From positions 1 through 36,054 of the forward strand of contig JAFUBE010000634.1 in assembly GCA_017460365.1 (NCBI GenBank): 36,054 nucleotides of DNA. Reading direction: 5' to 3'. Source of the stretch: Eggerthellaceae bacterium (GTDB taxonomy: Bacteria > Actinomycetota > Coriobacteriia > Coriobacteriales > Eggerthellaceae). The translations under genes were made by a program, and so were the position numbers. Below are positions 1 through 36,054 of the stretch, piece after piece (positions within the stretch are counted from its first letter, which is position 1; each line of letters begins with the position of its first letter). The notes beneath the pieces were generated by a model, which saw only the letters and a program-made list of their open reading frames with translations, searched no databases and was not told where the DNA came from.

Positions 1-60
1 CCTGCGGTGGGCGCGGATGGCCTGCGGTGGGCGCGGATGGCCTGCGGTGGGCGCGGATGG
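1..60. repeat. Three tandem copies of a 20-bp unit at the window edge
   Basis: The unit CCTGCGGTGGGCGCGGATGG occurs three times in perfect succession from base 1 and may continue to the left of the window. It does not sit in a recognisable gene. It could be a minisatellite-like intergenic repeat or part of a terminal/attachment region; the sequence alone does not decide. Confidence 0.9.
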
Positions 61-67
61 CCCATTA

Positions 68-120
68 AAACAGGTGGTAGCGCTTAACTGGCAAGCGCTA
101 GTAGCTATCAATTCGATAGC
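68..120. repeat. Host-type interspersed repeat, copy 1 (two hairpins)
   Basis: Two perfect inverted repeats lie next to each other: TAGCGCTT (78-85) with AAGCGCTA (93-100), and GCTATC (104-109) with GATAGC (115-120). Elements built from AGCGCTT and GATAGC arms are common between genes in Comamonadaceae chromosomes (from memory of such genomes, not checked here). Copies 2 and 3 lie at 864-915 and 959-1014. Confidence 0.7.
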
Positions 121-410
121 GCATCCACACAACCGGCGGCAGAAAAAATGCCGGGCCCGACCTACGCCCGAATTTTCTCGCCACCAGAAAAATACAAGAC
201 CAAGGACCTCTCCAGAAAAACGGCCCGCTCGATCACCACCTGGTCGCCACAAACCACCCCGGGGGTACTCCCAGCCTCCCGGTCAATTTTGAATTTGGAC
301 CCCCGCCCAGGGGTGCACCTCCCGATCATTTTCAAATCCGGCGCGCACCATGGCAAGCCGCGTGCCCAGGAAAAGAGACGCCCATCTCACTTCGGCGTCC
401 GTTCGTCCCC

Positions 411-452
411 CGGCCATCAACCGCCCATCGCCGGCCATCAACCGCCCATCGC
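411..452. repeat. Two tandem copies of a 21-bp unit
   Basis: The block 411-431 is repeated exactly at 432-452 (core GGCCATCAACCGCCCATCGC). It lies in the gene-poor left end, with no supported open reading frame over it. Confidence 0.85.
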
Positions 453-521
453 CGACCCACAACCCTGCTGCGTCGCAACAAGGCACAGTCGAGTCTCGAT
501 CAACTTGATGACTTGAGAAAA

Positions 522-812
522 ATGTGTGACACGATCAACAACGAGATTGGGCGTTTGACGGCTTCTCTAAACTACCGCCATGTGGGCTCAACCACAGCGG
601 TTGCGGTGCTGATCTACGTGACCACCTGCATGTTCACTCACTATGGGGAGGACCATGGGGTCGATCGGACACCCCTGCTGTCCGTCCAACAGCGCGCTGT
701 GGGCGATTTTCTCGTTGGGCAAGGGGTTGGTAGCTCCGAGGGCGATGAGGCCCTTGTTGACCTCGCTAGGGCCAACGGCACTGTGGCCTATCTGGCGTCG
801 TTGCCCGGGTGA
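522..812 (+). CDS. Tentative small protein of unknown function in the gene-poor left end
   Basis: A 96-residue reading frame starts at ATG 522, with a weak purine stretch (GAGAAAA) just upstream. It has a moderately hydrophobic segment near residues 23-41 and an acidic C-terminal half. It is the only frame between 1 and 1170 whose composition looks even partly protein-like. It stands alone between repeat elements, has no recognisable family, and competes with open frames on the other strand. I would not be surprised if it is not a gene. Confidence 0.25.
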   Translation: MCDTINNEIGRLTASLNYRHVGSTTAVAVLIYVTTCMFTHYGEDHGVDRTPLLSVQQRAVGDFLVGQGVGSSEGDEALVDLARANGTVAYLASLPG

Positions 813-863
813 GCTACGCGGGCGGCCATTGGGGTGGTACTGCTTGGTGGTGGGCAAATCGGG

Positions 864-1014
864 TTTTTGCTATAAAACAGATAGCTGTCGGCACTTGTTG
901 GATAAGCGCTGGCCGTCTTTTACACCCTGGCGTTCAACGCTGCTCTTGGGGTCTTACCTTTGCTAAAAAACAGATAGCTACCAACGCTTTATGGATAAGC
1001 GCTAGACCCCGATT
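864..1014. repeat. Host-type interspersed repeat, copies 2 and 3 in direct orientation
   Basis: Positions 864-915 and 959-1014 share the framework TTTGCTA-AAAACAGATAGCT, then about 12 variable bases, then GGATAAGCGCT. This is the layout of repeats found near gene ends in Rhodoferax, Polaromonas and Acidovorax relatives (family knowledge from memory). The copies are diverged from each other. The stretch 1-1170 holds these repeats, the tandem units and one doubtful small frame, and nothing else I can support. Confidence 0.7.
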
Positions 1015-1170
1015 TCCCTGTATTTCTTGGAGTGGTCTGCTGGCGGTGCCGTAGAGACCTGTGCTCCGTGCACATCGGCACCCCTCTTTCTCATGCACAA
1101 AATCGCCCGCCCTTTTTCGTGGGCCAAATTGGGTGCAATTTTTCAAACGGACCCCTCTTTTGCTGGGCGC

Positions 1171-1638
1171 CTATGCGCTCTGTTTTTTCAGGAGCCCGGT
1201 TGGAGGGGGCCAATGTCCCTGGAGGTTTTCCCCGGCAGTTTTCACAGCAACACCTCGGCGCGCAGGCCCCGCCACCTGCACCAGTCCGGCCACCTCCAGC
1301 TCGCGCAGTATCTGCTGCACGCGGCGCTCGCTGATCCTGAGCATCCCGGCGATCTCGCGGGTGCCGAACCCCTTCTCGATGAACCGAGCCACGCTGCGCT
1401 TGCGCAGGTCGTCCTCATGGTCGCGCAGGCGGGGTACGGCCAGGTGCTCGCCCGGCCATGCCTCACACAGTCGCTTGGCGGCTGGCAGACCCAGCAGGCG
1501 GACCAGCAGGTGGCCTTCCTCGGCCACGATGGGCACGTAGAGGTTGCTGCCGTCACCGAACCAGGCCACGAGACGCAGTGTCGCGCTGAAGCCGATCACG
1601 GCGCTGATGTCATCGAGGGTGGTGTTTCGCAGTTCCAT
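1171..1638 (-). CDS. Mor-like transcription activator
   Basis: This 155-residue protein follows the layout of the Mor activator family of Mu-like phages. Residues 10-36 contain the IGF...GDGSNLYVP strand-and-turn (Mor proteins have G..hYhP here). Residues 44-69 carry the LLGLPAAKRL...VP repeat of the dimerisation domain, and residues 86-113 form a C-terminal helix-turn-helix (GTREIAGML-ISERRVQQIL). Mor-type proteins bind as dimers and recruit sigma70 RNA polymerase to middle or late promoters. It is the last gene of the leftward operon. I infer that it may switch on the tail operon. The start ATG is preceded by GGAAAGACCCCC. The gene ends with TAG; the frame stays open beyond it only through non-coding repeat DNA. 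Confidence 0.75.
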   Translation of the reverse strand: MELRNTTLDDISAVIGFSATLRLVAWFGDGSNLYVPIVAEEGHLLVRLLGLPAAKRLCEAWPGEHLAVPRLRDHEDDLRKRSVARFIEKGFGTREIAGMLRISERRVQQILRELEVAGLVQVAGPARRGVAVKTAGENLQGHWPPPTGLLKKQSA

Positions 1639-1653
1639 GGGGGTCTTTCCGTT

Positions 1654-2124
1654 TCAGTCAAACCGTGTGAACGGGATGTTGTGGCCCGACAGCAAACCTT
1701 GCAGGTAATTGATGTGAGCCCGCATCACCTTGTACGGGTGCGAGGTGCCGTTCGGATGCCCTACTGGTGCCATTTGCACATTCAGATCGGCCTGACCGAG
1801 ATTGTTGAAGTGCTCAATCCAAACACGTTCATGGGCATTGCGTCGTTTCTGATCAAGCAGAATTGCCGAAGCTACTTCCTCCAAAAGACATGCTTTGATG
1901 TCCCATCCGGCCAGCACCATCTGTGCCATCCAAACCTGACACGGCCGGGCATTTTTAGGGGCGATGTTGTGGTGATGGGTGTAAAGCCTTTTCTCGATAC
2001 GAACGCTTGACCCCACGTACCTAATCTCACCTGACAACGGGTCTAGCAATCCGTAAACACCCGAGGTGTACGGAAAACTCGCTCTGATCACACAGTGCAA
2101 TTTGTCGTGTTCAAAAATCTGCAT
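1654..2124 (-). CDS. GIY-YIG family endonuclease
   Basis: The domain begins with SGVYGLLDP and continues with IRYVGSS, the GIY and YIG elements. A basic KRLYTHHH segment follows, with the expected Arg and His, and a later ERVWIEHF holds the candidate metal-binding Glu. This single-domain protein of 156 residues has no separate DNA-binding module, as in many phage homing-type or segregation-distorting nucleases. An in-frame TTG at 2139 would add five residues; ATG 2124 is chosen for lack of a better ribosome site. It sits between the primase/iteron region and the Mor-like gene and was probably inserted as a mobile cistron. Confidence 0.8.
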   Translation of the reverse strand: MQIFEHDKLHCVIRASFPYTSGVYGLLDPLSGEIRYVGSSVRIEKRLYTHHHNIAPKNARPCQVWMAQMVLAGWDIKACLLEEVASAILLDQKRRNAHERVWIEHFNNLGQADLNVQMAPVGHPNGTSHPYKVMRAHINYLQGLLSGHNIPFTRFD

Positions 2125-2161
2125 AAAACCAATCTGCAATTTGTCTACAAGTTTCTCCGTT

Positions 2162-2259
2162 AGTGACGCAAGTGACGCATTTAGGTGCTTTTTCCAAAAC
2201 TCTCTTTACGCATAGGTGGAAAAAGTCAAAAAAGGGCAAAATGCGTCACTTGCGTCACT
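2162..2259. repeat. Iteron-bearing long inverted repeat; candidate replication origin
   Basis: The 21-bp arm 2162-2182 is perfectly complementary to 2239-2259. Each arm holds two copies of GTGACGCA spaced 9 bp apart (2163-2170 and 2172-2179; reverse at 2242-2249 and 2251-2258). Inside lies a second stem, CTTTTTCCA (2188-2196) with TGGAAAAAG (2217-2225), around an AT-rich loop. The structure lies directly downstream of the primase-helicase gene. P4-type alpha proteins recognise direct repeats at their origin (known for P4), so an origin is the leading reading. A structured 3' end of the primase mRNA is the alternative. Confidence 0.6.
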
Positions 2260-2267
2260 CTGTAGGG

Positions 2268-4844
2268 CTAAAACAGGTCCGCTGAACCCTTTATGCGTAA
2301 CCCAGACCTCAAGCGCACGCCGCCTGACCCCCGGATTGGCGGAAATCTCGTGTCCAACCGACGCGATAGAGCGGTGCTACTTCGGATGTAATTGAGCAAT
2401 CCGCGACCGCGAGCGAACATTTCCCACGAGTCCCACAGCTCTTTTGACGACACCGTGGCCGAAGGATCAAGGTCGCAGCACTCATCCAGCCACTCGGCCA
2501 AGAGGTCCATCTGCGACCGATAGGCGTCGCGGGCCGCGAGAACGCGCTTGGGCGGCACGAGGCCGTCCTTCTGATACCGCAGGGCTGCCTTGACGATCAG
2601 CGCAAGGATGCCGGCCATTTCCAGGGCGAGTTTTTCCTTCCGTTTTCCATCCTTGGGCACGTTCGGGTCGTTCTCAAAGTTGCGCTCGAACGGCAGCATG
2701 CCCATGCGGCGCCAGATGCCGTTGTCGTTGCCCTTGATGATCGGCTTGTGGTTCGTCGGCATGTAGACCACCCATGTCGGGGTCATCTCGACGCTGTGCT
2801 TGGCATGGATGCCCCGGGCAGTGATGGTGTCGCCCCCGGTCATGCTCTTGACCATACCCTCACGCAGCTCGCCGTTTTCATCCGGCTCATTGACATAGAC
2901 GAAACGAGCCCCCCGCAATCGAACAAGGTCCTCTCGCGGGCCACCCCCGCCCCCCTTATTACCATCTGCCACAAACGAAGCGGCATCGGCCGAGCGGGCG
3001 TAGCTGCCGAACGCCTGGCGCACGGCGTTGAAGATGGTGCTCTTGCCGTTGGCCCCGTTGCCGAAGGCGATGAACATGATGTCCTCGATGGGGGTGCCCA
3101 TGAGCGCGTACCCGAAGGTGCGCATCACGTACTCCACCATGTCCTCGTCGCCCGAGAACACCTCGGAGATGGTGCGCTCAAACACCGGCGCCTTGGCCCG
3201 AGGGTCGAAGTCGCAGGCCGCCACCAAGGTGATGCGCAGGTCTGGGTCCGGGGGCAGCAGCGCGCCCGTGCGCAAGTCCACCACGCCGTTGCGCACGCCC
3301 AGGTAGTGGCTGTGCTTGTCCAGCTCGGCAGCCGGCACGGCGACGCGCGGATCGCTGGACGCCAGCTTGACCATGTTGCTCACCATCCTGGCCTGCTGGC
3401 TCAGGGCGCAGAACTGGAAGAACTCGGCGCGTTCCTCGTGTTCCTCGACCTCGTTGACCAGGGCGCGGATGGTCTCTTTCGCCAGATGCTCGATTTCCAC
3501 GTCCACCGCGCGGCGCCAGTAGACGCCGGTCCAGATGAACCACGTTCCGACCTCGGGCACGAACATCAGGCCGTCGCCGTAGCGGTCCAGCATGCGCTCG
3601 GCGTTGCCGAACTCGGTCAAGGGCCGCTTGGCCTGCACCGTGGCCGCCCGTGGTCCCACCAGCAGGGCGCGCGCCTGCGTGATGGGCATGTTGGTCTTGG
3701 TCAGGGCCTTGTAGCGCGCCTGGAAGGCGCCAATGATCTCCGTGCGCACCAGCGGGTCGTCAGGGATCAGCAGCTTCAGCTTCTCCAGCACCTCCTTTCC
3801 GCCCAACTTCAGGCTGTCGGTCTGCGACTGGATCAGTTCCTTGGCTTCGTCCAGCGCGGCGCGGCGCCCTTCGTGGTCCTTCTCGCGCTTGGCCTGCCCG
3901 CAGATTTTCAGCAACCAGCGCAGCGTGGTGGGCGCACCGCTGCCCCCGCCGAACGAGCGCCACTTGTAGTCGTACTGCTTGGGGTCGTCCTTGCTGGAGC
4001 GTGCTCCGTACTCCTTCCACAGCGCCAGCGCGTCGGACTCATGCTCGGTGCCTGCGAACTCGTGGTGCAGGGACATGCCGACGTGTGCCCAGTGGTCGTA
4101 GGAGTCGCCGTCGTTCTCCAGGTGCGACATCCAGCGCTCAACCTCGGCGAAGGACATGCCCACACGGGCCACCAAGCTCATCAGGTCATCGGCGTCGCTG
4201 GAGCTGCGCATGGCAGGCGACTCGGCCGAGCCCACCACCGTCACACCGGGGGTGGTGCGCACCAGGCGGCTCACCTCGGCCAGCAGCGCAGCGACATGCT
4301 TCTCGGTCACGACAGGCAGGTCAGAGGCGCGCAGCGACTCCAGCCCTCCCATCAGGTCCACCCACTGGTAGTCGCGGCCGGTGTCCGGGTGCTCGTGGTA
4401 GGCTACGAACTGCTGGCCCAGGCCCAGGATTTCCACCTGCTGGTGGTTGTCCTTGCCGGACGGCTTGGTGGGGTCCGTGGGGTCGAAGAACTGCACCGAG
4501 GCGCCCTTGGCCCAGCCGGCGCTGTCTGCGCGGTAGGCCAGCAGGATGCGCGGCGCGGCCCCCACACGCTCGGCCCCATCACCGAGGTTGCGGCGGCACC
4601 AGGCGATGAGCGCAGGGCCGATGACCGGGTGGCTCACGTCGATGTCCACGCCGACGATGGGGTGCGCCCCCTGGCCGCAGAGCATACCCACCCCGTGGTC
4701 AGGGTAGCGGGTCAGGTCCTCCATGCCGAGGCGGGCCTTTTGCCAGCCAGAGATTGCTGGGCGTTTTTCGCCCTTGCGGATGGGGACGATCAGGTAGCCG
4801 TTGGCGAGCAGCGCCCGGCCATGGTTGCGAAAATGGTCGGTCAT
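2268..4844 (-). CDS. P4/D5-type primase-helicase
   Basis: An 858-residue fusion. Residues 5-170 form an N-terminal prim-pol-like domain (GYLIVPI near 16, then GVDID at 65-69 with two metal-binding Asp). Residues 220-315 resemble a PriCT-type connector (WAHVGMSLHH, then YKWRSFGG). From about 410 the D5 N-terminal region leads into a superfamily 3 helicase. Its Walker A is GNGANGKST at 595-603, its Walker B-like strand is ARFVYVNEP near 646, and a sensor region WVVYMPTNHKP follows near 691. It would unwind the phage origin and lay primers. The C-terminus reads SADLF then TAG, a tail shared with the phage exonuclease and ssDNA-binding protein. It overlaps the upstream gene by ATGA and is followed by the iteron repeat. 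Confidence 0.93.
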   Translation of the reverse strand: MTDHFRNHGRALLANGYLIVPIRKGEKRPAISGWQKARLGMEDLTRYPDHGVGMLCGQGAHPIVGVDIDVSHPVIGPALIAWCRRNLGDGAERVGAAPRILLAYRADSAGWAKGASVQFFDPTDPTKPSGKDNHQQVEILGLGQQFVAYHEHPDTGRDYQWVDLMGGLESLRASDLPVVTEKHVAALLAEVSRLVRTTPGVTVVGSAESPAMRSSSDADDLMSLVARVGMSFAEVERWMSHLENDGDSYDHWAHVGMSLHHEFAGTEHESDALALWKEYGARSSKDDPKQYDYKWRSFGGGSGAPTTLRWLLKICGQAKREKDHEGRRAALDEAKELIQSQTDSLKLGGKEVLEKLKLLIPDDPLVRTEIIGAFQARYKALTKTNMPITQARALLVGPRAATVQAKRPLTEFGNAERMLDRYGDGLMFVPEVGTWFIWTGVYWRRAVDVEIEHLAKETIRALVNEVEEHEERAEFFQFCALSQQARMVSNMVKLASSDPRVAVPAAELDKHSHYLGVRNGVVDLRTGALLPPDPDLRITLVAACDFDPRAKAPVFERTISEVFSGDEDMVEYVMRTFGYALMGTPIEDIMFIAFGNGANGKSTIFNAVRQAFGSYARSADAASFVADGNKGGGGGPREDLVRLRGARFVYVNEPDENGELREGMVKSMTGGDTITARGIHAKHSVEMTPTWVVYMPTNHKPIIKGNDNGIWRRMGMLPFERNFENDPNVPKDGKRKEKLALEMAGILALIVKAALRYQKDGLVPPKRVLAARDAYRSQMDLLAEWLDECCDLDPSATVSSKELWDSWEMFARGRGLLNYIRSSTALSRRLDTRFPPIRGSGGVRLRSGLRIKGSADLF

Positions 4845-5095
4845 CCTTGGGGGCTTTCGGCTTTCTTCTGCTTGCTCTGCTGGCGCAAGGCGATCTCACG
4901 AGCAAGCGCTGCGGTCATGGCGCCCAGTTGTTTTACAGTGTGTTTTGGCAGTACAACCAGCTTCGTTTCTTTGGGCGTCCCGGTCTGGAACGCACTGAGC
5001 ATCCCCACGAAAGCCTCAGCCATGTTCGGGTCGATTGGTGCAAGAGTGGTTCGCCCATCGACCCTGATGAAGATTGCGACCTGTTCGATGTTCAT
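4841..5095 (-). CDS. Conserved-looking small protein of unknown function
   Basis: This 84-residue protein sits between a hypothetical gene and the primase with 4-base overlaps on both sides, so it is translationally coupled to the primase. The first half is strand-rich (VAIFIRVDG, then KLVVLPKHTVKQL). The second half is a helix ending in a Lys/Gln-rich tail. I do not recognise the family. Its position suggests an accessory role to the primase, by inference only. Confidence 0.75.
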   Translation of the reverse strand: MNIEQVAIFIRVDGRTTLAPIDPNMAEAFVGMLSAFQTGTPKETKLVVLPKHTVKQLGAMTAALAREIALRQQSKQKKAESPQG

Positions 5096-5406
5096 GCCGC
5101 ACCGCCCTTCAGCTTGGAGACGGTTTCACGCGCCTTCGTCCAGCGCTGGCCCGCGCGCACGTAGGCGTCGTGCATCTTTTCCAGCTTGCGCTCGGCCTCG
5201 GCAATGGCCTCATCGCGCGTGGCGAACAGGCCCCCCTGGTGCAGGAGCGACGGTTTGTCGCAGTTGAAGTATCCCTTGATGGAGCCAGGATAGACACCGC
5301 AGACAGACAACTGCTTCACGTTCAGCGAAGCGGTGACGTACCAGGCGGTACAGGGGAATTTGGTAGGAGAGAACAAGGCTGGCGACCTTTCTGCAAGGCG
5401 CCGCAT
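5092..5406 (-). CDS. Small protein of unknown function upstream of the primase
   Basis: With the ATG at 5406 this is a 104-residue protein. It has a mixed N-terminal half (TAWYVTASLNVKQ, then GVYPGSIKGYF) and a charged C-terminal helix (TRDEAIAEAERKLEKM). An upstream ATG at 5442 would add twelve residues, but it directly follows the U-tract of a terminator-like hairpin (5447-5470), so the later start is preferred. It ends with a 4-base overlap onto the next gene. A promoter at 5516-5544 seems to serve it and the genes after it. No family recognised. Confidence 0.6.
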   Translation of the reverse strand: MRRLAERSPALFSPTKFPCTAWYVTASLNVKQLSVCGVYPGSIKGYFNCDKPSLLHQGGLFATRDEAIAEAERKLEKMHDAYVRAGQRWTKARETVSKLKGGAA

Positions 5407-5446
5407 GGTGGAGACCTGACGGAGCGCCAGCCTGTACCCCATCCGC

Positions 5447-5470
5447 AAAAATGGGGGTGTCAGGCCCCCA
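5447..5470 (-). terminator. Intrinsic terminator or attenuator (leftward)
   Basis: On the leftward strand TGGGGG (5470-5465) pairs with CCCCCA (5457-5452) around a 7-base loop, followed by a run of T (5451-5447). This is a normal rho-independent shape. It lies between a candidate promoter (5516-5544) and the next gene start, so it may limit read-through to the primase genes. Confidence 0.55.
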
Positions 5471-5515
5471 CCGTGCGGCTCTGCGGGTGACGGGGAATTC
5501 TGGCTGGCGGCGTGC

Positions 5516-5544
5516 AGTATATCGCGTTTGCGCAAAAACACTAA
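5516..5544 (-). promoter_or_regulatory. Leftward sigma70-like promoter with operator palindrome in the spacer
   Basis: On the minus strand the -35 candidate is TTAGTG (5544-5539), the spacer is 17 bp, and the -10 is TATACT (5521-5516). The spacer holds the perfect palindrome TTTGCGCAAA (5527-5536). The same palindrome core lies at the same place in the promoter at 6448-6476. The -35 overlaps the last codons of the upstream gene. Its likely role is to boost or control transcription of the primase gene group. Confidence 0.5.
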
Positions 5545-5936
5545 ACGTTTTGCGACACTCGACACTTCAGGATGCTGGTGTACACCGGGTCGATGAACTT
5601 CGCGCCCGTGTCGGCCCCGTGCCACCAGAGGTCACCGTCCATCTGCGGGATGCAGCCGCACAGCACGCTGCCGTCGGTCAGCATGATGTCCACCGTAGTG
5701 CCGAGACCGAAACCGCCGGGTTCTACCCAACCCTCGGCCGCCTCCCGCATCAACCACCCCCGCCATGCTGCCTCGATCTGCCGGACGCCGTACTGGCCGT
5801 TCGCTTCGCGCCAGAACAGGGCCTCCCGGCTGTTCGGATCACCCTCTTCCGGGTGCGACCAGCCTCGCGCCTTCAGCCCCTGGTAGTGGGCCCAGCAGGC
5901 GTCTTCGAACTGGGGGCGGGTGTCGGTGTTGGTCAT
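5541..5936 (-). CDS. Phage protein of unknown function, Trp/Gly-rich
   Basis: This 131-residue protein starts at ATG 5936, which overlaps the upstream stop as ATGA; an earlier in-frame start at 5951 is less likely. It begins with a helical segment (FEDACWAHYQGLKARGW), then REALFWREANGQYGVRQIEAAWRGWL, then a small strand-rich C-terminal part with LCGCIPQMDGDLWWHG. Similar Trp-rich proteins that count whole-codon helices are common in Burkholderiales prophages, without known function. It ends with TAG inside the -35 element of the next promoter. Confidence 0.75.
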   Translation of the reverse strand: MTNTDTRPQFEDACWAHYQGLKARGWSHPEEGDPNSREALFWREANGQYGVRQIEAAWRGWLMREAAEGWVEPGGFGLGTTVDIMLTDGSVLCGCIPQMDGDLWWHGADTGAKFIDPVYTSILKCRVSQNV

Positions 5937-6202
5937 GGCGCAACCTCGCACTCAGCGCACATCGAGCAGATGACCTCCAGCGTCAGCACCTGCGTGCCGT
6001 ACTTCTCGTGCATGACCACCGAGGCATCGGCGATCCGCTTGGCGAGGTCAGCGCGGCACGAGCGGCGGCTGCAGATCGACAACTGGTAGAGGTACAGACG
6101 CGACGTGCCGGCGAGCCCCGCGAATTCGTCGCGCTTGTCGTCGGTCTCCAACTGGCGCAGGACGGCCAGCAGGGGTGTCTTCGGGGTGTTCTTGCGGGCC
6201 AT
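5933..6202 (-). CDS. YdaS/Cro-like helix-turn-helix regulator
   Basis: An 89-residue protein starting at ATG 6202, which overlaps the preceding TAA by one base (TAATG). The stretch DEFAGLAGTSRLYLYQL, then SCRADLAKRIADAS, matches the YdaS-like helix-turn-helix layout (residues about 26-60): a short helix, a TS-x-x-YL recognition start, then a helix with LAKRI. Such proteins act as Cro-type repressors or activators in prophages. The nearby TTGCGC palindromes at 5527-5536 and 6458-6467 are reasonable targets, by inference. A GAAAGACCC leader precedes the start. Confidence 0.65.
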   Translation of the reverse strand: MARKNTPKTPLLAVLRQLETDDKRDEFAGLAGTSRLYLYQLSICSRRSCRADLAKRIADASVVMHEKYGTQVLTLEVICSMCAECEVAP

Positions 6203-6441
6203 TAGGAAGGGTCTTTCTGTGTTTGTGCACGATGGTTCCACTTCGCGCGGACGGCCGCCTTTTGGTCTTCGGTGACGTGGCCCGGCCAGTTGGACACGAC
6301 AAAGCGCACACCGCAGGGGTTACAGCAGACCGAGAAGACGTCCACTGGGTCAGGGCCGAAACCACCGCCAGGGTTGTGGCCCAGCCGTTCGGAAGGCGCA
6401 CCCCCGCAGAAGGGGCAGGGTGATAAAGTTATTTCGCACAT
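6202..6441 (-). CDS. Lar-like zinc-ribbon protein
   Basis: This 79-residue protein starts at ATG 6441. It carries CPFCGG (Cys9, Cys12) and a second knuckle at residues 39-43 (VCCNPCG), and ends with the AKWNHRA signature typical of the Lar family (WN-x-RA). The known Lar of the Rac prophage relieves restriction by type I systems; transfer of that role here is inference. The ATG lies seven bases after the -10 element TAGAAT (6453-6448), so the transcript should begin at the A of the start codon (leaderless). An upstream TTG at 6447 is the only alternative start. Confidence 0.72.
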   Translation of the reverse strand: MCEITLSPCPFCGGAPSERLGHNPGGGFGPDPVDVFSVCCNPCGVRFVVSNWPGHVTEDQKAAVRAKWNHRAQTQKDPS

Positions 6442-6447
6442 GCGCAA

Positions 6448-6476
6448 ATTCTAGCTTATTGCGCAATCGCTCACAA
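6448..6476 (-). promoter_or_regulatory. Leftward promoter giving a leaderless transcript, with operator palindrome in the spacer
   Basis: On the minus strand TTGTGA (6476-6471), a 17-bp spacer and TAGAAT (6453-6448) form a near-ideal sigma70 promoter. The spacer contains ATTGCGCAAT (6458-6467), a perfect 10-bp palindrome, and TGCGCAAA follows at 6441-6448. A bound repressor would block polymerase directly. Confidence 0.65.
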
Positions 6477-6566
6477 CCACCCATCGGCCAACGCGAAAAA
6501 ACTGTTGCGTACACCTAAACTCTGCGATAGTCTTACGTCACCCCAATGAGCCCCACGGAGGTGTGC

Positions 6567-6794
6567 TCATACCAACCCTTTCCCAACAGGCCGCTTACCC
6601 ACCGGCCCCACGGGGATCACCGCACCGCTGCGCAGCGACACGCATTGGGCCACCTGCACATGGGCGACCCGCAACTCCACCCTGGACGAGTACCCCTAGC
6701 CGTAGGCCGCGCAGATGCTCGCGCTGTCCATGTGCACCTTCTCGACCACGGCGCCTTGGGCCGTGAACGCGATGAAAACGAAGACCCAGTTCAC
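6567..6794 (-). pseudogene. Small exported protein gene interrupted by an in-frame amber codon
   Basis: Starting at GTG 6794, which overlaps the upstream stop as GTGA, the frame encodes a hydrophobic N-terminus (NWVFVFIAFTAQGAVVEKV) and stops at TAG 6698-6696 after 32 residues. The same frame continues with protein-like sequence (GYSSRVELRVAHVQVAQCV) to TGA at 6569-6567, giving 75 codons in all. With the amber read through, the architecture equals that of the protein at 10227-10409: a hydrophobic start, a VVE motif and two cysteines 20-23 residues apart. TAG ends several other genes here, so general recoding is unlikely. A nonsense mutation or local read-through are the options. Confidence 0.55.
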
Positions 6795-7180
6795 GCAACA
6801 CCTCCAGTCCAGGGGTTCACCCCACCAACAAACACCGACTTTACCGGGTAGTCCATCGGCAGATCAACGGTACGCTCACCGTCCGAGAACGGACTGTACT
6901 TCGCCACGTACCCACGAGAGGCGCGAGGCTTCGGCGCGGGCCGAGGCGCGTTCTGCCCGGGGCCCAGCACCCACACGGCGGCGGGTGCCGACTTCTCCGT
7001 CGAGCGCTCCCATGCGGTGATGTGCGCCAGGTCATCCTTGTGCAAGGCCCACAGCGCGGCACGAGAACCGCCGTCGGCGATGTCACTACGCCGCTCGATC
7101 TCCGCGCACGAGCCCCGGCCGATGCGCTCCAAGGTGCTGACGACGGCTTTTCGCACGGCGCCTTTTGCCGCGATGGTCAT
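6791..7180 (-). CDS. Small winged-helix protein with an I(C/T)AW core
   Basis: A 129-residue protein starting at ATG 7180, which overlaps the upstream stop as ATGA. Residues 8-50 form a helix-turn-helix-like unit (VVSTLERIGRGSCAEIERRS, then RAALWALHKDD). It is followed by HITAWERS at 53-60 and the strand VWVLGPGQNAPRP, then a C-terminal extension without known motifs. The order matches the proteins at 9704-10042 and 18449-18793 (RICAWND and HICAWDKD at equal positions). I infer a phage-specific DNA-binding family; the targets are unknown. Confidence 0.65.
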   Translation of the reverse strand: MTIAAKGAVRKAVVSTLERIGRGSCAEIERRSDIADGGSRAALWALHKDDLAHITAWERSTEKSAPAAVWVLGPGQNAPRPAPKPRASRGYVAKYSPFSDGERTVDLPMDYPVKSVFVGGVNPWTGGVA

Positions 7181-8952
7181 TGGGCGCCCCCTTGCTTGCG
7201 GGCTGCGCGAGTCACCCAGCGGGGCTCCAGCGCGCTTCCGTTTAGTGCGTTCCACTGGCGATAGAACCCTTCGACTTGGTGTTTCAGCAGTGGGTTGTTG
7301 TCGTTGTCCGCTTGGGTTTCTGCTTCACCCAAAAGCACCCAGAATGAGTGCAGCACGTTGTCGCGCTCGGAAAACCACCGCGCCGCATCCTCCAGCACGC
7401 TGTCTGCCTTGTCCTTCTCCGCGCAGCGCGCAAGAATCATCGCCTGCAGTTCAGGGCTTCCAAAGCTGGACGGCTGGCTGTCTGCCGGGGGTGCTGGCTG
7501 GGGTGCGGCGGCGACAACGGCGCGTTGAACTGCCTTGCCGATGGCTGCTGCCCAATTCGTAGTGCCTCTGGTGCAACGACCTGACAGCGCTTCATCAGCC
7601 TGCATCACAACCTTCATCAGCGCGAGACTGTCCAGCGGCCCCGTTACTGCTCCAGCGGCTGGTGCCGTCACGCTGTCTGCCGGGGCACGGGATGCGCTCA
7701 GTGGCTTGAGGTATCCAGCGCGTGATTCGTGGAGCTTTTGCAGCGCCGCGTTGGGGTCGTCTGCATTTGCTGCGTTCCACCCAGCGGAAACACCGGCGAG
7801 GTATTGGCTATCGGCCATGGCGTCAGCAACCTCAGCTGGCACTGGCTGGCTGTTTGCCTGGGCGGCTGGGGTGGGCGCTGCGGCGAGTTGCTCCAAGACA
7901 GCCAACGTCGCCATTGCATCGATTGCACTCTCCTTTTTCGGCCAGCCATCATCGAAGAAATACTGGCTATTGATGCGGTGGTCGGCCATGGCGTTGAGGT
8001 ATCGGCGCGCTTTCTCCACCGGATCCGCTGTGGAGCCGTCCGAGAACTTTATCGTCTCGACAGGCCCCGCAACTGCGCCAGCGGCTGGTGCCGCCAACTC
8101 GCCAGAATCCTCCGCGACGATCACCGCGCCGCGCAGCACGCGCCTCGCAGCGCGCATGCGGTCATCGGCAGGCTCGCCGATCAACTCGATGGCCTGCCGG
8201 ATGGCTCGCACCGCCGCACTAAGCGTCGTGAAGTCGGTGGTGGCTGGTGCCGCCTGTGCCGTGGGGGCGGCCAGGGTAGCGTTGTGGGCCATCACGATTT
8301 CAGTGACCGCACCGGATTCGACATTCCGCCCAAGGTACGAGACAAGGCCACGGCCTTCCTTGTTCACGATGCTCCAGCCCTCGTAGCCATCTTTGCCGCC
8401 AGAGCCGTACCAGCGCTCAATCCACGCCCCTGCGGCTGGTGCCGCCTGTGCCGTGGCGGTTTCTGGGTAGGGCCAGTCCTTCAAATGCTCGACGGCTTCG
8501 GCCACCGTCTTGTCAATCGCACTGCCGGGTTGGTAGCCAATCTTCTCCTTTGCTCTCAAGAACAGGCCGATCATCGTGCTCAGTAGAGCGTGCGTCTTGG
8601 TGTTCGTCGCCCCGGCTGGTGCTTGCCCATTTGCCAATCGCAACACCGCTTCCACGATTTTTTCGGCGCCGATGGTGTCCCATGCCGTGGATTGCAGCCC
8701 TATGGCGTCTTCAACCTGTTCGACCGTGATGCGGGAGGCTGGTGCTTGCCCATGGTATGCGCGAATTGCCGCGCGCCACCCGTAAAGCACATAAGCGGCA
8801 GAGCCGCAGTCGTCGCTTGCGCTGCCAGAGCTGTCGCGTGCTTTGCGTGCTTTGCGTACTATGGCTCGCAGTTCATCTGGCGTGGGCTCAGGCAGCTCCG
8901 CATAGGCCCCGCCCTTTGGTGCTGCTGGTCTGTCGTGTTCTTCATTCGTCAT
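7177..8952 (-). CDS. Large modular protein with Ala/Pro-rich linkers
   Basis: A 591-residue protein; ATG 8952 is chosen for the GGAGAG ribosome site eight bases upstream. Short globular segments (for example RKARKARDSSG..., WIERWYGSGGKDGYEGWSIVNKE and SQYFFDDGWPKKESAIDAMA) are separated by Ala/Pro/Gln linkers of the type AAPAAGAVTGP. The linkers are encoded by six near-identical DNA copies of GGCTGGTGC, listed separately. This beads-on-a-string build recalls the variable Ea22-like accessory proteins of phage early regions, whose function is not settled. The C-terminal part (ARWFSERDNVLHSFWVLLGE) is predicted helical. I assign no activity. Confidence 0.75.
   Translation of the reverse strand: MTNEEHDRPAAPKGGAYAELPEPTPDELRAIVRKARKARDSSGSASDDCGSAAYVLYGWRAAIRAYHGQAPASRITVEQVEDAIGLQSTAWDTIGAEKIVEAVLRLANGQAPAGATNTKTHALLSTMIGLFLRAKEKIGYQPGSAIDKTVAEAVEHLKDWPYPETATAQAAPAAGAWIERWYGSGGKDGYEGWSIVNKEGRGLVSYLGRNVESGAVTEIVMAHNATLAAPTAQAAPATTDFTTLSAAVRAIRQAIELIGEPADDRMRAARRVLRGAVIVAEDSGELAAPAAGAVAGPVETIKFSDGSTADPVEKARRYLNAMADHRINSQYFFDDGWPKKESAIDAMATLAVLEQLAAAPTPAAQANSQPVPAEVADAMADSQYLAGVSAGWNAANADDPNAALQKLHESRAGYLKPLSASRAPADSVTAPAAGAVTGPLDSLALMKVVMQADEALSGRCTRGTTNWAAAIGKAVQRAVVAAAPQPAPPADSQPSSFGSPELQAMILARCAEKDKADSVLEDAARWFSERDNVLHSFWVLLGEAETQADNDNNPLLKHQVEGFYRQWNALNGSALEPRWVTRAARKQGGAQ
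7657..8753. repeat. Six dispersed copies of a GGCTGGTGC linker repeat
   Basis: GGCTGGTGCCG occurs at 7657, 8083, 8242 and 8434. GGCTGGTGCTTGCCCAT occurs at 8614 and 8737. All lie in the linkers of the modular protein gene and mark its module borders. They are good candidates for recombination points that shuffle modules between phages. Confidence 0.8.
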
Positions 8953-8954
8953 GA

Positions 8955-9224
8955 TCAATCTCTCCATTTTGTAAACGGCCGACCGGCTTTTTCCCAAGCG
9001 CAATCGACCGCAATTTCCAGTAACTCGTCGGCGGTGATCCCCTCCTGACGAGCGGCGATGCGGACAGCGCTCATGGCGTTCTGCTCGCAGTACGGTGAGC
9101 CAGGGCGGTGGGGATACCAGTAACCCCCGCAGTTGCAGACGCGGTGCCCGGTCTCACGCAGGTGCTTCGTGAACAGGTCGAACGACTTGCGTCGGGTTCG
9201 ACATTCAGGGCAGCGTAGGATCAA
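8955..9224 (-). CDS. Zinc-ribbon protein of unknown function
   Basis: The first Cys pair (CPEC) sits at the very N-terminus, and a second set (CNCGGYWYPHRPGSPYC) follows. A helical C-terminal part (ITADELLEIAVDCAWEKAG) completes an 89-residue protein. TTG 9224 overlaps the upstream stop as TTGA and lies about eight bases after GGGGAC; GTG 9230 is the alternative start. The open frame extends further upstream, but there it only shadows the next gene. The Cys/His pattern suggests one or two zinc sites and nucleic-acid or protein binding. Confidence 0.6.
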   Translation of the reverse strand: MILRCPECRTRRKSFDLFTKHLRETGHRVCNCGGYWYPHRPGSPYCEQNAMSAVRIAARQEGITADELLEIAVDCAWEKAGRPFTKWRD

Positions 9225-9424
9225 CGCCACACGTCCCCGTTTGCCCGAACAAACGCGACCGCGAGGTCTCCATCCCAACGTTTTTTGCGCATCAGACAGG
9301 TCAACAACCGAATGCGGACCTCTGTCACCCGTTCGATGGTGGCGACAACGGCGCGCACCGCAGCAGGTGGGTGTTCGGTCACACGGCGACACGCAGCCAA
9401 GCGTTCGTGCGTCGTGCTTTTCAT
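9221..9424 (-). CDS. Small helical protein of unknown function
   Basis: A 67-residue, Arg-rich, helical protein (RAVVATIERVTEVRIRLLTCL, abridged by nature to one long helix), ending in GDLAVAFVRANGDVWR. Its ATG at 9424 overlaps the upstream TGA (ATGA) and its stop overlaps the next start. No family recognised. Confidence 0.6.
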   Translation of the reverse strand: MKSTTHERLAACRRVTEHPPAAVRAVVATIERVTEVRIRLLTCLMRKKRWDGDLAVAFVRANGDVWR

Positions 9425-9543
9425 TTGCAACCCCCGCAGAAGAACATCCGGTTGCGCCACACCCCGCCCGTCCGGTTGCGGTCGGTGAGGCACTTCACAC
9501 AGAACGCCTTGGCGTAGTAGGTGCTGGTGGGTGGGATAGTCAT
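9421..9543 (-). CDS. 40-residue zinc-ribbon protein
   Basis: This short gene has ATGA overlaps on both sides. It encodes two Cys pairs, CVKC (15 and 18) and CGGC (36 and 39), with basic residues between them, the minimal zinc-ribbon layout. The overlap pattern and the perfect Cys spacing support it as a real gene despite its size. It could bind nucleic acid or a host protein; nothing more can be said. Confidence 0.65.
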   Translation of the reverse strand: MTIPPTSTYYAKAFCVKCLTDRNRTGGVWRNRMFFCGGCK

Positions 9544-9707
9544 GTGCCTTCCCCGTGAAGAAACTCGAAGTCACGCGCGTCCTTGAGTGCGGCCAACGCC
9601 TCCTTTGCCTCAGCGAACTCAGGGCTGCTTTTTCCGAAATCCCGCTTGGCCGACCGCTTTTCCACCTTGGCTTCACGAATGGCTTCATCAAATTCGTCCA
9701 TCGTCAT
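9540..9707 (-). CDS. Small charged helical protein
   Basis: A 55-residue protein, almost entirely helical and highly charged (DEFDEAIREAKVEKRSAKRD, then FAEAKEALAALKDARDFEFL). ATG 9707 overlaps the upstream stop; a second ATG two codons later is also possible. The heptad-like spacing suggests a short coiled coil. Function unknown. Confidence 0.65.
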   Translation of the reverse strand: MTMDEFDEAIREAKVEKRSAKRDFGKSSPEFAEAKEALAALKDARDFEFLHGEGT

Positions 9708-10042
9708 AACGTGTCCTCCAGGCTGACCATCGAACTCTCGGCCCGACGCCGCGCACGCATGCGCGCCATCGTCTCGGCGGCTGTCCACCGGCGCCCGGGG
9801 CGCGGCAGGTCGGGTTCGGTGCCCCACTGGAACACCGGCACGATGCGGCGACCCCGCACGTCGTCGTTCCATGCGCAGATGCGCACCACACCCAGCTCGC
9901 GCATCTGCTTGACCCAGCGGGCCACCGACTCTTTTGCCAGGCCGGAGACCAGCACCAGGTCGTCGTAGGTGTGCCCCTTGGCCTTCAGCGCGGTCTGCAT
10001 GCGCAGGGTGATCTTGGCGTTGTTGCGGCGGGGGGCGGTCAT
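9704..10042 (-). CDS. Winged-helix DNA-binding protein with an I(C/T)AW core
   Basis: This 112-residue protein contains a helix-turn-helix (TYDDLVLVSGLAKESVARWV, about residues 25-44). RICAWNDDVRGRRIVPV follows as a beta-hairpin wing, then QWGTEPDLPRPG and a basic C-terminal tail. The same order appears in the proteins at 6791-7180 and 18449-18793. The family resembles phage proteins that read DNA through a winged helix, as in IclR- or MarR-like folds. The target is unknown. It overlaps the lipoprotein gene upstream (ATGA). Confidence 0.7.
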   Translation of the reverse strand: MTAPRRNNAKITLRMQTALKAKGHTYDDLVLVSGLAKESVARWVKQMRELGVVRICAWNDDVRGRRIVPVFQWGTEPDLPRPGRRWTAAETMARMRARRRAESSMVSLEDTL

Positions 10043-10230
10043 GGGTAGGCCCTCGCAGTGCAGCCGAACGTGAGCTTGCTGCCAAACGTTCCGTGTTCGA
10101 ACACCGTGGTCAGCTCGCCGTTGTTCTTCTTGCAGAACTCGTTGATAGCTTCCATGGCTTTGATCTTGTCCTCAGAGCAGCCGGCCAGTGCCAGGGCGAG
10201 CAGCAGGATAGTGGTGGTGCGGGCGGTCAT
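10039..10230 (-). CDS. Small lipoprotein
   Basis: A 63-residue precursor with a classical lipoprotein signal: a basic start, a hydrophobic core (ILLLALALAGC) and lipobox LAGC with the modified Cys at 18. The mature part is about 45 residues and has two further cysteines (EFCKKN and TFGCTA) that could form one disulfide. Lipoproteins expressed early by phages often block entry of related phages at the envelope; that role is inference here. It is flanked by other accessory genes with 4-base overlaps. Confidence 0.8.
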   Translation of the reverse strand: MTARTTTILLLALALAGCSEDKIKAMEAINEFCKKNNGELTTVFEHGTFGSKLTFGCTARAYP

Positions 10231-10409
10231 GGGCGCAACACCTTGGCTTCGACGCAGCGCGTCCCCTTCCGCAGAGATTCATTTGAAAACGGGATGGATT
10301 TGCGCACATGCTCGCACTGCTCAACGGTGGGGAATCGTTCGACCACGGTCGCCTCATGTCCGTAGTACCCGCCAACGGTGATCAGGAGCCAGAGAGTTAC
10401 CGTCTCCAT
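10227..10409 (-). CDS. Small exported or membrane-anchored protein with a Cys pair
   Basis: A 60-residue protein starting at ATG 10409 (TGATG overlap). It has a hydrophobic N-terminus (VTLWLLITVGGYYG), then VVERFPTVEQCEHVRKS and RCVEAK. Cys32 and Cys52 may pair if the chain is exported. The amber-interrupted gene at 6567-6794 has the same layout. Together with the lipoprotein next to it, this suggests an envelope-directed function. No family name recognised. Confidence 0.65.
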   Translation of the reverse strand: METVTLWLLITVGGYYGHEATVVERFPTVEQCEHVRKSIPFSNESLRKGTRCVEAKVLRP

Positions 10410-10591
10410 CACACACCCTCCTTCTTCAAGAACGCCGTCAGCCGCTTGATGCGGTCGCCGTTGTACTCGGCGATGCGGCGGGCGTAGTCCGCGCTGGACT
10501 GAGCCGCCAGGAGTTGGCGCTGGGCTTCTTCCAGCTCGCGCTGGGCCAGTTCCTTGGGGGAGGGTTTGCGGAAAGGGTTTAGGAATTTCAT
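10409..10591 (-). CDS. Small coiled-coil protein
   Basis: This 60-residue protein has a basic start (KFLNPFRKPSPKEL) and then one long charged helix (RELEEAQRQLLAAQSSADYA) with heptad spacing. Its ATG is preceded by the recurring leader CTGAAAGCACCCC. Proteins of this shape are common in Burkholderiales phages, with unknown role. Confidence 0.65.
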   Translation of the reverse strand: MKFLNPFRKPSPKELAQRELEEAQRQLLAAQSSADYARRIAEYNGDRIKRLTAFLKKEGV

Positions 10592-10637
10592 GGGGTGCTT
10601 TCAGTTGGAACGGAGAGGTTTGTCTTTGGCGGCACGA

Positions 10638-10862
10638 TCAGGCGAGCAGGTGTGCATAGTCTTTGAACAGGCGCGATTCCCAGTCGGTTTCGCCAAGGCA
10701 TGCGCGCTGGATGAAGGCCCAGCTCGGCACGTCCTCGCGGTCGATTTCGCGGCACCAGATAGGCATACCGAGCACGCGGGTGACGCGCTCAAGCACCTGA
10801 AAACCGGTGCAGTCGCTGCGCGTCCACCGGCGCACGCGGTGGGTGGTGGCGATGATCTTCAC
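10638..10862 (-). CDS. Small protein of unknown function (GTG start)
   Basis: With GTG 10862, two bases after the upstream TGA, this gives a 74-residue protein beginning KIIATTHRVRRWTRSDCTGF. It contains GMPIWCREIDREDVPSWAFI and ends in a helical stretch (WESRLFKDYAHLLA). Upstream extension of the frame only shadows the next gene. Its compact size and Trp/Arg content do not point to a family. A 46-base gap with nothing recognisable separates it from the next gene. Confidence 0.6.
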   Translation of the reverse strand: MKIIATTHRVRRWTRSDCTGFQVLERVTRVLGMPIWCREIDREDVPSWAFIQRACLGETDWESRLFKDYAHLLA

Positions 10863-10864
10863 GA

Positions 10865-11083
10865 TCAGGCCGTCACACCGTTGATCCGAAGAAACTCGCG
10901 GCGCTCGGCGATGCTCTTGATGCCGGCGGCCTTGCGGAGCATCGCTGCTTTGCCCAAGTCTTCGCAGTAGCGGTGGGTTTGGCCGAGGACGATCCAGGTG
11001 TGCAGGGAGTCCTGCGCGTCGATCTCCAGCTTGATGGCGGCCATTTCGAGCCACTTGGTGCTGACGGTGAGTTTGCGGGTCAT
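10865..11083 (-). CDS. First gene of the leftward operon, unknown function
   Basis: This 72-residue protein starts at ATG 11083, preceded by the leader ACGAAAGCACCAG; an upstream in-frame start at 11161 would lie upstream of the promoter. Two helical segments (TVSTKWLEMAAIKLEID and LGKAAMLRKAAGIKSIAERR) surround LHTWIVLGQTHRYC. As the first cistron after the leftward promoter it should be made first and most strongly. Such positions often hold host-takeover proteins (inference). Confidence 0.65.
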   Translation of the reverse strand: MTRKLTVSTKWLEMAAIKLEIDAQDSLHTWIVLGQTHRYCEDLGKAAMLRKAAGIKSIAERREFLRINGVTA

Positions 11084-11100
11084 CTGGTGCTTTCGTTGGT

Positions 11101-11181
11101 TTGTCGTTACTGACAACTGAACTTTACCGACAAGTGTGAACAACGACAAGTTTTTTCGCAAAAGGTCACAAACTTTTGTCG
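11101..11181. promoter_or_regulatory. Cluster of five TTGTCG operator half-sites
   Basis: TTGTCG or its near-perfect reverse occurs at 11101-11106, 11111-11116 (TGACAA), 11128-11133 (CGACAA), 11144-11149 (CGACAA) and 11176-11181. The first two face each other like one operator. The one at 11144-11149 is also the -35 of the leftward promoter. Such density in 81 bp points to a repressor-controlled early switch; the repressor gene is not identified. Confidence 0.6.
11121..11149 (-). promoter_or_regulatory. Main leftward early promoter
   Basis: On the minus strand TTGTCG (11149-11144), a 17-bp spacer (11143-11127) and TAAAGT (11126-11121) form a sigma70-type promoter upstream of the gene at 11083. 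Both the -35 and the spacer hold TTGTCG half-sites. Confidence 0.6.
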
Positions 11182-11185
11182 GGTA

Positions 11186-11214
11186 TTACGCAAACGCGAA
11201 ATTTCGCATACACT
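11186..11214 (+). promoter_or_regulatory. Main rightward early promoter with a 12-bp palindrome
   Basis: TTACGC (11186-11191), a 17-bp spacer and TACACT (11209-11214) form the rightward promoter for the gene at 11260. The perfect palindrome GCGAAATTTCGC occupies 11196-11207, directly against the -10, and is a strong operator candidate. It resembles the TTGCGCAA sites in other promoters of this phage only in its CGC/GCG ends. Confidence 0.6.
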
Positions 11215-11259
11215 TCAGTCCGCTCACCGAGCAACTTAAATTTTCAAACTGGAGCACTC

Positions 11260-11907
11260 ATGAACATCGAAGACCGCCTGGAATCCATCGACACATCGCT
11301 GAAGACCCTTGTCACCATCCTGCAGAGCGCAGGCACCATCACCGCCGTGGCCGGCGCCCCTGAAGCCGCTGCTGCAGCGCCTACCGCAGAGACCAAGAAG
11401 CCCCGCACCAAGAAGACCGACGAGCCTGCCACCAAGGCCGACCTTGTGGACGGCGACCCCGAGGGCACGCGCTACTGGGTGAGCGAAGAAACACAGACCG
11501 CCTACGCCCAGAAGCCCGGCGACCCAGACCCCAAGGATCAGTCCTTCAAGATTGAGTCCTCGGCCCAGTACCTTGCCAAGAAGGCAGAGTTCGCAAAAAA
11601 GGCCCAAGACGCGGCTGCTGCAGCGGCGTCCCAAGCCAGTGCTACTTCCGCGCCTTCTGCAACAGCCCAACAGGACACTGCCTCGGCCGCGACTTCGGAC
11701 GCTGACTGGGACACGGTGTTCCGCGCCATCAAGGAACTGTCCACGGCGCCCAGCGGCGGTCGTGAGGCGGTGCTTGGCGTGCTCAAGCACTTCGGCTGCG
11801 AGGGCAAGACCGTCCCCGCGCTGAAGGACCTGAACAAGAACGCCGAAATCTTGGCGCACGTGCAGGGCCTGCTGGCACCGGCTGCGGACGCTGATTTGGG
11901 CCTGTAA
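11260..11907 (+). CDS. Leading protein of the rightward operon, unknown function
   Basis: A 215-residue protein; ATG 11260 is preceded by GGAG. It starts with a helical segment (NIEDRLESIDTSLKTLVTIL), then an Ala/Pro/Lys linker. A small domain containing GTRYWVSEETQTAYAQKPGD and ESSAQYLAKKAEFAKKAQD comes next, then another Ala-rich linker and a helical C-terminal domain (DWDTVFRAIKELSTAPSGGR). Similar linker-joined proteins head replication operons in Burkholderiales prophages. Its role is unknown; a scaffold for the replication proteins behind it is only a guess. Confidence 0.7.
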   Translation: MNIEDRLESIDTSLKTLVTILQSAGTITAVAGAPEAAAAAPTAETKKPRTKKTDEPATKADLVDGDPEGTRYWVSEETQTAYAQKPGDPDPKDQSFKIESSAQYLAKKAEFAKKAQDAAAAAASQASATSAPSATAQQDTASAATSDADWDTVFRAIKELSTAPSGGREAVLGVLKHFGCEGKTVPALKDLNKNAEILAHVQGLLAPAADADLGL

Positions 11908-11910
11908 ATC

Positions 11911-12075
11911 ATGACCGCGTTCCTCTGGTGCGTCTTCGCGTACATGGGCATCGCGGTTGTGTTGGACCTCATCGTTGCAAACGAGAGCGGCGGCATGGAC
12001 AAGGGCGACATTTTCGGCGTGCTGGTGCACGGCGCCCTGCTCGCTGGGGCAACTTACTTTTTGGCGGTGAACTGA
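11911..12075 (+). CDS. Small membrane protein with two transmembrane segments
   Basis: A 54-residue protein with hydrophobic segments at about residues 3-22 (FLWCVFAYMGIAVVLDLIV) and 34-53 (IFGVLVHGALLAGATYFLAV), joined by a short polar loop with GGMDKGD. It starts three bases after the preceding stop and ends in a TGATG overlap with the next gene. A holin-like fold is conceivable from the hairpin shape, but it is far from the lysis genes. Unknown function is the safe call. Confidence 0.65.
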   Translation: MTAFLWCVFAYMGIAVVLDLIVANESGGMDKGDIFGVLVHGALLAGATYFLAVN

Positions 12076-12605
12076 TGGACGAAATCTGGAAACCCATTGA
12101 GGGCTACCCACTTTATGAGGTTAGCAGCCTCGGGCGTGTCCGAAGTGTGGATCGCGTCGTGTTCAACAAGGGCAGTGGGCGGTCGTATCCTGTGTGCGGA
12201 AAAATACTTCGGTGCCGCCCCGATGCCGACGGCTATCGGCTCGTTACGATCTACGCCGGAGATTCCGTTGCGCACATGAAAGTGCACCGCCTCGTTGCTG
12301 CCGCTTTTCTTGGCGATAGCCAAGAAGCGACTGTGAATCACAAGAACGGAATTCGTCACGACAACGCGCTCGGCAACCTGGAGTGGATGACACATCTGGA
12401 AAACTTGGAGCACGCTCGTACTGTCCTCGGCACTCGGTCAGGCCAAAAGAACCCCATCGTTGGAACCCACGCGGTTACCGGCGACAAGATTGGTTTCTTG
12501 ACGGTGGTGGCAGCTTGGCGCGCAGGCTTCAATCGCACCCGCATGCATTTAGCGTTGCGCGATGCTAGTCGTGTCTATCAAGGCTATAAGTGGGAGTACG
12601 CATGA
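12075..12605 (+). CDS. HNH endonuclease with NUMOD4 domain
   Basis: A 176-residue freestanding homing-type nuclease. Residues 3-24 are a NUMOD4 module (EIWKPIEGYPLYEVSSLGRV). HRLVAAAFL (71-79) and VNHKNGIRHDNALGNLEWMT (87-106) form the HNH core with catalytic His and Asn. A C-terminal DNA-binding part has GFNRTRMHLALRD and YQGYKWEY. It is wedged between an accessory gene and the exonuclease with 1- and 4-base overlaps, so it has become part of the operon. The likely ancestral target is the neighbouring replication gene of a related phage (inference). Confidence 0.88.
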   Translation: MDEIWKPIEGYPLYEVSSLGRVRSVDRVVFNKGSGRSYPVCGKILRCRPDADGYRLVTIYAGDSVAHMKVHRLVAAAFLGDSQEATVNHKNGIRHDNALGNLEWMTHLENLEHARTVLGTRSGQKNPIVGTHAVTGDKIGFLTVVAAWRAGFNRTRMHLALRDASRVYQGYKWEYA

Positions 12606-13951
12606 CATACCATGCCCGTCTTTCTCCGTCGAGCGCCGCAAGATGGACGAGCTGCACCGCGTCCGTGGGTGCCCAGGAGGGTGTCCCGAACGAGGGCAAC
12701 GAGGCCGCGCGCCGGGGGACCGCCTGCCACCAGATGCTCGAAGAGATGCTGTTGGACCCGAGCATCGACCCGCAGAGCTATCTGGGGCGAAATCTGGTGT
12801 TCTTGGAAGGCCGCGAAGTCTGGGTGAACCCGGGTTGCGCGGGGCCGCTCTCGAAAGAGATCGTAACCATCGACCAAGAGCTGATCGACATCTCGACCAC
12901 GGCTGTGAACTACGTGCGTGAGCGCGCAGCCCTCACCGGCGCCGAGATGCTTGTGGAGCGCGCCGTCCCCATCGGTCAGTTCACCGGCGAGGAAGGTGCC
13001 ACCGGCCGCACGGACGTGACCTTGATCTACGGCACCACGGTGGAGGTCATCGACCTCAAGGGCGGCCGTGGCCGCGTGGATGCCTACGACGTGATCGTGC
13101 CTGCCACCACGGACATGATCACCGGCAAGCCCGTACCCGAAGTGGTGCGCGCCAACCTGCAGATGGCAGGCTATGCGCTGGGGACCATTGAGGAACTTGG
13201 CCTGCTCTACGACATCCGCGACGTGGTGATGACCATTGTGCAGCCTGCCATCGGCCACCTCAGCACCTACTCTTGCTCGATTGACGAGCTGCGTGAGGTC
13301 GAAGCGTTCCTGCGGCAGAAGGCCGAAGAGACGCGCACCAACCCGCAGTACGTGCCGTCGGCCGACGCATGCCACTTCTGCCGCGCCTCCGGCAATTGCA
13401 AGGCGCAGACGGAGATGGTGGTGAACCTCGCGCTCGAAGGCTTCGACACCGACGAGCCCAAGGTGCGCACCCCCGCCGAGATCGAGCTGGGCGAAGCCTA
13501 CCGCCTCGTGCCGCTGGTCTCCACCTGGCTGAAGGCGGTGGGCGAGCGCGTGTACGAGGCGCTGCAGGCAGGCAAGCGCGTGGCTCGCGCCGACGGCGTG
13601 GCCTACAAGCTGGTCGAAGGCAAGAAGGGTGCACGCACCTGGACTGACGAGACCGAGGCCGAGGCCGCGCTGAAGAAGATGCGCCTGAAGACCGACCAGA
13701 TGTATACCCAGTCGCTCATCTCGCCCACCACCGCCGAGAAGTTGGTGAAGGCGCCCAAGGCCAAGAAAGGTGAACCCACACTACCGCCTGTGCTCGGCCC
13801 CACTCAGTGGAACCGACTGCAGGCGCTCATCACACAGGACATTGGCAAGCCCAGCATCGTCCTAGAAACTGACCCGAGACCGACCATCGCCACCGCGCTG
13901 GACGGGTTCGGAGACGTACCGCCCGCTGACAACAGCGATCTTTTTTCCTGA
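12602..13951 (+). CDS. DUF2800 RecB-like exonuclease with AddB/Cas4-type cysteine set
   Basis: A 449-residue protein opening with HARLSPSSAARWTSC, the DUF2800 start. The nuclease core shows His43, Asp138 (GRTDVT), the D-x-K pair Asp151/Lys153 in VEVIDLKGG, and the RecB-family Q-x3-Y (Gln187, Tyr191 in LQMAGY). Cys18 near the N-terminus plus Cys257, Cys260 and Cys266 (C-x2-C-x5-C) match the split cysteine layout that binds a 4Fe-4S cluster in AddB, Cas4 and Dna2. The cluster is inferred, not shown. Such enzymes process DNA ends for recombination beside the phage ssDNA-binding protein, here the next gene. The C-terminus reads NSDLFS. Confidence 0.85.
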   Translation: MTYHARLSPSSAARWTSCTASVGAQEGVPNEGNEAARRGTACHQMLEEMLLDPSIDPQSYLGRNLVFLEGREVWVNPGCAGPLSKEIVTIDQELIDISTTAVNYVRERAALTGAEMLVERAVPIGQFTGEEGATGRTDVTLIYGTTVEVIDLKGGRGRVDAYDVIVPATTDMITGKPVPEVVRANLQMAGYALGTIEELGLLYDIRDVVMTIVQPAIGHLSTYSCSIDELREVEAFLRQKAEETRTNPQYVPSADACHFCRASGNCKAQTEMVVNLALEGFDTDEPKVRTPAEIELGEAYRLVPLVSTWLKAVGERVYEALQAGKRVARADGVAYKLVEGKKGARTWTDETEAEAALKKMRLKTDQMYTQSLISPTTAEKLVKAPKAKKGEPTLPPVLGPTQWNRLQALITQDIGKPSIVLETDPRPTIATALDGFGDVPPADNSDLFS

Positions 13952-13976
13952 AAACTGAAACTCTGAAAGCGCAGAC

Positions 13977-14660
13977 ATGAGCAATTTCGCATCTTCCCAA
14001 CCCGTCATCCTCAAGGGCCTGCGGGCGGCATGGCTCGACATCTTCAAGCCCGGCGAGGGCATGAACGGCGGCGCGCCGAAGTTCAAGTTCACCGGCCTGA
14101 TGGAACCCGAAAGCGAAGCGCTGAAGATCGGCAAGGCAGCAATGCTGGAAGCCGCCACCAAGCTCTGGGGTCCCGCGAACGCCGCCAACATGATCCGCTC
14201 CATGGCTGCCAACAGCCGTGCGATCCGTGACGGCAACGACAAGATGAGCGACGACGGCACCGTGCGCCCCGAGTACGAGAACATGTTCTTCATCTCGGCC
14301 AGCAACAAGGCTGACAAGAAGCCCCAGGTGGTCACGCAGAAGAAGCACAACGGCAAGTTCGTGCAGATCACAGAAGCCGGTCGCGGCCTGGTGGATGGCA
14401 TGGACGTGACCGACCAGCTCGGCTACGAGGTCAAGGTGCCATATCGTGGCTGCTACGTGAACGCCAAGGTGGAATTTGTGGCCGGCAAGTCCTTCAAGGG
14501 CAGCGACGGTCAGATCATCCCCAACCAGGTGTTCGCCCGCATCATCGCCATCCAGTTCGTGAAGGACGGCGAGGCATTCGGTAGCGGCCCGACCAGCGCT
14601 GAAGGCTTCGGCGAAGAAGAAGTCGAGACCGCCGGTCAAGGCGCCAGCGACCTGTTCTAA
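13977..14660 (+). CDS. DUF2815 single-stranded DNA-binding protein
   Basis: A 227-residue protein of the DUF2815 type (T7 gp2.5-like fold, known for the family). It starts with SQPVILKGLRAAWLDIFKP and has NMFFISASNKADKKPQVV and the strand set YEVKVPYRGCYVNAKVEFVAG typical of the OB fold. It ends in a Gly/Glu-rich acidic tail finishing in ASDLF. The tail would interact with other replication proteins, as in bacterial SSB and gp2.5. It follows the exonuclease after 25 bases and is followed by a strong terminator. The leader contains CTGAAAGCGCAGAC. Confidence 0.85.
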   Translation: MSNFASSQPVILKGLRAAWLDIFKPGEGMNGGAPKFKFTGLMEPESEALKIGKAAMLEAATKLWGPANAANMIRSMAANSRAIRDGNDKMSDDGTVRPEYENMFFISASNKADKKPQVVTQKKHNGKFVQITEAGRGLVDGMDVTDQLGYEVKVPYRGCYVNAKVEFVAGKSFKGSDGQIIPNQVFARIIAIQFVKDGEAFGSGPTSAEGFGEEEVETAGQGASDLF

Positions 14661-14664
14661 ACCC

Positions 14665-14685
14665 ACGGGGCTTCGGCCCCGTTTT
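14665..14685 (+). terminator. Intrinsic terminator with UUCG loop
   Basis: ACGGGGC (14665-14671), a TTCG loop and GCCCCGT (14676-14682) are followed by TTT. The hairpin is strong and its U-tract short. It sits inside the rightward operon after the ssDNA-binding gene, so it should lower expression of polymerase and later genes relative to the ssDNA-binding protein. Confidence 0.8.
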
Positions 14686-14698
14686 CTGAAAGACTGAA

Positions 14699-14899
14699 AT
14701 GACCCTGAAAATCAAAATCGAAGTGCCTACCGACGGTGGGCCGTACGAAGCCCAAGTCGCCGAGAGCAATGGCAACCCCGCTCACGTGCTTGCACCCGGC
14801 GAGGCCGTCGAACTGTACGTGCACAGCGGCAATACCATCACCGTGACCGAGCTGCCCGCGGGCACCAAGGCCGCGATGAGCGCGCAAGAGCCGAAGTAA
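14699..14899 (+). CDS. Small beta-rich protein of unknown function
   Basis: A 66-residue, strand-rich protein (LKIKIEVPTDGGPYEAQVAE, then AVELYVHSGNTITVTELPAG). Its ATG follows the leader CTGAAAGACTGAA directly after the terminator. Small proteins of this kind follow DUF2815 genes in other Burkholderiales phages, without known role. No signal peptide or metal site is seen. Confidence 0.65.
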   Translation: MTLKIKIEVPTDGGPYEAQVAESNGNPAHVLAPGEAVELYVHSGNTITVTELPAGTKAAMSAQEPK

Positions 14900-15124
14900 A
14901 CCCTTCGCAGAGGGGCGCTTGCCGCCCTTCTCCAAAGGGATACACAACGGGGCCTCCGCCTCCTTTCGCTGGGCTGACCACCCGGTAACTCGCCCCTTAT
15001 GGCTAACACCAGGTGCCCGTGGACGTTTTACACCTAGTGCATGCGCAAACCGCTGGAGGCCGGCAACGACACAAGCGGGAATTTGGGGAACGGTCATTGA
15101 ACTTTGAAATTTAGAAAGAACTGA
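14900..15124. other. 225-bp non-coding stretch before the polymerase gene
   Basis: No frame here looks protein-like. A GC-rich hairpin (AGGGGCG with CGCCCTT, about 14912-14930) is followed by no U-tract. The site ATGCGCAAAC near 15040 resembles the TTGCGC operators elsewhere. The polymerase ATG is preceded by TTGAAATTTAGAAAGAACTGA. The stretch could hold a promoter or a small RNA; I see no tRNA. Confidence 0.6.
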
Positions 15125-17230
15125 ATGCAGCGACTGTGGCTTGATAGGGAGACGTGGTGCGAGATCGACCTGAAAGAAGTCGGCACCTACCGCTACGCGG
15201 AAACCGCCGAGGACCTGCTGGTCTCCTACGCGATTGACGACGGCCCGGTCAAGGTCTGGGACTGCACCTGCGAGCCGCTGCCCGACGATCTGCGCCATGC
15301 GATGGCCGAAGCCCCCGAAGTCATCGCGCACAACGCTGCGTTCGATAAGGCCATCCACAACGGCCCACGGCAGGCCCACCTCCCCCGCATCGAGTTGACC
15401 CGCTGGCGCTGCAGCATGGCTCAGGCGCTGTCCCACGCGCTGCCCGCCAGCCTCGGTGACCTGTGCACGGTGCTCAAGGTGCCCGAGGACCAGGCCAAGA
15501 ACAAGGAGGGCAAGAAGCTCATCCAGTTGTTCACCCGCCCCCAGCCAGCCAACCGCAAGGTGCAGCGCGCCACGCGGCTCACACACCCCGCCGAGTGGGA
15601 GCGCTTCAAGGTCTACGCGGCCGACGACATCACCGCCATGCGCGAGTGCGTGCGCCGCACGCCCACCTGGAATTGGGACGCCTCGGCCATTGCAGAGTGG
15701 CACTGCGACCAACGGATCAACGAGCGTGGGTTCCAGGTGGACCAGGAGTTGACACGCGCCGGTGCACGGGCGGCCATCGTAGAGAAGGAGCGCATCGGCG
15801 TGCGGTTCCGCGAGCTGACGCGCGGCGTGGTGGACCGGCCGAGCCAGCGCGACCAATTCAAGGCATTCGTGCTCAATGAGTTCGGTGTGGAATTGGAGGA
15901 CACGACCAAGGACACCTTCACCCAGATGCTGAAGGCGCGCGAAAAGATCGACCCACGTCTTGCCGAGCTGATGGAGCTGTCCATGGCGTCGAACAAGACC
16001 AGCACGGCCAAGTACGCCGCACTGGACCCCGCCGTGGCGGCCGACGGACGCTTCCGTGGGGGCCTGCAGTTCGCAGGGGCCAGCCGCACCCGCCGCTGGG
16101 CTGGTCGTATGTTCCAACCCCAGAATCTGCCCAGCCGTGGCCTCCCCAAGCCCACCGCAGTCGAGCAGTACATCGAGTGCCTGAAGGCCGGGGCACACGA
16201 CCTGATGTTCGACAACCTCATGTTGTTCGGTGCGGCGGCCCTGCGCGGTTGCGTGATCGCCCCTCCCGGCAAGAAGCTGGTGGTGGCGGACTTGTCCAAC
16301 ATCGAGGGCCGCATGCTCGCGTGGGTGGCCGGGGAAGAATGGAAGCTGCAGGCGTTCCGGGAGTACGACGCTGGCCGTGGGCCCGATTTATATAAGGTTA
16401 CCGCCTCCATCATCACCGGCGTGCCGGCCATGGAGGTGCCCAAGTACATCCGCGACTCGCTAGGGAAAGTTTCAGACCTCGCCAGCGGGTACATGGGCGG
16501 TGTGTCTGGCTACCAGAAGTTCGCGGCGGCCTACAACGTCCGCATGGCCGACTACTGGGGCACTCTGCAGGAACAGGTGTCCCCCGCGCTGATCGCCAAA
16601 GCTCACGAAAACCTGAACAAGTGGGGCCGCCCGCAATTGGAGTCGCTGGAGATCAGCGAAACCGAATGGCTCGCCAGCGAGGCGTGCAAACTCGCCTGGC
16701 GCGCTCGCCACCCTGCCACCAAAGCCTTCTGGTACGACCTGCAGAACGCGGCCAAGAGCGCCCTCCGGAACTGGGGCGTGGTGTTTCCTGTTGGCAAGTA
16801 CATCAAGGTGCGCTGCGTGTCCCACAAGGGTCAGCGCTGGATGGTCGTGCGGCTGCCCAGCGGGCGGCTTATCACCTACTTCCACCCGCACCTGTTGGAC
16901 GACGGAACCATCGCCTACTTCGGCGAGGCAGCCGAGGAAGGCAAGACCACGCGGCAGTGGGTGAAGGTGTTCACACATGGAGGCAAGATGACCGGCAACG
17001 TCTGCCAAACCACCTCGCGCGACATCCTGGCGCCAGCGCTGCAAGTGGCCGAGGACAAGGGATACCTGCCCGTCCTCAGCGTGCACGACGAAGGCTTGAC
17101 CGAAGTGCCCGACACCCCTGAATACGACGCAGACGGCCTCGTGGCGATCCTGTCCACGAACCCCGACTGGGCCCCGGGCCTGCCGCTCTCGGCCGCCGGG
17201 TTTGAAACCACTCGCTACTACAAGGGCTGA
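15125..17230 (+). CDS. Family-A DNA polymerase with 3'-5' exonuclease domain
   Basis: A 701-residue phage replicase. Exonuclease motifs: D-x-E at residues 7-9, AHNAAFD at 68-74, and YAADD near 164-168. Polymerase motif A is VVADLSNIEGR, with the catalytic Asp at 389. The motif B region is GKVSDLASGYMGG near 447-459, with Lys and Tyr. Motif C is VHDEGL, with His654-Asp655-Glu656. It would copy the phage genome using primers from the primase-helicase of the left operon. The C-terminus shows no DLF tip. The terminator upstream and the 225-bp leader suggest separate control from the ssDNA-binding gene. Confidence 0.95.
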   Translation: MQRLWLDRETWCEIDLKEVGTYRYAETAEDLLVSYAIDDGPVKVWDCTCEPLPDDLRHAMAEAPEVIAHNAAFDKAIHNGPRQAHLPRIELTRWRCSMAQALSHALPASLGDLCTVLKVPEDQAKNKEGKKLIQLFTRPQPANRKVQRATRLTHPAEWERFKVYAADDITAMRECVRRTPTWNWDASAIAEWHCDQRINERGFQVDQELTRAGARAAIVEKERIGVRFRELTRGVVDRPSQRDQFKAFVLNEFGVELEDTTKDTFTQMLKAREKIDPRLAELMELSMASNKTSTAKYAALDPAVAADGRFRGGLQFAGASRTRRWAGRMFQPQNLPSRGLPKPTAVEQYIECLKAGAHDLMFDNLMLFGAAALRGCVIAPPGKKLVVADLSNIEGRMLAWVAGEEWKLQAFREYDAGRGPDLYKVTASIITGVPAMEVPKYIRDSLGKVSDLASGYMGGVSGYQKFAAAYNVRMADYWGTLQEQVSPALIAKAHENLNKWGRPQLESLEISETEWLASEACKLAWRARHPATKAFWYDLQNAAKSALRNWGVVFPVGKYIKVRCVSHKGQRWMVVRLPSGRLITYFHPHLLDDGTIAYFGEAAEEGKTTRQWVKVFTHGGKMTGNVCQTTSRDILAPALQVAEDKGYLPVLSVHDEGLTEVPDTPEYDADGLVAILSTNPDWAPGLPLSAAGFETTRYYKG

Positions 17231-17231
17231 T

Positions 17232-17792
17232 ATGACCACCCAATTTTTCGATCTCATGATTGATACAGAGACTGCGGGCCTCCCGCCCACCGGAGCGCTG
17301 ATGTCCATCGGCGCAGTGTTCTTCGATATGAAGACGCAGACCCTGGGCCCCACGTTCCTGCGCACCGTGCACCTGGCGACCAGCGTGCGCGATGGTGGCA
17401 CCATCGACCCGTCCGCGTTCCTGTGGTGGCTGGGGCAGAGCGATGAGGCTCGCCACGGCGTGCGCTTCAACGGGCAGGACATCCGCAAGGTGCTGCAGGA
17501 CTTCAGCGACTGGATCAAAGAGACCTGCCGCCACGAGGACGTGCGCCCATGGGGCAACTCGAATGCGTTCGATCTGACCATCGTCGGCGGGGCCTACAAG
17601 CGCGCCGACATCAAGACGCCTTGGTACTGGACAAATGAAAGAGATTTTCGGACCGTGCGCAACATGTACTCGGCCATCGAGTACAACCCCGCCGACAAGG
17701 GCACCGGCGCGCACAACGCGCTGGCCGACGCGCAGTTCCAGGTCGAGCACCTGTTCAAAATCGCCAACCTCAACAAGAAAGCCCCTGCATGA
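17232..17792 (+). CDS. DnaQ-like 3'-5' exonuclease (Rv2179c-like)
   Basis: A 186-residue exonuclease of the DEDD group. Motif I is Asp11-x-Glu13 (LMIDTETAG), motif II is Asp114 (NSNAFDLTI), and motif III is HNALADA with His151 and Asp156, the DEDDh form. The short length and the WWLGQSDEAR segment match the Rv2179c-like/ExoVIII-associated exoribonuclease group, which can degrade RNA or single-stranded DNA. It follows the polymerase after one base and overlaps the VRR-NUC gene by four, so it belongs to the replication or repair set. Confidence 0.88.
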   Translation: MTTQFFDLMIDTETAGLPPTGALMSIGAVFFDMKTQTLGPTFLRTVHLATSVRDGGTIDPSAFLWWLGQSDEARHGVRFNGQDIRKVLQDFSDWIKETCRHEDVRPWGNSNAFDLTIVGGAYKRADIKTPWYWTNERDFRTVRNMYSAIEYNPADKGTGAHNALADAQFQVEHLFKIANLNKKAPA

Positions 17793-18064
17793 CCCGCGAG
17801 TCCACCATCGAGCGCGCCGACAAAGAGGCCACCACCGCCCTCGGCGGCCTGAGCCTCAAGTTCGTGTCGCCCGGCCGCGCCAACGTGCCCGACCGCATCA
17901 AGCTGTTCCCGGTGCCACCGGAGCACCAGGAGATCGTCGCCCGCTACTTCCGCTTTGCGGAGTACAAGGCGCCCAACAAGAAGCCCCGGCCCGGCCAAGT
18001 GCGCGAGCACGACCGCCTGCGTGCCATGGGCTTCGCCGTAGACGTGATCGACCAAGCACCATGA
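17789..18064 (+). CDS. VRR-NUC domain nuclease
   Basis: A 91-residue minimal VRR-NUC protein of the PD-(D/E)xK superfamily. NVPDRIKLF holds the first Asp (35), FAEYKAP holds Glu58 and Lys60, and GQVREHDRLRAMGF holds Gln70 and the closing helix. Small phage VRR-NUC proteins act as structure-specific nucleases on branched DNA such as Holliday junctions or flaps. It lies between the DnaQ-like exonuclease and a winged-helix gene and probably resolves replication or recombination intermediates (family-based). Confidence 0.9.
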   Translation: MTRESTIERADKEATTALGGLSLKFVSPGRANVPDRIKLFPVPPEHQEIVARYFRFAEYKAPNKKPRPGQVREHDRLRAMGFAVDVIDQAP

Positions 18065-18270
18065 GAAACGAAACCATCAACAAAGCGCTGGCCCACCTGC
18101 CCGCCACCCGCGCCGAACTGGCCGAGCGGCTGGGGGTCAAAGAGGCGCAGGCCCGCTCCATCGCCAAGAACCTCATCGACAACCGCTACGCCGAGGAATG
18201 GGGTCAGGCGCCCACGGACAAGGGTGTGTGGACTGCCGTGCTGCACGCAACAGGAAAGGTGCCGGTATGA
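18061..18270 (+). CDS. Small winged-helix protein
   Basis: A 69-residue protein with a clear helix-turn-helix (TRAELAERLGVKEAQARSIA) followed by a strand pair (NRYAEEWGQAPTDKGVWTAV) that could form a wing. It overlaps the nuclease gene by ATGA. It is probably DNA-binding and distantly like the other winged-helix proteins of this phage; the target is unknown. Confidence 0.65.
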   Translation: MRNETINKALAHLPATRAELAERLGVKEAQARSIAKNLIDNRYAEEWGQAPTDKGVWTAVLHATGKVPV

Positions 18271-18452
18271 AGAACACCCACGGCGGTACGCGCCCTGGTA
18301 GCGGCCCCAAGACGAAACCCATCAACCTCGCCCGCGTGGCCGCCCTGCGCAAGCAGGGGCTCACCCAGGCGGAGATCGTCATCAGCATGGGCAGCACTCG
18401 CTGGGTGGTGGCGCAGGCGGTGAAGAAGATCAACTCTGAAAGCAAGCAATGA
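18267..18452 (+). CDS. Small helix-turn-helix protein with basic N-terminus
   Basis: This 61-residue protein begins with GGTRPGSGPKTKP, an AT-hook-like basic arm. A helix-turn-helix follows (LRKQGLTQAEIVISMGSTRW, then VVAQAVKKI). It is coupled to both neighbours by 4-base overlaps. It is the middle one of three consecutive DNA-binding proteins. Confidence 0.65.
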   Translation: MKNTHGGTRPGSGPKTKPINLARVAALRKQGLTQAEIVISMGSTRWVVAQAVKKINSESKQ

Positions 18453-18793
18453 AGCAAGTGAAAGTGGGAGCCCTGACCTACGCGCAGTTGATCCTGCACA
18501 TGCTGGAGGGCGTTCACGACTGCCGCACCCTGGCCGAGTTGACGGGCCTACACTACGTCACCGTCCTGCAGTACACCCGCGAACTCCACGCCGCCAAGGC
18601 CGCGCACATCTGCGCATGGGACAAAGACGGACGCGGCCGGGACTCCATCAAGATTTACAAGATCGGCCCAGGGCGCGACGCCAAGCGGCAACGTAAGACG
18701 GACGCCGAACGGGCGCGAACCTACCGCAGCAAGGCCCAGCATCTGGACATGGTGCAGCGCCTGGCGGGCAGCACTGTTTCCTCAACCAACTGA
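18449..18793 (+). CDS. Winged-helix protein with an I(C/T)AW core
   Basis: This 114-residue protein has a helix-turn-helix (CRTLAELTGLHYVTVLQYTR) and then HICAWDKDGRGRDS at 53-66. The strand IKIYKIGPGRDAKRQ and a long basic tail follow (KTDAERARTYRSKAQ). The HICAW position and the D-x-RGR wing match the proteins at 9704-10042 and, more loosely, 6791-7180. Third of three DNA-binding proteins in a row; likely a transcription or replication regulator (inference). Confidence 0.7.
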   Translation: MKQVKVGALTYAQLILHMLEGVHDCRTLAELTGLHYVTVLQYTRELHAAKAAHICAWDKDGRGRDSIKIYKIGPGRDAKRQRKTDAERARTYRSKAQHLDMVQRLAGSTVSSTN

Positions 18794-18802
18794 AAGACCG
18801 AA

Positions 18803-19213
18803 ATGACAATTCCCCGCATCAAACAGTGGTTCCAACTTGCCGTACCGGAGCCCACCGACAAAAACCGCGCCGTACAGCTCGGTTGCCACGCGGAAGAGTT
18901 CGCCGAGATGCTGACGGCATTGGGCTTCCAAAACACCTCGGCGAACGTCGAACTGTGGGCCAATTACATGAAGAGCGAGTTCCCGGGCGTGATGCAACCA
19001 GACCGCACCGAACTGCTTGACGCCATCTGCGACCAGATCGTCACCGCCGTCGGCGTGGCCCACATGTTCGGGCTGGACATCGAGGGCGCGCTGGCCGAGG
19101 TCACACGGAGCAACTATTCGAAATTCGTTGACGGCAAGCCGGTGTTCGATGCCAACGGCAAGATTGCCAAGCCACAGTCGTACATCAAGCCTGACCTCAC
19201 GCCTTTCCTGTGA
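18803..19213 (+). CDS. MazG/HisE-like nucleotide pyrophosphohydrolase
   Basis: A 136-residue all-alpha NTP pyrophosphatase-like protein. HAEEFAEML (30-38) supplies the E-E-x2-E motif, and DRTELLDAICDQIVTAVG (67-84) the second acidic helix with Glu and Asp. The C-terminal SNYSKFVDGKP, then NGKIAKPQSYIKPDL, is the loop typical of the phage MazG-like group. Members hydrolyse (d)NTPs or related nucleotides, and in some phages lower ppGpp-linked signals. It precedes the helicase with a GTGA overlap and has the leader CTGAAAGACCGAA. Confidence 0.85.
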   Translation: MTIPRIKQWFQLAVPEPTDKNRAVQLGCHAEEFAEMLTALGFQNTSANVELWANYMKSEFPGVMQPDRTELLDAICDQIVTAVGVAHMFGLDIEGALAEVTRSNYSKFVDGKPVFDANGKIAKPQSYIKPDLTPFL

Positions 19214-20631
19214 CCCGCTACGCCCCTCGGGTTTATCAGCCCGCCATCACCAATCATATCCTGAACCACCCCCGCTGCTTCGTGGCGGCGTCCATGGGAA
19301 CCGGCAAAGGGCCGGCCACCCTGGAGGCCCTGTCCATGCTGTTGCTGCTCGGTGAGGTCAAGCGCGTGCTCGTGCTCGGCCCCAAGCGCGTGGCCGTCAG
19401 CACGTGGCCCGGTGAGATCGAGAAGTTCAAAGCCAGCTTCGGGCACATGAAGATCGCCGTGGCCGTCGGCGATGCCGATACGCGCCGCGCCGCCATTGGC
19501 TCCGACGCGGTGATCGTTACGGCAAATTACGACGTGCTGGAATGGCTGGTGGAGTACCACGGCGCCAACTGGTCGTTCGATTGCATCGTCTGTGACGAAA
19601 GCACGAAACTCAAGAGCCTGCGCGTCAGCATCCAGACGAGCAAGTCCGGCAAGAAGTTTCTCACCGGCCAAGGGGGCAAGCGCGCCAAAGCCCTGGCCCG
19701 CGTCGCGTTGACCCGCGCCACTCGGTTCATCTGCCTGTCTGGCACGCCCGCTCCGAATGGCCTGGAAGATTTGTGGGCGCAGTATTTTTTCTTGGATTCC
19801 GGCCGACGCCTCGGAACCAGTTTCACTGCCTTCAGCCACCGCTGGTTCCGCGCCCGCCCGGGAAGCGACCCGCAGAAGCAACAGATTGAACCGCTACCTT
19901 TTGCGGACGAACAAATTCGCGCAGCCATCAAAGACATCACCATCGCGCTGGAGGCGCGCGACTACTTTGACTTACCCGAACTCATCGAGAACGACATCAA
20001 GGTTGAGATGCCATCGGCCGCCATGAAGCTCTATAAAAAAATGGAGCAAGAAATGTTCGTGGAGCTGGAAGGCAAGCCCATCGAAGCCTTCAGCGCGGCA
20101 GCCCTCTCGCAGAAGGTTTTACAAATCGCTTCTGGCGCGCTCTACACCGACGCTGACGGCGCATGGTCGCTGGTGCACGACGCCAAGATCGAGGCGCTGC
20201 AGAGCGTGGTCGAAGAGGCAGCAGGCATGCCAGTGCTCTGTGCGTACCACTTCAAGAGCGACCTGGCGCGCATCTTGAAGGCGTTCCCCAAGGCTGTGCA
20301 CCTCGGCGCCGACCCGAAGATCATCGACCGCTGGAACGCGGGTGAGATTCAAATGCTCGTGGCCCACCCACAAAGCGCCGGCCACGGGTTGAGTCTCCAG
20401 CACGGAAGCAACATTCTGTGTTTCTTCTCCAGCAACTGGAGTCTTGAGGCCAGCGCGCAGATGGTCGAGCGCCTGGGCCCCACCCGCCAGGCGCAGAGCG
20501 GGTACAACCGCCCGGTGTACGTCCATCGGCTCATTGCGGCCGGAACGCTGGAAGAGGTTGTCGTGAAGCGCCTGCGCACAAAAGCCTCCATCCAAGACGC
20601 TCTCATGGAAGCCATGAAAATTTCCCGCTAA
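19210..20631 (+). CDS. SNF2-type DNA helicase/translocase with altered Walker A
   Basis: A 473-residue superfamily 2 protein starting at GTG 19210. The motif I region reads ASMGTGKG (27-34), with Gly where the family has Thr or Ser after the Lys. Motif II is CDEST (128-132), motif III is LSGTPAPN (176-183). Motif V is PQSAGHGLSLQ and motif VI is RLGPTRQAQ. Phage SNF2-like proteins in this gene order remodel forks or branched DNA. Whether the Gly at the Mg-binding position leaves ATPase activity is open. It closes the core replication block; a promoter for the accessory genes follows. Confidence 0.88.
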   Translation: MTRYAPRVYQPAITNHILNHPRCFVAASMGTGKGPATLEALSMLLLLGEVKRVLVLGPKRVAVSTWPGEIEKFKASFGHMKIAVAVGDADTRRAAIGSDAVIVTANYDVLEWLVEYHGANWSFDCIVCDESTKLKSLRVSIQTSKSGKKFLTGQGGKRAKALARVALTRATRFICLSGTPAPNGLEDLWAQYFFLDSGRRLGTSFTAFSHRWFRARPGSDPQKQQIEPLPFADEQIRAAIKDITIALEARDYFDLPELIENDIKVEMPSAAMKLYKKMEQEMFVELEGKPIEAFSAAALSQKVLQIASGALYTDADGAWSLVHDAKIEALQSVVEEAAGMPVLCAYHFKSDLARILKAFPKAVHLGADPKIIDRWNAGEIQMLVAHPQSAGHGLSLQHGSNILCFFSSNWSLEASAQMVERLGPTRQAQSGYNRPVYVHRLIAAGTLEEVVVKRLRTKASIQDALMEAMKISR

Positions 20632-20648
20632 AACCCCTCACAACCCCC

Positions 20649-20677
20649 TTGCGCAGTTTTTGCGCGTTTGCTAAACT
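20649..20677 (+). promoter_or_regulatory. Rightward promoter with TTGCGC sites
   Basis: TTGCGC (20649-20654), a 17-bp spacer and TAAACT (20672-20677) preceded by TGC form an extended -10 promoter for the gene at 20706. A second TTGCGC lies in the spacer at 20660-20665. The pair GCGCA/TGCGC can also form a small hairpin. Confidence 0.6.
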
Positions 20678-20705
20678 TCCTACCATCAACAACCGAAAGG
20701 CAATC

Positions 20706-21425
20706 ATGGTCGGAGTAAATGGCATTGAGATCAAGGTGGGGCAGGTGTGGCGCTGCCGAGATGGTAAAGAGCGCAAAGTCGTCAGCAACGACGGGCACGA
20801 CGATTGGCCGTGGGACCTCGAAAACGGCGACTCGGTGTCCGACACTGGCGCTGAGTTTTATGACGGAGAGAGCAACAGCGACCTGATCGAACTCGTCAAG
20901 GACGAGAACGGCTTCACGATCTGGCGCGGCGGTGAGCAGCCGGCGGAAACGCGCGGGAAGGTGGTCGAAGTTAGGATCGGCCGCTCGACCAAGCACGGTC
21001 CTGCCGACAGATATATGTGGAACCACTGCGGTAACGCAGACATCGCCGCCTACAAAGTGGCCGAGAAAGCCGCAGCCCCGCAGCCCTCCGACAGCGCCAC
21101 CCTCGCCGAAGAAACCCTGAGCGCCCTCGGCTGGACGTTCGACGGCCAAGCGTGGACGGAGCAGCCGAAGGCTGAATTGCCCATCGGTATGGTGCCCAAC
21201 GCGCTCGACGTGCAGGTCGGCGGCACCCACTACAAAGACTGCGCCATCCAACCCATCGAGTACATCCACGCCAACAAGCTCGGCTTCGCCGAAGGTAACG
21301 TGGTCAAGTACATCACGCGCCACCGCCAGAAGCACGGCGCCGACGACGTGCGCAAGGTCATTCACTACTGCCAGCTCCTGCTCGAACTGGAGTACGGCGC
21401 GGGCAAGACGGAAGGAGGTGTGTGA
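20706..21425 (+). CDS. DUF3310-domain protein with N-terminal small domain
   Basis: A 239-residue protein. The N-terminal part starts with a strand unit (IKVGQVWRCRDGKERKV) and contains EFYDGESNSDLIELV. The C-terminal part from about residue 170 is DUF3310: VGGTHYKDCAIQPIEYIHAN, then VVKYITRH and DVRKVIHYCQLLLELEYG. DUF3310 proteins are widespread in phages and are often annotated as nucleotide-kinase-like without proof. It starts a new promoter-driven gene block; an ACCGAAAGG leader precedes the ATG. Confidence 0.8.
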   Translation: MVGVNGIEIKVGQVWRCRDGKERKVVSNDGHDDWPWDLENGDSVSDTGAEFYDGESNSDLIELVKDENGFTIWRGGEQPAETRGKVVEVRIGRSTKHGPADRYMWNHCGNADIAAYKVAEKAAAPQPSDSATLAEETLSALGWTFDGQAWTEQPKAELPIGMVPNALDVQVGGTHYKDCAIQPIEYIHANKLGFAEGNVVKYITRHRQKHGADDVRKVIHYCQLLLELEYGAGKTEGGV

Positions 21426-21706
21426 TGGAACTCAACCGTGAGTGCTTACGGAAGGCGATGATGGCTTTCTATGACGCCCCGGGTAGTGCACATGACGGCG
21501 TAGCACCGGCCATCGAAGCCTACCTCGCCGAGATGTTCAAGCCCGGCCAGATTCAGATGCTCGAACCGCTCGAAGTGATCCCCCAGCGCGACTATCGCAA
21601 GGAACTTTGGATCGGCGTTCAACTGAAATTCGGCAGCTCCAAACACGCAGACGACGCCCTTGCGGACTTTGACATCCGATTCCACAAGGAGTCCACCCAT
21701 GGATGA
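21425..21706 (+). CDS. Small protein of unknown function
   Basis: A 93-residue protein starting at ATG 21425 (TGATG overlap). It has a helical front (NRECLRKAMMAFYDAPGSAH), then AIEAYLAEMFKPGQIQML, and a strand-rich end (WIGVQLKFGSSKHAD). Proteins beginning this way appear in many Burkholderiales and Pseudomonas phages without known function. Its end overlaps the next start by eight bases. Confidence 0.65.
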   Translation: MELNRECLRKAMMAFYDAPGSAHDGVAPAIEAYLAEMFKPGQIQMLEPLEVIPQRDYRKELWIGVQLKFGSSKHADDALADFDIRFHKESTHG

Positions 21707-21803
21707 CTTCACCATCGGCCTCGCAGTCGGCCTGTTCGCAGGCGTCTTCATCGGTGTGTGCATCGCCGCACTGCTGGTCGTCAACAAAGGAGAGAGCACA
21801 TGA
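21699..21803 (+). CDS. 34-residue single-pass membrane peptide
   Basis: The chain is DDFTIGLAVGLFAGVFIGVC followed by IAALLVV and a short polar tail: one transmembrane helix rich in Gly with small-x3-small spacing. It overlaps both neighbours (eight and four bases), which supports it as a real gene. Phage membrane micropeptides of this kind can modulate host membrane proteins; the role is unknown. Confidence 0.65.
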   Translation: MDDFTIGLAVGLFAGVFIGVCIAALLVVNKGEST

Positions 21804-21925
21804 CCCCACTCGAATGGATTTTTGCAATCGGCATGACGCTGCTTGCCCTCGGTGCCGGAGCAGCGTTCTTCATCCTCGTTACCGCTTTCAAGATGGTGCG
21901 CCAGCGCCTGGAGAAACACCAATGA
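21800..21925 (+). CDS. 41-residue single-pass membrane peptide
   Basis: Begins MTPLEWIFAIG, continues with a transmembrane helix (TLLALGAGAAFFILV) and ends in a basic cytoplasmic-type tail (RQRLEKHQ). The start is shared with the next gene (MTPIEWFGLIG), so the two look like a tandem duplication. Overlaps of four bases on both sides. Confidence 0.65.
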   Translation: MTPLEWIFAIGMTLLALGAGAAFFILVTAFKMVRQRLEKHQ

Positions 21926-22182
21926 CACCAATCGAATGGTTTGGCCTCATCGGCTTCGCGCTGCTGGGCCTGGGCTTCGTCGCCCACCTCTACAAAGCCA
22001 ACCTGAACAAGCTGCGCCTCGACGCGCTGCAGACCTACCAGTGGAAGGTCATGTGCATCGACGGGCAGTTCGCCGTGCTGGAGGGCACGCCTGTGCGTCA
22101 GGTCGGCGCGCAGAAGCCCACGGTTCGCGAGGCGATTGATGCGGCGATTTTGGAGCGCCAACATGCCAAGACGCAAGTTTGA
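21922..22182 (+). CDS. Membrane-anchored small protein, paralogue of the preceding peptide
   Basis: An 86-residue protein. It has an N-terminal transmembrane helix (EWFGLIGFALLGLGFVAHLY), a basic stretch (KANLNKLRLDAL), then a soluble part with CIDGQFAVLEGTPVRQVG and a terminal helix (TVREAIDAAILERQHA). The first twelve residues match the 41-residue peptide upstream. It overlaps the following gene by 20 bases. Confidence 0.65.
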   Translation: MTPIEWFGLIGFALLGLGFVAHLYKANLNKLRLDALQTYQWKVMCIDGQFAVLEGTPVRQVGAQKPTVREAIDAAILERQHAKTQV

Positions 22183-22648
22183 CGCTTCGATGCTCGCGCC
22201 GGAGTACTACACGCCGCCAGCGTGGATGACCGGATACCCGACGGTGCTACACGACGCGCATCTACTCACCTGGAAAAAGCACAAGGTCAGCGTGCAAAAG
22301 AAGGACTACTACCGGCGCAAGAAAGAGGAAATTCTTGCTCGCAACAAAGCGTGGCGCGAGGCCAACCCAGAAAAGGAACGCGAATGCGTCCGCAGATGGA
22401 GGGAGGCCAACCCCGAGCGTGTAGCGGAACTCCGGCGCGCAGACTATGAACGCCACCGCGAGCGCCGACTGGCAAACCAAGCCCAGCGCTGGCAGGACCT
22501 CAACGATGCCAGTGTTCGGGGCATCGTGGCGCACGGATACGGGTCTGTCGGTCTGACCAGCAAGGACGTGCCCGACGAAGTGCTCCCGATCTTCCGCACC
22601 CAGATGCTGATCAAACGTGAACTCAGAAAACAGAAAGTCGCACCATGA
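22163..22648 (+). CDS. Highly basic, helical protein of unknown function
   Basis: A 161-residue protein starting at ATG 22163. Its middle is a long charged helix with a repeated unit R-x-REANPE-(R/K): AWREANPEKERECVRRWREA, then NPERVAELRRADYERHRERR. This resembles helical linkers next to HNH or DNA-binding domains. The C-terminal part (SVRGIVAHGYGSVGLTSKDV) is more ordinary. Nucleic-acid binding is likely from the charge; no catalytic motif is seen. Confidence 0.65.
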   Translation: MPRRKFDASMLAPEYYTPPAWMTGYPTVLHDAHLLTWKKHKVSVQKKDYYRRKKEEILARNKAWREANPEKERECVRRWREANPERVAELRRADYERHRERRLANQAQRWQDLNDASVRGIVAHGYGSVGLTSKDVPDEVLPIFRTQMLIKRELRKQKVAP

Positions 22649-22872
22649 ACCTCGAAGCACTCACCAATGAATTGACGGGTCTCTACAAAGACATCCGCGC
22701 AGGCAAAGTGGAGCCAGCAGTGGCCCACGAACTCAACAACACGGCGGCCAATATCCAAGGTGTCATCCGCCTGGGCCTGCTGAACGCCAAGCTGCAGAAC
22801 AAGTCGCCAGACCTCGCTTTCTTCAAGGAAGCACGCAAGGCGGCTGTCAAGAAGGGGGTGAAGCGTGGATGA
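22645..22872 (+). CDS. Small helical protein of unknown function
   Basis: A 75-residue, helical protein (LEALTNELTGLYKDIRAGKV, then HELNNTAANIQGVIRLGLLN) with a basic end. It overlaps both neighbours (4 and 8 bases). Similar small helical proteins occur in many phages of this group; their role is unknown. Confidence 0.65.
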   Translation: MNLEALTNELTGLYKDIRAGKVEPAVAHELNNTAANIQGVIRLGLLNAKLQNKSPDLAFFKEARKAAVKKGVKRG

Positions 22873-23068
22873 CGCCGACCTGAGCCAAGACCGCGCCGAG
22901 CGCGAGGCCCCTTACCTGCTCGCAGCCAGCCGCAAGCCGACTGGCCCCACGGCCACCGGTCGGTGCCTGTACTGCGACGAGATCGTTGCCGACGACCAGC
23001 GGTGGTGCGACACAGCCTGCCGTGACGGGTGGGTGCGCGAGTCGCGGTTGCGGGGAGGTGTGCGATGA
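22865..23068 (+). CDS. Small zinc-finger protein
   Basis: GTG 22865 gives a 67-residue protein with one zinc-finger-like unit, CLYCDEIVADDQRWCDTAC (C-x2-C-x10-C-x3-C), in its second half. The N-terminal half is acidic (DDADLSQDRAEREAP). The pattern resembles small treble-clef or DksA-like fingers of phages. The ribosome site GGGGGTG lies just upstream. Confidence 0.65.
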   Translation: MDDADLSQDRAEREAPYLLAASRKPTGPTATGRCLYCDEIVADDQRWCDTACRDGWVRESRLRGGVR

Positions 23069-23412
23069 GCGAAGACGAAATGTTGGAGCTGGCTGCGAAG
23101 GCCATGCACAACCTGCGGAACCCGAATTTCTGTAACTACACCGTGGTGGATAAAGAAGTCGGTGTGTGCTTAGAACTGGGTTCTCGCCGGGGTGCGATCA
23201 CGAGCTACTGGAACCCCCTCGTCAACGATGGCGATGCCCTGCTTCTGGCGGTGAAGTTGCGCATGTCGGTGACGGTCTTTGACAACGCGGTGGGTATCGG
23301 TATCAAGGGCGACTTTGGTTACCGTGAGTACGACATAACTCCAGACCCCCACGCCGCCACTCGCTGGGCCATAACCCACGCCGCCGCCGAAATTGGAAAG
23401 GCAATGCCATGA
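23065..23412 (+). CDS. Phage protein of unknown function
   Basis: A 115-residue mixed alpha/beta protein. It contains YTVVDKEVGVCLELGSRRGA, then AVKLRMSVTVFDNAVGIGIK, and ends with HAATRWAITHAAAEIGKA. The frequent HAATR-x-A-(I/V)-T-x-AAA ending is known from other phage proteins of unknown function. Coupled to both neighbours by ATGA. Confidence 0.65.
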   Translation: MSEDEMLELAAKAMHNLRNPNFCNYTVVDKEVGVCLELGSRRGAITSYWNPLVNDGDALLLAVKLRMSVTVFDNAVGIGIKGDFGYREYDITPDPHAATRWAITHAAAEIGKAMP

Positions 23413-23636
23413 ACGACAAACGATTCGAATCCTGGTGGACCAGCAACCCGGCGCGCGTGGCGCTGAACCCGGCAGCGAAGGAAGTGGCGCGCAAGGTGTG
23501 GAAGGCGGCCCAGCAGGACATGGCGACGGAACTGCTGGAGATCAACCCAGCGCCTGCTGGTGCGTCGTTCGACGCGCTGATCGCCTCGCTGACCACAGCA
23601 CGCGGCGTTCCGCACGTCAAGGGGGCACCATGCTAA
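23409..23636 (+). CDS. Small protein of unknown function
   Basis: A 75-residue protein with an N-terminal FESWWTSNP segment (seen in many small phage proteins of the form F-x-x-WW), followed by helices (AAKEVARKVWKAAQQDMATE). It overlaps the excisionase-like gene by seven bases. No activity assigned. Confidence 0.65.
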   Translation: MNDKRFESWWTSNPARVALNPAAKEVARKVWKAAQQDMATELLEINPAPAGASFDALIASLTTARGVPHVKGAPC

Positions 23637-23842
23637 AACGCATCCCCCTGTTCTGCCAGGAGACTGGCTATTCTGAGAAGGCCTTGGCCCGCAAGATCGA
23701 AGACGGCGTGTGGGTCGAGGGCCGCGAGTACGTGCGGGCGCCGGATGGGCGCTTGCTGATCGACATGGATGGGTTCAACAGGTGGGCTCGTTCCGAACAA
23801 AACACCAAACCCCGGCGAAGAGTCGGAGAAAGCACCATGTGA
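23630..23842 (+). CDS. Excisionase-like winged-helix protein
   Basis: A 70-residue protein. RIPLFCQETGYSEKALARKI fits the first helices of excisionase-type proteins, EDGVWVEGREYVRAPDGR fits the wing, and LLIDMDGFNRWARS the closing helix. Such proteins bend DNA at attachment sites to direct integrase towards excision, or act as simple regulators. No integrase gene is visible in the window. It ends in a GTGA overlap with the next gene. Confidence 0.75.
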   Translation: MLKRIPLFCQETGYSEKALARKIEDGVWVEGREYVRAPDGRLLIDMDGFNRWARSEQNTKPRRRVGESTM

Positions 23843-24459
23843 ACCTCGACCAACTGACCGCGCGCATCCGTACCGCCATCGAATGCACCACCAACCAGCT
23901 TCGCCCGCCCGTAATGGGCCCGGGGCTCCCCGAGTCCACCCGCACCGCGCTGCAGGTCCACCTCGACGCGCTCCTGAAAGAAGAGCTGCGAGCGCTTACT
24001 GGGCAAGCGCCGGAGGGCGATTTGGCTGGGTTCGCAGAGCAGAACGAAAAATTTGCGCAGGACATGGGTTTGCGCAAAGACCCCGAGCCGCCCATCTACG
24101 AAAACCTCTGGCTCCAAGCGACCAGCGACCTCAACGCCGCGATGGGCCTGGTACAGCAGAACCAAGAGTTCTTCGGCGCGCAGTGCGGCGACGACAAGAT
24201 CAAGGTGATTGGCGAGTTCTTCGTCAAGTGGGCGGCCCTCATGATGGAGCCGAAGGCCGACACCACCCCCTGGTATCCCGACGATTCAGGCGACTGGGTG
24301 GAAGGCCACCCGCGCGAGCTGCCACCTAACACACCAATGGCGGGCTGGTTGTTCCGGTCCGAACGGGACAACAAAGCGTACACGACCCCGGAATCCGACT
24401 GGACCGCAGGCGAGTTGCGCAACCGGAACATCGTCGCCTACAAGGTGGTCAAGCCATGA
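23839..24459 (+). CDS. Phage protein of unknown function
   Basis: GTG 23839 gives a 206-residue protein. The N-terminal half is helical (NLDQLTARIRTAIECTTNQL, then LDALLKEELRALTG). The C-terminal half has WYPDDSGDWVEGHPRELPPN and WTAGELRNRNIVAYKVV, a motif set often seen in phage-encoded proteins of unknown function. The upstream part of the frame shadows the excisionase-like gene. Confidence 0.65.
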   Translation: MNLDQLTARIRTAIECTTNQLRPPVMGPGLPESTRTALQVHLDALLKEELRALTGQAPEGDLAGFAEQNEKFAQDMGLRKDPEPPIYENLWLQATSDLNAAMGLVQQNQEFFGAQCGDDKIKVIGEFFVKWAALMMEPKADTTPWYPDDSGDWVEGHPRELPPNTPMAGWLFRSERDNKAYTTPESDWTAGELRNRNIVAYKVVKP

Positions 24460-24731
24460 CCTACGAAGTCCAATTCCAAGTGGGCACCGCCGAGTACACC
24501 GCGCGCGGTCCCGACATCGACGGCGTGCTGCGGCTGATCCAGGGGGTGCAGGGTGTGGGGCGTGTGCCGGAGTGGATCGACTGGGCCGGCGGTGCGTGTC
24601 CCGTAGCTTCCGGTGTCGTCGTTGCCCTCCAGCCCCGTTCGGGTAGACAGACGCGCGGTGAGGGTCAAACTTTTGACTGGGGTCACACCGGCCGCCCTGG
24701 CGACATCGTGAGGTATCGCGTATGCGAGTGA
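24456..24731 (+). CDS. Small protein of unknown function
   Basis: A 91-residue strand-rich protein (TYEVQFQVGTAEYTARGPDI, then GVLRLIQGVQGVGRVPEWID). It ends with GDIVRYRVCE. It is coupled by ATGA to the gene before and overlaps the next by ten bases. No family recognised. Confidence 0.6.
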   Translation: MTYEVQFQVGTAEYTARGPDIDGVLRLIQGVQGVGRVPEWIDWAGGACPVASGVVVALQPRSGRQTRGEGQTFDWGHTGRPGDIVRYRVCE

Positions 24732-25018
24732 TCCTCCACGGCCCCGTAACCGCCGACCACCTGGCCGATGCCGAACTGATGGCCGGGATCACCCCGACCA
24801 GCTTCGTGACGAACGGCCTGTCCCACCCGCCGCGCGGCAGCCGCCTGCCCGTCGATGTCTACCCGATCTGCCCGATGCAGCCGGTGGAAACCCGGGAGCG
24901 GGCGCGGAACTACACACTTGTTTTCCACTCAGACGCATTGGTGTGTGCAGGGGGAAACGACCATCTTGTGTCTCTTGCGCGCAACTATAACCTACTGATT
25001 TACGAGGTTAATCCATGA
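24722..25018 (+). CDS. SLOG-like (YspA-type) small protein
   Basis: A 98-residue protein that looks like a shortened SLOG/YspA-type Rossmann unit. It has VILHGPVTADHLADAELMAG, then ETRERARNYTLVFHSDALVC and AGGNDHLVSLARNYNLLIYE. The late part resembles the (A)DALV-x-GG-x-x-H-x-V-x-A pattern that binds nucleotides or ADP-ribose-like ligands in SLOG proteins. The assignment is tentative. Confidence 0.45.
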   Translation: MRVILHGPVTADHLADAELMAGITPTSFVTNGLSHPPRGSRLPVDVYPICPMQPVETRERARNYTLVFHSDALVCAGGNDHLVSLARNYNLLIYEVNP

Positions 25019-25557
25019 AACGGATTTCACTGGCGCGGTTGAGACAGGTGTTGCACTACGACCCGGATAATGGCGTGTTCACGTGGCACCCCCGTGGCCT
25101 CGAAGATTTCGACGGCGATGAAAGACGATGGCGCAGTTGGAACACGCAGCATGCCGGTCGCCCTGCAGGGTGCTCAACACTGCGTTACTCCAACATCCGC
25201 ATCGACGGCAAAACATACTGGAGTCATCGTGTCGCATGGTTCTACACACATGGTCACTGGCCCAACGGGATTATCGACCACCGGAACGGCGACAAATATG
25301 ACAACCGATTGGACAACCTTCGTGTCGTTTGCCCGATGGGCAACGCTGAAAATCGCAGGGCGCTCATGCGCGGGAAGAAGGAAGACTTACCGATAGGTGT
25401 GTTCAAGATGCCTCGTCCGGGTTTGCCCAACCCCTACATGGCGCGCATCGCAGCCAGAGGCGCCCGAAAGTATCTGGGGTGCTTCCCAACACCTGAAGCC
25501 GCATCGGCCGCCTACCTCGCGGCAAAACGAGAACTGCACGAAAGCAACACGCTATGA
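25015..25557 (+). CDS. HNH endonuclease with AP2-like C-terminal domain
   Basis: A 180-residue homing-type nuclease. HRVAWFYTHG (71-80) and IDHRNGDKYDNRLDNLRVV (87-105) make the HNH core with the catalytic His and Asn. The C-terminal part ARGARKYLGCFPTPEAASAA is an AP2-like DNA-binding unit (KYLG-x-F-x-T-x-EEA-x-x-AY). It is inserted in the accessory gene block with 4-base overlaps at both ends. It is the third homing-type nuclease of the window and is not closely similar to the one at 12075. Confidence 0.88.
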   Translation: MKRISLARLRQVLHYDPDNGVFTWHPRGLEDFDGDERRWRSWNTQHAGRPAGCSTLRYSNIRIDGKTYWSHRVAWFYTHGHWPNGIIDHRNGDKYDNRLDNLRVVCPMGNAENRRALMRGKKEDLPIGVFKMPRPGLPNPYMARIAARGARKYLGCFPTPEAASAAYLAAKRELHESNTL

Positions 25558-25772
25558 CCGAAACAGCAGAACAACCGGCCCACAAGCTCAACGCCGACCA
25601 GACCGTGGCCGTCGCCACCGACGTGTTCTGGAACGAGGACATGACCACGTGCCCTCGCGGCGCCAAGGTCCAACTGCTCGGCGCGGGCGGCGTGGCGGTA
25701 TACGGCGACTACCACGGTGATCCGTTCTGGCAGGCGTGGTGCCCGCTGCCGAAGCGTCGGAGGAAGGTATGA
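25554..25772 (+). CDS. Small protein of unknown function
   Basis: A 72-residue protein with a mixed front (HKLNADQTVAVATDVFWNED). A beta-rich C-terminal half follows (GAKVQLLGAGGVAVYGDYHG, then FWQAWCPLPKRRR). Coupled by ATGA to the HNH gene and to the next small gene. No family recognised. Confidence 0.6.
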   Translation: MTETAEQPAHKLNADQTVAVATDVFWNEDMTTCPRGAKVQLLGAGGVAVYGDYHGDPFWQAWCPLPKRRRKV

Positions 25773-25861
25773 ACTCGCATCAACGTCGTGTGGCTTTTCG
25801 CAAGCAGTACCCACACCCTGTGGTTGAGATTCGCGGTGACAAGGTGTTCGTCCTCGCCTAG
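25769..25861 (+). CDS. 30-residue protein, possibly the front half of an amber-split gene
   Basis: ATG 25769 overlaps the previous stop. The peptide NSHQRRVAFRKQYPHPVVEI, then RGDKVFVLA, ends at TAG 25859-25861. In the same frame coding-like sequence goes on: RSFWRRALRHPKLRALYAEW, then VAQGRPEPDHFRQ, to TAA at 25973-25975. The extension reads like a normal phage helical protein and would overlap the end of the Rz gene by 28 bases. The 11-bp inverted repeat at 25883-25930 lies inside it. Either a nonsense mutation, or a short gene followed by a fossil. Confidence 0.55.
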   Translation: MNSHQRRVAFRKQYPHPVVEIRGDKVFVLA

Positions 25862-25882
25862 AGATCGTTCTGGAGAAGGGCA

Positions 25883-25930
25883 CTGCGCCACCCCAAACTT
25901 CGTGCACTATACGCAGAGTGGGTGGCGCAG
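25883..25930. repeat. 11-bp perfect inverted repeat between convergent operons
   Basis: CTGCGCCACCC (25883-25893) is complementary to GGGTGGCGCAG (25920-25930) with a 26-base loop. It lies where the rightward early operon meets the leftward late operon. A U-tract is missing on both sides, so it is at best a weak bidirectional terminator or transcript-stabilising hairpin. Confidence 0.6.
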
Positions 25931-25947
25931 GGACGACCTGAACCTGA

Positions 25948-26454
25948 TCACTTCAGGCAAACACCCCTGACGTAATCCTGCAGCCCCGCTATTTGCTGGC
26001 GGGCAGTTTCAATCCCGGCTCGGAGACTGAAATAATCCCGTTCAGCGGCGTCAGTAAGTCGGGGGCCGCCTGCATCAACCACGCTGGTGGCGCCGGGGGC
26101 TTGGGGCACACCAGTTCCGGTTGGGGCGGGGCACTTGGCATTGATCCGCAGCCCGACACGGCCAGCGCGCACATCAGACTGCAGAGTTTCCAGCTTGCGC
26201 TTTTCATGGTTCAGTTCCTTCGTGTGTTTCTCGTCCAGAGCGGCCACGGCCGCCTTGCGCGCATCGTCCTCGGCGACCACCGCCTGGTACGCCTTCAGTG
26301 TCTTGTCGGCCAACACGCGCAGCACCTCGGCGTTGTCGGCCTTCGTCTTCTGATGCGCCGACTTCTCGCCGGCCACCCTCACCTGCTGCCCGGCCAGCGC
26401 CAGCAGGAGCACCACGATCAGCGCCTCGCGCCAGAATTTGAGCAGCCCGATCAT
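25948..26454 (-). CDS. Rz-like inner-membrane spanin
   Basis: A 168-residue protein from ATG 26454 (ATGA overlap with the endolysin). It has a single N-terminal transmembrane segment (EALIVVLLLALAGQQVRVAG), then a long periplasmic coiled coil (ADKTLKAYQAVVAEDDARKA, then EKHTKELNHEKRKLETL). The C-terminal part RLTDAAERDYFSLRAGIETA, then QQIAGLQDYV, is the typical Rz ending. It pairs with the nested Rz1 lipoprotein to fuse inner and outer membrane in the last step of lysis. Confidence 0.88.
   Translation of the reverse strand: MIGLLKFWREALIVVLLLALAGQQVRVAGEKSAHQKTKADNAEVLRVLADKTLKAYQAVVAEDDARKAAVAALDEKHTKELNHEKRKLETLQSDVRAGRVGLRINAKCPAPTGTGVPQAPGATSVVDAGGPRLTDAAERDYFSLRAGIETARQQIAGLQDYVRGVCLK
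25989..26207 (-). CDS. Rz1-like outer-membrane spanin lipoprotein, nested in Rz
   Basis: This 72-residue frame lies entirely inside the Rz gene in another phase. It has a lipoprotein signal (SLMCALAVSGC, modified Cys at 20) and a Pro-rich mature part (SMPSAPPQPELVCPKPPAPP). Nested Rz1 genes with this composition are the classical arrangement in lambda-like and many other phages. A second Cys (CPKP) may allow disulfide-linked dimers. Confidence 0.88.
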   Translation of the reverse strand: MKSASWKLCSLMCALAVSGCGSMPSAPPQPELVCPKPPAPPAWLMQAAPDLLTPLNGIISVSEPGLKLPASK

Positions 26455-27035
26455 GTCAGTGCTTTCAGCGCAGTCTCGTACTGCGCCTTGCGCTCGGCCA
26501 GGTGCATGAGCGCTGGCCCGTTCACCCGCCGCGTCACCTCGGTCATGTCGCCCTTGTCGGCCGGGTCGTTGCACTTGGCGTCGTGCCAGTACCAGGCTGC
26601 CGTCAGCGCGGCGTGCTTTGGCGTGGTGACCAGCGCGGGGTTGCCCACGTAGTCGTACCCCAGCGACTCGCCGGCGCGTTCGTAGTTTTTGCGCCAAGTT
26701 AGCTGCACCAAACCTCTGCCATGCATGCCTTTGTAGAGCAGTTCGCTCAGGCCCTTGGGGTTGCGTGCGTATGGCTCGGCGTCAGCCATGCTCTTGAACG
26801 CGCGGGGGTAGATGCGCGCCAACCGTGAGGCGTCCTTGTAGTACAGGCCCTCTTCCACCGCCGACAGGTGCGCCGACTCCACCGCCACGGTGGCGAGGAA
26901 CGCCGCCTGGCGCTGCAGAGAGCAGATGTCGAATCGACCCATGGCATCCAGCAGGGGCTGGTGGTAGGTCTGCGCGTTTCCGTACGGCGCGCTGGTGGCC
27001 GCCGCGAGTTGTTCAACCGTGAAGGTCATGGTCAT
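26451..27035 (-). CDS. GH19-type endolysin (chitinase-like muramidase)
   Basis: A 194-residue, single-domain enzyme. FLATVAVESAHLSAVEEGLY holds the catalytic Glu53 and a second acidic pair (61-62). GMHGRGLVQLTWRKNYERAG is the GH19 signature. The rest (HAALTAAWYWHDAKCND, VTRRVNGPALMHLAER) follows the family. There is no signal peptide, so it would need a holin, which is not identified here. ATG 27035 overlaps the upstream stop; ATG 27029 has better spacing to GAGG and may be the true start. Confidence 0.88.
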   Translation of the reverse strand: MTMTFTVEQLAAATSAPYGNAQTYHQPLLDAMGRFDICSLQRQAAFLATVAVESAHLSAVEEGLYYKDASRLARIYPRAFKSMADAEPYARNPKGLSELLYKGMHGRGLVQLTWRKNYERAGESLGYDYVGNPALVTTPKHAALTAAWYWHDAKCNDPADKGDMTEVTRRVNGPALMHLAERKAQYETALKALT

Positions 27036-27250
27036 ACCTCGATAATCTCAATGGTCAGGTCCGGCGCGGGGCCTTCGATTGCGCCGTTGCGGAAGAACAC
27101 GCGGTCACCCACGGTGGCCTCCCCGCGTGCAGTAGCCATACCACCCTGCTCCTGGATGGTGGCAACGCCGTCGGCATAGGCGATCACCTCACCCACGCGC
27201 AACGGGTAGGTGGGGATCAGCTTCTGGAACCGGCTAAACAGGTTCGACAT
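27032..27250 (-). CDS. Small tail-associated protein
   Basis: A 72-residue, strand-rich protein (LIPTYPLRVGEVIAYADGVA, then GEATVGDRVFFRNGAIEGPA). It overlaps the hub gene by 17 bases and the endolysin by four. The VGEVIA-x-A-DG pattern resembles small baseplate or tail-tip beta-barrel proteins (OB-like), similar to the small protein after the hub in other siphoviruses. Likely part of the tail tip (inference). Confidence 0.65.
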   Translation of the reverse strand: MSNLFSRFQKLIPTYPLRVGEVIAYADGVATIQEQGGMATARGEATVGDRVFFRNGAIEGPAPDLTIEIIEV

Positions 27251-29075
27251 GTGTTTCCACCCCCAAGGTTTGCCAGATAGACGGCAGCCCAACTTCGACC
27301 TGCACGCTGCGCGTGAGACCGATGCGCTCGATGCCCCCATCCAAGTAGCGCACGAAGCTGCCCGGGGCGATGATCCCGGTCTCAGCGAGCACCGGCAGGC
27401 GCAGGCCCACTGTGGCGATGCGGCCTGTGTCGGACAGCACGGCGATACCCCGCTGGCGCGCGGCCACCGCCTCGGTGATCAGCGGGTCGATGATGGTGGG
27501 CGCCAGGTAGTCGCCAGCGGTGCCTTCTCGCGTCACGCGGCCGTTGACCCCAACCTGCTGGCCCATGACGTACACCCGGTTGTAGCGGGCCTTGTCGCGC
27601 CACTCGATGCTCTCGCGGCTCATCACCGCCGATGGCAGCTCGAAGTCGGGTGTGACGCCCGCCCAGTCCCACGGCGCCACGGGGTAGCGCGACAGGACCC
27701 GCAGCACCTCGTCGGTGTTGTGGGGCTGCAGGTACGCCGAGATCGACCCGGCCACCTGGTTCAGCGCGGTGATGTAGCTGCCCTGGTGGCTGAACACGCC
27801 CGCAGGCACGTTCCAGTCGTCCGGGTTCCACTCCACGTCCCAGCCCAGCGGCACGCCGTTGTCGGTCAGGATGTCGTTCATGAGCTGTTCAGCCGTGCGG
27901 CCAAACTCGTTGCCGAAGCTCATGATCGGCGCGTACGGGGCGTCGAGCACCGCCGCGCGGCCACGGCCACCTATGCGCAGGTCGCTCCGGCCGAACGTGC
28001 GCTCGCGGGAGATAGACTCCACGATGAAGCGGTAGGGCGTGCCGTTGATCGTCGCCTGCACGTCCACGGGCACGCCGTCCTCGGGCTCAATGTCGGCCAG
28101 CGCGTAGCCTGGTACGGAGGCGCTGAAGCTCCACGTCCACGAGTCCACGTCCAGCGACATGGACATGGACAGCGTGGGGATCGGCACCGCACCCTCAACT
28201 CGAATCAGAACTGCACTGTTGATCACCAGGTAGACCTCTTTGATCGGGACAACGACCGTGCCGCCCGGTGTTGGCCCACCGTGCCGCTCGCAAATGAAAA
28301 CGAGGTGCGCGGCATCGACGTGCGCCTCGGAGAACACCAGGTGTACCGGCAACGAAGGCAGGTAGCACGGGTCCGGTCCGGGCACGGGTGGCCGAACCCA
28401 GATACCCGCCGGTGGTGGCATGGCCTCTTGGTATCGGCCGGCGAGCAGTGCACCGAACGGCAGCGCATCTTGGTAGCCTTCCAGAATTGAATTCCAGTAT
28501 CCGACGGCTTCCTGAAAACGCCCTGCGGTTGAATTTCGCCGGTCGTTTAGGGTGTCCTGAAACTTGGTCGTGCGCGCACTTTGTATGCCCAGCGCTTCTT
28601 GGAATCGAGCCCAGGCGTCGTTGCGCAGTCGAATTTGGTCCTGAAATTCGGAACCCAGTGTCGTCTGCAGGGGCGCCGCCTCCTGGTAATGCGACGTGCT
28701 GTCGCTGCGCAGGCGCTCTTGGTCCTGCCATCGCAGGTCGGTGGGCGACTCAACGGGGTCTGCGTCTTGCCAACGGCTCTGCCAGTGGGGAACGAGAGGC
28801 GTGCTGTCTTGCCACACACCGCGCATCGGCTCCTGGGACGCAGCGGCCCCTTGGTAGACAGAGCGCACTTCGCCCACGTCGGGGCGCTCGGCCCCGCTCA
28901 CGTATTCAAACGCAACCGCGCCTGTCAGGTCGAAAACGTCATCCGCTACCAGGTCGAAGACCCCCTCGACGTAAACGGCAACGCTCGGGATGTCGGCTGT
29001 CGGCTCATCACCGAACACCAGGTGTACCGGCAGCCCAGTGGTTGGGGCGGCCGAGAAGATCAGGCTCGTGCTCAT
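27234..29075 (-). CDS. Tail hub/tip protein with 14-residue aromatic-Gln-acid repeats
   Basis: A 613-residue protein. Residues 1-72 contain a module with LPVHLVFGDE. Residues 74-219 hold eleven repeats of (W/Y/F)-Q-(D/E) at 74, 88, 102, 116, 130, 144, 158, 172, 187, 201 and 215. A second LPVHLVF module follows at about 242. From about 280 to the end it resembles phage tail hub proteins (gp27/gp44-like): SMSMSLDVDSWTWSFSASVP, then PYRFIVESISRERTFGRSDL, and YNRVYVMGQQVGV. It would sit at the tail tip and join fibres to the tube (family-based). ATGA overlap with the gene before. Confidence 0.75.
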   Translation of the reverse strand: MSTSLIFSAAPTTGLPVHLVFGDEPTADIPSVAVYVEGVFDLVADDVFDLTGAVAFEYVSGAERPDVGEVRSVYQGAAASQEPMRGVWQDSTPLVPHWQSRWQDADPVESPTDLRWQDQERLRSDSTSHYQEAAPLQTTLGSEFQDQIRLRNDAWARFQEALGIQSARTTKFQDTLNDRRNSTAGRFQEAVGYWNSILEGYQDALPFGALLAGRYQEAMPPPAGIWVRPPVPGPDPCYLPSLPVHLVFSEAHVDAAHLVFICERHGGPTPGGTVVVPIKEVYLVINSAVLIRVEGAVPIPTLSMSMSLDVDSWTWSFSASVPGYALADIEPEDGVPVDVQATINGTPYRFIVESISRERTFGRSDLRIGGRGRAAVLDAPYAPIMSFGNEFGRTAEQLMNDILTDNGVPLGWDVEWNPDDWNVPAGVFSHQGSYITALNQVAGSISAYLQPHNTDEVLRVLSRYPVAPWDWAGVTPDFELPSAVMSRESIEWRDKARYNRVYVMGQQVGVNGRVTREGTAGDYLAPTIIDPLITEAVAARQRGIAVLSDTGRIATVGLRLPVLAETGIIAPGSFVRYLDGGIERIGLTRSVQVEVGLPSIWQTLGVETHVEPV

Positions 29076-29509
29076 GAGAGCGCCGTTGCGCCCAGTATCG
29101 CCCGGCCTCCTGCGTAGAGATTCACGCCGTCAGCGCCGTCCAGTTTGAACGGCCCGTCGCCCGCCATGTCGGTCACGTCGCCATCGGCGATGGGGTCACC
29201 TTCACTGGTTGCCAGCCGGCCCCACACCGCTGCCCCGTTGACTGCGATCAGGTCGCCGATCACAGACTCCTGCGTGAGCAGAATCCCTGTCAGTTCGACC
29301 GTGCCGCACGGCTTCGTGAGCACCAAGGTTGCCAGGGCGGCGCCCCCCGGAACGTCACCAGAGGTGGCCGGGCGCGTCGTGCCGTAGATTTCCAGTTGCG
29401 CGGGACCAGAGCCTGCGTCGGCCAGGTCGATCAGAGCCTGCAGCACAGCAGGTCGAGCTGACACGAGCGCAGCCGCGCGCGCAGCAGCCGAGAGTGCCAG
29501 CGTGGTCAT
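29072..29509 (-). CDS. Tail-associated protein of unknown function
   Basis: A 145-residue protein from ATG 29509 (ATGA overlap). It has an Ala-rich helical start (ALSAAARAAALVSARPAVLQ), then strands (QLEIYGTTRPATSGDVPGGA, then GTVELTGILLTQESVIG and GAAVWGRLATSEGDPIADGD). It is coupled at both ends to tail genes. Similar proteins are found beside tail-fibre genes of Burkholderiales siphoviruses. Virion component by context only. Confidence 0.7.
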   Translation of the reverse strand: MTTLALSAAARAAALVSARPAVLQALIDLADAGSGPAQLEIYGTTRPATSGDVPGGAALATLVLTKPCGTVELTGILLTQESVIGDLIAVNGAAVWGRLATSEGDPIADGDVTDMAGDGPFKLDGADGVNLYAGGRAILGATALS

Positions 29510-30255
29510 CCTGGGTAGCCCTCGGGCTCGATGCGGTCGGCGATGACGGCGCGGAAATCGGCGCTCGGGTAGATGGCGATTACGCTGTACGTGTAGTTTT
29601 CGTCCACACCCTCGAACGCGCCTTCCCCCGTGGTCGGGTCCGACCACTCTTCGCGGATCACCTTGCCGTCAATGTCACGCACCAGGCGCACCTTGGCAAA
29701 CTGCGGGGTGTACGTCTTCGGCGTGGTGGCGGGCAGAATCTCTCGCTTCACGTCGTAGGGTACGCGGCCGATGCCGCTGGGTGTCTGAAAGTCAAACGCG
29801 CTGTAGATCACCCCACCGTCCGTGGGCTGCACAGCTTGCAGCATGACCCCCGTCTTGGCGGCAGAGGCGAATGCCTTCACACCAAACCCCATCAGTGTGG
29901 TGTACTCTGGGCTAGGACCCGTTCCTGTTACGGCATCTCCCCCCTGCAAGACCAGAGCGGTGGGGAATCGAGAGGCTGTGGTGCGCGCGCCCAGCTCAAT
30001 GCCTGTAACCTGTACGGCCGTTGGAAACGTCCATGTCAGCACCACCGCATCACCTCCGGTGCTCCAGTAGCAGCCTGTGGCCGTGTTGTTGTCAGACAGG
30101 TTGGTCAGCGGACCCGTGGGGGCCGCACTCGCCGTCAGCGTGGCCGCCGCATCGACGCGCGTGGCGCCGTCGAACAGGTGAAACTCAGACAGCTCAAGCG
30201 TGGACAGCGTGGGGGCCGTCATCAGCTTGGCACGCCAATATTTGTGTGCGGCCAC
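29506..30255 (-). CDS. Tail protein with discoidin/galactose-binding-like N-terminus
   Basis: A 249-residue protein starting at GTG 30255 after a strong GGAGG. Residues 2-90 look like an F5/8-type or discoidin jelly roll: HKYWRAKLM, then LSEFHLFDGATRVDAAATLT, then TGCYWSTGGDAVVLTWTFPT and TGIELGART. The C-terminal half has VRLVRDIDGKVIREEWSDPT, then YTYSVIAIYPSADFRAVI, a small Ig- or fibronectin-like strand domain. Such domains bind sugars, so this is a candidate for host-surface recognition. Confidence 0.72.
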   Translation of the reverse strand: MAAHKYWRAKLMTAPTLSTLELSEFHLFDGATRVDAAATLTASAAPTGPLTNLSDNNTATGCYWSTGGDAVVLTWTFPTAVQVTGIELGARTTASRFPTALVLQGGDAVTGTGPSPEYTTLMGFGVKAFASAAKTGVMLQAVQPTDGGVIYSAFDFQTPSGIGRVPYDVKREILPATTPKTYTPQFAKVRLVRDIDGKVIREEWSDPTTGEGAFEGVDENYTYSVIAIYPSADFRAVIADRIEPEGYPG

Positions 30256-30259
30256 GGCG

Positions 30260-31408
30260 TTACCTCCAGGGGCCGGTCACATCAACCGCGAGGGAGTTGA
30301 AACCCGACGCACTGGTCATGTTGTTCGGCGCGAGCATGTTCACGCGAGCACGACCATCTGTGTCGTAGAAGATTTGATGCTCGGAGAGTACAGTTTCGGC
30401 GCCGAAGTGCAGTGACAACCTGCCCCCCGGTATGTCCGCACGAATGCCTGTTTGCGATTGCGAGTCCCGCACCATGATCGGCGTGAACGGGACACGTCCA
30501 TTCACGGTGTTGGGCAAGAAACTAAGGTTGTACGCGGTGTACGGCGAGACTTCTGGTTGTATCGCGGTCCCCGTCCCGTCTACCTTGCGAGGTATCGCGC
30601 GCGTTGCTACGTCCGAAGACAGGATGTACTGACCACCGTAGCTTTCCCACACCGAACCTGGCGCGCCGGTCAGCATGGTTGCGTAGGCGTCCCCGGACCG
30701 ACTATGCGGCACGAGGTCGCCAAAAAAGTAAGCCGCACCACCGTTGGCTGTTGGCCCTCCGGTCGTCACATACGCCGCAGCGTTGAAGTAGAAGGCACGG
30801 CTGTCGGCCGCAATCGCCCACGCCACGTCCGCGGAACCAGCCGTGTGAGACTTACCCCAATAGAAACCGCCACTGAGCTGCGCGCTCGTAGGAAAAAGAC
30901 CTGTGCCGGTAGACACCGCAGTCATATTCTCGTACCCGACCACCCGCGCCGCCGTCGTGCCGGTGTCGTTGACGCGCAGAAACTGCCCGTGGGCCTGCGG
31001 GTCGGCCGACTTGTAGACTGCCAAGTTGGTGCCGGTGTAAACCTTCGTCCAGCCAGCCGCAGCCATCTTCACCGTGATTGTGCCGGTGGCTGTGCCGTCA
31101 GCTTCAGCAGTTGCCCACCGGATGACGTTCGGTGCCACCGCGGTCACCTTCTGTTCGCCATTCAACCCAGCAGGTGTCGCCCCTGCGACCAGCACCACCG
31201 ACTCGACGGCGGCTGCGTGATCGGCTGGAAATGTGGCCGTGGCTACACCACCCGTGATGATCACCGACGAGGCGGTCTGACTGCCCCAACCGTTTACCAA
31301 ACAGGCGTCCAGCAAAGAGATCAGACTGCCAACTTGGCCGCGCAACGCTGGTGCACCCGGCATGGTGCTGCGGAAGAGTTTGACGGACGTGTCAACCGGA
31401 GAGGTCAT
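30260..31408 (-). CDS. Tail structural protein
   Basis: A 382-residue protein with good AAGGA ribosome site. The front contains SLISLLDACLVNGWGSQTAS. Strand-rich domains follow (GWTKVYTGTNLAVYKSADPQ, then GQFLRVNDTGTTAARVVGYE and AAYFFGDLVPHSRSGDAYAT). The pattern of a short N-terminal helix plus a large beta domain is shared with virion proteins of siphoviruses infecting Burkholderiales and Pseudomonas. No enzymatic motif is seen. It lies between other tail genes; the exact place in the virion is unknown. Confidence 0.75.
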   Translation of the reverse strand: MTSPVDTSVKLFRSTMPGAPALRGQVGSLISLLDACLVNGWGSQTASSVIITGGVATATFPADHAAAVESVVLVAGATPAGLNGEQKVTAVAPNVIRWATAEADGTATGTITVKMAAAGWTKVYTGTNLAVYKSADPQAHGQFLRVNDTGTTAARVVGYENMTAVSTGTGLFPTSAQLSGGFYWGKSHTAGSADVAWAIAADSRAFYFNAAAYVTTGGPTANGGAAYFFGDLVPHSRSGDAYATMLTGAPGSVWESYGGQYILSSDVATRAIPRKVDGTGTAIQPEVSPYTAYNLSFLPNTVNGRVPFTPIMVRDSQSQTGIRADIPGGRLSLHFGAETVLSEHQIFYDTDGRARVNMLAPNNMTSASGFNSLAVDVTGPWR

Positions 31409-31417
31409 CGGAAATCC

Positions 31418-33313
31418 TTACGGGCGATCCACGCCACCGCGTGTGATCAGAGAGAACGAATAGTCCAGGCCGGCTTCTGGGCCCTGCTGCACCGTGCGCG
31501 CCACCCACACGGGGAACTGCGCACCGACAGTGTTCATGCGTACGATATTTCCCACCGACCAGCCGGAACCCCAACCGGTTTCCAGAATGGTGAAGTACGG
31601 CGTACCAGTGGCCGGATTGTTCGGCGAGCAGTCAGCATTGATGGTCCCGGTCCCGATCACACCGACATGTTCGCCAATGATCTGGAATGCCGTGGTGCTG
31701 GTGAAACGGAAAGCCCATCGCTCCGTCACGGCACCAAGGTTGTTCACCTCTACGGGGGCCAGCGTGTTGTTGTAGGTCCCCGTGGCAGGAGAGCCGTCCA
31801 CCACATCCGACCATGTGGTGCCATCCCAGGAGCCTTGGTCGAACATCAAGGACATGCGGCTACGCAGGTCTCCCGCGATCAGGGCGCCCGAGACGTAGCT
31901 ACCTGGCACCGGAAAGTCGTGTGTGAGCTGACGTGTTAAGCCAATCTGGCCTGTGATCTGCACATCGCTGACCTGGGCCAAGTCCTCGATGCGGTGCTCG
32001 ATGGTGATGGGTTGGCTCCAACCGGTGGTGTCCACAATCGTCACCGTTCCTGCTTCCAGGTTGGCCGTGTAGCCAGTGTTGATCGTGTCACCGTCATCGC
32101 CGATCACCCGAACGCGAGACAGGCGCGTGCGGGCCAGGTCGATGGTTTGCCCGTTCGACACAGTGGCCGGACTGGTTACCGCCGTATGGCCGACCACGGC
32201 GAAGCCACCGGGGCGGAAAATGGGAACGCGACCATCTTGTGGCAGCCGCACGGGGTCCAGGCCCAACACGTCGGCGTCCAGCGGGAGGTAGAAGTAAGCC
32301 ACGCTGTTGTAGCGCAGTGTGGTTGGGTCCACAGGCCATGGGCGCCAGATTTTCAGCGCCTCAACTGCGCCCACGTCGTCCGCGTCGTACCACCACTCCA
32401 GCTTCTGCTCGACGGTCAGCGAGGTGTCGAGAACGTAGTCGCCGAACTGCAACTCGACCACGCCCGTCTCGAAGTCCACCTTGCCGCGCAGGTGTGTCCC
32501 CGCGATCACGCCGTCGATGCCCGCGCTGGCGGTGATCGCGTTACCCTCCGTGTCCGACAGGTTCATCACGAACCCGGCGGGCTTCAGGGGGGCGATCTGG
32601 GTGCGCATGAAAATGCTGGCAGTCGTCCACTTCTGACGCACAGTCCAGAGGCTTGTGATGGTCAGGTCTTCGGCGTCGTAGAGGGGGTCCACCACGTAGT
32701 CTGTGATCTCGGCGATGCCGCCCGCGTAGTTGACTCGGCCTGCGAAAAAACCGGTGCCCGGGGTCGTGCGATCCCGAATCAGGTCGCCGTCGTAGTCCGC
32801 ATAGGTGTGACCCATCCAGGTGAACTGCACGCTGTTTGGCACCACGTAGTCGCTGGTGTATGGGCACAGGTCAATCGTGATGGTCGGGGGCTTGAAGCTG
32901 TACTCCGTAGTGACCGTGCTGGCGAAGTCTGTCGCGTACGTCACCGTCAGCGTCGAAGCGGCCAACAGCTCTTCACCCACGGATGTGTCGCCGTACTCCC
33001 CGCCTTTCTGCGCGCTGTCACCTCCGGTGGAAGGCTCCAGATAGCTCTCGAAGGATTCGGCATCTTCGTGATCGCTTTTGTATCCTTCCGTCGTCAGGTC
33101 AAGCTCGACCAGGCGCACATTCAGCGCGCCCGTGCCGTAGTTGACCGTGCCGAAATCACCGAGGCCACCCGTGCCGTCGTCAGTGAGTTCGTTGACCAAG
33201 GTTTCCTGTGTCTTCTCGGTCTTGTAGGTTGTCTTCGTGTGCGAAGAGCCTGCTGTGACCTTGCGCGATGCGCGGCGGCGCTGGGGTTCGAGGTATGCGT
33301 ATCCGGTTGCCAT
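31418..33313 (-). CDS. Large tail protein with G-x-V-x-Y/F-x-x-G beta modules
   Basis: A 631-residue, mostly beta-strand protein. It contains three copies of a strand-turn motif: FGTVNYGTGALNVRL near 50, FAGRVNYAGGIAEITD near 200 and LRGKVDFETGVVELQF near 275. The C-terminal third has QLTHDFPVPGSYVSGALIAG, then RSRMSLMFDQGSWDGTTWSD and a closing domain with GSGWSVGNIVRMNT. The gene after the AGGGG ribosome site is tightly linked to the other large tail gene, which carries the same motif. Likely tail-tip or distal tail component (inference). Confidence 0.75.
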   Translation of the reverse strand: MATGYAYLEPQRRRASRKVTAGSSHTKTTYKTEKTQETLVNELTDDGTGGLGDFGTVNYGTGALNVRLVELDLTTEGYKSDHEDAESFESYLEPSTGGDSAQKGGEYGDTSVGEELLAASTLTVTYATDFASTVTTEYSFKPPTITIDLCPYTSDYVVPNSVQFTWMGHTYADYDGDLIRDRTTPGTGFFAGRVNYAGGIAEITDYVVDPLYDAEDLTITSLWTVRQKWTTASIFMRTQIAPLKPAGFVMNLSDTEGNAITASAGIDGVIAGTHLRGKVDFETGVVELQFGDYVLDTSLTVEQKLEWWYDADDVGAVEALKIWRPWPVDPTTLRYNSVAYFYLPLDADVLGLDPVRLPQDGRVPIFRPGGFAVVGHTAVTSPATVSNGQTIDLARTRLSRVRVIGDDGDTINTGYTANLEAGTVTIVDTTGWSQPITIEHRIEDLAQVSDVQITGQIGLTRQLTHDFPVPGSYVSGALIAGDLRSRMSLMFDQGSWDGTTWSDVVDGSPATGTYNNTLAPVEVNNLGAVTERWAFRFTSTTAFQIIGEHVGVIGTGTINADCSPNNPATGTPYFTILETGWGSGWSVGNIVRMNTVGAQFPVWVARTVQQGPEAGLDYSFSLITRGGVDRP

Positions 33314-33316
33314 GTG

Positions 33317-35605
33317 TTATGCCCCTGCGAGGAAATAGGTCTTGAGCACGCCGTCACGGCTCATCAGCGATTTTTGGCCTGCCGTCAGGTCACCGGAAGA
33401 CCACACGGCTCCGCCAGATGCCGGAGGGTCGTACACGTTCCCAAAGCCTGCAAGGCTGCTTGGAATCACGTTGACGTACACAGTAGCGCCGTTGTCGTCT
33501 CGAATGCCGCCCGGATAGACGCCACCAACGGCCACCGCGCCGGTCGTAGCGCTGCCGCTCACCAATGGATCGCGCACCACGTCTGCCGGGGCTTTGATCG
33601 TGAGGGGAACGCTGGGGTTTGGCACAGGCCAAGAACCGGCGTTGTAGTTGTAGAGAACAACCGACTGGCCCACCGTGATGGACGACGGATTTTCCACGAA
33701 AACGTGGTGCGTGCTGTTCACCAGCCAGCCGGAGACTGTTGGTACAGAGAAGGACCCTTGACCCCCTGACACGGTGAACGTGCCGGAGGTTGCGCCAAGG
33801 CCGCCACCTTTAAGGGTGATGGTCGTCCAGGAGTACGTGCCGTCCGCGCCGGGGCCTGCGTCAAAGGTTAAGTTGAACGCCGTTCCGCTCAAGACCTGCG
33901 GGTTGCCGCATTCCAGCCAGGCGTAGGATGTGGACGAACCGCCCCCGCCGCCCCCACCCCCGCCGGTACTGCCCCCACCGCCAGAGCGCGGCGGGTCTAC
34001 GATCACGGCGCCGTTGTACTCGATCTCCGTGCTGCTTTCACTCACCAGATCGCTGGTCCCGCTGCTGTTGCTGACGTTGCGCACCGTGATCCAACGGGCG
34101 GTGATGGTCCCAGCCAGGGGCGGTTCGCTCAAGGTGATGGTCACAAAACCGCCGGCGTCGGGGCTAAGGCCGGCGAAACTCTCGCTGCGGGCCGACGTGT
34201 AGGCGTATTCGGTGTTGAACTCGCCGCCTGGGTCGATCATCGCCAAAGGTTTGAGGGAGATGAACCCGCTGTTGTACGTGATGCTGCCTGTAGCGTCTCC
34301 GGTGAAACCGCCTGTGCCGTTGTCGGTTGCGGTCTTCAACACACCCCCAGACTCCCAGGTCACGACGACGGACCCTGGTTCCAAGGGGGAGTGCGGTACG
34401 GTCCACGACAATTCGGGCATCCGAAAACCGATGGCGGCAGATCGGTTGGTGTACGCAGACTTCTCACCCCACGAGTAGATGATGGATGAGCCAACGTCTG
34501 GCATCGAGGGGAACGTTACGGCGATGGAGCCGTTGTCGTAGTTGACGGTGCCAACCCCCGTGCCCGTCAGGTTGCCGAGACCGTCGTCCTGGATGGTGTA
34601 CCAACTACCGAGCGCCCGGAAGGAAACCACCAAGGAGTTCGCAGCCGGGAACGGCCGCAGGATGTCAACGAAATTGAAGCCGCGGTTTTCCTGCCCGATC
34701 TTGATGCGCTTGCTGTGCGGCGCGGCGCCAACGGTAACAAGCCGTGGCGTCTCGGCCAAGACCAAGGATCGCTGTGCGGAAGGCCGCTGGTCGAGCGCAC
34801 TGACTTCCGTCCGCGCGTTGGGAACCAGTTGGGTGTAGACGCTCTCCACCTGCACCGTTGCGTCGCCGATAGCCCCCGCCGATTCCAGGGCAACGACACC
34901 GTGGTACGACCCGGCATCCGCGACGGTGGTGTCACGGACCTTAGTCTTGCCGTCGGCCACGGCGAAAAGCCGGGATGGGGGTGAGCCAGGGAAGTTGACG
35001 CGCAAGGCATCGCTGATGTCACAGGTGACAACTTCCGCTTCAAAGTCCACCAAACCGCCGCCAACCAGTTCGGTGTAGGTGCCGATGGTGCTTTCCACCC
35101 GCGTCGTGCGCACGTACTGCACGATCTCGTCGGGGGTGTCTTCGTCGGCCACCAGTACCAGGGTGCGGCCCACAGCGGGGAGCGGGGACCCGGGGCGTTG
35201 GAACAACTGGATCGCCCGCTGACCAGCGACGTGGTTCTCCAGCAAGAAGCCCGGAAGTGCGGGGCCTTTCACCAGATAGGCTTCGATGAAATCCGCAGCG
35301 TTGGTGCGCGTGTCAAAGGTCTCGCCGGTAGAGAAGACCGTGATGCTCACGTTCGGATCATTAGGGGGCTCGGCCACAATGAAATTGGTGCCCAGCAGCG
35401 TGTCACGGTCGCCCGTCTGGACGTGCACATGCACTTTGCGCAGGTTCACCCGACCGCCCGCGCGGTCCAGCTCGCTGATGTCCGGGAAGATGTTGTTGCT
35501 CTCACCGTCCTGGATGATCGTCGCCGTGGGGGCACCGCCGCCTTCGCTCACGTCATCCATCACCGCCGACGCTACCAGGCGGACATCGCCTTTCAAGATT
35601 GCCAC
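33317..35605 (-). CDS. Large tail protein with poly-Gly hinge
   Basis: A 762-residue protein starting at GTG 35605 behind GGAG. The N-terminal part (residues 1-260) is a mixed domain (SITVFSTGETFDTRTNAADF, then VQYVRTTRVESTIGTYTELV). Two copies of the strand motif follow (GTVNYDNGSIAVTF near 345, GSITYNSGFISLKP near 435). A flexible hinge of twelve or more Gly and Ser comes near 545, then an Ig-like C-terminal domain (SGTFTVSGGQGSFSVPTVSG). A host-contact role for the part behind the hinge is plausible but unproven. Confidence 0.75.
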   Translation of the reverse strand: MAILKGDVRLVASAVMDDVSEGGGAPTATIIQDGESNNIFPDISELDRAGGRVNLRKVHVHVQTGDRDTLLGTNFIVAEPPNDPNVSITVFSTGETFDTRTNAADFIEAYLVKGPALPGFLLENHVAGQRAIQLFQRPGSPLPAVGRTLVLVADEDTPDEIVQYVRTTRVESTIGTYTELVGGGLVDFEAEVVTCDISDALRVNFPGSPPSRLFAVADGKTKVRDTTVADAGSYHGVVALESAGAIGDATVQVESVYTQLVPNARTEVSALDQRPSAQRSLVLAETPRLVTVGAAPHSKRIKIGQENRGFNFVDILRPFPAANSLVVSFRALGSWYTIQDDGLGNLTGTGVGTVNYDNGSIAVTFPSMPDVGSSIIYSWGEKSAYTNRSAAIGFRMPELSWTVPHSPLEPGSVVVTWESGGVLKTATDNGTGGFTGDATGSITYNSGFISLKPLAMIDPGGEFNTEYAYTSARSESFAGLSPDAGGFVTITLSEPPLAGTITARWITVRNVSNSSGTSDLVSESSTEIEYNGAVIVDPPRSGGGGSTGGGGGGGGGSSTSYAWLECGNPQVLSGTAFNLTFDAGPGADGTYSWTTITLKGGGLGATSGTFTVSGGQGSFSVPTVSGWLVNSTHHVFVENPSSITVGQSVVLYNYNAGSWPVPNPSVPLTIKAPADVVRDPLVSGSATTGAVAVGGVYPGGIRDDNGATVYVNVIPSSLAGFGNVYDPPASGGAVWSSGDLTAGQKSLMSRDGVLKTYFLAGA

Positions 35606-35608
35606 TTG

Positions 35609-36010
35609 TTAAATCTCCATGAGACGGATGGTGCAGAGGTAAAAGTCGGCAGGCAGTTCGTGCCCATCGCGGTACTGGATCACAGGACGGGCCTCAAAAC
35701 CGCCGTCCTGGTGACGGAAGATGACCTCCCGAGCCTCGCCGCGAAGTGTAAGAGTCATGGTTTTGCCGGGTACTGCGGCCCAATTTCGCAACGCCGTCAC
35801 GTCGGCGCGCGTCATCCACGCGCTGCTGTCGCTCTCCGGCTCCAGCGTGATGGGTCGCCCCTTGACCCTCGCCGCCGCCTGGACGATGTACGCGCCCGTG
35901 ATCGTGCGGTCGGCAGTCTGCTCGACCGGGTTCCAGTTGTTCTCGTCGGACCAGAACAGGTCTGGGTTCAAGGTCAGTGTGGTCGTGCCATCGGCCAGGG
36001 TGAGGCTCAT
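35609..36010 (-). CDS. Small tail protein
   Basis: A 133-residue beta-rich protein (SLTLADGTTTLTLNPDLFWS, then RTITGAYIVQAAARVKGRPI and TLTLRGEAREVIFRHQDGGF). It ends with LPADFYLCTIRLMEI. Its length and position between a truncated upstream gene and the large tail proteins fit distal-tail-like small proteins of siphoviruses. AAGGA precedes the ATG. Confidence 0.7.
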   Translation of the reverse strand: MSLTLADGTTTLTLNPDLFWSDENNWNPVEQTADRTITGAYIVQAAARVKGRPITLEPESDSSAWMTRADVTALRNWAAVPGKTMTLTLRGEAREVIFRHQDGGFEARPVIQYRDGHELPADFYLCTIRLMEI

Positions 36011-36054
36011 GCTGCGGTTCCTTGTGAGGTTTCAAGTGCGCGAAGCACTGCGAG
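36007..36054 (-). CDS. C-terminal end of an upstream tail gene, cut by the window edge
   Basis: The last 15 codons (LAVLRALETSQGTAA) end in TGA overlapping the next ATG (ATGA), the pattern used throughout this phage. Context suggests a tail gene, possibly the tape measure; the visible part cannot show this. Confidence 0.5.
   Translation of the reverse strand, partial: LAVLRALETSQGTAA

What the first reader, a model, noticed from the sequence alone, without database searches (positions are those of the whole stretch)
2162..2259. Long nested hairpin with four GTGACGCA iterons beside the primase-helicase gene
A perfect 21-bp inverted repeat, each arm with two GTGACGCA units 9 bp apart, encloses a second 9-bp stem and an AT-rich loop, directly after the stop codon of a P4-type primase-helicase. 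P4 alpha protein binds iterons in two origin parts (ori and crr). Here both parts would be folded into one palindrome. This may be a compact self-recognised origin of a kind not described for siphoviruses.
Basis: partly seen in the sequence, partly recalled or inferred. Interest (0 to 1): 0.72.

Follow-up and report, generated by a model that had tools for sequence, protein, structure and literature searches.

The report
Phage replication origin beside primase gene
The hairpin is very probably this phage's replication start site, built from four copies of a short word that the neighbouring primase-helicase appears to read with the tip of its last domain; the same plan recurs beside this gene in many phages and in archaeal plasmids, with different words.

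Summary
At 2162-2259 a perfect 21-bp inverted repeat, each arm two AGTGACGCA units 9 bp apart, encloses a 56-nt AT-rich loop with a 9-bp inner stem, 8 nt after the primase-helicase stop codon. The origin interpretation is well supported by comparison; the claim that the kind is undescribed is not. The same 2+2 tandem-iteron palindrome lies at the primase 3' end in 71 of 120 relative clusters (strict detector) and almost nowhere else within 4 kb. Iteron letters differ widely while the architecture stays. Closest precedents: the 100-bp stem-loop (21-bp stem, 58-nt loop) required for pRN1 plasmid replication, which its authors already linked to Bordetella phage BIP-1, and PICI/SaPI origins. New here: the stem, including that of pRN1-family plasmids, is made of 9-bp iterons; and iteron letters covary with residues 838-839 in the wing of the primase's RFX-like C-terminal winged helix. 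Two prophage primases 98.5% identical differ mainly by one 5-residue wing block, and all four of their iterons differ at the same base. No experiment shows origin function in this phage. New member of a known kind, with a testable recognition code.

The parts
2162..2170 (+). iteron 1, AGTGACGCA (outer, left arm)
2171..2179 (+). iteron 2, AGTGACGCA (inner, left arm)
2183..2238 (.). 56-nt AT-rich loop, the likely melting region; in relatives the loop is 67% AT on average against 43% in the flanks, higher in 41 of 41
2188..2196 (.). left arm of inner 9-bp stem (CTTTTTCCA)
2217..2225 (.). right arm of inner 9-bp stem (TGGAAAAAG)
2242..2250 (-). iteron 3, AGTGACGCA on the minus strand (inner, right arm)
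2251..2259 (-). iteron 4, AGTGACGCA on the minus strand (outer, right arm)
2268..4844 (-). replication protein, 858 aa: Prim-Pol (aa 12-163), PriCT_2 (236-314), D5_N (415-563), SF3 helicase part (595-713), C-terminal winged helix; PHROG 1156
2271..2462 (-). codons of the C-terminal RFX-like winged helix (about aa 795-858), the likely iteron-binding domain
2328..2342 (-). codons of wing residues 835-839 (PPIRG), the block that covaries with iteron letters

Best explanation
The element is the phage's replication origin, recognised by the replication protein encoded beside it. Proposed steps: (1) copies of the Prim-Pol/SF3 helicase protein bind the four 9-bp iterons through the C-terminal RFX-like winged helix, with the wing (residues around 838-839) reading iteron bases 3-5; (2) the two oppositely oriented iteron pairs load two helicase rings facing each other across the AT-rich loop; (3) the SF3 motors melt the loop, possibly helped by cruciform extrusion; (4) the Prim-Pol domain or another phage enzyme primes and two forks leave. 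Shown by computation here: the anatomy, its recurrence at this gene, the turnover of iteron letters and their covariation with the wing. Inferred from homologues: binding, origin function, melting, two-ring loading and priming.
For: Position: with a strict detector 71 of 120 primase clusters (90% identity) have paired inverted tandem iterons at -300 to +900 of the primase stop, against 2 hits in about 2,900 other 250-bp bins and 1 of 360 shuffles; period 9 in 47 of 71. Of 7 proteobacterial clusters it missed, four are clear hits on relaxed inspection and one has the palindrome further away. Letters vary, architecture stays. Loop AT-rich in 41 of 41. Recognition: of about 7,600 residue x iteron-base pairs the strongest covariation is residue 839 x base 3: D with C 16/1/1/26, N with G/A, G/S with T; 34 of 37 agree in the set used and 11 of 13 in later loci, permutation p = 0.001. 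Natural swap: L364 and L050 primases are 98.5% identical, TSAKG/QLIRS in the wing, all four iterons AGTGGCGTT/AGTGACGTT; L092/L057 repeat this. L003, 30% identical in the helicase, has the same AGTGACGCA iterons and the same R-G at the wing. A prediction from the wing (KG, hence GTGGCG) found the displaced palindrome in L088/L074/L076 at +2.8 to +4.3 kb. Fold: RFX5 and RFX1 DNA-binding domains, Z 8.6 and 7.9; RFX1 reads the major groove with its wing (PMC4333399). Homologous function: pRN1 stem-loop required for replication (PMC4234260, PMC3869888); PICI origin works in E. coli (PMC6092414); SaPI Rep uses its C-terminal domain on iterons downstream of its gene and the D5_N helicase Cch2 binds such repeats with its C-terminal domain (PMC7581432).
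Against: No replication or binding experiment was found for this phage or its close relatives. For pRN1, gel shifts and footprints with the replication protein showed no specific binding (PMC4234260). GC skew gives no signal. Tree-aware pair tests agree in direction (about 5 to 0) but have too few supported pairs to reach 0.05. The partial-distance scan also shows raised correlation across the helicase domain, not the wing alone, and only 4 of the 30 top covarying pairs are in the 810-850 region (1.5 expected). Two of 13 later loci break the rule, and L109, L351 and L352 show no clear palindrome. Some registers were set by hand.
Confidence: 0.85

Rival explanations
1. Autoregulatory operator: the primase protein or a phage repressor binds the palindrome to control the primase or the downstream GIY-YIG gene; it is not an origin.
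For: It lies between two same-strand genes, 38 nt before an ATG of the GIY-YIG frame; covariation suggests contact at most, not replication.
Against: In relatives the next gene varies: endonuclease, recombinase, resolvase, methylase, while the palindrome stays with the primase; it follows rather than precedes the primase gene; no sigma-70-like promoter found in 1600-2800; homologous pRN1 and PICI elements are needed for replication. An origin may also regulate.
Confidence: 0.07
2. RNA hairpin: a transcription terminator, attenuator or mRNA stabiliser at the 3' end of the primase transcript.
For: Very stable predicted RNA fold, z -6.8; located just after a stop codon.
Against: No T tract and no terminator-like site; no credible Rfam match, only sub-threshold models. 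An RNA stem needs pairing only, yet the two direct copies also change in step (all four iterons), the arm keeps a period near 9, and the letters track a DNA-binding wing. In L003 the palindrome lies inside the coding sequence, in L088/L074 kilobases away.
Confidence: 0.04
3. Chance, a mobile miniature element, or an assembly artefact.
For: Contig-end sequence in a fragmented assembly; inverted repeats are common in mobile elements.
Against: Identical 98-bp element at the same place in three other assemblies; absent elsewhere in the assembly; conserved position with changing letters in relatives.
Confidence: 0.01

Closest known systems
pRN1 stem-loop origin (Berkner et al. 2014, PMC4234260; Joshua et al. 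2013, PMC3869888) and the stem-loop noted 3' of the BIP-1 phage replication gene
   Same: Similar domain order (Prim-Pol, SF3 helicase, C-terminal winged helix); about 100-bp element 3' of the gene; 21-bp stem with 58-nt loop against 21 and 56 here; sequence varies while structure stays. Measured here: pRN1, pHEN7, pRN2 and pDL10 stems all have their best internal period at 9 bp, e.g. TGTCCA twice 9 bp apart in pRN1 (combined p 2e-6 with four plasmids, 0.001 without pHEN7).
   Different: The authors state that pRN1 lacks the iteron structure and that the bound motif is not identified; here the stem is seen as tandem iterons. The stem-loop they drew for BIP-1 is placed at the gene end near 27,177; the iteron palindrome found here in the near-identical phage BPP-1 is about 0.5 kb further on, roughly 26,597-26,717. 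Archaeal plasmid against bacterial phage.
PICI / SaPI origins (PMC6092414; Ubeda et al. 2007 as cited in PMC7581432)
   Same: Immediately 3' of the rep gene; two iteron sets flanking an AT-rich region; initiator helicase thought to bind as two hexamers through its C-terminal domain.
   Different: A phage, not a satellite island; exactly two iterons per side fused into one near-perfect palindrome.
SCCmec Cch2 putative origin (PMC7581432)
   Same: D5_N/Primase_Cterm helicase; isolated C-terminal domain binds direct repeats downstream of the gene.
   Different: Three 5-nt repeats; its inverted repeats were dispensable for binding; primase is a separate protein.
P4 alpha protein with ori and crr
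   Same: Fused primase-helicase whose winged helix binds repeats at the origin (as described in PMC4234260).
   Different: TOPRIM primase; two separate cis elements (own knowledge).
RFX1/RFX5 DNA-binding domain
   Same: Best fold match of the C-terminal domain; wing-based reading in RFX1.
   Different: Eukaryotic transcription factor; fold similarity only, 9-14% identity.

Membership tests
pRN1-type stem-loop origin | replication protein with Prim-Pol, SF3 helicase and C-terminal winged helix | tested here: met
   Pfam Prim-Pol, PriCT_2, D5_N, DUF5906; AlphaFold winged helix, pLDDT 84
pRN1-type stem-loop origin | about 100-bp stem-loop just 3' of that gene | tested here: met
   98 bp, 21-bp stem, 56-nt loop, 8 nt after the stop
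pRN1-type stem-loop origin | structure conserved, letters not | tested here: met
   71 of 120 clusters, widely different letters
pRN1-type stem-loop origin | required in cis for replication | not testable with these tools
   needs a plasmid or phage assay
PICI/SaPI-type origin | two iteron sets flanking an AT-rich region, 3' of rep | tested here: met
PICI/SaPI-type origin | initiator C-terminal domain binds the iterons | tested here: inconclusive
   covariation and natural swap; no binding assay
PICI/SaPI-type origin | carried on a phage-inducible chromosomal island | tested here: not met
   window carries phage tail genes, DNA polymerase and helicase
P4 alpha/ori/crr system | TOPRIM-type primase fused to SF3 helicase | tested here: not met
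   primase half matches Prim-Pol and PriCT_2
P4 alpha/ori/crr system | two separate iteron-bearing cis elements | tested here: inconclusive
   one site in the window and in the held assembly, but about 13 kb of the phage is probably missing
intrinsic transcription terminator | G+C-rich stem with short loop followed by a T run | tested here: not met
   56-nt loop, no T run

The most novel reading that the evidence does not exclude
Prim-Pol/SF3 replicons from archaeal plasmids to bacterial phages share one origin plan (two 9-bp iterons, melting loop, two inverted iterons), and its specificity is read by an RFX-like wing: a change of up to five wing residues goes with the same base change in all four iterons, so closely related replicons diverge to separate origin specificities, perhaps to avoid cross-recognition by competing phages or satellites.
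Probability: 0.6. Interest if true: 0.75.

Novelty: new member of a known kind. Interest (0 to 1): 0.58.

Why it matters
The pRN1 work left open which DNA motif these replication proteins recognise and found no specific binding. The comparison gives a concrete motif, a domain, candidate residues and natural near-identical protein pairs with different predicted specificity, so the question can be settled with two purified domains and a few oligonucleotides. It also gives a simple way to locate likely origins in many uncharacterised phages and prophages.

Tried and rejected
GC skew: no turning point at the element in the window, BPP-1, phage 4316 or phi105. Exact-letter search for the iteron pair in viral contigs: only 5 contigs, one with the same palindrome (L003) and one with a large array (L004); letters are the wrong handle. 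Primase search with the single protein in viral contigs: no relative found; alignments were needed. Sequence search of solved structures with the C-terminal alignment: no significant match. Wider genome searches gave only distant helicases, many without a clear palindrome. Attempt to find one protein segment by partial distance correlation alone: a peak at 815-844 but a broad helicase signal too, so not decisive. Terminator and RNA-family readings. P4 membership. Foldseek alone gave no match below E 0.001; the RFX resemblance rests on Z 8.6/7.9, moderate for a small winged helix. One paper search failed for a too-short term.

Full report
What is there. The window holds, at 2162-2259, a perfect 21-bp inverted repeat whose arms are each AGTGACGCA-AGTGACGCA-TTT, enclosing a 56-nt AT-rich loop with a 9-bp inner stem. 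In the direction of transcription it starts 8 nt after the stop codon of an 858-aa Prim-Pol / PriCT_2 / D5_N / SF3 replication protein on the minus strand. Random sequences of the same dinucleotide make-up gave no perfect inverted repeat longer than 13 bp in 36 kb. On the other side lies a GIY-YIG reading frame.

Relatives. The closest named phages by primase are Bordetella BPP-1/BMP-1/BIP-1 (51%), Acinetobacter phage 4316 (46%) and Burkholderia BcepC6B. At or just beyond the primase 3' end BPP-1 has TTTGCCTCG twice and inverted twice, phage 4316 has AGTGACGTT twice and inverted twice, and phi105 has GTTACTTTT-type repeats in the same plan. Alignment-based scans of viral and genome contigs gave several hundred loci. 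A letter-blind detector (a 7-mer repeated at 8-12 bp and the same pair inverted within 230 bp) found the arrangement in 71 of 120 clusters near the primase stop, with 2 hits in roughly 2,900 other bins and 1 in 360 shuffles. Of 7 proteobacterial clusters it missed, 4 are clear on inspection with a relaxed score, one is degenerate, one has the element displaced by 2.8 kb and one shows none. The unit is 9 bp in most; some Firmicutes-type loci use 12 bp with three sites. The spacer is AT-rich against its flanks in 41 of 41.

Letters turn over. Units seen in register include AGTGACGCA, AGTGACGTT, AGTGGCGTT, TGCGACGTT, TGCGTCGTT, TGGGTCGTT, TGGAACGTT, TGCCTCGTT and TGTACCGTT. The four copies within an element mostly agree. 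Either the copies are homogenised by recombination or selection for one binding protein keeps them alike.

Who reads the letters. Mutual information between 844 primase columns and 9 iteron positions in 41 phages puts residue 839 x base 3 first (z 6.1). D839 goes with C, N839 with G or A, G/S839 with T; residue 838 follows base 5 in a context-dependent way (R or K with A, T or G; Q with C). Agreement is 34 of 37 in the set used to find the rule and 11 of 13 in loci examined later (permutation p 0.001); the later set includes hand-set registers. The tree-aware pair tests point one way (about 5 to 0) but are small. The cleanest case needs no statistics: L364 and L050 have primases 98.5% identical over 867 aa; the only clustered difference in the C-terminal domain is TSAKG against QLIRS at window positions 835-839, and all four iterons read AGTGGCGTT against AGTGACGTT. 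L092/L057 repeat it at 89.6% identity. The distant primase of L003 (30% identical in the helicase) has the window's own iteron letters and the same R-G at the wing, although there the palindrome lies inside the coding frame. Using the rule, K-G in the L088 family predicted GTGGCG repeats, and these were found as a palindrome 2.8-4.3 kb from the stop.

Structure. AlphaFold of the last 129 residues with 44 sequences gives pLDDT 84 and a winged helix; 838-839 sit at the end of the first wing strand. The best structural matches are RFX5 and RFX1 DNA-binding domains (Z 8.6, 7.9) and the C-terminal domain of African swine fever virus PrimPol (Z 7.3). RFX1 is the known case in which the wing, not the helix, reads the major groove (PMC4333399), which fits the location of the covarying residues. 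Fold similarity alone would not show this.

Known systems. Berkner et al. 2014 showed that a 100-bp stem-loop (21-bp stem, 58-nt loop) 3' of the pRN1 replication gene is necessary and, with the replication operon, sufficient for replication; that one stem mutation was tolerated only when symmetry was restored; and that BIP-1 has a stem-loop 3' of its replication gene. [quoted passage not shown] Re-reading the stems here: pRN1 has TGTCCA twice 9 bp apart, pHEN7 TGTCACNAC twice, pRN2 GGAC twice 9 bp apart; 9 is the best period in all four plasmids, pDL10 weakly. PICI origins have two iteron sets flanking an AT-rich region 3' of rep and work in E. coli; SaPI Rep and Cch2 use C-terminal domains on repeats downstream of their genes.

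Mechanism and certainty. Anatomy, recurrence, letter turnover and covariation are computed results. Binding by the C-terminal domain is strongly suggested. Origin function is inferred from homologous systems and position. Two-ring loading, melting of the loop and priming are inferred from established SF3 helicase knowledge. Whether the palindrome is extruded as a cruciform or matters only as two oppositely facing double iterons is open; palindromy follows automatically if both sides must bind one protein in mirror orientation with equal spacing, so the hairpin itself may be incidental.

Noticed in passing
window 1-10844; L190, L191, L192: The left 10 kb of this phage is 99.98-99.99% identical to contigs in a sheep-colon Clostridia MAG, a cattle-abomasum Aeriscardovia MAG and a Vreelandella rituensis assembly (two of the contigs are about 48.87 kb). 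This suggests a contaminant or mis-binned phage of about 48.9 kb, of which the window holds only about 36 kb.
   Followed up: partly
window 1-60: A 20-bp unit CCTGCGGTGGGCGCGGATGG is repeated three times in tandem at the contig end, possibly an assembly-end artefact.
   Followed up: no
window 1654-2139: GIY-YIG reading frame right after the element, with an 11-bp direct repeat TGCAATTTGTC at 2096 and 2135 around its start.
   Followed up: no
L003 9542-9648: The palindrome lies inside the primase reading frame, so the origin letters also encode the protein's C-terminal tail.
   Followed up: partly
L004 626-913: A short region carries 14 GTGACGCA copies in both orientations upstream of a nuclease-like gene.
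   Followed up: no
L039 and L359, about 60-330 nt after the primase stop: Iteron arrays with extra copies and arms in the opposite order to the other relatives.
   Followed up: partly
L163, L168, L260, L301, L303 and similar: Firmicutes-type relatives have 12-bp period repeats at both ends of a region of about 230 bp plus a central copy, a different layout of the same theme.
   Followed up: no
L205 5084-5183 (pRN1): The experimentally required pRN1 stem contains TGTCCA twice 9 bp apart, not remarked on in the passages read of the two papers that mapped it.
   Followed up: yes
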